In this document: piece after piece, positions 1 to 64,000 of the stretch | How positions within the stretch are numbered: the first letter of the stretch is position 1 | Layout of the letters: each line of letters opens with the position of its first letter | NCBI GenBank assembly: GCA_030680175.1 | Contig: JAUXWO010000113.1 | Location: forward strand, 1 to 64,000 | Length of the DNA stretch: 64,000 bases | Direction: 5' to 3' | Origin: Vicinamibacterales bacterium | Lineage (GTDB): Bacteria; Acidobacteriota; Vicinamibacteria; Vicinamibacterales; UBA2999 | Notes under the pieces: model-generated | Told to the model about the DNA's origin: nothing | Database searches by the model: none | What the model saw: only the letters and a program-made list of their open reading frames with translations | Made by a program: the position numbers and the translations under genes

Positions 1-170
1 AGGTAGTGGGTCGTGGGTCGTGCGCGCCGATATTGCGCCTTCACAGCAAGCCCCCGGCTGCAGCACCGAGACTCACAGGCCGCGACCCACTACCCACTAC
101 CCACGACCCACGACCCACTACCTACTACCTGTCTACTACCCACTACCCACTACCACTCCCCGTCTACATC
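1..170. repeat. CCCACTA/CCCACGA heptanucleotide repeats with complementary GTAGTGGGTCGTGGGTCGT arm
   Basis: aggtagtgggtcgtgggtcgtgcg ... cccactacccactacccacgacccacgacccactacctactacc. Confidence 0.88.
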
Positions 171-1822
171 CCGTCGTACTGCGGGCCGCCGCCGCCCTCC
201 GGCGGGACCCACGTGATGACCCCGTAGGGGTCCATGATGTCGCAGGTCTTGCAGTGCACGCAGTTCGAGGCGTTGATCTGGAGGCGCTTGCCGCCCTGGC
301 CGTTGTCGACCATCTCGTAGACGCTGGCCGGGCAGAACTTCACGCAGGGATGGCCATACTCATCGCCGCAGATGGTGTGGCACACGTCGGTGTGCACGAG
401 CAGGTGGACGGGCTGCTCTTCGTCGTGCGCCACGCCCGAGTAGTGGACGCCGGTCACCTTGTCGAACGTCAGCTTCCGATCCGGCACCACGGCGTTCGAG
501 CCGGCCAGGATGTCCGCCTTGTCGATGCCGTAGTAATCGGCCAGGCGCCGCATCCGGGTGTGTCCGGGGTGCCCATGCAGGTCCTCGGGCCACCGGCCGC
601 CGGTGACCATCGCCAGCCCCGCGAAGGCCGACCCGGCAATGAGGCCGGCGCCGAACGCCTGGTGGACGTTGCGCACAGGGTAGAGCTCGGCCTTGATCGG
701 CCCCTCGTCCACGCGGGTCTTGTAGCGGCCGAGGACCGCCGACGAGGTGTCACCGGACCGCACGGCCTCGAACGCCGTCTCGGCCGCGTGCATCCCGCTC
801 CGCATGGCGAGATGGATGCCCTTCAGCCGCATCGAGTTCACGAAGTTCGCGGCATCGCCGATGATGAGGCCGCCGTCGAAATGCAGCCGCGGCTGCGTGT
901 TCCAGCCGCCTTCCGGCAGCGCCTTGGCGCCGTAGCGCACGAGCGACCCGCCCTCGAGGAGGCTCGCAATGAACGGGTGCAGCTTGAAGCGCTGGAACGC
1001 CGCGTGCGGGTCGAACAGCGGATCCTGGTAATCGAGTCCGACCACGAAGCCGATCGAGAGGCGGCCGTCCGGCATCGCATAGATCCAGCTGCCGCCGAAC
1101 TCCTCCTCGCGCAGCGGGTACCCGAGTGTGTGAATCACCGACCCCGGCGCGAGCCGGCCGGCCGGGACATCCCACAGCTCCTTGAGCCCGATCGCGAACT
1201 GCCCCGGCTGCTGGTGGACGCCGAGCTGGAGCGTGCGGGTCAGTTCCTTGGTGAGATGGCCGCGCACGCCGTCGGCGAAGATCGTGACCTTCGCGTGGAT
1301 ATCGGCGCCGGGCTCGTAGTTGCCCTTGCGCTCGCCGTGCTTGTCGAGGCCCTTGTCGCCGGTGCGTACGCCGATCACGCGCGACCCGTCAAACAGCACC
1401 GACTGCGCGGGGAAGCCGGTGAACAGGTCAATCCCGGCCGCCTCGACCTGCTCGCCCATCCACTTCGCCATGGCGCTCAGCGAGATGATGTAGTTGCCGT
1501 GGTTCTGGAACGGCGGCGGCGTGATGGGCATCCGCAGCTTGTGCTGCGGCGAGAGGAAGTAGACGCTGTCGTTGTCGACCGCGCAGGCGAGCGGCGCGCC
1601 CTTGGCTTCGAAGTCCGGGATCAAATCGCGCAGCGCCGAGGGGTCGAGGAGGGCGCCCGACAGCTGGTGCGATCCCACCTCGCGGCCCTTCTCGAGCACC
1701 GCGATCGCCAGCGGTTCCCCGCCATCCGCCTGCTGCAGCTGCGCGAGCCGCAGCGCGGCCGACAGGCCCGCCGGTCCCCCGCCGACGATCAGGACGTCAA
1801 CGTCGAGCGTCTCGCGTTCCAC
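164..1822 (-). CDS. Electron transfer flavoprotein-ubiquinone oxidoreductase (ETF-QO)
   Basis: FAD motif DVLIVGGGPAGLSAALRL near N-term; C-terminal ferredoxin-like CxxCxxC (NCVHCKTCDI); GTG start at 1822 overlaps the etfA stop. Confidence 0.93.
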   Translation of the reverse strand: MERETLDVDVLIVGGGPAGLSAALRLAQLQQADGGEPLAIAVLEKGREVGSHQLSGALLDPSALRDLIPDFEAKGAPLACAVDNDSVYFLSPQHKLRMPITPPPFQNHGNYIISLSAMAKWMGEQVEAAGIDLFTGFPAQSVLFDGSRVIGVRTGDKGLDKHGERKGNYEPGADIHAKVTIFADGVRGHLTKELTRTLQLGVHQQPGQFAIGLKELWDVPAGRLAPGSVIHTLGYPLREEEFGGSWIYAMPDGRLSIGFVVGLDYQDPLFDPHAAFQRFKLHPFIASLLEGGSLVRYGAKALPEGGWNTQPRLHFDGGLIIGDAANFVNSMRLKGIHLAMRSGMHAAETAFEAVRSGDTSSAVLGRYKTRVDEGPIKAELYPVRNVHQAFGAGLIAGSAFAGLAMVTGGRWPEDLHGHPGHTRMRRLADYYGIDKADILAGSNAVVPDRKLTFDKVTGVHYSGVAHDEEQPVHLLVHTDVCHTICGDEYGHPCVKFCPASVYEMVDNGQGGKRLQINASNCVHCKTCDIMDPYGVITWVPPEGGGGPQYDGM

Positions 1823-2790
1823 TAGCCCTTCTCCAGCTCCGCCACGAGCGCGGGCGCGATCTCGAAGAGGTCCGCGGCGATGCCGTAGTCCGCCACCTCG
1901 AAGATGGGCGCCTCGGCGTCCTTGTTGATCGCCACGATGGTCCGCGCGCCCTTCATCCCGACCAGGTGCTGAATGGCGCCGGAGATCCCGAGCGCCACGT
2001 ACAGCTTCGGCGCCACGGTCTGACCCGAGCTGCCAATCTGGCGTTCCATCGGCAGCCACCCGTTGTCGCAGATCGGCCGCGACGCGGCCAGTTCGGCGCC
2101 GAACGCCTTGGCCAGCCCCTCGGCAACGGCCACGTTCTCCTGCGACTTGATGCCGCGGCCGACGGCGACGATGCGCTCGGCCTGGGACAGATCCACGGCG
2201 GCCTTCGCCTCCTGGAAGGGCGCCTCCGCGGTCTGGCGGATGCGGGCGGCGTCGATCGTCACGGGCACGGCCTTCACCGGCGCCCCGGCGCCCCGGGCGG
2301 CCTGATCCGCGCGCAGCGCGCCGATCTGGAAGCTCACCAGATGCGGGGCGGGGCCGAGCGGCGCCACGTCGGCCACGAGCTTGCCCTGGAACATCGGCCG
2401 CGCGAACGCGGTGGTCCCGTTGACGCTCCGGACCGCGGTCACGTCGGTGATGAGCGCCCGGTCGAGCCGCGCGGCCAGCGCCGGCGCGAAGTCGCGCGTC
2501 TGGTAGGTGTGCGGCAGGAAGACATAGGCGGGCGATTCCGCCTCGATCACCTGCTGCACGGCCTGCACGAACGCATCGGGCGTGTAGACGCCGAGCGCCA
2601 CATCATCGGCCGTGAGCACTTCCGCGACCTCGGCCGCGGCGAGTTCGGCGGCGGCGGCCGCGCCACCCGGACCGAGGACCGCGACCTTGATGGGCGTGAC
2701 GCCGGCGGCGAGTTGCTGCGCGGCGGCGATCACTTCCCAGCTGGCGCGATTGAGCGCGCCGTTCTTCTGTTCGGCAATAACGAGAATCAC
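1822..2790 (-). CDS. etfA: Electron transfer flavoprotein alpha subunit
   Basis: ETF-alpha C-terminal FAD motif (ASRPICDNGWLPMERQIGSSGQTVAPKLYVALGISGAIQHLVGM). Confidence 0.95.
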   Translation of the reverse strand: MILVIAEQKNGALNRASWEVIAAAQQLAAGVTPIKVAVLGPGGAAAAAELAAAEVAEVLTADDVALGVYTPDAFVQAVQQVIEAESPAYVFLPHTYQTRDFAPALAARLDRALITDVTAVRSVNGTTAFARPMFQGKLVADVAPLGPAPHLVSFQIGALRADQAARGAGAPVKAVPVTIDAARIRQTAEAPFQEAKAAVDLSQAERIVAVGRGIKSQENVAVAEGLAKAFGAELAASRPICDNGWLPMERQIGSSGQTVAPKLYVALGISGAIQHLVGMKGARTIVAINKDAEAPIFEVADYGIAADLFEIAPALVAELEKG

Positions 2791-3548
2791 AGGGCTCGCG
2801 CCTCCTCGCGCAACCGGCGGACCAGCTCCTTGGCGGCCTCGGCCGGCGAACCGGTAATCATCACGGTCTGCTTCTGCTTCTGCGGCAAATAGAGGGCCAG
2901 GACCTGCTGGCGGGACGCCACGCCTTCCGGCGGCGCCACCTTCCGGATCTCCTTCTTCTTCGCCGCCATGATGCCCTTGAGCGTGGCGTAACGCAGCTGG
3001 TTGATCCCGCTCTGGATCGTCAGCAGCGCCGGCAGCGGCATCGTCAGGTACTGGAACCAGCCGCCTTCGAGCTCGCGCTTGACCTTCAGCGCGGCGTCCT
3101 GCACCTGGACTTCCATGATGATGGTCGAGTGCGGCATGCCGAGCCGCTCGGCGAGGACGGGCCCGAACTGCGCGTGGCCCTGATCGTCCGACTGGAGGCC
3201 CGTGAGCACGAGGTCGAACTGCTCCTCGGCCATGGCCCCGGCGAGCGCCGCGGCGGCCATCGCCGCGTCCCCGGCGCCAAGCGCCGTGTCCTCGACGTGG
3301 ATGGCGCGGTCGGCCCCGCGCGCCAACGCCTCGCGAATCACCTGCTGCACGCGGGTGGGACCCGCCGACACGACCACGACCTCGCCGCCGTGCTTCTCGC
3401 GGAGGCGCAGGCCTTCCTCGAGCGCATAGGCGTCGGGCTCGTTCATCTCGTAGCTGACGTCCTGCTCGCGAATCCAGGTCTTGTCGTCATTCAGCCGCGG
3501 CTGCCACTCCCGCGTGGGCACCTGCTTGATACAGACTGCGATTTTCAT
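2787..3548 (-). CDS. etfB: Electron transfer flavoprotein beta subunit
   Basis: MKIAVCIKQVPTRE N-terminus, ETF-beta signature; 4-nt overlap with etfA. Confidence 0.95.
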   Translation of the reverse strand: MKIAVCIKQVPTREWQPRLNDDKTWIREQDVSYEMNEPDAYALEEGLRLREKHGGEVVVVSAGPTRVQQVIREALARGADRAIHVEDTALGAGDAAMAAAALAGAMAEEQFDLVLTGLQSDDQGHAQFGPVLAERLGMPHSTIIMEVQVQDAALKVKRELEGGWFQYLTMPLPALLTIQSGINQLRYATLKGIMAAKKKEIRKVAPPEGVASRQQVLALYLPQKQKQTVMITGSPAEAAKELVRRLREEARAL

Positions 3549-3555
3549 TGTTCCC

Positions 3556-3612
3556 TTACAACCAAGAACACAAACACGAAGGACACGAAGGCCACGAAGA
3601 TCCGCACGAAGC
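3556..3612. repeat. CACGAAGGA-type 9-nt periodic dispersed repeat (single arm)
   Basis: acacaaacacgaaggacacgaaggccacgaag; same sequence recurs near 34423, 34590, 48285 and 58592. Confidence 0.85.
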
Positions 3613-3631
3613 AACTCGATCGACGGAGGAA

Positions 3632-3716
3632 ATCCTGCGTCCCGCTGTCGGCACCGTGCGTCCCACTGTCGGCATCCTGAGTCCCACTGTCGGCGACCCG
3701 AGCACCACTGTCGCGC
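3632..3716. repeat. Degenerate 21-nt tandem repeat, about 4 units
   Basis: Units ATCCTGCGTCCCGCTGTCGGC / ACCGTGCGTCCCACTGTCGGC / ATCCTGAGTCCCACTGTCGGC / GACCCGAGCACCACTGTCGCGC. Confidence 0.85.
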
Positions 3717-3722
3717 CCGGCG

Positions 3723-4964
<1,242 letters not shown>

Positions 4965-5035
4965 GTTTCCTCCGATGCCCCCTCGGTCGGCCGGCGCGTC
5001 GGCCGCAGGGCCGGCGGCCGGCCCCGGGGCCTGCC

Positions 5036-5278
5036 CTACTTCTTGGACTTGGCGTGGGCCTCGATGTACTCGACGGCTTCCTTCACGCGCGTGATCTTCT
5101 CGGCGTCGTCGTCCGGAATCTCGATCCCGAACTCCTCCTCGAACGCCATGACGAGCTCGACGGTATCGAGCGAGTCGGCGCCGAGGTCGTCGACGAACGA
5201 GGCATCCGGCGTCACTTCTTCCTCGTCGACGCCCAACTGCTCCACGATAATGCTCTTGACCTTGTCGGCAACGGCCAT
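5036..5278 (-). CDS. acpP: Acyl carrier protein
   Basis: 80 aa, [20 protein letters not shown] phosphopantetheine site. Confidence 0.98.
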
Positions 5279-5288
5279 TCCGCCCTCC

Positions 5289-6029
5289 CTACATGTACAT
5301 CCCGCCGTTGACTGCGAGAATCTGACCAGTAATATACGACGCCTCGTCGGAGGCGAGAAAACTCACGGCCGAGGCCACGTCCTCGGGCGCGCCCAAACGG
5401 CCCAGGGGAATCTGAGCCGCCCAGTCTCCGTGCGCCTGCGCCGTGATCGCCCGGGTCATGTCCGTGTCGATGAGCCCCGGCGCCACAACGTTGACGGTGA
5501 TGTTGCGCGACGCCACTTCCCGCGCCAGCGACTTGCAGAAGCCAATCAGGCCGGCCTTCGACGCCGCGTAATTGGCCTGCCCGGCATTGCCCGACTGCGC
5601 CACGACCGAACTCACCGCGACGATCCGCCCGCTCCGCTGCTTGATCATGGGCTTGAGCGCCGCCTGGCAGAGCACGAACGCCCCCGTCAGGTTCGTGGCG
5701 ATCACCTCGTCCCAGTCGGCGCGCTTCATCCGCAGCATCAACTGGTCGCGCGTGACGCCGGCATTGCTCACGAGAATATCGAGCCGGCCGTGCCGCGTGA
5801 CGACGCCGGCGACGAGCGCCGTGAGCGCATCCGCGTCCGTCATGTCGGCCGAGGCCGCCTCGGCGCGGCCGCCCGCGGCCACGATGGCGTCCACCGCCGC
5901 CTGCGCATTGTCCCCGCGCGCCACCGCCACCACCGTCGCGCCGCGCGCGGCCAGCATCGCCGCCGTGGCGCGCCCGATGCCGCGCGACGCACCGGTGACG
6001 ATCGCGACCCGTCCGTCCAGTGCTGTCAT
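5289..6029 (-). CDS. fabG: 3-oxoacyl-[acyl-carrier-protein] reductase
   Basis: [25 protein letters not shown]; fab operon context. Confidence 0.96.
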
Positions 6030-6967
6030 CAGGATGCCTGCCCTGCGAACACGGCCTCGACGCCTGCCAGGCCGTCCGGGCTCTCGAAATTCAGGATCGT
6101 GGCCCCGCGCGCCATCTTCTTCGCCAATCCGCTCAGCACCGTACCGGGGCCCACCTCAACATACGCGGTGACGCCCTCGGACGCAAGGCGCGCCATGACG
6201 TCCTCCCAGCGCACGGGCGCCGAGACCTGCTGCACGAGCGCCTCGATGCCCGCCGCCCCCTCGCGCCGGGGGGCGCCGTCCACGTTGACGACCACCGGGA
6301 TCTCCGGATCCCGCACCGTCAGCGCGCGCAGTTCCGGCGCGAGCCGCACCTCGGCCGGGCGCATCAGGGCGCAGTGGAACGGCGCGCTGACGGGGAGCGC
6401 AATCACGCGCCTGGCCCCGAGGGTCCTGGCCGCCTCCCCGGCGCGGGCCACCGCGGCCGCCGTGCCGGCGATGACGATCTGGCCGGGCGAGTTCAGGTTC
6501 GCCGGGCTCACCACCTCGCCTTCGGCCGCCTGCGCGCACGCCTGGCGCACGCCCGCCTCGTCGAGGCCGAGCACGGCCGCCATCGCCCCGGTGCCCACCG
6601 GCACCGCCTCCTGCATGTAGCGCCCCCGGTTCCTGACGATCCGCACGGCATCGGCGAACTCGAAGGTGCCGGCGGCCACGTGGGCGGAGTACTCGCCGAG
6701 GCTGTGCCCCGCCACGAACGCCGGGCGCAGCCCCCGCGACGCCAGCAGGCGCCACGCCGCCACGCTTACCGTCAGGATCGCCGGCTGGGTGTGCTCGGTG
6801 AGCATCAACTGCTCGGCCGGCCCCTCGAAGATCAGCCGGCTGAGCGGCGCGCCGAGCGCCGCGTCCGCCTCGGCGAACGTGTCGCGGCAGATCGGAAAGG
6901 CATCGGCCAGCGCGCGGCCCATGCCGACCGCCTGCGAGCCCTGGCCTGGAAACAGAAAGGCAATCAC
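6029..6967 (-). CDS. fabD: Malonyl CoA-acyl carrier protein transacylase
   Basis: FLFPGQGSQ, GHSLGEYSA; probable GTG start at 6967 overlapping the plsX stop. Confidence 0.95.
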   Translation of the reverse strand: MIAFLFPGQGSQAVGMGRALADAFPICRDTFAEADAALGAPLSRLIFEGPAEQLMLTEHTQPAILTVSVAAWRLLASRGLRPAFVAGHSLGEYSAHVAAGTFEFADAVRIVRNRGRYMQEAVPVGTGAMAAVLGLDEAGVRQACAQAAEGEVVSPANLNSPGQIVIAGTAAAVARAGEAARTLGARRVIALPVSAPFHCALMRPAEVRLAPELRALTVRDPEIPVVVNVDGAPRREGAAGIEALVQQVSAPVRWEDVMARLASEGVTAYVEVGPGTVLSGLAKKMARGATILNFESPDGLAGVEAVFAGQAS

Positions 6968-7971
6968 CGTTGGGGCACCGCCGCGCGAGCGATCTCCTGC
7001 TCCACGCGTTCGAGAAACTGGGACGAGGCAAAGCGCGACGCCATCGCCACGGCGTTGCGAACCGCCTTGGCCGACGAGCGGCCGTGGCCCACGATACACA
7101 ACCCGGCCACCCCCATCAGCGGGGCGCCACCGAACTCCGAGTAATCCACGCGCTTGCGGAACCGCCGGAACGCGCGGCGCGACAGCAGCGACCCCACCTG
7201 GCTCGAGAACGTGCTCGACAACTCCTCGCCGAGCAGCTCTTCCACCATCTCGACCAGCCCTTCGCTCAACTTCAGCGCGACGTTGCCCGTGAAGCCGTCA
7301 CAGACGATCACGTCGGCCGCGCCGCTGAAGATCTCGCGGGCCTCGATGTTGCCGATGAAGCGGAGGGGCGCGGCCTTCAGCAGCCGGTGCGCCTCGCGCG
7401 TCAACTCGTTGCCCTTGGTCTCCTCTTCGCCGATGGAGAGGAGGCCGACGCGGGGGTCGGCGATGCCGAGCGCCACGCGCGCGTAGACGGCGCCCATGGC
7501 GCCGAACTGCAGCAGATGCGGCGGCCGGCACGAGACCGTCGCCCCCGCGTCGAGCAGCACCGCCATCCCGTGACGGGTCGGAATCGCCGGCGCGAGCGCC
7601 GGCCGGTCCACGCCCGGCAGCATGCCGAACGCGGCGTGCGCCGCCATCACCGCCGCACCGGTGTGCCCGGCGCTGACGAGTCCCGCGGCCTTGCCCGACG
7701 CGACGAGCTCCGCCGCCACCCGAATCGAGGCCAGGGGCTTGCGCCGCAGGGCCTGGGCCGGCGATTCGGCCATCTCGATCACATCGGGCGCCTCGACCAC
7801 GCACACGTCGAGCGTGTCCCGATCGGGATGCCGCCGCAGTTCCTCGTCGATCGCCGCCGTGCGGCCGACCAGGGCGACGCCGATCCCGAGATGACGCGCG
7901 GCGGCCAGCGCCCCGTCGACCACACGGCCAGGGGCGTGATCGCCGCCCATGGCGTCGATCGCGATGCGCAT
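6964..7971 (-). CDS. plsX: Phosphate acyltransferase
   Basis: MRIAIDAMGGDHAP N-terminus, SAGHTGA, VCDGFTGNVALK. Confidence 0.96.
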   Translation of the reverse strand: MRIAIDAMGGDHAPGRVVDGALAAARHLGIGVALVGRTAAIDEELRRHPDRDTLDVCVVEAPDVIEMAESPAQALRRKPLASIRVAAELVASGKAAGLVSAGHTGAAVMAAHAAFGMLPGVDRPALAPAIPTRHGMAVLLDAGATVSCRPPHLLQFGAMGAVYARVALGIADPRVGLLSIGEEETKGNELTREAHRLLKAAPLRFIGNIEAREIFSGAADVIVCDGFTGNVALKLSEGLVEMVEELLGEELSSTFSSQVGSLLSRRAFRRFRKRVDYSEFGGAPLMGVAGLCIVGHGRSSAKAVRNAVAMASRFASSQFLERVEQEIARAAVPQR

Positions 7972-8011
7972 CGTGGGCTGGATCGCGAGGCCGGCCGAAG
8001 CCGGCCGATCG

Positions 8012-8194
8012 CTACTCGCCGTCGACCGGGCGCACCTGGCGCTGCTTGTAGTGGCCGCAGTAGGCGCACACGCGGTGCGGGGCCTTGGGCTCTCCGCACT
8101 GCGGGCAGTTGCCGGCCGTGAAGGCGGTCAGGGTGTCGTGGGTGCGGCGCTTCCGGCCGCGGGTCTTCGAGTGGCGCCGCTTTGGATTAGGCAT
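8012..8194 (-). CDS. rpmF: 50S ribosomal protein L32
   Basis: MPNPKRRHSKTRGRKRRTHD...CPQCGEPKAPHRVCAYCGHYKQRQV, zinc-type L32. Confidence 0.96.
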   Translation of the reverse strand: MPNPKRRHSKTRGRKRRTHDTLTAFTAGNCPQCGEPKAPHRVCAYCGHYKQRQVRPVDGE

Positions 8195-8726
8195 CGTCGT
8201 TCTTCCGGTCTGAGGTAATGAGCGTCTTGAGCACGTCGAGCCGCGGATCCACCCACACGCGGGTGCACCCACAGACTCCCTGGTTGAGGTTCGTCCCGCA
8301 GTCGGGGCACAGCCCCTGGCAGTCCGGCCGGCACAGCGGCTTCATGGGCAGCGCCAGGTAGCACTGCTCGTCCACCAGCTGCCGCAGGTCGATGGTCTCC
8401 TCCTCATAGAAGGCCACCGACATGTCATCGTCGCCGATCTCGCGTTCGGCGAACTCCCCGGCGTCGGCCAGCGGCACGTACTGGAGGTCGAACACCCCCT
8501 CCACCGGCAACGCGTAGGGCTCCAGGCAGCGGCCGCACTCGAGTCCGAGCGTCGTCGTGACCCGTCCCGCCAGCCGCACCCGCGCCTTGTCCTTGTAGAT
8601 CGTCAGCCGCAGGACCACGGGTGCCGCCACCGTGTAGTCCTGATCGCCGTCCGCGAACCGGTCCGGGGCGTACGTCGCCTCGAACGGGGTCTCCGGCTGA
8701 CGAATCTGGTTGAGATCTAACTTCAT
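8187..8726 (-). CDS. YceD/DUF177-family protein
   Basis: Position upstream of rpmF-plsX; CxxC...CPDCGTNLNQG C-terminus typical of DUF177. Confidence 0.85.
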   Translation of the reverse strand: MKLDLNQIRQPETPFEATYAPDRFADGDQDYTVAAPVVLRLTIYKDKARVRLAGRVTTTLGLECGRCLEPYALPVEGVFDLQYVPLADAGEFAEREIGDDDMSVAFYEEETIDLRQLVDEQCYLALPMKPLCRPDCQGLCPDCGTNLNQGVCGCTRVWVDPRLDVLKTLITSDRKNDDA

Positions 8727-8808
8727 GGCCACCCGGTCCTGTCCGCGCCACGCGCAGATGGCCGACCGAAAAGTATACCACGGAGCTAAGGTGTTGCAGA
8801 CAGGGGCG

Positions 8809-9876
8809 TTAGATGCCCCCCAGTTCGACCCAGGGCTTCGGGATGAAGAGCCGCTCGTAGAGCGCCACGGCATAGCGGTCCGTCATCCCGGCCACGAAGT
8901 CCTGGACGGCCGTATCCAGGCCCTCGGCCTCGACCGTGCGCAGGTCCAGGAACTCGTCCGGCCGCTGCCGCACCTTCTCCCAGAGCCCGCCCAGAATCCC
9001 CTCGGCCTTGGCGAACTCCGCCGTAGCCACCTGGTTCTCGTAGACGGCATCGAACAGGAAGCCCCGGAGCTCGAGCGTGGCCTCGAGCATCGGCTCGCTC
9101 ATCCGGATCTCGGTCAGGCCACCCGCGAGCGTCTCCTGCACCACGTCGCCCACCATCCGGCCGATCCGCTCCGACGAGGACCGGCCGAGCGCCTGCACGG
9201 CCGCGGCCGGGAGCCGCGATTCGGCCAGCAGCCCCGCACGCACCGCGTCGTCGATGTCGTGATTGACGTAGGCGATGATGTCGGCCACGCGCGCCACCTG
9301 CCCTTCGATGGTGCCCGCGCGATGCTCGGGGGGGGCGCCCACCGGCAGGCCGTGCTTGCCCTTCGAGTGCCGCGCGATGCCGTCGCGCACCTCCCACGTC
9401 AGGTTGAGCCCCTGCCGATCGTGCTCGAGGACATCCACGATCCGGAGGCTCTGCTCGTAGTGGTTGAAGCCCGCCGGGTTGAGCGCCTGCAGCACGCGCT
9501 CGCCGGCGTGCCCGAAGGGCGTATGGCCCAGGTCGTGGCCGAGCGCGATCGCCTCGGTCAGCTCCTCGTGCAGCCGCAGCACCTTCGCTATCGTCCGCGC
9601 GATCTGCGAGACCTCGAGCGTGTGGGTGAGCCGCGTGCGGTAGTGATCGCCCGCCGGCGAGAAGAAGACCTGCGTCTTGTGCTTGAGGCGGCGAAACGCC
9701 TTCGTGTGGATGATGCGATCGCGGTCGCGCTGGAACGACGGCCGGATGGGATCCTCGACCTCGGGCCGCACACGCCCCTTCGTCCGGTCGCTCTTGGCGG
9801 CGTGCGGGTCCAGCGTGTCGTGCTCGCGTTGCTCGAGTTGTTGGCGAATCAGCATGGCAGTGGGTGTGGGGAGCAA
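8809..9876 (-). CDS. dgt: Deoxyguanosinetriphosphate triphosphohydrolase-like protein
   Basis: RDRIIHTKAFRRLKHKTQVF, RLTHTLEVSQIAR, ALGHDLGHTPFGHAGE HD motif. Confidence 0.93.
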   Translation of the reverse strand: MLPTPTAMLIRQQLEQREHDTLDPHAAKSDRTKGRVRPEVEDPIRPSFQRDRDRIIHTKAFRRLKHKTQVFFSPAGDHYRTRLTHTLEVSQIARTIAKVLRLHEELTEAIALGHDLGHTPFGHAGERVLQALNPAGFNHYEQSLRIVDVLEHDRQGLNLTWEVRDGIARHSKGKHGLPVGAPPEHRAGTIEGQVARVADIIAYVNHDIDDAVRAGLLAESRLPAAAVQALGRSSSERIGRMVGDVVQETLAGGLTEIRMSEPMLEATLELRGFLFDAVYENQVATAEFAKAEGILGGLWEKVRQRPDEFLDLRTVEAEGLDTAVQDFVAGMTDRYAVALYERLFIPKPWVELGGI

Positions 9877-9911
9877 ACCCCAATGGTAGCCGAGGATCGT
9901 GACAATCCGGG

Positions 9912-11078
9912 TCAGATGATCCGGGCGAGGAAGCTCGTGCCGGACAGAAGCGGCGCCACCCCGAAGACGTCCGCCAGCGTCTGTCCCAGGTCCGCAAACG
10001 TGGCCCGTGTGCCCAGATCCACACCGGGGCGGACGCGCGCGCCCGTGGCCAGGACCGGCACGTACTCCCGCGAGTGATCCGTGCTCGGGGTGCTCGGGTC
10101 GTTGCCATGGTCCGCGGTGATGATCAGCAGGTCATCCCCGGCCAGGCGCGGCAGCAGCGCCGCGAGCCGGCGGTCGAACCGCTCGAGGTTGGCCGCGTAG
10201 CCGGCTACGTCGTTGCGATGGCCGTACTGCGTGTCGAAGTCGACGAGGTTCGCGAAGATCAAGCCACGATCGACCTCCGCGAGCGCGCGCTCCACCAGAT
10301 CCATGCCGGCGTCGTCGCTCGCCGATGGCCAGCTGCGCGTGATGCCGCGTCCGGCAAAGAGATCCGCGATCTTCCCGATCGCAGTCACCTCGTGCCCGCG
10401 CGCCAGCAGCCCGTCGAGCAGCGTGTCACGGACCGGCGGCATGGCGTAGTCGTGGCGGTGCGCCGTGCGCCGGAACGCGCCGGGCTCGCCGACGAAGGGC
10501 CGGGCGATCACGCGGCCGAGGCCACGCCCCTCCACCGCCAGCGCATACGCGGCCTCACACCAGCGGTACAACTCGGGGACCGGCACCCGCGCCTCGTGCG
10601 CCGCGATCTGGAACACGCTGTCGGCCGAGGTGTAGACGATCGGCCAGCCGGTCTCGAGGTGCCGCGGTCCCAGTTCGTCGATGATCGCCGTGCCGGAGGC
10701 GACGACGTTGCCGAGCGACGGGCGGCCGATGCGCGACTCGAAGTCGGCGATCAGATCGGCGGGAAAGCCGTCCGGGAACGTCGGGAACGGGCGTTCGAGC
10801 ACGATGCCCATCAGCTCCCAGTGCCCGGTAACCGAGTCCTTCCCCTTTGATTGCTGCGCCATCCGGCCGAAGGCGCCTGCCGGCGGGGCCGGATCCTGCA
10901 CGGGCGGGAGGGACACGAGGCGGGACAGGCCCAGGCGCCGGAGCGCCGGCACGCGCAGCGGCACCGCGGTGGCGATATGCCCCAGCGTGTCGCTGCCCTC
11001 GTCGCCGTACGCGGCGGCATCGGGCAGTTCGCCGATCCCCACGCTGTCGAGGACGATGACGATGGCGCGTGTGAACAC
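9912..11078 (-). CDS. deoB: Phosphopentomutase
   Basis: [40 protein letters not shown]; start placed at GTG 11078. Confidence 0.93.
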
Positions 11079-11103
11079 GGATCCGTCCGGCGGCAGCCGG
11101 GAC

Positions 11104-11352
11104 CTACGGGTGATGCGACGAGAAGTAGTTGGGCACGCTGCGCGGCGTCCGAATCGTCGCAATCGCGTGCTTGAAGATGAGGTGATCCATCCCGCTGTGC
11201 TCGACGATCAGCGCGAAGCGGTCGAAGTTCTTGATCCGCGCTTCGAACTCACGGCCGTCGAGCAGGTGGATTGCCACGGGGAGCTTCTCGCGTCGCGCGT
11301 AGTTCAGGAAGACATCCTGGATGTTCGGCGCGCCGGATTTGGGTTCAGCCAT
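11104..11352 (-). CDS. hfq: RNA chaperone Hfq
   Basis: [45 protein letters not shown]...FKHAIATI; adjacent to miaA. Confidence 0.95.
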
Positions 11353-12313
11353 CGGCCACGTCTCTCCCGTTTTTCAACAGGCCCCGTTCGGCCAGCCCTC
11401 TAATAACGCCAGCCTGCACGTCCGATGATTCGCCGGGGCCATCAAACCAGATAAGAGTAGGCTCTTTGCGAAACCAGATCAACTGGCGTCGTGCGTACTT
11501 GCGGTTCTCCCGCACGATGAGCGCGCGCGTGGCCGCCTCGTCGCGCACGCCCTGCAGATGCTCGAGCGCCTGGCGGTAGACGAGCCCGCCGAACGGCCGG
11601 GCCGTCGGCGGCACACCGCGCGCGAGCAGCCCGCGCACCTCGTCGAGCAGCCCCCCGGCAAACTGCGCGGCCACGCGCGCCGCGAGGCGCGGCTCGAGGG
11701 CCGCCATCGGCATCGTCAGCGCGACGGCGACGGGGGTGAACTCCGGCAACGGGCGCTCCGTGCGCGCGAAGTGCGCCGTCAGCGGCTCGCCGGTGAGGAA
11801 GTACACCTCGAGCGCCCGCACCATGCGCTTCAGGTCGCGGGGCTCGATGCGGAGGCCCGACGCCGGGTCCACCCGCGCAAGGAGGCGGTGCAGGAACGCC
11901 ACGCCGCGACGGGCCGCCACGCCTTCGAGCCGCGCGCGCAGCTCCGCGTTGGCGCCCGGTCCCGGAAAGAGCCCGCGCGTCAGCGTCCGGTAGTACAGGC
12001 CCGTGCCGCCGACCACGATCGGGAGCCGTCCCCGGGCGTGGATGTCGCGGATGGCCGCCGAGGCATCGCGCGCGAACTGCGCCGCGGTGTAGAGCGCTTC
12101 CGGATCGACGATGTCGATGAGGTGATGGGGGATGCCGCGGCGCCCGGCGACGGGGACCTTGTCGGTCCCGATGTCGAAGCCGCGGTACACGGCCGTGGAG
12201 TCGCAGTTGACGATCTCGCCGCCATAGTGCGCGGCGAGCGCCAGCGCCAGCCCGCTCTTCCCCGTCGCCGTCGGCCCGAGGACCGCCAGGAACCGTGGGC
12301 CGGCCTCAGCCAA
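11345..12313 (-). CDS. miaA: tRNA dimethylallyltransferase
   Basis: LGPTATGKSGLAL, DIGTDKVPVAGRRGIPHHLID, GGTGLYYRTL; TTG start. Confidence 0.95.
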   Translation of the reverse strand: MAEAGPRFLAVLGPTATGKSGLALALAAHYGGEIVNCDSTAVYRGFDIGTDKVPVAGRRGIPHHLIDIVDPEALYTAAQFARDASAAIRDIHARGRLPIVVGGTGLYYRTLTRGLFPGPGANAELRARLEGVAARRGVAFLHRLLARVDPASGLRIEPRDLKRMVRALEVYFLTGEPLTAHFARTERPLPEFTPVAVALTMPMAALEPRLAARVAAQFAGGLLDEVRGLLARGVPPTARPFGGLVYRQALEHLQGVRDEAATRALIVRENRKYARRQLIWFRKEPTLIWFDGPGESSDVQAGVIRGLAERGLLKNGRDVADG

Positions 12314-12392
12314 GCAGGCGCACCCCGAGGTAGATCATGATCACCGTCAACAGCACGACGAGCCCCAGCTGCTGTCCCCGCGTCGGGATCAC
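12306..12392 (-). CDS. Putative 28-aa single-TM microprotein
   Basis: GTG ORF translating VIPTRGQQLGLVVLLTVIMIYLGVRLLG*; start overlaps the tonB stop (GTGA) and its stop overlaps the miaA TTG start. Confidence 0.45.
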   Translation of the reverse strand: MIPTRGQQLGLVVLLTVIMIYLGVRLLG

Positions 12393-13330
12393 CGCTCGGG
12401 CCCTGGCGACTCGTTGTAGAAGAACGTGACGGTGAAGAACGCCTGATCCGCCGGGTACTCCGGCGGCAGCGCGTAGGTGGGGTTCGACGACAGCAGCGCG
12501 TTGAGCGCGGCGGTGTTGAACGACTCGACGCTGGCCGGCGACACGACCGTCAGGTCGGTGATGCGCCCGTCCTTGTGCACGTTGAACTGGATCACCACCC
12601 GCCCGCGCATCAGCATCGCGGCGTTCGGCACGAACCAGTTGCGCCGCACCTGCGCGACGAAGCGGCGAATCCAGGGCCCGAACTCCACCCCCTTGGTGTC
12701 GAACTGGATGTGCGGCCCGAACTCGTTGGTGCCGCCCTGGGGGTTGTTGAACGACTCGCGCTGCACGTACTCCTGCAGGTTCTTCAGGGCCTCGCCAAGC
12801 GAGCCGCCCTGCGGCCGCGCCGGTTCCGTGCGCGGCACCGACAGCGACGCGCGGTCCGGCATCTCCGGCAGGCGCTCGATCAGTTCCTCGGGCGTCTCCG
12901 ACGACAGCTCCGACGGATCGGGCGTGGGGCCGGATCCACGGGCCCGCAGTTCGGGCGCCGTCTCGACGCGCTCGGCGGAGTCGCCGCGCGCGAACGGCAA
13001 GGCGTTCGACGAGATCTCGGGCAGCTCCGGCGCCTGGGCGCGCCGGTCCACGTCCGACAGCTCCGCGCGCTCAGGCGGCCGCTCGGCCGGCATGTCGACC
13101 CGCGGCTGGACGAAGACGAACCGCGGGTTCTCTTCGTCCGGCGCGACCTGGAGCCGCTCGATGCCCTCGTCCTGCGCCTGTTGCGACTGCGGCAGCAGCG
13201 GGGGCAGCAGGAGGATGGCGGCGAAGACCGCCGCGTGCACGACGATCGACATCACGACGCCCTCACGGCGCGAGATGGCGTGTCCCACGGGGTCGACGCC
13301 CGTGTATCGATCGTCGAAGTCGAAGTACAT
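12389..13330 (-). CDS. TonB C-terminal domain energy transducer
   Basis: N-terminal TM, proline/acid-rich middle, TonB-like C-terminus (MRGRVVIQFNVHKDGRITDLTVVSPASVESFNTAALNALL). Confidence 0.85.
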   Translation of the reverse strand: MYFDFDDRYTGVDPVGHAISRREGVVMSIVVHAAVFAAILLLPPLLPQSQQAQDEGIERLQVAPDEENPRFVFVQPRVDMPAERPPERAELSDVDRRAQAPELPEISSNALPFARGDSAERVETAPELRARGSGPTPDPSELSSETPEELIERLPEMPDRASLSVPRTEPARPQGGSLGEALKNLQEYVQRESFNNPQGGTNEFGPHIQFDTKGVEFGPWIRRFVAQVRRNWFVPNAAMLMRGRVVIQFNVHKDGRITDLTVVSPASVESFNTAALNALLSSNPTYALPPEYPADQAFFTVTFFYNESPGPER

Positions 13331-13344
13331 CAGTAACTTAACGA

Positions 13345-13350
13345 ATTATA
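13345..13350 (-). promoter_or_regulatory. Putative sigma70 -10 element upstream of tonB-like gene
   Basis: Perfect TATAAT on the minus strand just upstream of the 13330 start; -35 weak. Confidence 0.45.
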
Positions 13351-13377
13351 CCATCCGGGCGTGGCAGGGTCGCCCGC

Positions 13378-14175
13378 TCAGGTCGCGCTGGAGGACTCGG
13401 GCGGTGTCCCGGCGACCGGCTTGGTGGCACTGTATAGATAGACGATGCCGAAGCTCAATGGCCGGTGCCGGACCTGTGAAAATCCGGCGTCAGTCAGCAT
13501 CGAGGCGAAGGCCTCCCCCCATGGGAACGCCCCCACCGACTGCGGGAGGTAGGTGTAGGCGCCAGAATGGCGCGACACGACGCGCCCGATCCGCGGCAGG
13601 ACGTGGTTGAAGTACCAGAGGTAGAGCGGACGCACCGCGGGAATCACCGGGAGTCCGAACTCCAGGATCGCCAGCCGCCCGCCCGGCCGCAGCACGCGCA
13701 GCATCTCGCGGCAGGCCTCCTCCGGCTGCTGGACGTTGCGGATGCCGAAGGCCACGGTCACACCGTCGACGGAGGCGCCGGCGACCGGCAGGTGCATCGC
13801 ATCCCCGCGGACGAGGCGAACGCGGGCGCCGAGTCCCCCGGCCCGCACCTTGTCGAGGCCGTGCTTCAGCATCGCGCCGGCGAAGTCCACGCCGAGCACC
13901 TGGGCCGCGCCACGCGTCGCGCGGGCAGCGCCGAGCGCGACATCCGCCGTGCCCGTGCAGACATCGAGCAGGGTCTCGCGGCCCGTGAACCCCAGCGTGC
14001 GGATCGCCCGGAATCGCCAGTAGCGATCGAGCCCGCCCGAGAGCACCGTGTTCAGCAAATCGTAGCGTCCGGCGATCTGATCGAACATGCCGGCGATCTT
14101 CTCCGGCCGCTTGTCCGTGCCCGACGCCGGCGACACCCCTTCAGGCCCGGCCTCCGTCATTCGTTCATCCGACAT
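13378..14175 (-). CDS. menG: Demethylmenaquinone methyltransferase (UbiE/MenG)
   Basis: KIAGMFDQIAGRYDLLNTVLSGGLDRYWR; LLDVCTGTADVAL; FGIRNVQQPEEACREMLRVLRPGG. Confidence 0.93.
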   Translation of the reverse strand: MSDERMTEAGPEGVSPASGTDKRPEKIAGMFDQIAGRYDLLNTVLSGGLDRYWRFRAIRTLGFTGRETLLDVCTGTADVALGAARATRGAAQVLGVDFAGAMLKHGLDKVRAGGLGARVRLVRGDAMHLPVAGASVDGVTVAFGIRNVQQPEEACREMLRVLRPGGRLAILEFGLPVIPAVRPLYLWYFNHVLPRIGRVVSRHSGAYTYLPQSVGAFPWGEAFASMLTDAGFSQVRHRPLSFGIVYLYSATKPVAGTPPESSSAT

Positions 14176-15016
14176 ACAACGCCGCCGCCGTCGTCAACAA
14201 GTAGAGGAAGCCCACCCAGCCGTTCAGGTCGAACGCGCGCTTGACCTGCGAGAGATCGTCGCGGTGCACGAGCGACTGCTCGTAGACGAGCAATCCGGCC
14301 ACGGCCGCCACGCCGCCCAGGTAGATGGGTCCCAGGGGTAACACCCAGGCGAGCGACGCCATGGCGGCGACCGCCCCGACGTGCATCCCGCGCGAGATCC
14401 AGAGCGCGCGCGCAATGCCGTAGCGCGCGGGAATCGACTTCAGGCCGTGCCGGCGGTCGAACTCGACGTCCTGGCACGCATACAGGATGTCGAAGCCGCC
14501 GACCCAGAGGCCAATCGCCAGGCCCAGCAGCCACGGCGGCCAGCCCTCGCGGCCGCCGGCCGCCAGCCAGCCGCCGACCGGCGCGACCGCCATGGCGAGC
14601 CCGAGGAACACCTGCGTGTACCAGGTGAAGCGCTTGGCGAGGGAGTACCAGAACACGATGGCCAGGGCGACCGGCGACAGCCACCCGCAGAGATCGCTGA
14701 TCTGGAACGCGCACCAGACGAACACGGCGGACGAGAGGACCACGAAGGCCGTCGCCTCCCGGGACGACATGGCCCCGCGTGGCAGCTCGCGCATGGCTGT
14801 CCGCGGGTTCAGCGCGTCGTACTTCGCGTCCACCAGCCGGTTGAAGCCCATCGCCGCGCTGCGGGCCGCGATCATGCAGGCGACGATCCACCCGATCGCC
14901 GTCCACGTCACCGGATGCTCGCGCGCCGCCAGCAGGGCGCCCATCAGGGCGAACGGCAGCGCGAAGACGGTGTGGCTGACGCGGACGAAATCGAGGTAGG
15001 TCTTGAGACGGGCCAT
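14165..15016 (-). CDS. UbiA-family prenyltransferase (possible MqnP)
   Basis: MGFNRLVDAKYDALNPRTAMRELPRG and DILYACQDVEFDRRHGLKSIPARYG prenyltransferase motifs. Confidence 0.92.
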   Translation of the reverse strand: MARLKTYLDFVRVSHTVFALPFALMGALLAAREHPVTWTAIGWIVACMIAARSAAMGFNRLVDAKYDALNPRTAMRELPRGAMSSREATAFVVLSSAVFVWCAFQISDLCGWLSPVALAIVFWYSLAKRFTWYTQVFLGLAMAVAPVGGWLAAGGREGWPPWLLGLAIGLWVGGFDILYACQDVEFDRRHGLKSIPARYGIARALWISRGMHVGAVAAMASLAWVLPLGPIYLGGVAAVAGLLVYEQSLVHRDDLSQVKRAFDLNGWVGFLYLLTTAAALYVG

Positions 15017-16254
15017 CACGACGGGATCCACGATACCTGACCGGGCGCGATGCCGCGCACGAGATATTCTTCCACGTCGGCCGGCCGCCCCTCCAGCGCC
15101 ACCGCCAGCAGCGTGGCGCGCTTCCCCGTCTCGATCGATCCGTACTCGTCGTCGAAGCCGAGCGCGCGTGCGCCGGCGAGCGTGGCACTCTCCAGGAGGC
15201 ACCGGGCGGGCACCGCCGGCGCCGCGGTGCGCGCGGCCGCGAGTTCCGCGAACAGGTTCAGGTCCGCCACGCTCGCCAGGCTGTCCGTGCCCAGGGCGAC
15301 CGGCACCGGCGAGGCGTAGAAGCGATCGAGCGGCGGCGGCCCCACGCCCACCCAGACGTTGCTCCGGGGACACGTCACGAGCACGGCGCCCCGCGCCGCG
15401 AGGCGGCTGAGGTCCGCGTCGGTGAACTGCACGCCGTGCACGACGAGCGTCCGCGGCTGCAGTACGCCCAGCCGGTCGAGGTACTCGACCGGCCCGCACC
15501 CGGGCGGCTGCCAGTCCGCCCGCCACGCCCCGATCTGCTCGAGCATCGTGCGCCACGGCCCGGTCCCATCCCGCAACAAAGCCAGCTCCTCCAGCGACTC
15601 ACCGAGATGCACGCTGCAGAGGGGTGGCGTGAGGCGGTCCGCCTCCGCGCGCACGGCGCGAAACAGCTCCGGCGATACCGAATACGGCGCGTGCGCCGCG
15701 ATGCCCACGCGCACCCCCGCACTCGTAGCCAGCGCCATCCGCTGCGCGCGGCTGGCCGTCACCGGCGCATCGTCGGTCACGCGGAAGCCCAGCAGTTCAT
15801 GGAACACATGGCCGGCCAGGGGGCTCCGCGCCAGCAGTCCCACCGCGGCCAGGGAGTTGCTGATGTCGCCCACGACGGCGGTGCCCGACTCCCACATCTC
15901 GTCGAGGGCGGTCTGGATGGCAACCTGTGCCTCGGGGGTGTCGGGCCGGTCATCCGGCCGACGGTGGGCGAAGAGCGCCCGCACCCAGGCCGTGAAGGCG
16001 GTCGCGGGGGGGACGAGCCCGCGCAGGGGCGCCAGTTCGAGATGGGTATGCGCGTTGACGAGCCCGGGGAGGACGGCCACCGCGCCGAGATCCTCAGCGG
16101 GGGACGAGGGCCGTGACGCCGGGCCGCCGACGCCGGTGATGCGCCCGCCGCGCATGGCCACCCATCCGTTGGCGATGGGCGGGGCGGCGATGGGGCAGAT
16201 CCAGGAAGCGTGATAGACGCGGGGTTCGCTGTCCTCAGTCGTCGACGTGGGCAT
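15016..16254 (-). CDS. Amidohydrolase-family protein, candidate aminodeoxyfutalosine deaminase (MqnX-like)
   Basis: LPGLVNAHTHLELAPLRG, HAPYSVSPELFRAV, SVHLGES, LGTDSLAS; ATGA overlap with ubiA in a menaquinone gene context. Confidence 0.75.
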   Translation of the reverse strand: MPTSTTEDSEPRVYHASWICPIAAPPIANGWVAMRGGRITGVGGPASRPSSPAEDLGAVAVLPGLVNAHTHLELAPLRGLVPPATAFTAWVRALFAHRRPDDRPDTPEAQVAIQTALDEMWESGTAVVGDISNSLAAVGLLARSPLAGHVFHELLGFRVTDDAPVTASRAQRMALATSAGVRVGIAAHAPYSVSPELFRAVRAEADRLTPPLCSVHLGESLEELALLRDGTGPWRTMLEQIGAWRADWQPPGCGPVEYLDRLGVLQPRTLVVHGVQFTDADLSRLAARGAVLVTCPRSNVWVGVGPPPLDRFYASPVPVALGTDSLASVADLNLFAELAAARTAAPAVPARCLLESATLAGARALGFDDEYGSIETGKRATLLAVALEGRPADVEEYLVRGIAPGQVSWIPS

Positions 16255-16744
16255 CCAGCATCATCTCCTGCGCATCACCGGCTTCCGGCGCCAGCTCCGG
16301 ATGCGCGCGCAGGATCCGCACACAGGTGTTCCAGCGCAACACCGCCTCGTTGTTCTCGGGGGGCGCCAGGCGGCACGCCTGATCGTATGCCTCGAGGGCA
16401 TCCCGAAACAAGCCATAGGCGGCGTGCGGGACCGCGATGCCGCCACGGCGCATCATGGCCTTCGCGGCGCGCTCGGCGATGAGGCCGGTGTAGTACGCGC
16501 GGCTGTAGCCGTCGGGGAGTTCCCCCAGCATGCCGCGGGCACGCGCGAGCGCGGGGCCGTCGGGGAACTGGTCGGTCAGCGCGAGCAGCCGGACGATCAG
16601 GGCGCGCGTGTTACCGGGATCCACCGCGAGCACGTCCTCGCAGATGCTCTCGGCCTCCACCGGCTCCCCCAGCAGGCGATACCGCTCCGCACGGTCAAGC
16701 GCGGCCGGCACGGCGTCCTTCGAGAGGCGCTTCAGTTCAAACAT
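16235..16744 (-). CDS. Hypothetical TPR-like protein
   Basis: Uninterrupted ORF; AERYRLLGEPVEAESICEDVLAVDPGNTRALI is TPR-like. Confidence 0.65.
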   Translation of the reverse strand: MFELKRLSKDAVPAALDRAERYRLLGEPVEAESICEDVLAVDPGNTRALIVRLLALTDQFPDGPALARARGMLGELPDGYSRAYYTGLIAERAAKAMMRRGGIAVPHAAYGLFRDALEAYDQACRLAPPENNEAVLRWNTCVRILRAHPELAPEAGDAQEMMLDAHVDD

Positions 16745-16779
16745 GGCATCCTCCGAGGTCCTCGCAGTGTGCTCTCCGC

Positions 16780-16860
16780 TCGGCTGTCAGCTGTCAGCTG
16801 TCAGCTGTCAGCTATCGGCTCCCGGCAATCTGCACTCTGCAATCTACAATCTGCAATTCT
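16780..16860. repeat. Heptanucleotide repeats (GCTGTCA/GCTATCG type) followed by a TGCAATC-type short repeat
   Basis: ggctgtcagctgtcagctgtcagctgtcagctatcgg ... gcaatctgcactctgcaatctacaatctgcaatt. Confidence 0.85.
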
Positions 16861-16862
16861 TC

Positions 16863-17603
16863 TCAGCCCTGGAACACGCGCAGCAGCCGGCGGACCGGGT
16901 CGTAGAAGCGATCCACGACCCGCTCCTTGAGCGGGATGATCGCATTGTCGGTGATCGTGATGTGTTCCGGACACGACTTCGTGCAGCACTTGGTGATGTT
17001 GCAGTAGCCGACGCCGTGGGCCTCCTTGAGGTCGGCCAGCCGGTCCTCCACGTCCAGCGGATGCATCTCGAGCGCAGCCGTGTAGACGAGGAAGCGCGGG
17101 CCGATGAAGGCGTCGTGCAGGTGATGGTCGCGCAGCACGTGGCAGACGTCCTGGCACAGGAAGCACTCGATGCACTTCCGGAACTCCTGCACACGCTCGA
17201 CGTCCTCCTGCGCGATCCGCCAGGTGCCGTCCGCGGCGTCAGGGGGCCGCGGCGTGAACTTCTTGATCTTCGTCTTGACCTCGAAGTTCCACGACACGTC
17301 GGTCACCAGGTCGCGGATCGACGGGAAGGCCTGCATCGGTTCGATGGTCACCGGCTCGTCGAGCGGCAGGTCGCTCAGCCGGGTCATGCACATCAGGCGG
17401 GGCTTGCCGTTGACCTCCGCCGAGCACGATCCGCATTTCCCCGCCTTGCAGTTCCACCGGACGGCCAGATCGTGCGCCGACTCGGCCTGGATCTGATGGA
17501 CGGCGTCGAGCACGACCATGCCCTCGGAGACCTCCGTGACGTAGTCCTGCATCGCCCCGCCGGACTGATCGCCGCGCCAGATACTGAAGATCGCTCGTGC
17601 CAT
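16863..17603 (-). CDS. sdhB: Succinate dehydrogenase iron-sulfur subunit (Sdh1-like)
   Basis: CKAGKCGSCSAEVNGKPRLMC; CIECFLCQDVC; CCTKSCPEHI cluster motifs. Confidence 0.93.
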   Translation of the reverse strand: MARAIFSIWRGDQSGGAMQDYVTEVSEGMVVLDAVHQIQAESAHDLAVRWNCKAGKCGSCSAEVNGKPRLMCMTRLSDLPLDEPVTIEPMQAFPSIRDLVTDVSWNFEVKTKIKKFTPRPPDAADGTWRIAQEDVERVQEFRKCIECFLCQDVCHVLRDHHLHDAFIGPRFLVYTAALEMHPLDVEDRLADLKEAHGVGYCNITKCCTKSCPEHITITDNAIIPLKERVVDRFYDPVRRLLRVFQG

Positions 17604-17640
17604 CCCTGCGCCTCCGACGGCTCCTGCCTGCCCGTTCCGC

Positions 17641-19467
17641 TTACGCCGTGTTGGCGTCGATGATCGCCTGGTGCTCCGGCGACAGCGGCGGCAGCGTCTC
17701 GCGCGTGACGCGCATCGTCCCGTCGCCGGCCTTCCGGATCACGATCGTCACCTGCCCCTCGACGGACGACTTCTCCTGGTAGTCCTCGCGGAACTGCGCG
17801 CCGCGGCTCTCCTTCCGCTCGATCGCGGCCAGCGTCACGGCCTCCGAGACGGTGAGGAGGTTGTCGAGGTCGAGCGCGGTGTGCCAGCCGGGGTTGTACT
17901 CGCGGTTGCCTGGCGCGCTCACCCGCCGTGCCCGCTCGGCGAGGCCGGCGATGACGGTGACCGCCTCGCGCATCTCGGATTCGAGCCGCACGATGCCGAC
18001 CAGCCGCTGCATCGCCTCCTGGAGTTCGTGCTGGATGGCGAAGGGGTTGCTCTCGGCGTTCGCCGCGCCCTGCCGCTCGATCGGCGCCAGCGCCTCGGCC
18101 GCCGTCCGGTCGAGGACCCCGCCATCGACCTCGCCCTGCGTCGTCCGCTTCGCGTACAGCGCGGCATGCTCGCCGGCGCGCTTGCCGAACACGAGCAGGT
18201 CCGACAGGGAGTTGCCCCCGAGCCGGTTCGCACCGTGCAGCCCGGCCGCGCACTCGCCGGCGGCGAAGAGGCCCGGCACCGACGACATCTGCGTCTCGGC
18301 ATCCACGCGCACCCCGCCCATCGCGTAGTGCGTGGTTGGCCCCACTTCCATGGGCTCCTTCGTGATGTCGATGCCCGCCAGCTCCTTGAACTGGTGGTAC
18401 ATGCTCGGCAGCTTCTTGCGGATGTGCGCCTCGCCATCGGGCACATGCGCCTTGATCCACGAGATGTCGAGGAAGACGCCGCCGTGCGGGCTCCCGCGCC
18501 CCTCGCGGATCTCGCGGACGATGCAGCGCGCGACGTGGTCGCGCGTGAGCAGCTCCGGCGGGCGCCGCGCGGCCTTGTCGCCCTGGCAGTAGCGCCAGCC
18601 CTCGTCCTCGTTGTCCGCGGTCTGCGGCTTGTAGTTGTCGGGGATGTGGTCGAACATGAAGCGCTGGCCGGCGCTGTTGCGCAGCACGCCGCCCTCCCCG
18701 CGGACGCCTTCGGTCACGAGGATGCCGCGCACGCTCGGCGGCCAGACCATCCCTGTCGGGTGGAACTGGACGAACTCCATGTCGATGAGGTCCGCGCCCG
18801 CGTGATACGCCAGCGCATGGCCATCGCCGGTGTACTCCCAGCTGTTGCTCGTGACGGCGTAGGCCCGCCCGATGCCGCCCGTCGCGAGGATCACGGCCTT
18901 GGCCGTGAACACCCGGAAGCGGCCCTTCTCGCGGTCGTAGCCGAAGGCGCCGACTACGCGGTCGCCGTCCTGCAGCAGCCGCGTGACGGTGCACTCCATG
19001 TGGAACTGGATGCCCTGGTGGATCCCGTGATCCTGCAGCGTCCGGATCAGTTCCAGCCCCGTGCGATCGCCGACGTGCGCGAGGCGCGGGTAGCGGTGCC
19101 CGCCGAAGTTGCGCTGCAGGATGCGGCCGTCCTTCGTCCGATCGAAGAGCGCGCCCCACGCCTCCAGCTCGCGCACACGCTCGGGCGCCTCCTTCGCATG
19201 GATCTCGGCCATCCGCGCGTTGTTGACGTACTGGCCCCCGCGCATCGTGTCGGCGAAGTGCACCTGCCAGCCGTCGCGATCGTCGACGTTGGCCATGGCC
19301 GCGGCAATCCCGCCCTCGGCCATCACGGTGTGGGCCTTGCCGAGCAGCGACTTGCAGATGACGCCGACCGACACCCCCGCGCCGGAGGCCTCGATGGCAG
19401 CCCGCAACCCCGCGCCGCCGGCGCCGATGACGAGCACGTCGTACTGATGTGTCTGGTAGTCGGACAT
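17641..19467 (-). CDS. sdhA: Succinate dehydrogenase/fumarate reductase flavoprotein subunit
   Basis: VLVIGAGGAGLRAAIEA; HTVMAEGGIAAAM; GGHRYPRLAHVGDRTG; GGNSLSDLLVFGKRAGEHA. Confidence 0.95.
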   Translation of the reverse strand: MSDYQTHQYDVLVIGAGGAGLRAAIEASGAGVSVGVICKSLLGKAHTVMAEGGIAAAMANVDDRDGWQVHFADTMRGGQYVNNARMAEIHAKEAPERVRELEAWGALFDRTKDGRILQRNFGGHRYPRLAHVGDRTGLELIRTLQDHGIHQGIQFHMECTVTRLLQDGDRVVGAFGYDREKGRFRVFTAKAVILATGGIGRAYAVTSNSWEYTGDGHALAYHAGADLIDMEFVQFHPTGMVWPPSVRGILVTEGVRGEGGVLRNSAGQRFMFDHIPDNYKPQTADNEDEGWRYCQGDKAARRPPELLTRDHVARCIVREIREGRGSPHGGVFLDISWIKAHVPDGEAHIRKKLPSMYHQFKELAGIDITKEPMEVGPTTHYAMGGVRVDAETQMSSVPGLFAAGECAAGLHGANRLGGNSLSDLLVFGKRAGEHAALYAKRTTQGEVDGGVLDRTAAEALAPIERQGAANAESNPFAIQHELQEAMQRLVGIVRLESEMREAVTVIAGLAERARRVSAPGNREYNPGWHTALDLDNLLTVSEAVTLAAIERKESRGAQFREDYQEKSSVEGQVTIVIRKAGDGTMRVTRETLPPLSPEHQAIIDANTA

Positions 19468-19481
19468 AAGGGCGACCAAGG

Positions 19482-19684
19482 CGGCTATCGGCGATCAGCT
19501 ATCGGCTATCGGCTATCGGCTCTCAGCTGTCGGCTATCAGCTATCGGCGGTCAGCGATCAGCGATCGGCTCTCGGCTCTCGGCTATCAGCTATCGGCTAC
19601 GGGCCAGCGGCGCGCGGAACCGGAACGCTCCATCGCGCCCGGCACCCTCGAGCTGAGAGCTGAAAGCCGACAGCTGACAGCCTA
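19482..19684. repeat. Heptanucleotide (GGCTATC/AGCTATC) repeat array with partial reverse-complement arm
   Basis: About 120 nt of ggctatcggcgatcagctatcggctatc...; complementary agctgagagctgaaagccgacagctgacagc at about 19649-19680. Confidence 0.88.
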
Positions 19685-20482
19685 CAGAATTCGCACATCC
19701 GCCCAGATCCCCATCGCGCACATCCGGACGTAGAGGTCGGCGAAGGCGACCATGAACAAACTGATCCACGCCCAGCGCATGTGGGCGCGGTTGAACTTGC
19801 CGGCGACGTTGTAGCAGGTGTGGCGGGCGGGCGATCCCGACAGGCAGTCGACGCCGCCGCCGACCAGGTGCCTGAACGAGTGGCACCCGAACGTGTAGCT
19901 GCCGAGGCACACGACGTTGGCCGCCAGCACCACGGTGCCGGCGCCGATGCCGAACTCCGTGGCGCCGGTCGCCGGATTCGCAAACCACATCGCGTTCCAC
20001 ACGTCATAGGCCAGGATCGGCAGGAACAGCAGCGCCAGGTAGAGGAAGTAGCGGTGCACGTTCTGGAGGATGAGCGGCATCCCCGCCTCGCCGCAGTAGC
20101 GCTTGCGCGGCTCGCCGACCGTGCACGAGAGCGGGTCGGCCCAGAACGCCTTGTAGTAGGCGCCGCGGTAGTAGTAGCAGGTGAAACGGAAGCCGCCGGG
20201 CGCCCACAGGATGAGGATTGCGGGGGAGAACGGCAGCCACAGCGGCCACCATCCGGGCTTGGGACCGAAGATCGCGTGCGGGGAATCGCCGAAGAGCTCC
20301 GGCGAGTAGAACGGCGACAGATACCCGCCGTGCGAGTAGTGCACGCCCTGCAGCGCGGCCCACGTCGCGTACACGGCGAAGCTGCCGAGTACGACGAACA
20401 CGACCAGCGGCTCCACCCACCAGGCGTCGCGTCGGGCCGTCACCCCGAACGGACGGCGACCGAGCACCTGCACGTCAGCCAT
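19682..20482 (-). CDS. Succinate dehydrogenase membrane anchor (mycobacterial Sdh1 SdhC-like)
   Basis: 5-TM-like 266 aa; FRFTCYYYRGAYYKAFW, RKRYCGEAGMPLILQNVHRYF, YTFGCHSFRHLVGG; directly upstream of sdhA. Confidence 0.82.
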   Translation of the reverse strand: MADVQVLGRRPFGVTARRDAWWVEPLVVFVVLGSFAVYATWAALQGVHYSHGGYLSPFYSPELFGDSPHAIFGPKPGWWPLWLPFSPAILILWAPGGFRFTCYYYRGAYYKAFWADPLSCTVGEPRKRYCGEAGMPLILQNVHRYFLYLALLFLPILAYDVWNAMWFANPATGATEFGIGAGTVVLAANVVCLGSYTFGCHSFRHLVGGGVDCLSGSPARHTCYNVAGKFNRAHMRWAWISLFMVAFADLYVRMCAMGIWADVRIL

Positions 20483-20671
20483 AAAGGCCCCCCACTCTGC
20501 CGTCGACGAGCGAACGCGCGAGTTCCGGGATTACGTGGCCCGAGTTGTCTGGCCGCTCCGCCGTCCGTCGGGGTCCGGCGCCACGCGCGGAGAACGGCGC
20601 GGGTCGCGGACCGGTTCGGGGCCACGCGGTATCGGCAATTGCGGGTAGTAAAGACTAGGCGGGGCGAGAAG

Positions 20672-21879
<1,208 letters not shown>

Positions 21880-21883
<4 letters not shown>

Positions 21884-22674
21884 TCGTAGAAGCGCAGGGG
21901 CCGGCGGGCGGGGGCCAGCGCCAGCTCGACGGCGAGCTCGTGGAAGCGCTCGAGCCCGGCCCGTTCGGCCTCGCCCAATCCGAACTTCAGAGTATCACGC
22001 AGGTAGCGGCGCGCCTGATCGGTCCGCGCCGCGTCCCCCGCCCCGTACGCCGCGGCCATCGCGTCGATGTCACGCTCGCCGGCGGCCCGCGCCTCGTTGA
22101 GCGCGGCAACGTGCGCCGGGGTGGCGGCGCCCTCCCGGCCGGTCCACATCGCGTAGACGAACGGCAGGCCCGTCAGCGCCTGCCAGGCCGCGCCGAGGTC
22201 GGTCTTCTCCAGCCCCGCGGCCTCGGCGTCGAGGTGGAGCGCCGGGTCGCCAATCAGCAGCGCCGCGTCCGCGCGGGCCAGCATCCCGTCGAGCCCCGCC
22301 GCCCCCTCGATGAAGGCGGGCGCGATGCCGAAGTGGCGCGCGCAGAGAATCCGCGTGAGCGCGGCGGACGTCCGCGAGCTCGTGTCGAGCGCCAGCGTGC
22401 GCACGCGTGCGAGCGGCGTCTTCGAGAAGATGGCCACGGAGACCACCGGCCCGTCGGACCCGATGGCCACCCCGGGCACGATCCGGTAGTCGTCGCCCCG
22501 CAGGTACTCGATGGCCGGAATCAGCCCCACGTCGACGGCGCCCGCGTGCAGCAGCGCGGCGCACTGCGAGGGGACATCGAACCGCACGTCGAACAGATCA
22601 GGGCGCGCGTCGAGGCCATGGACGAGCGGCTTCGTGTTCAGGTAGGAGACCGCGCCCAGCCGGACCGGGGTCAT
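21880..22674 (-). CDS. mqnA: Chorismate dehydratase
   Basis: MTPVRLGAVSYLNTKPL N-terminus, DVGLIPAIEY, ALDTSSRTSAALTRI. Confidence 0.93.
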
Positions 22675-23591
22675 CGATCGAGCCGGCCGTACCGGCCGTC
22701 GCGTTCCACGGGCCGCAGCCCGGCAGCCTCGACGTTGCGGCGAATCTCCTCGACCGCCGCGCGCCGGCGCCCCTGGGTCTCGTCGTCGAACGGCGACACG
22801 CTGTCGAGGTCGTCGGCGCCGAAGGTGAGGGCGACCTGCGCCAGCTTGGGGCCATAGAGCACCCAGTCGACCTGAATGGCCGGCACCGACTCCAGCGCGA
22901 GTCGCGCCAGCGCGACGAAGCGGACGTCGTCGTAGCCGGTGGTCGGCAGGGCGTCCGGCACCTCGCGCGGCAGCGGCGCGCACGCCTGGAGGGCCCCGGT
23001 GGCGTCCTGCAGCGCACGGATCCGGAGCAGCAGATCGACGCGGCCGGTCGCGGGCACCGGCGCGGCGACGGTCACGCGCGGCACCAGTACACCCGCCTCG
23101 AGCAGCGGCCGCACGGCGGCGGGCAGGTCGAGAATCCGGTCCGCCGGCACATCGGCCACCGCATCGAGTCCGGCCGCCTTGAGCGCGGCCGCCACGTCGC
23201 CGAGGTCGCCCCAGCCCTCGATGGCACGCGCCACCAGATCGGCCAGCGAGAACCCGCTGACCGTGCGCGTGCCCGCCGCCGCGCGAGCGGCGGTGACGGC
23301 CGCCACGGTGGCCTCGAGCGTCGGCGGCAGGCCCTGCAGCCGCACCTCGGTGGCGCCCTCCGGCACCTCGAGCGGCGCGTCGCCGAGCGTCGCCGTCTCG
23401 ACATCCAGCACACGCACGTAGGTGGCCGCCGTGCCCGCCTTCACCCGGCGCGCATCGTCGGCCAGCGCCCCGAGCGCCAGGATGTCGCCCACGGCGGCGA
23501 GCAAGGCCAGGTCGGCCTCCGACAACCGGGCGCCGGCGGCGGCGCGCGCCGCGAGGTCCTGGTCGATTGGCGATGTCACGTCACTGCCCAT
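22671..23591 (-). CDS. MqnE-like protein lacking the radical-SAM CxxxCxxC motif
   Basis: C-terminal YDDVRFVALARLALESVPAIQVDWVLYGPKLAQVALTFGADDLDSV and RIRALQDATGALQAC match MqnE/CofH; Cys motif region absent; ATGA overlap with mqnA. Confidence 0.78.
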   Translation of the reverse strand: MGSDVTSPIDQDLAARAAAGARLSEADLALLAAVGDILALGALADDARRVKAGTAATYVRVLDVETATLGDAPLEVPEGATEVRLQGLPPTLEATVAAVTAARAAAGTRTVSGFSLADLVARAIEGWGDLGDVAAALKAAGLDAVADVPADRILDLPAAVRPLLEAGVLVPRVTVAAPVPATGRVDLLLRIRALQDATGALQACAPLPREVPDALPTTGYDDVRFVALARLALESVPAIQVDWVLYGPKLAQVALTFGADDLDSVSPFDDETQGRRRAAVEEIRRNVEAAGLRPVERDGRYGRLDR

Positions 23592-24519
23592 GCTGCATCT
23601 GCTCCACGATCTCGGCGGCCAACGCCAGCGCGGCGCGGCCATCCTCGCCGGGCACGGCGGGCGGCCGCCCCTCGCGCACGGCGGCCACGAAGTCCTCGAG
23701 TTCACGCCGCAGCGGTTCTTCGCGCGGCACTTCGAGCTTGCCCCCTTCGATGGACGGCACGCCGCCGTCGGCGCGCACCAGGCGCCAGACCTCCACCTCC
23801 TGCGCCGCGTAGTCGATGGAGACGTAGGCGGCCTGCTGGAAGAAGCGGATCTTCCGGACCCGGTCGCGGCTGATCCGGCTGGCGGTCAGGTTCGCGATGG
23901 CCCCGCCCTTGAAGCGGAGCCGCGCATTGGCGATGTCGACCCGGCCGGTGAGCACGGGCACGCCGACCGCATCGATGCTCACGACCTCGTCACCGACGAG
24001 CGACATCACGAGGTCGAGGTCGTGGATCATCAGATCGAACACGACATCGATGTCGAGGCTCCGCTCGGGAAACGTGCCGAGGCGGTGCACCTCGATGAAG
24101 CGGGGATCCCGAATCAGCGGCCGCGCCACGGCCACGGCGGGATTGAAGCGCTCGGTGTGCCCGGCCGCCAGCACCACGCCGCGCGCGCGCGCGGCCTCGA
24201 CGAGGCGGTCGGCTTCGGCCACCGTCCGCGCCAGGGGTTTCTCGACGAGCGCCGACACGCCCTGCTCGAGAAACGGCAGCGCCACCTCCAGGTGCGCCTC
24301 GGTCGGCACGGCGACGGAGACGGCCTGCACGCGATCGAGGACGGCCCGGGCGTCCGTGAAGGCCGGCACTCCGTGTTCGGCGGCGATCGCCGACGCGCGG
24401 GCCTCGTCGATGTCCACCACCCCGATCAATTCGACCTCGGGCATCGAGGCCAGGATCCGGGCGTGATGCCTGCCGAGATGTCCGACCCCGATGACCGCGA
24501 TGCGCAGCCGGTCGCTCAC
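23581..24519 (-). CDS. Gfo/Idh/MocA family oxidoreductase
   Basis: [18 protein letters not shown] Rossmann motif; [14 protein letters not shown]. Confidence 0.92.
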
Positions 24520-25337
24520 GCGATCTCCCTTCCAACGATCGTCATGCCCGCCTCGTTCGCCGCGGCGAGCAGCGCGTCACGGTCGAAGATCAACGCGCGA
24601 CCCGCATCCACCGACAGCGCCGTGGCGCCGGCCGCGCGCATCGCCTGGATCGTGGCCAGCCCCACCACCGGCACATCGAAGCGCATGTCCTGGCCGGGCT
24701 TGGCCACCTTGACGATCGCCACGCCGCTGCCGGCCAGCGCCCCGGCCCGGGCGATGACCTCGTCGGTGCCCTCCATGGCCTCGACGGCCACGACGGCCTG
24801 GTGCTTGACGGCAATCGTCTGGCCGATGTCGAGCCCGGCGATCACGTCCGCCATCTGATAGCCGAACGCGAAGTCCCGCTGCTCCTCTTCGGAAGGCGCG
24901 CGCGTCGTCATGACCCCCGGCGCGGCCAGCAGCGGCCGCAGAAACTCGGTGGAATCGAGCAGGGTCACGCCGTGATCGCGCATCACGTCGGCGACGGCGG
25001 CGATCAGGGCATCGGTGTTGCGCGACCGGAGCCGGGTCAGCACCGACAACAGCGTGAGGTCGGGGACGACCCCGCCGAAGATCTTCGTGTGCTTGACCTG
25101 GCCGGCCATGACGGCGTGGGCCACGCCGGCGCCCGCGAAGATCTCGAGGCACTTCCCCAGCTGCCCGAGCGAGATCCAGTGCACCGCGGCGGGGGGCGGG
25201 CCGGCGGCGGCCGCCTCGAGGTCGGCGAACGCCTCTTCCTTCACCGCCACGATCGTCACCTCGTGGCCGAGGGCGCGCGCGGCGTCCAGCACGAGGAACG
25301 GGAAGCGGCCGTTGCCCGCGATGAGGCCCAGTTTCAT
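24516..25337 (-). CDS. lpxI: UDP-2,3-diacylglucosamine diphosphatase LpxI (DUF1009)
   Basis: [46 protein letters not shown]. Confidence 0.9.
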
Positions 25338-25344
25338 GTCAGCG

Positions 25345-26604
25345 TCAGGCGTCCTCGGCCGCGTCGTCGGTGCGGCGGCCGGGCCGTCGCAGGATCACGC
25401 CCCGCTGCGAACTCCGGATGAAGTCGACGAGGTACGCCACTTCGGGCGCGGCCAGGCGCGGATCCTGCTCGATTTCCTGCAGGGCGCGGGCCGCGCTCAG
25501 CCGCGAGACCAGCAGCAGCCGGAACGCGCGCTTCAACTGGCCCACGAGCGCGACCGAGAAGCCCCGGCGGATCAGGCCGATCGAGTTCAGGCCGTACATC
25601 CGCGCGCGGTTGCCCACGGTCCGCGCGTACGGCAGCGCATCCTTCGTCACGACCGAGTAGCCCCCGATGAAGGCATGACGGCCGACGCGGCAGAACTGGT
25701 GCACGCCCGAGTAGGCGCTGATGGTGGCGTAGTCGTCCACGGCGACGTGGCCGCCGAGCGTGGCGGCGTTGCCGAAGATCGTGTGGCTGCCGATGTGGCA
25801 GTCGTGCGCGACGTGCGCGTAGGCCATGAAGAGGTTGTGGTCGCCGATCGACGTCACGCCGCCCCCGCCCTGCGTGCCGCGATGAATGGTGACGAACTCG
25901 CGGAAGATGTTGTGGTGGCCGATCTCCAGGCGCGTCGACTCGCCGCGGAACTTCAGGTCCTGCGGCGCGAGTCCGATCGAGGCCGACGGGAAGATCACGG
26001 TGTCGTCGCCGATCGTCGTATCACCGTCGATCACCGCGGAGGCGCCCACCTGGCACCGGCGGCCGAGCACCACCTTCGGCCCGATGACGGCAAACGGGCC
26101 GACGGTCGTGCCCTCCCCGAGCCGCGCGTCCGGGTGGACGCTCGCCATCGGATGCACATCCACCGGATCCGGCGTCACGGTCAGGACGAGTTCGGCTTCG
26201 GCCACCGCCTGCCCGGCGACATCCGCGTGCGCCCGGGCCCGGACGATGCCCCCGCGTTCCCGGTCGAGCGTCACCTCGAGGCGCAGCCGGTCACCCGGCA
26301 CCACCTGCCGGCGGAACTTCGCCTGCTCCACGCCCCGTAACACCACGCGGGAGCGGGACCCGCCCTCACGCTCGATCACCAGGAGCGTCGCCACCTGCGT
26401 GAGGGCCTCGATCATCAGCACCCCGGGCATGAGCGGCGTGCCGGGGAAATGCCCCTGGAAGAACTCCTCGTTTACCGTCACGTTCTTCACCGCGACCATG
26501 CGGACGCCCGGCTCGTGCTCCGCGACCGCATCCACGAGCAGGGACGGGTAGCGGTGGCAGAGGCGGTCCAGCGTGGACGGGATGGAAGTGGACAAGATGG
26601 ACAA
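25345..26604 (-). CDS. FabZ-LpxA fusion (hydroxyacyl-ACP dehydratase + UDP-GlcNAc acyltransferase)
   Basis: Fab[27 protein letters not shown]; LpxA: left-handed beta-helix hexapeptides, [24 protein letters not shown]; one ORF, start uncertain (TTG about 26604; ORF open to ATG 26700). Confidence 0.9.
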
Positions 26605-26649
26605 CCGGAGTTCGGGGACGGGACGGGCGGCACCGCGCCCGCGTGAGAG

Positions 26650-26697
26650 GGCCGGGAGCCACCCAGCCTGCCATGGCAGGCCGGCCGGACTCCCGGG
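26650..26697. repeat. Palindrome: 16-bp GCCTGCCATGGCAGGC nested in an outer CCGGGAG/CTCCCGG pair
   Basis: Direct reading of ccgggagccacccagcctgccatggcaggccggccggactcccgg. Confidence 0.8.
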
Positions 26698-26727
26698 CAT
26701 TCTACACGTGAGGGCGGGCCGTTGCCG

Positions 26728-27330
26728 CTATTCCTGCGGCGGGGTCTTGCGCATCTCGTCGAGCTTCCGGATGACGTCGACGCTGATGTCGAGCGAGACA
26801 TCCGCCCAGACGAGGCCGGAATCCGGGCCGTTGAAGATGAAGTGGAGGTTCTTGTCCCGGGCCACGGCCTCGATCACGGGGATCAGGCGCTCCTGGAACT
26901 CGTCCTGCAGCGTCTGCTGCAGGGCCTGCACTTCGGCCTGGGCGTCCTGCGTGGCCCGTTCGAGATCCACCTGCGCGCGCTCAATCTGCCGCTGCATGTC
27001 GGCCTGAGCGGTTGCGCTCATCACGGCGCCGCCCTGCTCCAGCTTCGCCTGCAGGCCCTGGAGGTTCTTCTGCCGCTCGCTCAGTTCGCCGACGCGCTGC
27101 TGCTGCAGCGCCTGCACCTTGCCCGAGGCCTCGCGGCCTTCCACCGACTCGGCGGCGATGCGCTGGAGCACGATGTAGGCAATCTTCGAGCCTTCCGGGA
27201 AGGGGCGCGGCGGTTCGGGGGCGGGCGCAGCCGGGGGCTGGGCCGGCGCCGGCGCCGCGGGCGTCTGCGCTGCGACGGGCACGGCCGCCAGTGTCACCAC
27301 CAGCAGTGCGACAAGAACGAGACCTCTCAT
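26728..27330 (-). CDS. skp: OmpH/Skp family periplasmic chaperone
   Basis: Signal peptide; coiled-coil KVQALQQQRVGELSERQKNLQGLQAKLEQGG; adjacent to bamA. Confidence 0.87.
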   Translation of the reverse strand: MRGLVLVALLVVTLAAVPVAAQTPAAPAPAQPPAAPAPEPPRPFPEGSKIAYIVLQRIAAESVEGREASGKVQALQQQRVGELSERQKNLQGLQAKLEQGGAVMSATAQADMQRQIERAQVDLERATQDAQAEVQALQQTLQDEFQERLIPVIEAVARDKNLHFIFNGPDSGLVWADVSLDISVDVIRKLDEMRKTPPQE

Positions 27331-27426
27331 TACGGTGAATCCTTTCGTCTGCAACGACAGCCTGACATATTACACTGGTTTCGCCCCCGCGTCACCGGCG
27401 GTACACACGCCGGGCACGGGCGCGGC

Positions 27427-27858
27427 CTATGGGTGCACGAGCTGAATCGAGAACGAGACCGCGCCCGGCAGCCCGCCGTTCGCGTCGTACACCCGGACGC
27501 ACAGGCTGCCCGCCGAGGCGACACGGCCGGTCACGACCACGCCCTGCGTGGCCCTGTCGTCGGCGATGATCACCTGGCACGACGCCCCGTTCCAGGTCCC
27601 GAGCGCCAGGCCCACGATCGCTTCGGGGTCGGGCTCGAGCGCCACGAGCGTCGCCTGCACCGTGCCGAAGCTGAAGGTGAGGAAGGGGTGGGTGAACGCC
27701 CCGTTCGGCATGATGGACCCCTCCACGACGACGGTGGTCGGGTCGGGAATCACCACGGGCGTCGGGTCGAAGGTGGTGTCGCGCTTGCACCCCGCGGCCG
27801 TCACCGCCAGTAGTACGACCAGAAGCGAGCAGAGCGGCGACGACGTCATTCTGAACAT
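27427..27858 (-). CDS. Hypothetical lipoprotein
   Basis: Lipobox-like signal LLVVLLAVTAAGC; uninterrupted ORF. Confidence 0.7.
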   Translation of the reverse strand: MFRMTSSPLCSLLVVLLAVTAAGCKRDTTFDPTPVVIPDPTTVVVEGSIMPNGAFTHPFLTFSFGTVQATLVALEPDPEAIVGLALGTWNGASCQVIIADDRATQGVVVTGRVASAGSLCVRVYDANGGLPGAVSFSIQLVHP

Positions 27859-27879
27859 GCACTATCCTCGAAACGGCGG

Positions 27880-30534
27880 CTAGAACGTCGATCCGACCGC
27901 GAAGCGGAAGACGAAATTCTTCGACGGCTGGAAGTTGTTGTCGAGCACGCCGTCTCGGCTCGGATTCATCGCGAAGATCAAACGGAACGGCACGTTCAGC
28001 ACGGGCATGAAGAACCGGATCTCCGCGCCCGTGGAGGTCTTGAACGCCTGTCGCTGGCCCCGCACCACGCGCTCGGGCGGCGGGGCGTTGGGATTGGTGA
28101 GCTGCGTGAACGCGAACGGATCGAACAGGATCGGCGCCGACGGGCTGACGAACTCGATGATGTCCTCTTTCATCCCGAACTTCTCGCCGAGGTCGCGGAC
28201 CTGGCCGGCGTCGAAGAACAGCACCAGCCGCACGGGGCCGGCAATCGAAATCAGGTACTCGGCGTTGAAGAGCAGGCTCTTGTTGCCCCCGAGGACCAGG
28301 CCGCTCTCCGGGTCGCGCGGGCCGACGCTGCGCAGGTCGAAGCCGCGGATGCTGTACTCGCCGCCGAGGAACAACTGCTCGAAAATCGGCAGGCGCTCGG
28401 TGGATCCGTACGGCCGGATGTACTGGAACTGGAACCGCGTGCCGAACGTCGTGCGCGGCGTCATGCGGAAGTAGCCGACGGCCTCGACCGAGGGCTTGAC
28501 GAAATACGTGTTGCCGCCCGGCCCGGCGTAGTCGACCGACATCTGCAGGCGCCTGCCGGTATTCGGGAAGATCGGATTGTCGACGGTGTTGAAGACGAAG
28601 CTCGGCACGATCTTGCTGATCGTCCGCTTGCCGCCGGCCCCGATGAGCAGCGAGTCGCGCAGGAACGGATTGCGCTGCAGGAGCTCCGGGCTCTGATAGG
28701 CCGGATTCAGGTCCTTCACGCTCACCTGCTCGTGGCTGTAGGTCACGAACATGCGCGAGAAGTCGCGCACCGGGAAGCCCATCAGGAGGTTGCCGCCCAT
28801 CGACGACTGCGTGAACTGCCCGATGTACCGCAGCTCGCGCTTGAAGACGTCCACGCCGCCCGTGATGTTCCGGTCGAACAGGAACGGCTCGGTGAACGCC
28901 ACCTGGTAGTTCTGCGCGCGCGACCCGCCCTGCAGCGACACCGTCAGGCTCTCACCGCGGCCGAGGAAGTTGGCCGTCTGGAACGACAGCTGCCCGAAGA
29001 AGCCCTCGAACTGAGACACGCCCGCGCCGAACGTGAGCTGGTTGCGGTTCTGCTCCTGCAGCTTCATCGTCACGTCGACGTTGTTGGCCACATCGGGCGT
29101 CTTGTCGACCTGGATGTCCTGCCCGCCCTCGAGCTGCTGGAAGTACCCGAGCTGGTTCAGGCGGCGGATGCTGTACTTGAGCGCCTCGGTGTTGAACACG
29201 CCCCCCTCGACGAGCCGCAGCTCGCGGCGGACCACCGTGTCGCGCGTCGTGGTGTTCCCGGTGAAGGTGATGCGGTTGACGAAGTACTGCCCGCCCTCCT
29301 GCATCTGCATCGTGACGTTGACGGTCGGCTGCGCCGGCCCGGCCATCGGCCCAGCCGCGGCGGCCTCCGGCGCGAGGTCCGGGTACCCGGTGAACTCGAA
29401 GTACCCGCCCTGCCCGTAGAGCTCGCGCGCCTTCTCGAGTCCGTCACGAATCCGCTTCTCGCTGTACCAGTCGCCCGTCTTCAGCTTGAAGAGCGGCCGC
29501 AGGAACTGATCCTCGACGATGGTGTTGCCGGCGAAGGCGAACTCGCCGACGCGGTAGCGCGGGCCCTCGCTGACCGGCACGACCAGCCGCACCCACCGCG
29601 TCTTGCCGTCGGGCGAATCGCTGAGGCGCTCGATTTGCGGCTGCCCGATGGTCGTCTCGATATACCCCCGGTTCCGGTAGTGTTCGACCAGCCGGTCGGC
29701 GTCCTCGTCGAACTTCGCTTCCTGAAACGTGCCGCGCCCGGTCATCCACGACAGGAACCAGTGGGCCTTCGTGTCCTTCATCCGGCGGCGCAGCGCGCCG
29801 TCGCTCATCGCCTCGTTGCCGGTGAAGTCCACGGTGCGGATCCGCACCTTGGGCCCCTCTTCGACGTGGAAGACCACCTTCACCAGCTTCGGCCCGCCCG
29901 GGAGCGGCTCGATGGACGTCGTGATCTCGGCGTCCTGATAGCCCTTCTCGGCCATCATGTTCTGCACGAGGCCGCGCACCCGGCGCACGGCGCCCTCGTC
30001 GAGGAACGAGTCGAGCCGCAGCGCAATGCCGAGCTCGCGCATCTTCTCGTCGATCTTCGTCCGCTCGACCTTGGTCGATCCGGTGTAGTCGACGATCTTG
30101 ATGCGCGACCGCTCTTCCATGTTGAAGATGACGCGCTTGCCCATCACGCCGTTGTCATACGGCGCGTCCTCGACCTCGATCCACAGGTTGTCGAGGAAGC
30201 TCGTCGCCCAGAGCCGCTTGAAGTCGGCCAGGAGCGACGCCTCGGTCGCGTCGTTGAAGGGCACCCAGACGCCGTCGAGCGACCGGCTCGGCTGGGTCTG
30301 GATGTAGTAGAGGTAGGTCTGCGGCTCGATCAGCGACACGTTCTCGGGATGGAACCGCAACTCCATGAACCGCAGCAGCGGCCCGGAATCCGCGGGCGGC
30401 AGCGGCAGCGGCGGCTGCGCGTCCATCGCGGCCGCGGCGGCGCCCGGCGCCGGCTCGTCGGCCACGGCGGGCGCCCCCAGCGCGAGCACGGCAAGGGCCA
30501 CAAACAGGGTCAGTCGGTACACAATCCTCATCAT
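27880..30534 (-). CDS. bamA: Outer membrane protein assembly factor BamA
   Basis: POTRA repeats; C-terminal Omp85 barrel (EQLFLGGEYSIRGFDLRSVGPRD; terminal aromatic FAVGSTF). Confidence 0.94.
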   Translation of the reverse strand: MMRIVYRLTLFVALAVLALGAPAVADEPAPGAAAAAMDAQPPLPLPPADSGPLLRFMELRFHPENVSLIEPQTYLYYIQTQPSRSLDGVWVPFNDATEASLLADFKRLWATSFLDNLWIEVEDAPYDNGVMGKRVIFNMEERSRIKIVDYTGSTKVERTKIDEKMRELGIALRLDSFLDEGAVRRVRGLVQNMMAEKGYQDAEITTSIEPLPGGPKLVKVVFHVEEGPKVRIRTVDFTGNEAMSDGALRRRMKDTKAHWFLSWMTGRGTFQEAKFDEDADRLVEHYRNRGYIETTIGQPQIERLSDSPDGKTRWVRLVVPVSEGPRYRVGEFAFAGNTIVEDQFLRPLFKLKTGDWYSEKRIRDGLEKARELYGQGGYFEFTGYPDLAPEAAAAGPMAGPAQPTVNVTMQMQEGGQYFVNRITFTGNTTTRDTVVRRELRLVEGGVFNTEALKYSIRRLNQLGYFQQLEGGQDIQVDKTPDVANNVDVTMKLQEQNRNQLTFGAGVSQFEGFFGQLSFQTANFLGRGESLTVSLQGGSRAQNYQVAFTEPFLFDRNITGGVDVFKRELRYIGQFTQSSMGGNLLMGFPVRDFSRMFVTYSHEQVSVKDLNPAYQSPELLQRNPFLRDSLLIGAGGKRTISKIVPSFVFNTVDNPIFPNTGRRLQMSVDYAGPGGNTYFVKPSVEAVGYFRMTPRTTFGTRFQFQYIRPYGSTERLPIFEQLFLGGEYSIRGFDLRSVGPRDPESGLVLGGNKSLLFNAEYLISIAGPVRLVLFFDAGQVRDLGEKFGMKEDIIEFVSPSAPILFDPFAFTQLTNPNAPPPERVVRGQRQAFKTSTGAEIRFFMPVLNVPFRLIFAMNPSRDGVLDNNFQPSKNFVFRFAVGSTF

Positions 30535-30634
30535 TCGCTTCCGGAAGGGCGCTGGCGTGCGCGGCCCCAGTCGTCAGGCCGGCCCGCCCGGCGGACCGGC
30601 GCACACGCCCCGGAACCTCGCGATCTTACAAAAC

Positions 30635-33079
30635 TCAGACGAGTGTGGGAAGCGGACGGCCGGAGGCAGGCTCGCCCGCCGGCCGGTACGACAGGGTGCC
30701 GGCATCGAGGAACACCTCGATCTCGCCCCCCTGCAGGTGGCCCCGAATCAGCTCTTCCGCCAGCGGATCCTCGATGTAGCGCTGGATGGCGCGGCGGAGC
30801 GGCCGGGCCCCGTACGACCGATCCTTGCAGGTGACCTCGATCATCCAGTCGAGCACCTCGGGCAGCAGCGTCACGCGCATGCGCCGGTCCACGAGGTTCA
30901 GGTTGAGCTGGTCGACGAGCAGGGCGAGAATCCGGCGAAGGTCGTCGTCGCCGAGCGCCTCGAAGACGATGAGCTCGTCGATGCGGTTGACGAACTCGGG
31001 GTTGAACGTCCGCTTCACCTCGCCGAGCACCATCTCCTGCACGTTCTTCTGCAGGTCGCCGGACTCGGCCGCCTGGAAGCCCATCGTCGCCCGCTTCTGG
31101 ATGAAGCGCGCGCCGATGTTCGACGTCATGATGATGATCGCGTTCTTGAAGTTGACGCGGTTGCCCAGCCCGTCGGTCAGGTGGCCGTCCTCGAACACCT
31201 GCAGCAGGATGTTGAAGATGTCGGGGTGCGCCTTCTCGATTTCGTCGAGCAGGACCACGGAGTAGGGGTTGCGCTTCACCTTCTCGGTGAGCTGCCCGCC
31301 CTCCTCGTGACCGACGTAGCCGGGCGGCGACCCGATCAGCTTCGAGACCGAGTGCTTCTCCATGTACTCGGACATGTCGAAGCGGATGAGCGCGCCCTCG
31401 CTCCCGAACAGGAACTGCGCCAGCGCGCGCGCCAGCTCCGTCTTGCCGACGCCGGTCGGCCCGAGGAACATGAAGCTGCCGACCGGCCGGTTCGGGTTCT
31501 TGAGGCCCGCCCGCGAGCGGCGAATCGCGCGCGAGACGGCGGAAATCGCCCGCTCCTGGCTCACCACGCGGCGGTGGAGGTCCGCCTCCATCCGCAGCAG
31601 CTTGTCGCCCTCGTCCTGGTTGATCGAGGTGAGCGGCACGCCCGTCCACTTCGACACCACCTCGTCGATGTCGGCCTTGCCGACGACGACGCGGCGGGCG
31701 CTGGAGCGCACGTCGAACTTCTCGCGGACGAACTGCAGGTTCTCGCGCGCGGCCACTTCCTGGTCGCGGTAGTACTGCGCCTTGTCGAAGTCCTTGGCCG
31801 ACACCGCGCTCTCCATCTGCTCGACGGCGACGCGGATGCTCTTGTTGATCTCGCCGAACTCGTCCGTGTAGCCGGCCTCGCGCAGCTTGGCGCGCGCGCC
31901 CGCCTCGTCGACCAGATCGATCGCCTTGTCGGGCAGGAACCGGTCCGTGATGTAGCGGCTCGACTGGTACACCGCCGCCTCGACGGCCTCGCGCGTGTAC
32001 TCGACGTGGTGGAACGTCTCGTAGCGGTCCTTGATGCCGAGCAGGATGTCGATCGTCTCGCGCTCGCCGGGCGGGTCCACCTTGATGGCCTGGAAGCGGC
32101 GCTCGAGCGAGCGGTCCTTCTCGATGTACTTGCGGTATTCGGCCGGCGTCGTGGCGCCGATGCAGCGGATTTCGCCGCGCGAGAGCGCCGGCTTCAGGAT
32201 GTTGGCCGCGTCGAGCGACCCTTCCGCCGACCCGGCGCCCACCAGCGTGTGCAGCTCGTCGATGAACACGATGATGTTCGGGTTCTCGGTCAGCTCCTTC
32301 ATGATCGCCTTGAGGCGCTCTTCGAACTGCCCGCGGTACTTCGTGCCGGCGACGATGAGGGAGATGTCGAGCGCCAGCAGGCGCTTGTCGGCGAGGAAGT
32401 GCGGCACGTCGCCGTAGACGATCTTCTGCGCCAGGCCCTCGACAATCGCCGTCTTGCCCACGCCGGGCTCGCCGATGAGCACCGCGTTGTTCTTGGTGCG
32501 GCGGCAGAGCACCTGCTGCACGCGCTCGAGTTCGTAGTCGCGGCCGACCAGCGGGTCGAGCTGGTTCTTCATCGCGATCTCGGTCAGATCGCGGCTGAAC
32601 TCCGCCAGCAGCGGCGTCTCCTTCACGCGCGTCAGCGTCGTCTTCTCGTTCAGGAGCTGGACGATGTCCTCGCGGACGGTGTGGAGGCGCATCCCCTTCT
32701 CCATGAGGATCGTCGCCGCCACCGAGCGCTCCTCGCGCAGGATGCCGAGCAGGAGGTGTTCGGTGCCGATGTAGTTGTGCAGAAGCCGGTCGGCCTCTTC
32801 GGCCGCGTACTGCAGGACGCGCTTCGTTTCGGCGCTGAATGGAATCTCGACGGAGGTGGAGACCTTCTCGCGGAAGACCGTGCGGCCCTCGATCTCCTTG
32901 CGGATGTTCTCGAGCGACAGGTGCGAGCGGGCAAAGATCCGGCTCGTCAGGCCCTTGCCTTCGCGGATCAGGCCGAGCAGCAGGTGCTCGGTCTCGATCG
33001 AGATGCTTCCGAGCTGGCTGGCCTCATACCGGGCGAAGAAGAGAACCCGCCGCGCTCTTTCGGTGTACCGCTCGAACAT
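30635..33079 (-). CDS. clpC: ATP-dependent Clp protease ATP-binding subunit ClpC
   Basis: [46 protein letters not shown]-like region; [14 protein letters not shown]. Confidence 0.95.
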
Positions 33080-33152
33080 CCGGCCGCCTTCGGTTGTGGG
33101 ACACGGACCCGCGTGCCACCCGTGACCGTGGAAGGGACTCCACGTAACCGCC

Positions 33153-33181
33153 ATTATACGGCATCCCGAGGGCGGCTCCAA
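33153..33181 (-). promoter_or_regulatory. Putative sigma70 promoter for clpC (TTGGAG-N17-TATAAT)
   Basis: Exact TATAAT with 17-nt spacing to TTGGAG upstream of clpC. Confidence 0.55.
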
Positions 33182-33349
33182 CCGTCCCGTCCCGGCTAAG
33201 TCCAAGCGACAGTGATGTTTCGGCGAATCACACCCTGGGGGCCTTTGGCGCCTCCGGAACCGGACGGCGGTCTGACCGCCGGCGGCCGGGCGGGCGCGGC
33301 CCGGGGGCCGGACCGCCGTCCCGGTAGAATGCGGGCCTGGAGGACCTCT

Positions 33350-34240
33350 GTGTCAGACCCCATCGGATTCATCGGACTCGGCGCCATGGGCCTGCCCATG
33401 GCGCGCCACCTGCTGGCCGCCGGCCGGCCGCTCGTCGTGCACAGCCGCAGCCGCGGTCCGGTGGACGCGCTCGTCGCCGAGGGCGCGCGCGCGGCCGCCT
33501 CGCCGGCGGAGGTGGCACGGCAGGCGCGCACCATCTTCACGATGCTGCCGGACGGCCCCGACGTCACGCAGGTGCTCGAGGGCGAGCACGGCGTCTTCGC
33601 CGCGATGGCGCCCCACACCGTCATCGTTGACTCGAGCACCATCGCGCCGGAGACGGCCCGGCGGCTGGCCGCGCGCGCCACGGCGCTCGGCGCGGTGCTG
33701 CTCGACGCGCCGGTGAGTGGCGGCGAGATCGGCGCCATCGAGGGCACGCTCACGTTCATGGTGGGCGGCGACGCCGCCGCGCTCGACGCCGTGCGACCGC
33801 TCCTGGCGATCATGGGCCGCGAGGACCGTATCGTCCACATCGGCGAATCGGGCGCGGGGCAAATCGCGAAAGCCTGCAATCAGCTCGTCATCGGAGGCAC
33901 GATGGCGGTCGTCGCCGAGGCGATCGCGCTGGCGCGGAAGGCGGACGTGGATCCCGCGAAGGTGCGCCAGGCGCTGCTCGGTGGATTTGCGAGCAGCCGC
34001 GTGCTCGAGGTGCATGGGGAGCGGATGATCAAGGCGAACTACGTGCCGGGATTCAAGGGGCGGCTCTACACCAAGGATCTGGGGATTGCGCTCGACACCT
34101 TGGCGGCGCACGGTGTCCCGGCGCCGGTCACGGCCGTCGTCGCACAACTGGTCCAGGCGCAGACCGCCGCCGGCCGCGGCGAAGAGGACTACTCGGCGAT
34201 GGCGGAGATCATCTTCGGGCTGGCAGGACTCACACGCTAG
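33350..34240 (+). CDS. NAD(P)-dependent beta-hydroxyacid dehydrogenase (HIBADH/GarR family)
   Basis: IGFIGLGAMGLPMARHLL; DAPVSGGEIGA; GQIAKACNQLV; GTG start with TAGAAT upstream. Confidence 0.92.
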   Translation: MSDPIGFIGLGAMGLPMARHLLAAGRPLVVHSRSRGPVDALVAEGARAAASPAEVARQARTIFTMLPDGPDVTQVLEGEHGVFAAMAPHTVIVDSSTIAPETARRLAARATALGAVLLDAPVSGGEIGAIEGTLTFMVGGDAAALDAVRPLLAIMGREDRIVHIGESGAGQIAKACNQLVIGGTMAVVAEAIALARKADVDPAKVRQALLGGFASSRVLEVHGERMIKANYVPGFKGRLYTKDLGIALDTLAAHGVPAPVTAVVAQLVQAQTAAGRGEEDYSAMAEIIFGLAGLTR

Positions 34241-34414
34241 CCGGGGGTAGGGGGGGTAGGGGTCTGGCACCGTGACACGCAAAATGACGCAGAATGCGCT
34301 ACGCGCCCTGTGGACGGCCTGTTGAAAACGTTGAGCCTGGCAGGAACTGCGTCATTCTTCGTGTCACGGTGCCAGACCCCTCTCCGCCCCGGCAGGACTC
34401 ACACGCTAGCCGGG
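34222..34414. mobile_element. Small non-coding palindromic element (MITE/REP-like) flanked by a 24-bp direct repeat
   Basis: Direct repeat GGCAGGACTCACACGCTAGCCGGG at 34222-34245 and 34391-34414; 34-nt inverted arms GGGGTCTGGCACCGTGACACG...GACGCAG at 34259-34292 / 34347-34380. Confidence 0.6.
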
Positions 34415-34420
34415 AGCATT

Positions 34421-34626
34421 ACGTACAAACACGAAGGCCACGAAGACAACACGAAGCAACAACCTCAACGGATCCGGTAGCGAACCTCGGTCCCAAGATG
34501 CTGTGGCTCACGTACCCACGCGAGGTCACGGAGCCGCAACCTCATGGGCTCCGGTGCGCTACCGGATCCTTGAAGTACGTATTTCGTGTCGTCTTCGTGG
34601 CCTTCGTGTCCTTCGTGTTTGTCCGT
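34421..34626. repeat. CACGAAGG-type long imperfect hairpin repeat, both arms present
   Basis: Left gtacaaacacgaaggccacgaagacaacacgaag...ggatccggtagcg; right cgctaccggatcc...cgtgtcgtcttcgtggccttcgtgtccttcgtgtttgtccg. Confidence 0.85.
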
Positions 34627-34641
34627 AGGTGACGCCTGTGA

Positions 34642-35316
<675 letters not shown>

Positions 35317-35358
35317 CAGCCCCGCCCCCACCGCACGACAGGCACCGCCGGCACCGTG

Positions 35359-36582
35359 TTACTCATATCGCAGCCCCTGCGCCGGGTCGAGGCGCGCGGC
35401 CTGACGCGACGGATAGAGCGTGGCCAGGAAGCAGATCACCACGGCGCCCGCGATCACGATGGCCAGGTCCCACGGCAGGACCGTGAACGGCAGGTGTGAC
35501 AGCTGGTAGACGTCGCTCGGGATCTTCACGAGCTGATACCGGTCGAGGAGGCCGGCGATGAGGACCCCCGTCGCGGCGCCCGTCGCCGTGCCGATGAGGC
35601 CGATGATGAGGCCCTGCAGCATGAACACCACCATCACGCTCCGGGCCGAGGCGCCCATCGTCTTCAGGATGGCGATGTCGCGGCTCTTCTCCATGACGAG
35701 CAGGATGAGCGAGGCGATGATGTTCAGCGCCGCCACCATGACGATGAGGCCGATGGCGATCGAGATCGCGACCTTCTCGAGCCACAGCGCGGAGTAGAGC
35801 GACTGGTTCATCTCGGTCCAGTCCTGCGTCAGGTACTCCGGGCCGAGTTCGGCGGTGATGCGCCGCGCCACGTCGGGCGCGCGGTAGATGTCGTCCACGC
35901 GCACCTCGAGGTGATTCACCTCGGCCGTGCCCGCCAGGCGCATCGCGGTGTCGAGCGCCACGAACCCGTAGGCCTGATCGAACTCGAACAGGCCCATCGA
36001 GAAGAGGCCCACCACGCGGAGCCGCCGCTGGCGCGGCATCATGCCCATCGGCGAGAGCGTGCCGGTCGGCGTGATGAGCGTGACCGAATCCCCGACGAAG
36101 GCGCCGAGTTCCGTCGCGAGGGCCTGGCCGAGCAGCAGCCCCGGCAGGTCTTCGTCCCCGGCCGGCGCCAGCGCGTCGAGGCTGCCGCTCGTCATGGCGC
36201 GTGCCAGTTCCGTCACGTCGCGCTCGAGCGCGGCGTCGACGCCCTTGACGGTGATGAAGCGTTCGCCGCGCGGGCTGGTCACGATGGCCTTGCCCATGAC
36301 GGCCGGCGCGGCCCCGACGACCCCCGGCACACGGGTGAGGCGCGCGGCCTCCGCCTGGTAGTCGAGGATGCCGCCCTGCTTCCACACGTAGACGTGCGCC
36401 GAGGCGCCAAGAATGCGATCGCGCACGCCCTCCTGCAGCCCGGTCATCAGCGCGAGCGCAATGACGAGCGCCATCACGCCGACCGTGACGCCGAGGATCG
36501 AGACGAGCGAGATGACCGAGATGAACGCCTGCTTGCGCTTGGCCAGGAGATACCGGAGCGCGATCTGCAGTTCGTAGGGCAC
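35359..36582 (-). CDS. Lipoprotein-releasing ABC transporter permease LolC/E
   Basis: ELQIALRYLLAKRKQAFISVISLVSILGVTVGVMALVIALALMTGLQ; FtsX-like C-terminus. Confidence 0.93.
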   Translation of the reverse strand: MPYELQIALRYLLAKRKQAFISVISLVSILGVTVGVMALVIALALMTGLQEGVRDRILGASAHVYVWKQGGILDYQAEAARLTRVPGVVGAAPAVMGKAIVTSPRGERFITVKGVDAALERDVTELARAMTSGSLDALAPAGDEDLPGLLLGQALATELGAFVGDSVTLITPTGTLSPMGMMPRQRRLRVVGLFSMGLFEFDQAYGFVALDTAMRLAGTAEVNHLEVRVDDIYRAPDVARRITAELGPEYLTQDWTEMNQSLYSALWLEKVAISIAIGLIVMVAALNIIASLILLVMEKSRDIAILKTMGASARSVMVVFMLQGLIIGLIGTATGAATGVLIAGLLDRYQLVKIPSDVYQLSHLPFTVLPWDLAIVIAGAVVICFLATLYPSRQAARLDPAQGLRYE

Positions 36583-36586
36583 GTGG

Positions 36587-38086
36587 TCAGTCCCGCGGGC
36601 GCATCAGGGGAAACAGGATGACGTCGCGGATCGACAGGGAGTTGCTGAGCAGCATCACGAGGCGGTCGATGCCGATGCCCTCGCCGCCCGTGGGCGGCAG
36701 GCCGTACTCGAGCGCGCGGATGTAGTCCTCGTCCATGGCGTGCGCCTCGAGGTCGCCGTGCGCCCGCCCCTGCAGCTGGTGCTCGAAGCGCCGCCGTTGC
36801 TCGTCCGGATCGTTCAGCTCGCTGAAGGCATTCGCCACCTCGAAGCCGCCGATGTAGAGCTCGAAGCGCTCCACCGTGTCCGGGTCGTCGGCGCGCTGCT
36901 TCGACAGCGGCGACACCTCCGTCGGAAAGTCGTAGACGAAGGTCGGCTGCATGAGCTGGTCTTCCCAGAGCGCCTCGAAGATCTCGGTGGCGATCCGGCC
37001 GGCGCCCGACCCGGCGTGCACTTCGATCCCGAGCGCCGCCGCGACCCCGGCCGCGGCGTCGCGGTCGCGCAGCATGGCGGCCGTGATCGTCTGCCCGAGC
37101 TTCCGGCTCGCCTCCGCCGCCGCGGCCTCGCGCAGCGAGAGCCGGCGGAACGGCGCGCGCATCGTAATGGTGTGCTCGCCGAACGGGAACTCGTCGGTCC
37201 CGATCGCCTCGCGCGCCACCGTCGACAGCAGGTCCTCGGTGAACGCCATCAGCGTCTGGTAGTTCACATACGCCCAGTAGAACTCGAGCATCGTGAACTC
37301 CGGATTGTGCTGCGTCGAGATCCCTTCGTTCCGGAAGTTACGGTTGATCTCGAACACGCGCTCCATGCCGCCGACGGTGAGCCGCTTCAGGTACAGCTCG
37401 GGCGCGATGCGCAGGAAGAGCGTCATGTCGAGCGCGTTGTGATGCGTCACGAACGGCCTCGCCAGGGCGCCGCCGGCGATCGGCTGCATCATCGGCGTCT
37501 CGACCTCGAGGAAGCCGCGCGAGGTCAGGAACGTGCGGATGGCGGCCACCGTCCGGCTCCGCACCTCGAACACGCGCCGCGTGTCGGGGTTCACGACCAG
37601 ATCCAGATAGCGCTGGCGGTACCGCGTCTCGACGTCGCTCAGGCCGTGCCACTTCTCCGGCAGCGGCACGAGGCACTTCGACAGGAACGTCAACCCGGAC
37701 ACCCACACCGACAGTTCGTTGGTCTTCGTGCGGAATAGGTGGCCACGCACGCCGACCCAGTCGCCCATGTCGAGCAGGCGCAGCAGGTCGTAGTCGCGCG
37801 CCTCGAGCGCGTCCTTGCGCAGGTAGACCTGCAGGCGCTGGCGGCCATCGGACAGCACGAGGAACGCGGCCTTGCCGAAGCTGCGCACTCCGAGGATGCG
37901 CCCGGCCGTCACCGTCTCGACGCGCGTCGCCTCGAGCGCCTCCCCGGGCGTCTCGTCGTACGTGTCGACAAGGGCGCTCACCGTGTGGGTCGTGGCGAAC
38001 TCGTGCGGGTAGATCTCGACGCCAAGCGCCTGGATCGCCGCCAGATTGGCGCGCCGCTGTTCGGTCTGGACTGCTTCGTTCGACAT
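36587..38086 (-). CDS. lysS: Lysyl-tRNA synthetase (class II)
   Basis: EVETPMMQPIAGGALARPFVTHHNALDMTLFLRIAPELYLKRL; GIGIDRLVMLL. Confidence 0.97.
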   Translation of the reverse strand: MSNEAVQTEQRRANLAAIQALGVEIYPHEFATTHTVSALVDTYDETPGEALEATRVETVTAGRILGVRSFGKAAFLVLSDGRQRLQVYLRKDALEARDYDLLRLLDMGDWVGVRGHLFRTKTNELSVWVSGLTFLSKCLVPLPEKWHGLSDVETRYRQRYLDLVVNPDTRRVFEVRSRTVAAIRTFLTSRGFLEVETPMMQPIAGGALARPFVTHHNALDMTLFLRIAPELYLKRLTVGGMERVFEINRNFRNEGISTQHNPEFTMLEFYWAYVNYQTLMAFTEDLLSTVAREAIGTDEFPFGEHTITMRAPFRRLSLREAAAAEASRKLGQTITAAMLRDRDAAAGVAAALGIEVHAGSGAGRIATEIFEALWEDQLMQPTFVYDFPTEVSPLSKQRADDPDTVERFELYIGGFEVANAFSELNDPDEQRRRFEHQLQGRAHGDLEAHAMDEDYIRALEYGLPPTGGEGIGIDRLVMLLSNSLSIRDVILFPLMRPRD

Positions 38087-38225
38087 GAGAGTTCAGCCCC
38101 GCCTCGGGCTAGCGCGTCGCGCTCCGCTCGTGGACCGCATCCGATGAATCGGTACGACCCGCGCCTGCGCGCGGCCCCTGATTCCGCGGGCCGCACCTGC
38201 GGTGCGGCCTCCTGGTTGTATGTGC

Positions 38226-38287
38226 CGACTCTGCGGGTCGCCCAACGGCCAGCCCGGTGGTGGCTCGCCGGCGACACGCCACGAGTC
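38226..38287. repeat. Dispersed intergenic repeat related to 56188-56250
   Basis: gactctgcgggtcgcccaacggccagcccggt...cgacacgccac versus gactctgcgggccgcccaacgggcggcccggt...cgacacgccac. Confidence 0.55.
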
Positions 38288-38303
38288 GCTCGCTGCACGC
38301 CCG

Positions 38304-38771
38304 CTACGAGACGATGCGCCCCTCGTCGCGGAGGCGGCGCAGGATGCCGTCGAGCACCCCGTTGACGAAGCGCGCGGCCTCCTCGCCGCTGTACGCGCGT
38401 GACAGCTCGATGGCTTCGTCCAGGACGACGTTCGGCGGCGTCTCCGGGTGCGCGAGCAATTCATGCGTGGCCAGGCGCAGCACCTGGCGATCGAGCGCCG
38501 TCATGCGCTCGACCCGCCAGTTCGTCGAGGCCTCGCCAATCCGCAGGTCCAGCGGGCCCCGCGCGTCCCACGCCCCGCGCGCCAGCGACGCCGCCAGCTC
38601 GCGGCCGTCATCGTCCAGCGGGCTCTCCTCGTCGGCGAGGACCGTGTCGAGCGCGCCGACCACCTCGAGGATGTCGAGGCGGCCGACCTCGCACCGGTAC
38701 AGCAGCTTGAGCGCGGTCTCGCGGGCCCGCTTGCGCTGCGCCCATCGCGCCGATGCCGGCCGGCCGCTCAT
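38304..38771 (-). CDS. nusB: Transcription antitermination factor NusB
   Basis: ARETALKLLYRCEVGR; NVVLDEAIELSRAYSGEEAARFVNGVLDGI; adjacent ribH. Confidence 0.94.
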   Translation of the reverse strand: MSGRPASARWAQRKRARETALKLLYRCEVGRLDILEVVGALDTVLADEESPLDDDGRELAASLARGAWDARGPLDLRIGEASTNWRVERMTALDRQVLRLATHELLAHPETPPNVVLDEAIELSRAYSGEEAARFVNGVLDGILRRLRDEGRIVS

Positions 38772-39211
38772 GCCCGCGGCCCGTCGCCGAGCCCGGTCAG
38801 CAGCGCCGCCATTTCGAGCGCCGCGGCCGCCGCCTCGCGCCCCTTGTTCTCGGGCCCGGCCCCCGCGCGCTCGATCGCCTCCTCGACGGAGTTGGTCGTC
38901 AGCACGCCGAACGCCATCGGGACGCCCGTGGCGGCCGCGGCGGCGGTGATCCCGTGCGCCGCCGCCGATGCGATGTACTCGAAGTGCGGCGTCCCGCCGC
39001 GAATCAGGCAGCCGAGGCAGATCACGGCCTGCACGCGGCCGAGTTCGGCAATCCGCTGCGCGGCGATCGGAATCTCGAACGCGCCCGGGACGCGCAACAC
39101 CTCGACATCCGTGTCCGCGACGCCGGCGTCGCGGAGCGCCGCCCGCGCACCCTCGAGCAACCGCTCGGTCACGAAGTCATTGAACCGGGAAACGACGATG
39201 GCAACACGCAT
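38768..39211 (-). CDS. ribH: 6,7-dimethyl-8-ribityllumazine synthase
   Basis: VPGAFEIPIAAQRIAE; AVICLGCLIRGGTPHFEYI. Confidence 0.95.
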   Translation of the reverse strand: MRVAIVVSRFNDFVTERLLEGARAALRDAGVADTDVEVLRVPGAFEIPIAAQRIAELGRVQAVICLGCLIRGGTPHFEYIASAAAHGITAAAAATGVPMAFGVLTTNSVEEAIERAGAGPENKGREAAAAALEMAALLTGLGDGPRA

Positions 39212-39212
39212 T

Positions 39213-39305
39213 GCAGGGCTATCGGCTATCAGCGATCGGCTTTCGGCTATCAGCTTTCGGCTCTCGGCACCTTGGGCACCCTGGGCACCGCGGGCACCCT
39301 GGGCA
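39213..39305. repeat. Heptanucleotide (GGCTATC) array followed by 9-nt (CACCCTGGG) tandem repeat
   Basis: gctatcggctatcagcgatcggctttcggctatcagctttcggctctcgg + caccttgggcaccctgggcaccgcgggcaccctgggcac. Confidence 0.88.
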
Positions 39306-40088
39306 CTATCGCCCCTTCCAGTCCGCCTTGCGCTTCTCGAGGAACGCGCGCGTCCCTTCCTTGGTGTCGTCGGTGGACGCGATGGCCCCGAAGAGCGCGG
39401 TCTCGAGGTACTGCGCCTGGGCCAGCGGCATCTCGAGCCCTTCGTGCACCGCCTCCAGGATGTAGCGCACCGCGACGGGCGCCTTCGACGCGAGCGTCGC
39501 CGCCAGCTTCGTCGCTTCGGCCATCAGCTCGGCCGCCGGCACGACCCGGTTGACCAGGCCAATCTCGTAGGCGCGCGCCGCGGACACCATGTCGCCGGTC
39601 AGGAGGATCTCGAGCGCGATCCCCCGGCCGACCAGCCGCGGCAGCCGCTGGCTGCCGGCGTACCCGGGGATGATCCCCAGATTGACCTCGGGCTGCCCGA
39701 ACCGCGCCGTGTCCGCCGCCAGACGCAGCGTGCACGCCATGGCCAGCTCGCAGCCACCACCGAGCGCGAAGCCGTTGACCGCGGCGATGACCGGCTTGCC
39801 GAGCTGCTCGATCAGATCGAACACCTTCTGGCCGCTGCGCGCGTGTTCCTTGCCCGCCGTCGGCGTCAGGGCCGCCAGCTCGTTGATGTCGGCGCCGGCG
39901 ACGAAGGACTTCTCGCCCGCGCCGGTGAGCACGATGGCCTTGACCGCCGCGTCGCGCTGCAACGCGAGCATCGCATCGCGCAGTTCCGCGATGGTCTGCC
40001 CGTTCAGCGCGTTCAGCACCTTCGGGCGGTTGATGGTGACGACGGCGACACCGCCGTCCTGTTCGACGAGCAGGGTTTCAAAGGTCAT
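39306..40088 (-). CDS. Enoyl-CoA hydratase/crotonase family protein
   Basis: VVTINRPKVLNALNGQT; KSFVAGADINELA; AVNGFALGGGCELAMACTLRLA. Confidence 0.95.
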   Translation of the reverse strand: MTFETLLVEQDGGVAVVTINRPKVLNALNGQTIAELRDAMLALQRDAAVKAIVLTGAGEKSFVAGADINELAALTPTAGKEHARSGQKVFDLIEQLGKPVIAAVNGFALGGGCELAMACTLRLAADTARFGQPEVNLGIIPGYAGSQRLPRLVGRGIALEILLTGDMVSAARAYEIGLVNRVVPAAELMAEATKLAATLASKAPVAVRYILEAVHEGLEMPLAQAQYLETALFGAIASTDDTKEGTRAFLEKRKADWKGR

Positions 40089-40486
40089 GGATGAGGCCTC
40101 GGGCGGCGCGCGGGGCGGCCGCCAAAACGCTTGATTATACCCCACGCCCACGCGGCCCCCGCCCCGGCGGCGGCCCCCAGCGCATCGGCGGCCAGGTCGT
40201 ACCAGTCGGCATGACGCTCCGGGGTGAAGCGCTGGTGCCACTCGTCGGTGGCCCCGTACAGGGTCGCGATGAGCCACGCCGCCGCGGCGAGGCGCAGGGT
40301 GACGGCGGTCCACCGTCCGTCGGCCAGGGCGCGTGCGGTCAGCACCGCGAGCGCCAGGTAGGTGATCCAGTGCAGCGACTTGTCGGAGACCCCCGGCGGC
40401 GAGGGCGGGCTCGACATCGACGAGACGGCGAAGATCGCCGCCATCAGCGTGACCACGGGGAGCCAGAGAATGAGGCGTCGGGGCAT
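40085..40486 (-). CDS. VanZ-like family protein
   Basis: DKSLHWITYLALAVL ... YGATDEWHQRFTPERHADWYDLAADALGAAAG. Confidence 0.9.
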   Translation of the reverse strand: MPRRLILWLPVVTLMAAIFAVSSMSSPPSPPGVSDKSLHWITYLALAVLTARALADGRWTAVTLRLAAAAWLIATLYGATDEWHQRFTPERHADWYDLAADALGAAAGAGAAWAWGIIKRFGGRPARRPRPHP

Positions 40487-40561
40487 GGGGTCAGCGCGCG
40501 GGGTCAGGACCCGGCGGGGTGCGGAGCGGCGGCCTCATCAACGTCGCGGCGCGGCGACCGC

Positions 40562-40735
40562 CTACAGCGGCAGCGGGTACATCAGCCAGCCGAGCACCAG
40601 ACCGGCGAACACGAAGCCCGCGAACATCCGGGCGCCGAGCCCGGCCTGCTCGCGCGGCGTCTCGCGCATGAGCACCGCGAAGACGAGCGAGACGAAGAAC
40701 GCGAACAGCACGAGGAGCAGCAGGTGGCTGGTCAT
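40562..40735 (-). CDS. 57-aa two-TM hypothetical membrane protein
   Basis: MTSHLLLLVLFAFFVSLVFAVLMRETPREQAGLGARMFAGFVFAGLVLGWLMYPLPL*; below the ORF-track length cutoff but fills the gap between vanZ and the next gene. Confidence 0.6.
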   Translation of the reverse strand: MTSHLLLLVLFAFFVSLVFAVLMRETPREQAGLGARMFAGFVFAGLVLGWLMYPLPL

Positions 40736-40741
40736 CGCGTC

Positions 40742-41134
40742 CTACTTGCGGCCCAGCGCGACATCGTAGGCATCGAGCACGACGAGCATGTTCAGCAGGC
40801 CGGCCACGATGAGGAACGCATTGCCGTACTCGTAGGACGGGGCGGTCACGACGCCCCGGCCAAGCCCCATCGCGGAGGCCAGCAGGTACGGCACACCCGA
40901 CCCCAGGTTCGCAAACGCCGCGAGGCCCACGAGCGGTTCTGCGAGGACGAACGGGAAGAGCCGGCCGTCTAGCCAGAGGCCCATCGCGAACATCAGCGGC
41001 AGCGCGATCAGGAAGACCACGCCCTTCTGGGTCCGGCCCTGCAGCAGGTGTCCGGCTCCGGGGATGAGCCACGCGGCGGCGGAGATGAGATGGGGATTCG
41101 CGCCCTGGGCACGACTCGAGGCGGTCGCTTGCAC
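40742..41134 (-). CDS. Hypothetical multi-TM membrane protein (possibly DUF6677-like)
   Basis: AAWLIPGAGHLLQGRTQKGVVFLIALPLMFAMGLWLDGRLF. Confidence 0.7.
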   Translation of the reverse strand: MQATASSRAQGANPHLISAAAWLIPGAGHLLQGRTQKGVVFLIALPLMFAMGLWLDGRLFPFVLAEPLVGLAAFANLGSGVPYLLASAMGLGRGVVTAPSYEYGNAFLIVAGLLNMLVVLDAYDVALGRK

Positions 41135-41144
41135 GGTCTGTAGT

Positions 41145-41627
41145 CTACCTCAGCTCACCTGAGACGACGGCCGTGACGATGGCGCCGCCGATGAACCCGA
41201 GCGGCAGCGCGGCAATCGCGCGGGTGATGTTGCCGGGATCCCAGACCCCGACGAGGGCCGTGGTCCACGTGACGGCGGTCGGGAGCGCGACGATGGCCAG
41301 CACGGCGAGGGGCGTTCGCACGAGCCGCGTCCCGGCCGCCGTTCCCCGTGCCCGCCACCAGGCGAGCATCCCGAGCGCCAGTCCGGCATAGAGGCCGGCG
41401 CAGCGGGCGCAGACCGGCATGCGGACGCCGTTGAGGTGGAGCGACCGGGGGGGGCCCTGATGGCAGACGAGCGCCCCAATGCCGTACACCGTGACGGCCA
41501 CCACCGCGGCTGGGGCCCGATCGGTGTGCCGGCTGAGCCCCGGTCCGGCGCCGAGCAAGGCGAGCCAGATCAGCGCGGCCAGTGTAAGGGCGACGGCCAT
41601 GGCCTCCCGACGTAATGGACGTTTCAC
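41145..41627 (-). CDS. DUF2085 family membrane protein
   Basis: VCHQGPPRSLHLNGVRMPVCARCAGLYAGLALG. Confidence 0.85.
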   Translation of the reverse strand: MKRPLRREAMAVALTLAALIWLALLGAGPGLSRHTDRAPAAVVAVTVYGIGALVCHQGPPRSLHLNGVRMPVCARCAGLYAGLALGMLAWWRARGTAAGTRLVRTPLAVLAIVALPTAVTWTTALVGVWDPGNITRAIAALPLGFIGGAIVTAVVSGELR

Positions 41628-41637
41628 CCCCCCAGTA

Positions 41638-41684
41638 TGGGGTCAGATCTTGATCGTTGCGCTCAGAATCAAGATCTGACCCCA
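41638..41684. repeat. REP-like perfect palindrome (17-bp arms, 13-nt loop)
   Basis: TGGGGTCAGATCTTGAT (41638-41654) and ATCAAGATCTGACCCCA (41668-41684). Confidence 0.85.
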
Positions 41685-41765
41685 GGGCAAGTGCCTATTT
41701 CACATGTGTTTAGACATCTGGATACAAATCGCGGAACCGTGACGGCTGTCAGTCCGTCAAACGGC

Positions 41766-41788
41766 TATAGTTTATTGAACAGTGTTCA
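41766..41788 (+). promoter_or_regulatory. Putative -10 (TATAGT) overlapped by a TetR-type operator palindrome TGAACA-G-TGTTCA
   Basis: Perfect 6+1+6 inverted repeat at 41776-41788, 34 bp upstream of the tetR-family ATG. Confidence 0.6.
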
Positions 41789-41821
41789 GCGGGGCCGTCG
41801 AGCGCGCTGCCGCAAGGTGCC

Positions 41822-42526
41822 ATGGGAATCAAGGAACGCCAGGATCGCGACCGGCAGGCCGTGCGCGACTCCATCCTGGACGCCGCACGCGAGCTCTTCC
41901 TCGCCGACGGCTATCGCCACGTCTCGATCCGCAAGATCGCCGAGCGCATCGAATACAGCCCGGCCGCCCTCTACAGCTACTTCCCGAGCAAGGACGACAT
42001 CTTCTACGCCCTCGCCGAGGAAGGCTTCCGCCGCCTCGACCAGCATGTGCGCGCCGCCGCCGGCCGCCCCGACCCGCTCGATGAGGTGCGCGCCTGCTGG
42101 TGGGCCTACTACCGGTTCTCCAAGGAGCATCGCGAGTTCTTCGAGCTGATGTTCGTGGACCGCTCGGTGCCGCAGATCACCGAGCAGTGGACCGGCCTCG
42201 CCTTCGTCCACCAGATGCTGCAGCACGCCTCGTCGCGCATCCAGCGCTGCATCGACGACGGGATCTTCCCGTCCGGGACCAACGCCGAAGTCGTCATGCA
42301 CGTGCTCTGGGCCGCGCTCACGGGCCCGGCCGTGATCGGCAGCGGCTGCCGCCTGGCACCCGGAGAAGACCCGGATGCCCTCGCGCGCGATGTCCTCGAG
42401 GTCACGCTCGCGGGCGTGCGCGCCGGCGTGGCCACGACCTTTGCCCCGTGTACCCCTCCCGCGCCTCTCTCGCCTGTCGCCCCGGTTTCCGAAGCCTCCG
42501 CTGGAGTTCGACGTCATGATGCGTAA
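41822..42526 (+). CDS. TetR/AcrR family transcriptional regulator
   Basis: RDSILDAARELFLADGYRHVSIRKIAERIEYSPAALYSYFPSKDDIFYAL HTH. Confidence 0.95.
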   Translation: MGIKERQDRDRQAVRDSILDAARELFLADGYRHVSIRKIAERIEYSPAALYSYFPSKDDIFYALAEEGFRRLDQHVRAAAGRPDPLDEVRACWWAYYRFSKEHREFFELMFVDRSVPQITEQWTGLAFVHQMLQHASSRIQRCIDDGIFPSGTNAEVVMHVLWAALTGPAVIGSGCRLAPGEDPDALARDVLEVTLAGVRAGVATTFAPCTPPAPLSPVAPVSEASAGVRRHDA

Positions 42527-43652
42527 GCTCGTCCTCGTCCCCACCCTCGTCCTCGCCACCGCGCTCGTTGCAGCCGGCTGCCGCAGCGAGACCCCGACCG
42601 CGGCCGCCGAACCGGACGGCCCGGCACCGGCGCTCGACGTCGCCGCCGTGCGCGCCACGCCGGGCACCATCGAAGCGGCCATTGAACTGTCGGGCACGCT
42701 CGCCCCGCGCGCCCGCGTCGGCGTGAAGCCGCGCATGCCCGGCACGCTCGACTCGGTCCTGGTCGACCTCGGTGATCACGTGCGCCTCGGCCAGGTCATC
42801 GCCACGATCGACCGGCGCCAGATCGACGCGGAGGTCGATGCCGCCGGCGCCAGCGTGCAGGTCGCGCAGGCGGGCCTCGCCAGCGCCGAGGCCGCGCTGG
42901 CCAACGCCGAAACCGAACAGGCACGCGCCTCGTCGCTGTTCGAGAGCGGCGCGCTCCCCCGCCAGCGCCTCGAGACCGCCGACACCGGACTGCGCGCCGC
43001 CGTGGCCCAGCGCGATCTCGCGCGCGCGTCGGTCGCACAGGCCGAGGCCGCCGCGCGGCGCGCCCGCGAGATGCAGAAGAACGCGACCCTCACGTCCCCG
43101 GTGGCCGGCCACATCGTCGCCCGCCACTACGATGCGGGCGCCATGCCAGGCGATCTGCCCGTCGTCGTCGTCGCGGACATGCGCGAGATGAAGCTCGAGG
43201 TCGGCGTCTCCGAGCTCGAGGCCGGACGGCTCCGCCTGGGGCTGCCTGCCGTCGTCACCGTTCAGGCGCGGCCCGGCGAGACGTTCACCGGACGCCTGGC
43301 CGCCATCGCGCCCGAAGTGGACGAGCGCAACCGCCACTTCCGGATCGAAGTGCGTGTCGACAACCCCGACCAGACGCTCCTGTCCGGGATGTACGCCACG
43401 GTGCGCGTCGTGCTCGACACGGCCCACGAGGTCCTGACGCTCCCCCGCGAGGCCGTCGCCACGCGCGAGGGGCAGTCCGTCGCCATGCGAATCACCGGCA
43501 GCGACGTCGCACCGACGCCCGTCGAAACCGGCCTTGCCGACGGACGCCGCGTGCAGATTCTCTCGGGCCTTGCCGCCGGAGATGTGGTGCTCGCCGATGC
43601 GCGCCGCCAGCTTCCCGCCGGCGCCCGTGTGAACCCCATCGTCACGCCGTAA
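42516..43652 (+). CDS. Efflux RND transporter periplasmic adaptor subunit
   Basis: Lipobox LVAAGC; biotinyl-lipoyl-like GVKPRMPGTLDSVLVDLGDHVRLGQVIATID; coiled-coil hairpin. Confidence 0.94.
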   Translation: MMRKLVLVPTLVLATALVAAGCRSETPTAAAEPDGPAPALDVAAVRATPGTIEAAIELSGTLAPRARVGVKPRMPGTLDSVLVDLGDHVRLGQVIATIDRRQIDAEVDAAGASVQVAQAGLASAEAALANAETEQARASSLFESGALPRQRLETADTGLRAAVAQRDLARASVAQAEAAARRAREMQKNATLTSPVAGHIVARHYDAGAMPGDLPVVVVADMREMKLEVGVSELEAGRLRLGLPAVVTVQARPGETFTGRLAAIAPEVDERNRHFRIEVRVDNPDQTLLSGMYATVRVVLDTAHEVLTLPREAVATREGQSVAMRITGSDVAPTPVETGLADGRRVQILSGLAAGDVVLADARRQLPAGARVNPIVTP

Positions 43653-43654
43653 GT

Positions 43655-43794
43655 GCGCCGTTCGCTCTTCGCCGTTCGCTCTTCGCCCTTCGCGATTCGC
43701 TCTTCGCTGAGACGGCCGAGCTGAGCGAGACGGGCGACGAGAGACTGGCGAATAGCAACAGCGAATAGCGAATAGCGAACAGCGAATAGCGATC
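43655..43794. repeat. TTCGCTA/GCGAATA heptanucleotide repeat hairpin between adaptor and RND genes
   Basis: cgttcgctcttcgccgttcgctcttcgcccttcgcgattcgctcttcgc ... ggcgaatagcaacagcgaatagcgaatagcgaacagcgaatagcga. Confidence 0.88.
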
Positions 43795-46700
43795 ATGTGG
43801 ATTTCCAACACCTCCATTCAGCGCCCGGTCTTCGCGACGATGGTCATCATGAGCTTCATGGTGCTCGGCATCGTCTCGATGGGACGCCTGGGCATCGACC
43901 TGTTCCCCGAGGTCAACTTCCCGTTCGTCAACGTCACCGTCGTCTACCCGGGCGCGGCGCCTGAAGAGGTCGAGACGCTGGTGACGCGGCCGATCGAGGA
44001 CGCGGTCGCCGGCATTGCCGGGGTGAAGCGCGTGATCTCGACGTCGACCGAAGGCGTCTCGCGCGTCGGGATCGAACTGCGCCTCGAGGTGGACGCGCAG
44101 GCGGCCACCGCCGAGGTGCGCGAGAAGGTGGCCGCCGTCCGCGGACGGCTCCCCCGCGAAATCGAGGATCCGACCATCGCGCGGTTCGACGTGGCGGCGC
44201 TGCCGATCATGATCTACGCCGTGGGCTCGACGCAGCCGTCGGACGTGACGCGGCGGCAGATCGAGGACGACCTGAAGCCGCTGATTGAGCAGATCGACGG
44301 CGTGGCGGCGATCGAGGTGAACGGCGGCCAGGTCCGCGAGATCCAGGTGGATCTCGACCCGCGCCGGCTCGAGGCCCTCCAACTCCCCCTGGCCACGGTG
44401 GCCCAGGCGCTGGCCGCCTCGAACCTCGACGTCCCCGGCGGCCAGGTCAAGCGCGACGGCCGCAGCATCGCGCTGCGGACGAAGGGCGAGTTCCAGTCGG
44501 TCGACGAGATCGAGTCCCTCATCCTGCGCTCGACGGGCGGGTCCCCCGTGCGGCTGCGCGACGTGGGCCGGGTCGTGGACGGCTTCGAGGATCAGACCTC
44601 GACGACGCGGCTCGACGGCGCGGACGCGGTGTCGTTTTCGGTGCGCAAGCAGTCGGGGTCGAACACGGCGGCCATCGCGGACAGCGTAGAGGCGGCCCTC
44701 CTGCGTTTGGCGCCGGACTTCCCGCAGCTCGACATCCGCCCCGTGCACAACGACGCGGACTTCATCAAGGAGAACGTCCGCGAGGTCCGCAACCACATCC
44801 TCTTCGGCGGCGTGATGGCGGTCCTCATCGTCTTCGTCTTCATGCGCGACTGGCGCTCGACGCTCATCACGTCGCTCGCCCTACCCACGTCGGTGGTAGC
44901 CACGTTCTTCTTCATGTACATCGCGGGCTTCACCTTCAACATGATGACGTTGATGGCGCTCTCGCTCGTCATCGGCATCCTGATTGACGATGCGGTGGTG
45001 GTGCGGGAGAACATCTACCGCCACATGGAGATGGGCAAGGACCCGGTGACGGCCGCGCGGGACGGCACATCGGAGATCGGCCTCGCCGTGATGGCCACGA
45101 CCTTCACCATCCTCGCGGTGTTCCTCCCCGTCGGATTCATGACGGGGATCGTCGGCCAGTTCTTCAAGTCGTTCGCGCTGACGATCGCCTTCGCCGTCGC
45201 GATGTCGCTGCTCGTGGCGTTCACGCTCGACCCGATGCTGTCGTCGCGCTTCGTCCGGTTCATCCCGCACGAGGAGCGGATCCGGACGCGCACGGGCCGG
45301 ATGCTCGAGCGCTGGGGCGATTTCTACGACGGGATCGACCGCAAGTACCACGCCGTGCTGGGGTGGGCGCTCGCCCGCCCGTGGACGATCCTCGGCGTCG
45401 CCACGGCCGTGTTCCTCTCGAGCCTCTCCACGCTCGCGATCATGGGCACCGAGTTCACGCCCGCCGAGGATCGCGGCCAGTACGAAGTGCTGGTCGAGAT
45501 GCCGCCCGGCACGTCGTTCGAGCAGAGCGTGACGCAGATGGCGGAAGTCGAGCGGCAGATCCAGGGCATTCCCGAAGTCCGGCAGCTCTTCTCGACCGTC
45601 GGCGTCAACGGCGACCCGCTGCAGGGCCGCGTCCAGGTCAAGACCATCCACAAGCTCGAGCGCGAGCGCGGGCTGCTCGCGATCAAGGACGACACGCGGA
45701 AGCGGCTGGCCACGCTGCCGCTCGTGAAGACCACGGTGGCGGATCCGGAGTTCATGCAGGGCGCGCCGAACGAGGCCCCGATCAACGTATTCGTCCGCGG
45801 GAGCGACATGGACACGCTCCAGCGGCTCAGCGACGAGATCGTGACCAAGGTGCAGCGTATCCCCGGCACGGTCGACGTGAACAGCTCGCTCGAGAGCGGC
45901 CAGCCCGAGATGGTGGCGCGCGTCAACCGCGCCCTGGCGGCGGACCTCGGCTTCGACGTCGGCACCATCGCGCTGCAGCTGCGCAGCATGGTCGAAGGCG
46001 TCGTGCCGACGAAGCTCCGCGAGGGGGACAAGGAGTACGACATCCGCGTGCGGCTCGCGCCCGAGTTCCGGAACGACTTCGATGTCCTCGCGCGCGCGCC
46101 GCTCTACTCGCCGACCGGCGCGCTGGTGCGCACCAGCGAGGTGGTCACCCTCGAGCCCGACCTCGGGCCGACCAACATCGAGCGCGAGGGGCGCCGCCGG
46201 CAGGCCAAGATCGGGATCGAGCTGGACGGGCGGCCGCTCGGCGACGTCACGAACGACGTGGCCGCGGTGATGGCCACCATCGACATGCCCCCCAACGTGG
46301 AGTGGGGCTTCGCCGGCGATGTCGAGCTGATGCAGGAGTCGGCGGCGGCGATGGGTTTGGCGATCATCCTCGCGATCGCGTTCATCTACATCGTGCTGGC
46401 GTCGCAGTTCGAGTCGTTCACCGAGCCGTTCATCATCATGCTCGCCCTGCCGCTCGCCGTCGTCGGGGCGCTGCTCGGGCTCCTCCTGACGGGCAACAAC
46501 CTCGGCATGCCGGCCATGATCGGCATCGTCATGCTCATGGGGCTGGTGACGAAGAACGCCATCCTGCTCGTGGACATGACGAACCAGTACGTCCGCGAGG
46601 GGCACTCCGTCCCGGAGGCGCTGCTGCGCGCCGGTCCGGTCCGGCTGCGGCCCATCCTGATGACGACGATGGCGATGATCCTCGGCATGCTGCCTTCGGC

Positions 46701-48276
46701 CATGGGCCGGGGCGATGGGTCCGAGTTCCGCTCGCCGATCTCGATCGCCACCATCGGCGGGCTGATCACCTCCACGCTGCTCACGCTGGTCGTGATCCCC
46801 GTGTCGTACCTGCTGCTGTCGCGCTTCCTGGCGCGCCTCAAGGCGTGGCGCGCGTCGCCGGATGCGCGGCTGCACCCCGCCGTCCGCATCGCGGGGCTGC
46901 TGATCCTCGTCGGTCTCGTGGGCTGGTTCGCGACGGCCGCCTCGGCGTTCGGGCAGACGGTGGCCCCCTCGTCGCTCACGCGGGGGGCCGCTCCGGGCCT
47001 CGCGGCCCTCGGGGCCGCCGGCCAGGACGCGCCCCTGGTGCTGACGTTCGACGATGCGCTGGCACGTGCGATGACGAGCAACCAGGCCCTCAAGGTCACC
47101 GAGGAGGAGGTGCGCGTCGGACAGGCGCGGGTCTCCGAGGCGCGCACGGCCTTCCTGCCGAGCGTGGACCTCACCTTCCTGTACACCCCGACGCAGCGCT
47201 TTCCGTTGATCCAGATTCCCGCGGGCGTCTTCGGTCCGGAGCCGCAGACGTTCGAGGCGGGGTTCACCCGCGAGCACCTGATGCAGCTGGACGTCAGCCA
47301 GCCCCTCTACACGGGCGGGCGGATCGCCAGCGCGTACGGCATCCAGGCGGCGGCGTTCGACGCCTCACGGCTGGGGCTGGCGCGCACGCGGCAGGCGCTC
47401 CACCTGCAGGTGGTGCAGACCTTCTACGCCGTGCTGATGCACGAACAGGGACAACGGGTCGCGGCGGAGGCGATCACGCTTGCCGAACGCCAGCTCGAGC
47501 TCGCGCGGGTCCGCTTCGACGCGGGCTCCGTCGCGCGGCTCGACGTGCTCCGGGCGGAGGTGGACCTGGCCAACGCGCGCGCGCGGCGGATCCAGGCCCG
47601 CGCCGCGGTCGAGACCGCGCATCAGGCCCTCCGTTCGCTGCTGGCGCTGCCGCAGTCGCAGCCGATCCAGTTGAGCGGCACCCTCGACGAGCCTCTGGCG
47701 CCCTTGACCCGCGAGGCGCTCACCGCGGCATTGCCGGCCCGCCCCGACCTCCGCGCCTTCGGGGCGCAGCGCGAGATGGCCGACCACGCCGTCTCGCTGG
47801 CCAACGCGCAGTGGAAGCCCAGCCTGGCACTGACGGGGAACCTCATGTATCAGGATGACGGCCTGTCGAACCTCTGGACGTCGAACAACCAGAGCTACAC
47901 GCTCGGCGTGGCCCTCCGCGTGCCGCTCTTCGCGGCCCCCAGAGCCGCGGCGCAGCGGACGGTGGCGCTGGCCCAGCGGCGTCAGGCCGGCCACGGCCTC
48001 GAGGCCGCGCTCGACGCCGGGCACCTGGAGATCGCCTCGGCGTGGACCGATCTGGAGGCGCTGGCCGAAGTGGTCGTGATGCAGGAGAAGGCGCTGGAGC
48101 TGGCGCGCGAGAGCGTCTCGATTGCGCAGGTCTCCTACGAGAACGGCGTCATCACGTCGGCGGAGCTCACCGACGCCCAGGTCGCGCTCCTCCAGACCGA
48201 GTCGCTCCTCATGCAGGCCAAGTACCACCGCATCGTCGCCGCGGCCCGCGCGCGCTTTGCGGCCGGCATTGAGTAA
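43795..48276 (+). CDS. RND efflux permease fused to TolC-like outer membrane factor (1493 aa)
   Basis: aa 1-~1015 AcrB/HAE-type (MWISNTSIQRPVFATMVI..., GILIDDAVVVRENIYRHM, LVTKNAILLVDMTN); joint AVRIAGLLILVGLVGWFATAASAFGQ; then TolC repeats (LTFDDALARAMTSNQALKVTEEEVRVGQARVSEARTAFLPSVDL...). Confidence 0.93.
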   Translation: MWISNTSIQRPVFATMVIMSFMVLGIVSMGRLGIDLFPEVNFPFVNVTVVYPGAAPEEVETLVTRPIEDAVAGIAGVKRVISTSTEGVSRVGIELRLEVDAQAATAEVREKVAAVRGRLPREIEDPTIARFDVAALPIMIYAVGSTQPSDVTRRQIEDDLKPLIEQIDGVAAIEVNGGQVREIQVDLDPRRLEALQLPLATVAQALAASNLDVPGGQVKRDGRSIALRTKGEFQSVDEIESLILRSTGGSPVRLRDVGRVVDGFEDQTSTTRLDGADAVSFSVRKQSGSNTAAIADSVEAALLRLAPDFPQLDIRPVHNDADFIKENVREVRNHILFGGVMAVLIVFVFMRDWRSTLITSLALPTSVVATFFFMYIAGFTFNMMTLMALSLVIGILIDDAVVVRENIYRHMEMGKDPVTAARDGTSEIGLAVMATTFTILAVFLPVGFMTGIVGQFFKSFALTIAFAVAMSLLVAFTLDPMLSSRFVRFIPHEERIRTRTGRMLERWGDFYDGIDRKYHAVLGWALARPWTILGVATAVFLSSLSTLAIMGTEFTPAEDRGQYEVLVEMPPGTSFEQSVTQMAEVERQIQGIPEVRQLFSTVGVNGDPLQGRVQVKTIHKLERERGLLAIKDDTRKRLATLPLVKTTVADPEFMQGAPNEAPINVFVRGSDMDTLQRLSDEIVTKVQRIPGTVDVNSSLESGQPEMVARVNRALAADLGFDVGTIALQLRSMVEGVVPTKLREGDKEYDIRVRLAPEFRNDFDVLARAPLYSPTGALVRTSEVVTLEPDLGPTNIEREGRRRQAKIGIELDGRPLGDVTNDVAAVMATIDMPPNVEWGFAGDVELMQESAAAMGLAIILAIAFIYIVLASQFESFTEPFIIMLALPLAVVGALLGLLLTGNNLGMPAMIGIVMLMGLVTKNAILLVDMTNQYVREGHSVPEALLRAGPVRLRPILMTTMAMILGMLPSAMGRGDGSEFRSPISIATIGGLITSTLLTLVVIPVSYLLLSRFLARLKAWRASPDARLHPAVRIAGLLILVGLVGWFATAASAFGQTVAPSSLTRGAAPGLAALGAAGQDAPLVLTFDDALARAMTSNQALKVTEEEVRVGQARVSEARTAFLPSVDLTFLYTPTQRFPLIQIPAGVFGPEPQTFEAGFTREHLMQLDVSQPLYTGGRIASAYGIQAAAFDASRLGLARTRQALHLQVVQTFYAVLMHEQGQRVAAEAITLAERQLELARVRFDAGSVARLDVLRAEVDLANARARRIQARAAVETAHQALRSLLALPQSQPIQLSGTLDEPLAPLTREALTAALPARPDLRAFGAQREMADHAVSLANAQWKPSLALTGNLMYQDDGLSNLWTSNNQSYTLGVALRVPLFAAPRAAAQRTVALAQRRQAGHGLEAALDAGHLEIASAWTDLEALAEVVVMQEKALELARESVSIAQVSYENGVITSAELTDAQVALLQTESLLMQAKYHRIVAAARARFAAGIE

Positions 48277-48279
48277 AAG

Positions 48280-48470
48280 ACGTACAAAACACGAAGGACA
48301 CGAAGGCCACGAAGACATTCATTCGGGGAACCCAGCCGCTCCGCTGGGATCCCAAGAATGCCTTCGTGGCCTTCCCGCCTCCGCTCTCCGCAGTATCAGG
48401 CGAGCTTCGGCGAGGTCACGCCGTAGCGGCCTCCGGCCGCGGAGGCGGACGTGTTCTTCGTGTTTGTCCG
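48280..48470. repeat. CACGAAGG-type hairpin repeat with nested insertion in its right arm
   Basis: Left cgtacaaaacacgaaggacacgaaggccacgaagac; right ccttcgtggccttc/gtgttcttcgtgtttgtccg interrupted at 48375-48450. Confidence 0.85.
48375..48450. mobile_element. Putative nested ~76-bp element with 10-bp terminal inverted repeats
   Basis: CCGCCTCCGC (48375-48384) and GCGGAGGCGG (48439-48448); excision restores the gccttcgtgttcttcgtgtttgtcc consensus. Confidence 0.5.
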
Positions 48471-48486
48471 TGATCTCTGGATGTCG

Positions 48487-49437
48487 TCAGCCGAGGGGGC
48501 CGAAGTGCTTTTCGTAGCGGGCGGCGAACTCGGGCCAGGTGTAGGCGTGGCTCGTGCCGCCGAGGTGTTCGAGGGCGTAGGTGGCCGCCACGCTGCCCAT
48601 GCGCGCGCAGACGTCGTAGGGGCGGCCGCCCGCCATGCCCTTCATGAAGCCCCCGCGGAACGCGTCCCCGACGCCGGTGGGATCGACAATCCGGTGCGGC
48701 GTCACCGCCGGGATCTCCGTCCGTGAATCCCGGGTGTGCACGACGGACCCGTTCTCCCCGCGCGTGATCACCAGCGCTTCCGCCTCCATGAGGATCTCGG
48801 GCTCCCGCATCCCCGTCTTCTGCCCGAGCAGCTCGAACTCGTAGTCGTTGACGATGACCATCGTGGCCCCGGTGATGCCGTCGGTCAGCTGATCGCCGGT
48901 CATGCGGGCGCACTGCTGGCCGGGATCCCAGATGTACTTGATGCCGATGGCGTTGCACTCCTCGGCGTACTGCACCATCGCGTCGGGGTCGTTCGGCGAC
49001 ACGATCACCAGCCCGTTCTCCTTGAGCCCGGCCACCGTCCGGAACGACAGCTCCCCGGCGTTCGCCATGGCGCCGGTGTAGAAGGACGCGATCTGGTTGT
49101 TGTGCTCGTCCGTGCTGCAGAAGAACGACGCGGTGAACTTGTCGTCCACCACCTTCACCAGCGACGTGTCCACGCCGGCGGCTTCGAGCCACGCGCGGTA
49201 GTCGCCGAAGTCCTGCCCCGCCGTCGCCATCACGCCCGGACGCTCGCCGAGCAGCGCGAGCGTGTACGCGATGTTCGGCGCACACCCCCCGCGCCGCTTG
49301 TCCATCGAATCGACAAGGAAGCTGAGGCTTACCCGGTTCATGTGCTCCGGCAGGAAGTGCTCGGTGAACTTCCCGGGAAACGACATCAGGTAGTCAAAGG
49401 CAATGGATCCGGTGACGACGATCTTGGTGTTGGGCAT
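48487..49437 (-). CDS. PfkB-family carbohydrate kinase (adenosine kinase-like)
   Basis: RRGGCAPNIAYTLALLGERP; DPTGVGDAFRGGFMKG PfkB signature. Confidence 0.9.
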   Translation of the reverse strand: MPNTKIVVTGSIAFDYLMSFPGKFTEHFLPEHMNRVSLSFLVDSMDKRRGGCAPNIAYTLALLGERPGVMATAGQDFGDYRAWLEAAGVDTSLVKVVDDKFTASFFCSTDEHNNQIASFYTGAMANAGELSFRTVAGLKENGLVIVSPNDPDAMVQYAEECNAIGIKYIWDPGQQCARMTGDQLTDGITGATMVIVNDYEFELLGQKTGMREPEILMEAEALVITRGENGSVVHTRDSRTEIPAVTPHRIVDPTGVGDAFRGGFMKGMAGGRPYDVCARMGSVAATYALEHLGGTSHAYTWPEFAARYEKHFGPLG

Positions 49438-49540
49438 GGTTCGCTGTTCGCTGTCGCAATTCGCTGTTCGTAATTCGCTCTTCGCTGTTCGCAGAGTGCA
49501 AGACGCCAGAAGCCGAGCGCTGGACGCCGAGAGCCGAGAG
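49438..49540. repeat. TTCGCTG/TTCGTAA heptanucleotide repeat
   Basis: ggttcgctgttcgctgtcgcaattcgctgttcgtaattcgctcttcgctgttcgcagag. Confidence 0.85.
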
Positions 49541-50401
49541 CTACGTGATGTACTTCCCGATGATCGGCGCGAGGTCGCGCTTCGTCTGCTCGCTGATCAC
49601 GTCCGGGCGCGTGATGATGGCCGTGGCCAGCGCGCTGTGCGCGTCCACCCGGATCGACGGGTCCAGCCGCTCCACCACGTCGGCGATGACGTGCTGGGCG
49701 GTCTTCGCATTCTGCACCAGGTTGCCGATGATCATCTCCACCGTCACATGGTCGTGGTCCGGGTGCCAGCAGTCGTAGTCCGTGACGAACGCCATCGTCG
49801 CGTAGGCGATCTCGGCCTCGCGCGCCAGCTTCGCCTCCTGCAGGTTCGTCATGCCGATCACGTCGGCGCCCCACGACCGGTACAGGTTCGACTCGGCCAG
49901 CGTGGAGAACTGCGGCCCTTCCATGCACACGTAGGTCCCGCCGCGATGCACCCGCGCGCCGTGGGCGTCCGCACAGGCGGCGGCGAGCTTCGCCAGCTCC
50001 GCGCAGATGGGCTTGGCGAACCCGACGTGCGCGACGATGCCCTGGCCGAAGAAGGTGGCGGAGCGATCGAACGTGCGGTCGATGAACTGATCGGGAAAGA
50101 CGATGTCGAGGGGCCGGTACTCCTCCTTGAGGCTGCCGACCGCGCTGGCCGACAGGATCCAGTCCGCTCCGAGCTGCTTGAAGCCGAAGATATTGGCGCG
50201 GAAGTTGAGCTCCGACGGCAGCAGCCGGTGGCCATCGCCATGCCGCGCCAGGAAGGCGACGCGCTTCCCGCGCAGCGTCCCGATGACGTACGGGCCGGAG
50301 GGATCGCCGAACGGCGTCGTCACATGCCGCTGCTCGGTGTCCGACAGCTCCGCCATGTCGTACAACCCGCTGCCGCCGATGATGCCAATCTGGACTGACA
50401 T
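49541..50401 (-). CDS. mtnP: S-methyl-5'-thioadenosine phosphorylase
   Basis: [54 protein letters not shown]. Confidence 0.93.
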
Positions 50402-50446
50402 GGAGGGTCCTTCGCTATTCGCTATTCGCCAATTCGCTGTTCGCAG
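50402..50446. repeat. TTCGCTA heptanucleotide repeat (short)
   Basis: ccttcgctattcgctattcgccaattcgctgttcgc. Confidence 0.85.
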
Positions 50447-51702
50447 CTAGAGGACCCGATCAACGTAGGCCTTGCCGTCCTTCTCGCGAATCACACCGGC
50501 CGCCAGGGACGGATCGTGTTCGAAGAAGATGAGGTACTCGCCGTCGATGGCCTCGCGCGTGAATGCACGCTTGAACGCCAGGGTGTCCATCGGATACAGG
50601 TCGTAGCCCATCACCCACGGCGCGGGCAGGTGCGCCGAGGTCGGGAACATGTCGGCGACGAACACGGCGGTGCGGCCGCCCGAGGCGATGGTGACCACCT
50701 GATGGTGCATGGTGTGCCCGCCCGACCGCCGGTACCGGATGCCCGGCGCGACCTCGGCCCCATCGTCGACCAGCGTCAGGACGCCGGCCTCCATCAGCGG
50801 CACGAAGTTCTCCTGCAGGTAGCTCGCGCGATTGCGCTCGTGCGGGTGTGTCGCGTCCTCCCACTCCTGGCGGTGGGCGATGTACCGCGCCTTCGGGAAG
50901 CGCGGCACCAGGCGGCCGTCCGCCGCCGTCGCGGTGAAGCCGCCGACGTGATCGAAGTGCAGGTGGCTCGCCACGACGACGTCGATGTCCTCGGCCGTGA
51001 GCCCCGCCTCCGCCAGCGAGTGGTCCAGATGGTAGGCGCGCTCGAGGCCGTAGATGGCGGCGCTCTTCGCATCCATCTTGTCGCCGCAGCCCGCGTCGAT
51101 GATCACGTTCTGGTCGCCCCGCACGAGCAGCGGGCGCATCCCGAGCGGAATGCGGTTGCGGTCGTCGGGCGGCAGCCGCGTCTCCCACAGCGGACGCGGG
51201 ACGACACCGAACATCGCGCCTCCGTCGAGGGCGAAGAACCCGTCCGAGAGGGTGACGAGCTCGAGATCCCCGAGCGTGTGCCGTGCCGGTGTCCGGAACC
51301 GGGGGACGCGGTCGGCCGGCTGCTTGAGCTCCACGAGCACGCCATGCGAGGCCGAGGGGTGGACGAAGGCCACGAGCGCCCCCTCGGCCCCCGGGCGTGG
51401 CGTCTCGTCAATCAGGCGCACGCCGCGTGCCCGGAGCGTGGCCAGGGCCTGATGGATGTCCGGCACGCGGAACGCGACGTGATGCAGGCCAGGGCCCCGC
51501 CGTTCGACGAACTTCGCGATCGCCGATTCGGGGGCGGTGGCTTCGAGCAGCTCCAGCTTCGGGTCGCCGGCCGGAAGGAACGTCGCGCGCACCCGCTGCG
51601 AACCCACCTCCTCGGTCGCTTCGACGTGGAGGCCCAGCATGTCACGGAAGAAGGCGAGCGCCTTCTCCAGGTCCTGCACCGCGATGCCGAGGTGGTCCAG
51701 AA

Positions 51703-51706
<4 letters not shown>
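50447..51706 (-). CDS. Methylmalonyl-CoA epimerase (glyoxalase fold) fused to MBL-fold metallo-hydrolase
   Basis: N-term MILDHLGIAVQDLEKALAFFRDMLGL...GPGLHHVAFRVPDI; C-term ASHLHFDHVGG HxHxDH MBL motif; single ORF. Confidence 0.92.
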
Positions 51707-52655
<949 letters not shown>

Positions 52656-52659
<4 letters not shown>

Positions 52660-53798
52660 GCCGCCAGCAACTGGCGGGCGATCACGAGCCGCTGCACCTC
52701 GCTCGTGCCCTCACCGATGGTGGTCAGCTTGACGTCGCGGAAGAACTTCTCCGCCGGGTAGTCCTTCACGAAGCCGTAGCCGCCATGAATCTGGACGCAG
52801 TCCTCGGACACGCGCACGGCAATCTCGCTCGAGTGGAGCTTCGCCATGGCGGATTCGAGGGTCATGCGCCGGCCCTGATCCTTCAGCCACGCCGCGCGGT
52901 AAGTCAGGAGCCGTGCCGCCTCGACCCGCGCCGCGTTGTCGACCAGCTTCCACCGGATCGACTGGAACGTGCCGATGGGCTGGCCAAACTGCCGGCGCTC
53001 GAAGGCGTACTGCTGCTGCGCCTCGAGGGCGCCCTGCGCCAGGCCGACGGCCAGCGCCGCGATCCCGATCCGGCCGGCATCGAGCACCTGGAGCGTCTGG
53101 ATGAAGCCCTGCCCTTCCTCGCCGAGCATCTGCGAGGCCGGCACACGGCAGTTCTGGAAGAGGACCTCGGTCGTCTCGCTCGCGCGCATGCCGAGCTTGT
53201 CTTCCTTCTTCCCCGCGAGCAGGCCGGGCGTGCCGCGCTCGATGACGAACGCCGAGATGCCCTTGTTGCCCTTGGTGCGATCCGTGACGGCCATCGCCAC
53301 CAGCGTGTCGCCGGACTTGCCGTGCGTGATGAAGATCTTCGACCCGTTCAGCACCCAGCCATCCCCGTCGCGAACGGCGGTGGTGCGCATGGCGGCGGCG
53401 TCGCTCCCCGACCCGGGCTCGGTGAGGCCCCAGGCGGCGAGCTTCTCGCCGGTCGCCAGCGGCGTCAGGTACCGCGCCCGCTGCTCGTCGTTGCCGAAGA
53501 GGGCGATGTGCGCCGCGCCGAGGCCGTTGTGCGCGGCCACCGACAGCGACACGGAGGGATCGACGCGGGCGAGCTCCTCGATGCAGATGCAGTAGTCGAG
53601 CGCCGACATCGCCGCGCCGCCGTACTGCTCGGGAAACTGGATGCCCATCAGCCCGAGTCCGGCCAGCTTCGGCAGCAGTTCGGCGGGAAAATGCTGCGCC
53701 TCGTCCCACTCGCGGACGAAGGGCTTCATCTCGGTCTCGGCAAACTCCCGCACGCTGCGGCGAAGGAGTACCTGCTCGTCGGACAGCTCGAAATCCAT
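52656..53798 (-). CDS. Acyl-CoA dehydrogenase
   Basis: [51 protein letters not shown]. Confidence 0.95.
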
Positions 53799-53894
53799 CA
53801 GAGAAACGATATCACACGGGTTCCGGCCCGATCGCCGGCGGCGCATCACATCCATGCGCGCCAGGCATCCTCGACCTCCAGCGCGCCGCCGGCC

Positions 53895-54893
53895 CTACAC
53901 CCAGTGCGTATGCGGAGCGCGGTTCTCGACGAACCATCCGTACAACAGACGCCCGTAGGTGCGTGACTGGATCCCATGCGCCTCGAAGAACGGCCCGAGC
54001 GCGCGTTGCAGCGCCGGCAAACGGTAGAACGGGACGCCCGGGAAGTAGTGATGCTCCAGGTGAAGGTTCGAGTTCAGGTACCAGAAGTTCCAGAACCAGT
54101 GCGCCCGCACCAGCGTGCTCCACTGCGCCGGATCGTCCGGATCGATCGCGTAGTGCTGCCCGAGCCGGTTGATGGTGAAGGCCACGGGGAACACGAAGAA
54201 GACCGGGACGATGTACGCGCGGAGCGCGGCCGCGCCGCCGAAGGCCCACCACACCCCGCCAAGGACGGCGAGATGCGCGCCGATCGACGCCAGCCGCTCC
54301 CACCGAATCGTCCGCTGCAGGGCCGGCGGGTACGTCGCCGTCTCGCGGCGCGCCGCGCGGAAGTAGATCGGGAACAGGGCCGGCGTCATGTAGAGCAGCT
54401 TCAGCCACCGCGCGTTGATCTTCGGCGACAGGTGGTGGCGCTTCGGGTCGTGATCGGACGAGCCCAGCTCCGCGTGATGATCGAGGTGCCACCGCGTGAA
54501 CTGCGTGGCCGAGAGGCCGCTCGGCATGGCGTAGAGCAGGCCGAGCAGGCGCTCCGCCCGCGGCCGCGGCGACGCGAACACCGCGTGGTGCACGACCTCG
54601 TGCAGCAGGACGGTGAAGTTGAACACCGTCCATCCCTGCACCAGCGCGAGCGGCACCCACAGGGCCGGGTGCTCGAACCGGACGAGCCCCCACGTCGCCA
54701 GGCCGAGCATGACGAACTGCCGCGCCGCCACCAGGAGATGGCGGGCCGGCGACTTCGCATGCAGGCGGAGGATCTCGTCCCGCGGCAGTGCCCGGCCCAG
54801 CTCCCGTTTGAGACCCGCCGCGTGCTCGCTGTAGTAGTGACGACCGGCCATCAACCCCTGCTGCCCGCCCGCGCGCGGCGCGCCCTGCGGCAT
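53895..54893 (-). CDS. Fatty acid desaturase family protein
   Basis: Histidine boxes HEVVHHAVF, RWHLDHHAELG, NLHLEHHYFP. Confidence 0.9.
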   Translation of the reverse strand: MPQGAPRAGGQQGLMAGRHYYSEHAAGLKRELGRALPRDEILRLHAKSPARHLLVAARQFVMLGLATWGLVRFEHPALWVPLALVQGWTVFNFTVLLHEVVHHAVFASPRPRAERLLGLLYAMPSGLSATQFTRWHLDHHAELGSSDHDPKRHHLSPKINARWLKLLYMTPALFPIYFRAARRETATYPPALQRTIRWERLASIGAHLAVLGGVWWAFGGAAALRAYIVPVFFVFPVAFTINRLGQHYAIDPDDPAQWSTLVRAHWFWNFWYLNSNLHLEHHYFPGVPFYRLPALQRALGPFFEAHGIQSRTYGRLLYGWFVENRAPHTHWV

Positions 54894-54900
54894 CGCCCCG

Positions 54901-55542
54901 CTAGTAATAGACGACCACGCGGAACGTCCCGCTGTTGTCCGCCAGATAGTCGTCATTGACCCCGAGGTAGAGTCGTCCGGATTCGCGTACGCGAATCGCG
55001 CCTTCATCGTCGCCGATGAAGAAGGCATCGCCGGACTCGCCGATCCGGCCGATCAGCGCGGCGGCCGGCCTCGACGGCAACGGCCGTGCGTCGTTCTCGG
55101 GCGAGTTGCGCTCGCCCGCCGGGCCGTCACGGCGTCCGCGGCCCCAGGTGACCTGTCCGGTGGCCGTGAAGTACACGACCTGCCCTGCGCGCACCTCCAC
55201 GCCGGTGTCGCTCCAGAGCGTACGCGCCTGGACGGTCACGCGCCGCTCACGCAGCCCGCCCGGACGCCGGTCCCCGCGCCGGTCGCCATCGACGCCGCCG
55301 CCGGCGAACGAGTTGGTGCCGCCGGTCCGCCGCGCCTCGAACTCGATCCGCCGGACCTCGAACTGATCCACGCGCACCAGCCGTCCACGGTCGGGCTGGA
55401 ACTCGACCACCCCGTTCCGAATCGACACGAGTTCGCCTTCGAGGCGCGTCCCGTCACGGAGGTAGAGCGTGTCGGCGGCCAGTCCCGCGACCGCGATCAC
55501 GGCGATCCCGACGACGAGCCCGAGCCGGTGGATTCCCTGCAT
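54901..55542 (-). CDS. Secreted protein with LecA/PA-IL-like domain
   Basis: Signal peptide; C-terminal VYFTATGQVTWGRGRRDGPAGERN...ALIGRIGESGDAFFIGDDEGAIRVRESGRLYLGVNDDYLADNSGTFRVVV resembles PA-IL. Confidence 0.7.
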   Translation of the reverse strand: MQGIHRLGLVVGIAVIAVAGLAADTLYLRDGTRLEGELVSIRNGVVEFQPDRGRLVRVDQFEVRRIEFEARRTGGTNSFAGGGVDGDRRGDRRPGGLRERRVTVQARTLWSDTGVEVRAGQVVYFTATGQVTWGRGRRDGPAGERNSPENDARPLPSRPAAALIGRIGESGDAFFIGDDEGAIRVRESGRLYLGVNDDYLADNSGTFRVVVYY

Positions 55543-55654
55543 GCGCGTCCTCCTCAATGTCGTAGGTCTGGCGAATGATCATATGATCATCCGGGCCGGG
55601 CGCTGTGACGCGTCCGGTGGAGCCTCCCCCGGCGCCCGAATGGAGAACCGAGTG

Positions 55655-56140
55655 ATGACCGCAGTCCGCCGCCTCGTGCCCGGCCTCGTCCTGATCGGCC
55701 TGCTGCTCCCCGCCGCGCCCGCGTACGCCGACGCCACGCTCTTCCTCGGCATCACACCGACCCCGGAGAACCGGGCCGCCCGCGGCTTCTCCGTCGGGTT
55801 CGGCCTGCTCGTGCTCGGGTTCGAGTTCGAGTATGCCAACACGGTCGAGGATCTGGCTGAATCGGGCCCCGCCCTGACGACGGGCATGGCCAACGTGCTG
55901 GTGCAGACGCCCGGCGTGGGCGGCCTGCAGCTCTATGCGACGGCCGGCGCCGGCCTCTACCGGGAGGAACTGGCGGCGCACTCGGAAACGAGCATGGGGC
56001 TGAACACGGGCGGGGGCATCAAGGTGCGCCTCGCGGGCCCGCTCCGCATTCGTCTCGACTACCGCGCGTTCCGCCTGCAGGGCGACCCGCTCCACAAGAC
56101 GTATCAGCGCTTCTACGCCGGCGCCAACCTGGCCTTCTAG
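55655..56140 (+). CDS. Putative outer membrane beta-barrel protein
   Basis: Signal peptide MTAVRRLVPGLVLIGLLLPAAPAYA; alternating beta pattern; terminal aromatic NLAF. Confidence 0.7.
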   Translation: MTAVRRLVPGLVLIGLLLPAAPAYADATLFLGITPTPENRAARGFSVGFGLLVLGFEFEYANTVEDLAESGPALTTGMANVLVQTPGVGGLQLYATAGAGLYREELAAHSETSMGLNTGGGIKVRLAGPLRIRLDYRAFRLQGDPLHKTYQRFYAGANLAF

Positions 56141-56144
56141 TGGA

Positions 56145-56274
56145 GTGTCTCGACTGAAGCGGTACTACCTGCATCTCCGCTCAACCGCGACTCTGCGGGC
56201 CGCCCAACGGGCGGCCCGGTCGTTCTTCGTCAACGACACGCCACTGGTGGCGTGTCTCGACTGAAGCGGGACTA
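56145..56274. repeat. 23-bp direct repeats flanking a GC hairpin intergenic element
   Basis: GTGTCTCGACTGAAGCGGTACTA (56145-56167) and GTGTCTCGACTGAAGCGGGACTA (56252-56274); internal GGGCCGCCCAACGGGCGGCCC hairpin. Confidence 0.75.
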
Positions 56275-56829
56275 GCGGCCGCCCGGCGGCTTGACGCCGG
56301 CCGGCGGCGCGGCGGGCGCCAGCGTCATGTTCGCGATCTCGACGAGGCTGAGCTTCGACGGCGGGCCGGCGTGCGCGTTCCGGTACTTCACCAGCAGCTC
56401 CTCGGGCGCGCCGTCCACCAGCGCATCGAGCACCGCCGAGGGACGGTAGTCCACGCCGGGCACCACGGGCGAGATGAGGTGCACGTAGAGCGCCTGCCCC
56501 TTGGCGTCGGGTTCGCTCGCCTTGTAGACGCGCCACCCCGCCGCCTGCGTGCGCCGCGCCGGATCGGGGCTGGCGGCCAAGGCGGCCTGGAGGGCACGGA
56601 TCATCGCTTCATAGTCGGCCGTCGTCGCGGCCGCGACGGGCACGAGGAGCAGGCCGACCTCCGTCTCGAACTGCACGACGGCCGGATCCTCGGACAGCCG
56701 GGCGGTCTCGGTGACGGGCGGGACAGGGGGTTGGGCGAGCGCGGCCTGCGGCCACAGCGGGGCCGCAGCGACGATGGCCCCGGACAGGGCCCACGGCAGC
56801 CACCGCGGACGGGTGGGCACTGGAATCAC
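56272..56829 (-). CDS. Secreted hypothetical protein, paralogue of 56894..57400
   Basis: Signal peptide; RRTQAAGWRVYK...PVVPGVDY...PEELLVKYRNAHAGPPSKLSLVEIANM. Confidence 0.75.
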   Translation of the reverse strand: MIPVPTRPRWLPWALSGAIVAAAPLWPQAALAQPPVPPVTETARLSEDPAVVQFETEVGLLLVPVAAATTADYEAMIRALQAALAASPDPARRTQAAGWRVYKASEPDAKGQALYVHLISPVVPGVDYRPSAVLDALVDGAPEELLVKYRNAHAGPPSKLSLVEIANMTLAPAAPPAGVKPPGGR

Positions 56830-56893
56830 GAATCGAGGGGATGAGACCGGTGGCGTGCGCGCCCCGGGGAACCGGCCCCCGGGGCGCTCCCCC

Positions 56894-57400
56894 CTACTGT
56901 CCCATCAACATGAAGCCGTTCAGCGAGCTGATTGCGCGACCCGCAAACGAATCACGGTACTTCACGAACAGCTCCTGCACTTCCACCGGGAAGACCTCGG
57001 CGATGAGGCGCGTGAGATCGTACTCCTCGCCCTTGACGACCGGGTCGATCACCATGACGTACACGGCGCTGCCCTGGGCCAACTGCGGCGACTTGAAGAT
57101 CTTCCACCCCGCCGCCTGCTGACGCCGCGTGGGGTTCTCGCTCTTCTGGAGCGCCTCCTTCAGCTTGGTCAGCACCTCTTCGAAGTCCGCGACCTTGTCG
57201 GGCTTGATGAGGATGCTGATGACGGCGGCATCGCCGTCCAGCGTCAGCACCGGCTTGGCAGGCTCCTGCGGCGCCGCCTGGGCCTCGGGCGCGGGATCCT
57301 GCGCGAACGAGGGTGTGGCCACGACGGTGGCCACGGCGAAGGCGACCCCCATCACGAACGACCGGCGCGCAGCCGGTGAGAAACTGCAAACTCCAAGCAT
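56894..57400 (-). CDS. Secreted hypothetical protein, paralogue of 56272..56829
   Basis: Signal peptide; RRQQAAGWKIFKS...DPVVKGEEY...VQELFVKYRDSFAGRAISSLNGFMLM. Confidence 0.75.
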   Translation of the reverse strand: MLGVCSFSPAARRSFVMGVAFAVATVVATPSFAQDPAPEAQAAPQEPAKPVLTLDGDAAVISILIKPDKVADFEEVLTKLKEALQKSENPTRRQQAAGWKIFKSPQLAQGSAVYVMVIDPVVKGEEYDLTRLIAEVFPVEVQELFVKYRDSFAGRAISSLNGFMLMGQ

Positions 57401-57431
57401 TGAGCGGCCTCCTTCAAGAATGGCGGTTACT

Positions 57432-58571
57432 CTACCGTACAGACCGGCCAATGAAAACCATCATGATTTCATTGGCCACGAGCATGCCGTCCCTCGTGAG
57501 CGCCAGCCGCTCCCCGGGACGATGGACGAGGAGGCCGGCCTCGACGAACGGGGCCAGCTCCGTGCCGTAATCATTCCACACGTCGAGTCCATATGCGTCA
57601 CGAAGTACGCGGAGGTCCACACCGTCCGTCAGGCGGAGCCCCATGAAGATGGCTTCACCGGCCCGCTCTTCGCGCGGCCGCGCGGCCTCGTCGACGCGCA
57701 CCGTCTCCCCGCGCTCGAGGCGTGCCACGTAGTCGCCGGTGCCCGACACGTTGCGCCACCGCCGATCGCCGCGGGTCGAATGCGCCCCACACCCGAACCC
57801 CGCCCACGCACCGTCCTGCCAGTACTTCAGGTTGTGGCGCGACTGCCGTCCAGGTCTGGCGACATTCGAGATCTCGTACTGGGCATAGCCGGCGGCGTCG
57901 AGCCGGGCCATGGCCTCGAGGTACATCGCTGCTGCGTCCTCGTCGGGCGCCACCGACCAGCCCCCACGCGCCATCTCGTCACGAAGGGGCGCGTTCGGAT
58001 AGATCTCGAGCAGGTACAGCGACGCGTGCTCGGGGCCGCACGCGATGAGCGCGTCGACCGACGACAGCCACGCGTCCACGGACTGGCCGGGCAGCCACAT
58101 CATCAGGTCGAGGCTCACGTTGTCGAAGCCCGCGGCACGCGCGGCGTCGAGGGCGCGGCGCGCCGTGTCGGCGGTGTGCAGGCGCCCGAGCCGCGTCAGC
58201 TCCTCGTCGCGGAACGACTGCACGCCGTAGCTGAGACGCGTGATGCCGGCGTCGCGGAAGCCCGCCAGCCGCGCCTCGTCGACCGTCTCGGGATTGGCTT
58301 CGAGCGTCACCTCGGCGTCCGGCGTCACCGCAAAGGCGTCGCGGCAGGCGCGGATGAGGGCCGCGACGTCTCCCGGCTCGAGCAGCGACGGCGTGCCGCC
58401 GCCGAAGAAGATCGTGTCCGCCGCGGTCCCGGGCTCTGCCGCCGCACGGATCTCGGCCACGAGCGCCTGGACGTACCGGGTCTTGAGCGGCCCGTCGAAC
58501 AGGCCGCGATTGAAATTGCAGTAGTTGCAGATGGCGGCGCAGAACGGGATGTGGAGGTAGATCCCAATCAC
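57432..58571 (-). CDS. hemW: HemW-like radical SAM protein
   Basis: IGIYLHIPFCAAICNYCNFNRG; FFGGGTPSLLEP; SLDLMMWLPGQS. Confidence 0.93.
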   Translation of the reverse strand: MIGIYLHIPFCAAICNYCNFNRGLFDGPLKTRYVQALVAEIRAAAEPGTAADTIFFGGGTPSLLEPGDVAALIRACRDAFAVTPDAEVTLEANPETVDEARLAGFRDAGITRLSYGVQSFRDEELTRLGRLHTADTARRALDAARAAGFDNVSLDLMMWLPGQSVDAWLSSVDALIACGPEHASLYLLEIYPNAPLRDEMARGGWSVAPDEDAAAMYLEAMARLDAAGYAQYEISNVARPGRQSRHNLKYWQDGAWAGFGCGAHSTRGDRRWRNVSGTGDYVARLERGETVRVDEAARPREERAGEAIFMGLRLTDGVDLRVLRDAYGLDVWNDYGTELAPFVEAGLLVHRPGERLALTRDGMLVANEIMMVFIGRSVR

Positions 58572-58589
58572 TGATGCATCACTGGATCA

Positions 58590-58702
58590 CGTACAAACAC
58601 GAAGGACACGAAGGCCACGAAGACGGACGAACACAAGACGCTCAGACCCCCAAGGAAAACTTCGTGCGTCCTTCGTCTCGTCGTGACCTTCGTGTTTGTC
58701 GT
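58590..58702. repeat. CACGAAGG-type hairpin repeat, both arms present
   Basis: cgtacaaacacgaaggacacgaaggccacgaagac ... cttcgtgcgtccttcgtctcgtcgtgaccttcgtgtttgtcgtct. Confidence 0.85.
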
Positions 58703-58709
58703 CTCGACG

Positions 58710-59570
58710 TCACGAGCCGGCTTTGCCGCCGGTCCACTTGAGCTCCGCCGGTCCCCGCTCGCGCAACTGGGCGCGGGCCATGCCGCGCGAGCGATCCGGC
58801 AGCCGGCGGGTGCCGCGCAGGTTCTCGGGCGAGAGGGGCGAGCGCTCGTGGTACCGCGCGATGTCGCCGGGTGTCGGGTTGGGGCCGCCGACCTCGCGGG
58901 CGTCGATGCCCTCCATGTGCACCCAGTCGCACATCTCGAACAGCCGCGACCGGATGCGCGCGCCCAGCCGGAAGACCATCGAGTTGGGGTCGCCGCTGTC
59001 GGGGCCGTCCTCGAGGTTCGTGGTGAAGATGGTGGGCCGCCCCTCGCTGTAGCGGGTGTTGACGACGAGCCCGAGCGTTTCCTGGACCCACTCCGACGTC
59101 TTCTCCGCCCCGAGGTCGTCGAGCACGAGCAGGTCCGCGTCGAGCACGGGGCGCAGCACCTCCATCTCCGTCTCGTCGCCGCCCGAGCTGTACGTGTCGC
59201 GCACGAGCTTCAGCAGCTCCCGCGTCTCGTAGAAGTAGCCGCGGGCGCCGCGCTGGCCGACGACCGCCTTCAGGATCGCGACGGCGAGGTGCGTCTTGCC
59301 GACGCCGTGCTGGCCGCGCAGCAGCAACCCGCGATCGACGACGGGGAACGCGTCGATGAAGGCGCGCGCCTTGCGGTGCGCCTCGCGCAGCGAGTCGTAG
59401 CTCTGCTCGAAGTTCGTGAGCTCGCAGTGGCGGTACCGGCGCGGAATCCGCGCGGCGGCGAGCGAGTGCTCGACGAGCTTCGCCTGCCAGCAGTCGCACC
59501 GCGCGACCTGCTCCACGCCGTCCGCCTCCACCGTCTTCCAGCCGCTGTCGCCGCAGATCTCACACGCCAT
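58710..59570 (-). CDS. DnaC/IstB-like ATP-binding protein (helicase loader-like)
   Basis: N-terminal zinc-finger-like CEICGDSGW...CDCW; LLRGQHGVGKTHLAVAIL; LLVLDDLGAEKTSEW. Confidence 0.87.
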   Translation of the reverse strand: MACEICGDSGWKTVEADGVEQVARCDCWQAKLVEHSLAAARIPRRYRHCELTNFEQSYDSLREAHRKARAFIDAFPVVDRGLLLRGQHGVGKTHLAVAILKAVVGQRGARGYFYETRELLKLVRDTYSSGGDETEMEVLRPVLDADLLVLDDLGAEKTSEWVQETLGLVVNTRYSEGRPTIFTTNLEDGPDSGDPNSMVFRLGARIRSRLFEMCDWVHMEGIDAREVGGPNPTPGDIARYHERSPLSPENLRGTRRLPDRSRGMARAQLRERGPAELKWTGGKAGS

Positions 59571-59591
59571 GACCGTCCTGCCCGTCCGCGT

Positions 59592-60443
59592 TCAATTCAG
59601 ATAACTCTTCAACGTCGTGTAGCGCCGCAGCTTCTGGAGCGCCCGCGACTCGAGCTGACGCACGCGTTCGCGCGACAGATGGAGCCGTTCGCCCGCCTGC
59701 CGCAGCGTCTGCGGATCGCCGTCGGCCAGCCCGTACCGCAGCCGCATCACCTCGCGCTCGCGCGGCTCCAGTTCGTCGAGCGCCCGGGCCAGATGGCGCG
59801 CGAACGCCTCGCGCAGCAGCGCGTCCTCGACGTGCGGCAGCGCCGTCTCGTCGGCCAGCGTGTCCCCCACCTCCGGCGCGTCCTCGCCCCCGCCCACGCG
59901 ATCGCTGAGCGACACATCGTCGGCCTGGAGCTGCAGGAGCAACTGGACGTCCGCGTCGGTGATCTCGAGTTCGTCGGCGATCTCCTGCACCGTCGGTGCG
60001 TGCTCGAGCTGCGCGGCGAGGGCGGCCACCTGGCGGCCGAAGCGGGCGGCCGCGCCGGACACGCGGTCGGGCACGGTGTAGACGCGGGCCTCCTCCGAGA
60101 GCAGGTGCATGATCGCCTGCCGGATCCACCACACCGCATACGTGATGAACCGGACGTTGCGTTCGGGGTCGAAGCGGCGCGCGCCTTCGATGAGGCCGAG
60201 GTTGCCCTCGTGAATCAGATCCAGGAAGGGCACGCCGAGCCGGCGGTACCGCTTCGCGTAGCTGACGACGAAGCGGAGGTTGCCTTCGACGAGCGCGGCC
60301 AGTGCCGCCTCGTCGCCGTGCTGCTGGATGCGGCGTCCGAGATCCCGCTCCTCGTCCGGCGTGAGGCGGGGGCACTTCGCGATGGCGCGCAGGTAGGCCT
60401 GCAGGCTGGCCGCATCCGCCGCGAGCGTCTCGAGCTTGCGCAT
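59592..60443 (-). CDS. RNA polymerase sigma factor, sigma-70 family (group 2-like)
   Basis: LVEGNLRFVVSYAKRYRRLGVPFLDLIHEGNLGLIEGARRFDPERNVRFITYAVWWIRQAI; region 4 HTH LRQAGERLHLSRERVRQLESRALQKL. Confidence 0.93.
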   Translation of the reverse strand: MRKLETLAADAASLQAYLRAIAKCPRLTPDEERDLGRRIQQHGDEAALAALVEGNLRFVVSYAKRYRRLGVPFLDLIHEGNLGLIEGARRFDPERNVRFITYAVWWIRQAIMHLLSEEARVYTVPDRVSGAAARFGRQVAALAAQLEHAPTVQEIADELEITDADVQLLLQLQADDVSLSDRVGGGEDAPEVGDTLADETALPHVEDALLREAFARHLARALDELEPREREVMRLRYGLADGDPQTLRQAGERLHLSRERVRQLESRALQKLRRYTTLKSYLN

Positions 60444-60484
60444 CCCGCGGCGATCTTACCACCGCGGCCCGGCGCCGGCACCGG

Positions 60485-60943
<459 letters not shown>

Positions 60944-60960
60944 CGTCGTCTCGACCCGTG

Positions 60961-62061
60961 TCAGCCCGCGTCGAAGGCGCCGGCCCTGACACTCTCGCCG
61001 TTCAGCCGGCCGAACTCGCGCAGCAGTTCCTTGGAGCGCTCGTCGAGCAGGCGCGGCAGCATCAGGCGCACCTCCACGACGAGGTCGCCGCGCCGCCCGT
61101 CGCGCGGCGACGGGACGCCGCGCTCGCGCATGCGGAAGCGCTGCCCGGACTGCGTGCCCGGAGGAATCCGTACGCGCGCCGGACCATCCGGCGTGGGGAC
61201 GTCGACGCGGGCGCCGAGCGCGGCCTCGTCGATCGCGATGGGGACGGTGAGATGCAGATCCTCGCCGCGCCGCTCGAAGAAGGGATGCGGCGCCACCTCG
61301 ATCTCGATGTACAGGTCGCCGGGCGGCCCGCCGCGGACGCCCGCATGGCCCTTGCCCGCCACGCGCACCCGCGCGCCGGTGTCCACGCCCGGGGGCACGC
61401 GCACGCGCACGATCTCGCTGCGCGCCTCGACGCCCTGGCCATGACAGGTGTCGCACGGCTGCTGCCGCAGGCGGCCGGCGCCGCCGCAGGCGCCACAGGT
61501 CTTGGCGAAGACCATGTGCCCCCGGACGGACCGCACCGTGCCGCCGCCGCCGCACGCCACGCAGGCCGACTCGACCGTCCGATGCACGCCGCCGCCCTCG
61601 CAGCTGCCGCACACCTCATGCCGCGTGACCGTCTCGACGTGGGTCATGCCGTGCCACGCCTCCTCGAAGCTGAGCGTGACGCGCCGGTGGAGATCGGCCC
61701 CGGCCTGCGGTCCCGCCGCGTCCGACGGGTTGGCGCGCCGCGTGAACACCTCTTCAAAGAGGTCGCCGAACGTAGTCGCGCGTTCCGCGTGCGCGCGGGC
61801 GCTGAAGTCGAAGCCCGCAAACCCGACCGACGGGCCGCCGCCGGCGGCCGACGGCACCTGGCCGGTGTCGTACCGGCGGCGCCGGTCCGGGTCGATGAGC
61901 GTCTCGTACGCCTCGAGGATCTGGTGGAACCGCCGCTCGGCCTCCCCGTCGCCCGGATTGATGTCGGGGTGGTACCGGCGCGCAAGACGACGGTACGCCC
62001 GCTTGATGTCCGCGGGCGTGGCCTGCCGTTCGATCCCGAGCACGATGTAGAGGTCCATCAT
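60961..62061 (-). CDS. dnaJ: Molecular chaperone DnaJ
   Basis: J-domain with HPD (YHPDINPGDGEAERRFHQILEAYETL); four CxxCxGxG-type zinc-finger repeats. Confidence 0.95.
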   Translation of the reverse strand: MMDLYIVLGIERQATPADIKRAYRRLARRYHPDINPGDGEAERRFHQILEAYETLIDPDRRRRYDTGQVPSAAGGGPSVGFAGFDFSARAHAERATTFGDLFEEVFTRRANPSDAAGPQAGADLHRRVTLSFEEAWHGMTHVETVTRHEVCGSCEGGGVHRTVESACVACGGGGTVRSVRGHMVFAKTCGACGGAGRLRQQPCDTCHGQGVEARSEIVRVRVPPGVDTGARVRVAGKGHAGVRGGPPGDLYIEIEVAPHPFFERRGEDLHLTVPIAIDEAALGARVDVPTPDGPARVRIPPGTQSGQRFRMRERGVPSPRDGRRGDLVVEVRLMLPRLLDERSKELLREFGRLNGESVRAGAFDAG

Positions 62062-62100
62062 GTCGTCCCTGCCGCCGATCGCGGCGCCCCCGGCGGCCGA

Positions 62101-64000
62101 CTACTTCTTGTCGTCCTCCACCACTTCGGCATCGATCACCTCGCCTTCGGCCGCCGCCGCGTTCGCGGCGTCGGGACCGGGCGCGCCCGCCGACGGGCCG
62201 CCCTCGGGCGGCGTGGCCGCCTGCTGGCGATAGAGCGCTTCGGCCGCCTTGTGCTGCGCCGAGGTCAACGCCTCCATCGCGCGGGTCATCGCGGCGGCGT
62301 CGTTGGCCTCGATGGCCGTCTTGAGGCTGGCCATCGCGCCTTCGACCGCGCCGCGATCCCCGGCCTCCAGCTTGTCGCCGGCGTCCTTCAGCATCCGCTC
62401 GGCGGTGTAGAGCGCCTGGTCGGCGCGATTGCGCGTCTCGATCTCCTCGCGCCGCTGCTTGTCCTCGTCGGCGTGCGTCTCGGCCTCGCGCATCATCTGC
62501 GCCACTTCGTCCTTGCTCAGGCCGGAGGAGGCCGTGATCTGGATCTTCTGCTCCTTGCCCGTCCCGAGGTCCTTGGCCGACACGTTGACCATGCCGTTGG
62601 CGTCGATGTCGAAGGCGACCTCGATCTGCGGCACGCCGCGCGGGGCCGGCGGCAGGCCGATCAGGTGGAAGCGGCCCAGCGTGCGGTTGTCGCGGGCCAG
62701 CGGACGCTCGCCCTGGAGCACGTGGACTTCCACGCTCGTCTGGCTGTCGGCGGCCGTCGAGAACACCTCGCTCTTGCGCGTCGGGATCGTGGTGTTGCGC
62801 GTGATGAGCGGCGTCATCACGCCGCCGAGCGTCTCGATGCCGAGCGACAGCGGCGTCACGTCGAGCAGGAGCAGATCCTTCACCTCGCCGGCCAGCACGC
62901 CCGCCTGGATCGCCGCGCCGACGGCGACGACCTCATCCGGATTCACGCCCTTGTGCGGCTCCTTGCCGAACAGCTCCTTGACGATCTGCTGCACCTTGGG
63001 GATGCGCGTCGAGCCGCCGACCAGCACCACCTCGTCGATCTTGCTCGCGTCGAGCCCCGCATCCACCAGCGCCTGCCGCGTCGGCCCGACCGTCCGCTGC
63101 AGCAGCGCGTCGACGAGCGACTCGAACTTCGCGCGCGTGAGCTTCATCGCCAGGTGCTTCGGCCCCGAGGCATCCGCCGTGATGAACGGCAGGTTGATCT
63201 CGGTCTCCATCACCGACGACAGCTCCATCTTCGCCTTCTCGGCGGCCTCGCGCAGCCGCTGCAGCGCCATGCGATCCTTGCCGAGGTCGATGCCATCGCT
63301 CTTCCGGAACTCGTCGATGATCCACTCGATCACCCGCTGATCGAGGTTGTCGCCACCGAGATGCGTGTCGCCGTTGGTCGACTTCACCTCGACGACGCCC
63401 TCGCCCACTTCCAGGATCGAGATGTCGAAGGTGCCGCCGCCGAAGTCGTACACGGCGATCGTCTCGTCCTTCTTCTTGTCGAGCCCGTACGCCAGCGCCG
63501 CCGCCGTCGGCTCGTTGACGATGCGCATGACCTCGAGGCCGGCGATCTGCCCGGCTTCCTTGGTGGCCTGCCGCTGCGCGTCATTGAAGTAGGCCGGCAC
63601 GGTGATGACCGCCTTCGTCACCGTCTGGCCGAGGTAGTCCTCGGCCGCCTGCTTGAGCTTCTGCAGCACCATGGCCGACAGCTGCGGCGGCGCGAACTCC
63701 TGGTCGCCGATCTTCACGCGCACATCGCCATTCCCGGCGGCGGCGACGTGGTACGGCACCATGCGCAGCTCGTCGCTCACTTCCTCGAAGCGGCGGCCCA
63801 TGAATCGCTTGATCGAAAAGATCGTCTGCTCGGGGTTCGTCACGGCCTGGCGCTTGGCCACCTGGCCCACGAGGCGCTCCCCGGTCTTGCTGAAGGCAAC
63901 GACCGACGGTGTGAGCCGGCTGCCCTCGGCGTTCTGAATCACAGTGGGCTGGTCGCCTTCCATCACGGCGACTACCGAGTTCGTAGTGCCGAGGTCGATA
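62101..64000 (-). CDS. dnaK: Molecular chaperone DnaK (N-terminus truncated by window edge)
   Basis: [18 protein letters not shown] reads to the window end; [50 protein letters not shown]. Confidence 0.97.

Follow-up and report, generated by a model that had tools for sequence, protein, structure and literature searches.

The locus analysed here raises the question of how a single gene can supply both an inner-membrane pump and an outer-membrane channel. The standard account of tripartite efflux pumps has three distinct proteins, and several pumps often use a common outer-membrane channel; in this case, a single gene product comprises pump and channel. The window, a stretch of 64,000 nucleotides from a Vicinamibacterales bacterium (contig JAUXWO010000113.1 of assembly GCA_030680175.1), carries the gene on its forward strand (Table 1). 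An earlier note on this DNA had proposed a fusion of an RND permease with a TolC-like outer-membrane factor (OMF) in one frame, and the ORF listing and translation bear this out: the 1493 codons run from an ATG start with zero internal stops, and Pfam detects both ACR_tran and OEP within them. ACR_tran covers the RND domain over its full length (E = 6.9e-266, profile positions 1-1020 of 1021), and OEP is matched in two stretches, the best of which lies at aa 1085-1283 with E = 2e-54. Profile matches relate the C-terminal part to TolC, OprM, and CusC, with an alignment that begins at TolC residue 4. An AlphaFold model of this part (pLDDT 90.6, pTM 0.81) retrieved the CusC, TolC, and OprM families in Foldseek at E-values of about 1e-20 to 1e-18, CusC itself at 1e-20. 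As modeled, the OMF part is a full TolC-type factor with a CusC/TolC/OprM fold.

The closest solved structure of the RND part is MdtB (9lyq, 5.5e-136). Against family profiles it scored 827.6 bits with RND_permease_2 and 485.5 bits with TIGR00914 (CusA), neither of which reaches the curated cut-off. Since the TIGR00914 cut-off is 701.45 bits, and since the RND part was placed apart from the CusA fusions in an RND tree, it falls outside the CusA/CzcA family. Residues resembling a proton relay were located by motif at D398, D399, K920, R950, and T957, and were matched by eye to D407, D408, K940, R971, and T978 of AcrB. Judged by profile scores and tree position, the RND part belongs to the HAE (multidrug) branch rather than to the heavy-metal CusA branch, as had been suspected, and drug export is its predicted activity.

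The genes run in the order TetR-family regulator, adaptor, fused RND-OMF gene, so that the adaptor does lie directly upstream of the fusion as previously claimed. Its start at 42516 is inferred, the mechanical ORF being 42375-43652. Besides the HlyD_D23 domain, the product matches NCBIfam RND_mfp above the cut-off, and reading from the inferred start gives the lipobox LVAAGC. Among the clade members examined besides the source genome, the spacer between the adaptor and the fused gene ranges from 5 to 60 bp.

Table 1. Features of the fused gene and its upstream neighbors in the window.
Feature	Position	Strand	Remarks
TetR-family regulator, 234 aa	41822..42526	+	Pfam TetR_N 3.2e-16, TetR_C_33 5.3e-07; overlaps adaptor start
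Periplasmic adaptor (MFP/PAP), probable lipoprotein (MMRKLVLVPTLVLATALVAAGC)	42516..43652	+	HlyD_D23 1.6e-23; RND_mfp 194.8 bits
Intergenic spacer; two arrays of 7-bp repeats, inverted relative to each other	43656..43792	.	Arrays 43656-43708 and 43748-43792, just upstream of fused gene
Fused RND permease and TolC-type outer-membrane factor	43795..48276	+	1493 aa, one frame; full length kept in relatives
RND permease domain, HAE type	43801..46818	+	aa 3-1008; ACR_tran; MdtB 9lyq is the closest solved structure
Basic cytoplasmic loop after TM12	46822..46887	+	aa 1010-1031; net charge +4 over the 20 residues that precede the hydrophobic run
Internal signal-peptide-like segment IAGLLILVGLVGWFATAASAFG	46888..46953	+	aa 1032-1053; in effect a 13th TM, N-in/C-out
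Predicted signal peptidase I site A1051-F1052-G1053↓Q1054	46945..46956	+	AFAQ/AYGQ/AWAQ in orthologues
Predicted mature outer-membrane factor	46954..48273	+	aa 1054-1493, 440 residues; OEP, profile matches, model

The joint between the two domains, whose residues agree with those quoted in the earlier note, had been likened to a signal peptide with an AxA-type site, and comparison with relatives upholds the likeness. Across the acidobacterial clade, the joint is laid out as a basic loop, about 22 apolar residues, and A-x-A/G↓Q; in the source protein, the residue at -1 of the predicted site is Gly, not Ala. An alternative cut, ASA↓F (A1051↓F1052), can also be read there. As a control we used TM1 of the same proteins, an uncleaved N-in/C-out helix. 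The motif A-x-[AG] occurs at the joint in 26/26 clade members and after TM1 in 2/26; among all 62 fused proteins compared, the counts are 53 and 7, and with Q, E, D, or S at +1 they are 45 and 1. All five fused groups have a hydrophobic joint preceded by a stretch that is mostly basic, and basic in nearly all fused homologues; several members of the other groups (e.g., L187, L190, L137, and L144) depart from the strict A-x-[AG] rule. In one Chitinophaga fusion (L147), the lipobox LSGC replaces the A-x-A site, as would be expected if the joints function as genuine signal peptides, whichever the class. Differences over the joint helix amount to 0.40, 0.21, and 0.52 at codon positions 1, 2, and 3, the pattern of a translated sequence. 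The source genome has signal peptidase I genes.

We propose, with a probability of about 0.78, that the gene encodes a polyprotein that is processed by signal peptidase to yield pump and channel 1:1, and we infer its topology, cleavage, assembly, and function as a pump as follows. The ribosome would make one chain of 1493 residues, the RND part of which would insert in the inner membrane with both ends cytoplasmic, as is the case in known RND pumps. Beyond TM12 and the basic cytoplasmic loop, a hydrophobic segment would engage the Sec machinery as a signal peptide does at the start of a separate protein, and would direct the C-terminal 440 residues into the periplasm. Signal peptidase I would cleave behind A-F-G, or A-F-A as most relatives have it; the pump would retain a 13th TM as a stub, and the freed TolC-like factor would travel to the outer membrane in the usual way. 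Mature pump and channel, made 1:1, would then join the adaptor encoded upstream as a normal tripartite pump. It is plausible that the fusion enforces the predicted pump:OMF stoichiometry; known tripartite pumps have a 3:6:3 stoichiometry (PMC4446572).

The apolar run of about 22 residues seen in the clade is long for a signal peptide and sufficient for a stable TM helix, so cleavage may be slow or partial. Timed cleavage, in which the uncut 160-kDa chain would be an assembly intermediate that brings a channel protomer to its own pump trimer (cognate 3:3) before the OMF is released, seems to us an unlikely elaboration. We consider it improbable that the OMF is instead translated separately from an internal start codon near the joint, in the same frame. 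GTG codons do occur in some joints, and related operons have a separate OMF start at the same spot; against this, a scan of 25 orthologues found no conserved internal start codon or Shine-Dalgarno sequence at the joint, and the candidate was rejected on this basis. The scanned joint of L010 holds no in-frame ATG, GTG, or TTG at all, and that of the source gene has one GTG only, inside the apolar run. Moreover, if the OMF were made only from an internal start, nothing would explain why every readable member keeps the frame open.

Cleavage in the linker by a periplasmic protease, rather than by signal peptidase I, is a quite improbable alternative. The linker that follows the predicted site is indeed long and of low complexity in the source protein and some relatives, but its length and sequence vary across the clade while A-x-[AG] is invariant there, and in some members it is very short, with 6 residues between the predicted site and the first conserved OMF motif in L018 and L021. 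These short linkers also bear on the choice posed by the earlier note, between a protein that spans both membranes and one that is cleaved, of which cleavage emerges as much the better supported. If the chain were never cut, the OMF would stay covalently tethered to the pump via TM13. The length of the hydrophobic run would allow this, as might the source protein's linker of roughly 29 residues from the site to the first OMF motif. However, the N-terminus of an OMF leaves the equatorial domain halfway up a helical barrel of 100 Å (PMC8277102). A linker of 6 residues would be too short to span from the inner membrane to that point, where, by analogy with known structures, the periplasmic domain of the RND part would also have to be passed. 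Together with the conserved A-x-A/G↓Q immediately after the apolar run and the lipobox at one joint, which is sensible only with cleavage, this makes a permanently uncut chain very unlikely.

Conservation of the fused frame in related genomes, a check suggested by the earlier note, was confirmed. The frame is open across the joint in all 26 clade genomes whose joint was readable (Acidobacteriota, 61-74% identity, many separate assemblies), and the full-length frame recurs in the family. For L016, L022, L023, L036, and L037, the reading frame was taken by tblastn, the longest ORF there being antisense or in another high-GC frame. Of the outcomes that the earlier note named as refuting the fusion, none was encountered, save that some distant homologues, though not close relatives, are split at the joint; L072, an OMF without RND, was discarded as a split case because its contig begins too close before the joint. 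An artefact, by which a missing stop or frameshift merged two genes, has a next to negligible chance: the source assembly is fragmented (143 contigs) and the frame breaks elsewhere in the gene, away from the joint, in two related assemblies (L071 and L076, probably assembly errors), but the same fusion and joint in 26/26 readable genomes from many projects, other RND-OMF fusions in Bacteroidota isolate genomes and plasmids, and the codon-position pattern at the joint rule it out.

Further RND-OMF fusions were found elsewhere in Acidobacteriota and in Bacteroidota isolates, the latter of both CusA and HAE type, and such fusions arose several times in bacteria. Environmental Bacteroidota that carry a native fusion include Pedobacter cryoconitis and Fibrella forsythiae. 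Where relatives have unfused genes in the order adaptor-RND-OMF, the OMF bears a signal peptide of its own at this place, and its gene overlaps the RND stop or begins shortly after it. On sequence grounds, the fused joint looks like the retained signal peptide of a formerly separate OMF, and the fusion probably originated in such an operon through loss of the RND stop codon or a frameshift where the two genes overlap, with the OMF signal peptide kept. The CusA-type fusions of Bacteroidota mentioned in the earlier note were recovered here and already stand in databases. As for novelty, the fusion is not unique to this gene: further cases, HAE-type pumps among them, exist in the same phylum and in Bacteroidota. 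The acidobacterial HAE branch and its recurrence appear to be undescribed. Our literature search returned no description of RND-OMF fusions, which is weak evidence of novelty given its thin coverage of subscription papers.

The arrangement is thus a recurrent one that keeps a signal peptide mid-chain. If processed as proposed, it would be a bacterial polyprotein serving two membranes, with fixed 1:1 synthesis of cognate parts, and it would offer a simple test system for signal peptidase action after twelve membrane spans, which is uncommon. Many proteins labelled simply 'RND transporter' include a channel of their own, and annotation should be read with this in mind.

Among known systems, AcrAB-TolC, MexAB-OprM, and MdtABC comprise the same three domain types, but as three or more separate polypeptides. 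The Bacteroidota proteins of about 1450 aa that carry the annotation 'CusA/CzcA family heavy metal efflux RND transporter' likewise have an RND part followed by a TolC-type OMF in one frame, and in most of them the hydrophobic joint ends in A-x-A↓Q. They differ in belonging to the heavy-metal branch, far off in the RND tree, and to another phylum, and the tree gives no hint of a common fusion event. The HAE-type fusions of Fibrella, Flavobacterium, and Chitinophaga (L145-L147) also join a drug-type RND to an OMF with an internal signal peptide, but they occupy separate places in the RND tree, and the joint of L147 is of the lipoprotein type. A parallel for the proposed maturation is Bradyrhizobium FbcH, a cytochrome b/c1 polyprotein in which an internal signal peptide comes after a multi-span membrane protein and is cleaved, yielding two proteins; in contrast to the RND-OMF fusion, it serves a respiratory complex and both of its products reside in one membrane.

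The gene at the centre of this analysis is a single frame of 1493 codons without interruption that encodes a complete RND permease (Pfam ACR_tran, aa 3-1008, 6.9e-266) together with an entire outer-membrane factor, OMF (OEP in two stretches, 2e-54). NCBIfam multidrug models gave the RND part 827.6 bits, more than the 485.5 of the CusA metal model yet less than any curated cut-off requires, indicating a divergent HAE-type pump; its closest solved structure is MdtB. A model of the OMF part, built from an alignment of 51 sequences (mean pLDDT 90.6, pTM 0.81), matched CusC, SilC, TolC and OprM.

An artefactual fusion was rejected, since the full-length frame recurs at 61-74% identity in other genomes of its family and order and the joint shows a coding pattern: orthologues differ over the joint helix by 0.40/0.21/0.52 at codon positions 1/2/3, indicating that it is translated in the fused frame. 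Partial copies in relatives mostly reflect contig ends within the gene; at three loci the frame breaks away from the joint or the contig begins at it. The clade consists mostly of MAGs labelled 'Acidobacteria bacterium', and a few members bear different labels, as often happens with MAGs. At one locus, L072, the contig's first 20 bases hold a stop ahead of the OMF frame and an in-frame ATG lies upstream of the joint, which points to a split gene or to an error at the contig edge.

After TM12, a basic loop leads into 22 uncharged residues (aa 1032-1053) closing with A1051-F1052-G1053↓Q1054, where the arrow marks the predicted cut; orthologues have AFA↓Q, AYG↓Q, AWA↓Q and similar. Both ends of RND pumps are cytoplasmic, and this known topology, together with the basic loop before TM13, would place the OMF in the periplasm. 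TM1 of these proteins served as a control, being uncleaved and, like the joint, oriented N-in/C-out. A-x-[AG] followed the hydrophobic core in 26/26 joints of the clade vs. 2/26 TM1 helices and, among 62 fused proteins from five groups, in 53 joints vs. 7 TM1 helices (45 vs. 1 when Q/E/D/S came next), figures that are counts rather than probabilities because related sequences are non-independent. No conserved start codon with Shine-Dalgarno spacing was found at the joint across orthologues.

It is most likely that one chain is synthesised, that the internal signal peptide sends the OMF part out, and that signal peptidase I, genes for which are present in the genome, cuts at the A-x-A/G site. 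Cleavage of one chain would yield pump and channel 1:1, which would then join the adaptor in one assembly. Alternatively, the chain could be left uncut with the OMF still attached to the pump. The OMF N-terminus lies in the equatorial domain, mid-way along a 100 Å periplasmic barrel (PMC8277102). However, in the fused proteins L018 and L021 the first conserved OMF motif, which aligns close to the mature TolC start, begins only six residues after the site. With the RND periplasmic domain also sitting below the barrel, the uncut alternative fails on length.

Relatives show three arrangements: split OMF-adaptor-RND (e.g., L047, L178-L180, L192, L194-L199), split adaptor-RND-OMF (L191, L193, L200-L202) and adaptor followed by the fusion. 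In the second, the OMF gene starts with a signal peptide and overlaps the RND stop or lies close behind; ATGA is common to stop and start in L193, and TGA separates the two in the same frame in L191. One bacterial family holds both L183 (fused) and L193 (split). On a tree of 74 RND domains, the window's clade forms a single group (support 100), and fused and split members intermix in two other groups. At least 10 fused/split changes were counted on this quick LG+G4 tree, which has long branches, chosen rows and uneven sampling and does not give direction. Even so, more than one event between the two states is clear from the sequences compared. A second acidobacterial fusion group (L037-L042, L185; about 1574-1605 aa, larger OMF) includes members from the window's bacterial family.

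The window's genome carries at least seven further RND genes, and those examined lack an OMF fusion. Two tandem repeat arrays in inverted orientation take up the spacer before the fused gene; L054 and L015 have different 7-bp repeats there, and most other relatives examined have a short spacer without them. In the window, TTCGCTATTCGCTATTCGC had 12 matches at ≤3 mismatches vs. none in shuffles.

Features of the fused-gene locus and repeat arrays in the window
Feature	Position	Remark
TetR-family regulator gene		upstream of fused gene; 3' end overlaps adaptor start
Adaptor gene	start 42516	upstream of fused gene; probable lipoprotein
Two 7-bp tandem arrays, TTCGCTA-like	43656-43708, 43748-43792	inverted orientation; adaptor/fused-gene spacer
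Fused RND·OMF gene	43795-48276 (+)	
Heptanucleotide arrays	16783-16857, 19482-19599, 39217-39268, 49439-49492, 50411-50444	
Recurring 9-bp array ACACGAAGG	3574, 48289, 58597	

Each of the six Bacteroidota genomes searched carried CusA-type RND-OMF fusions, which also occurred on closed plasmids of Bacteroidota isolates under the plain name 'CusA/CzcA family heavy metal efflux RND transporter'. HAE-type fusions were found in three Bacteroidota (L145-L147). Nearly all the fused pumps keep a signal-peptide-like joint. That of L147 (Chitinophaga rhizophila) closes with the lipobox LSGC, which suggests that the OMF is lipidated and processed by signal peptidase II. Differing from these, L184 (G332:C117:14000-21992) is a 1392-aa frame of RND then periplasmic adaptor, with a lipobox-like joint (LTVTGAAC) and a separate OMF upstream. 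The RND·OMF fusion per se is already in databases; no published description was found in the open-access literature, most subscription papers lying outside the search. Three features seem undescribed: the acidobacterial clade of HAE type, the repeated emergence of such fusions, and the shared design in which the signal peptide is kept.
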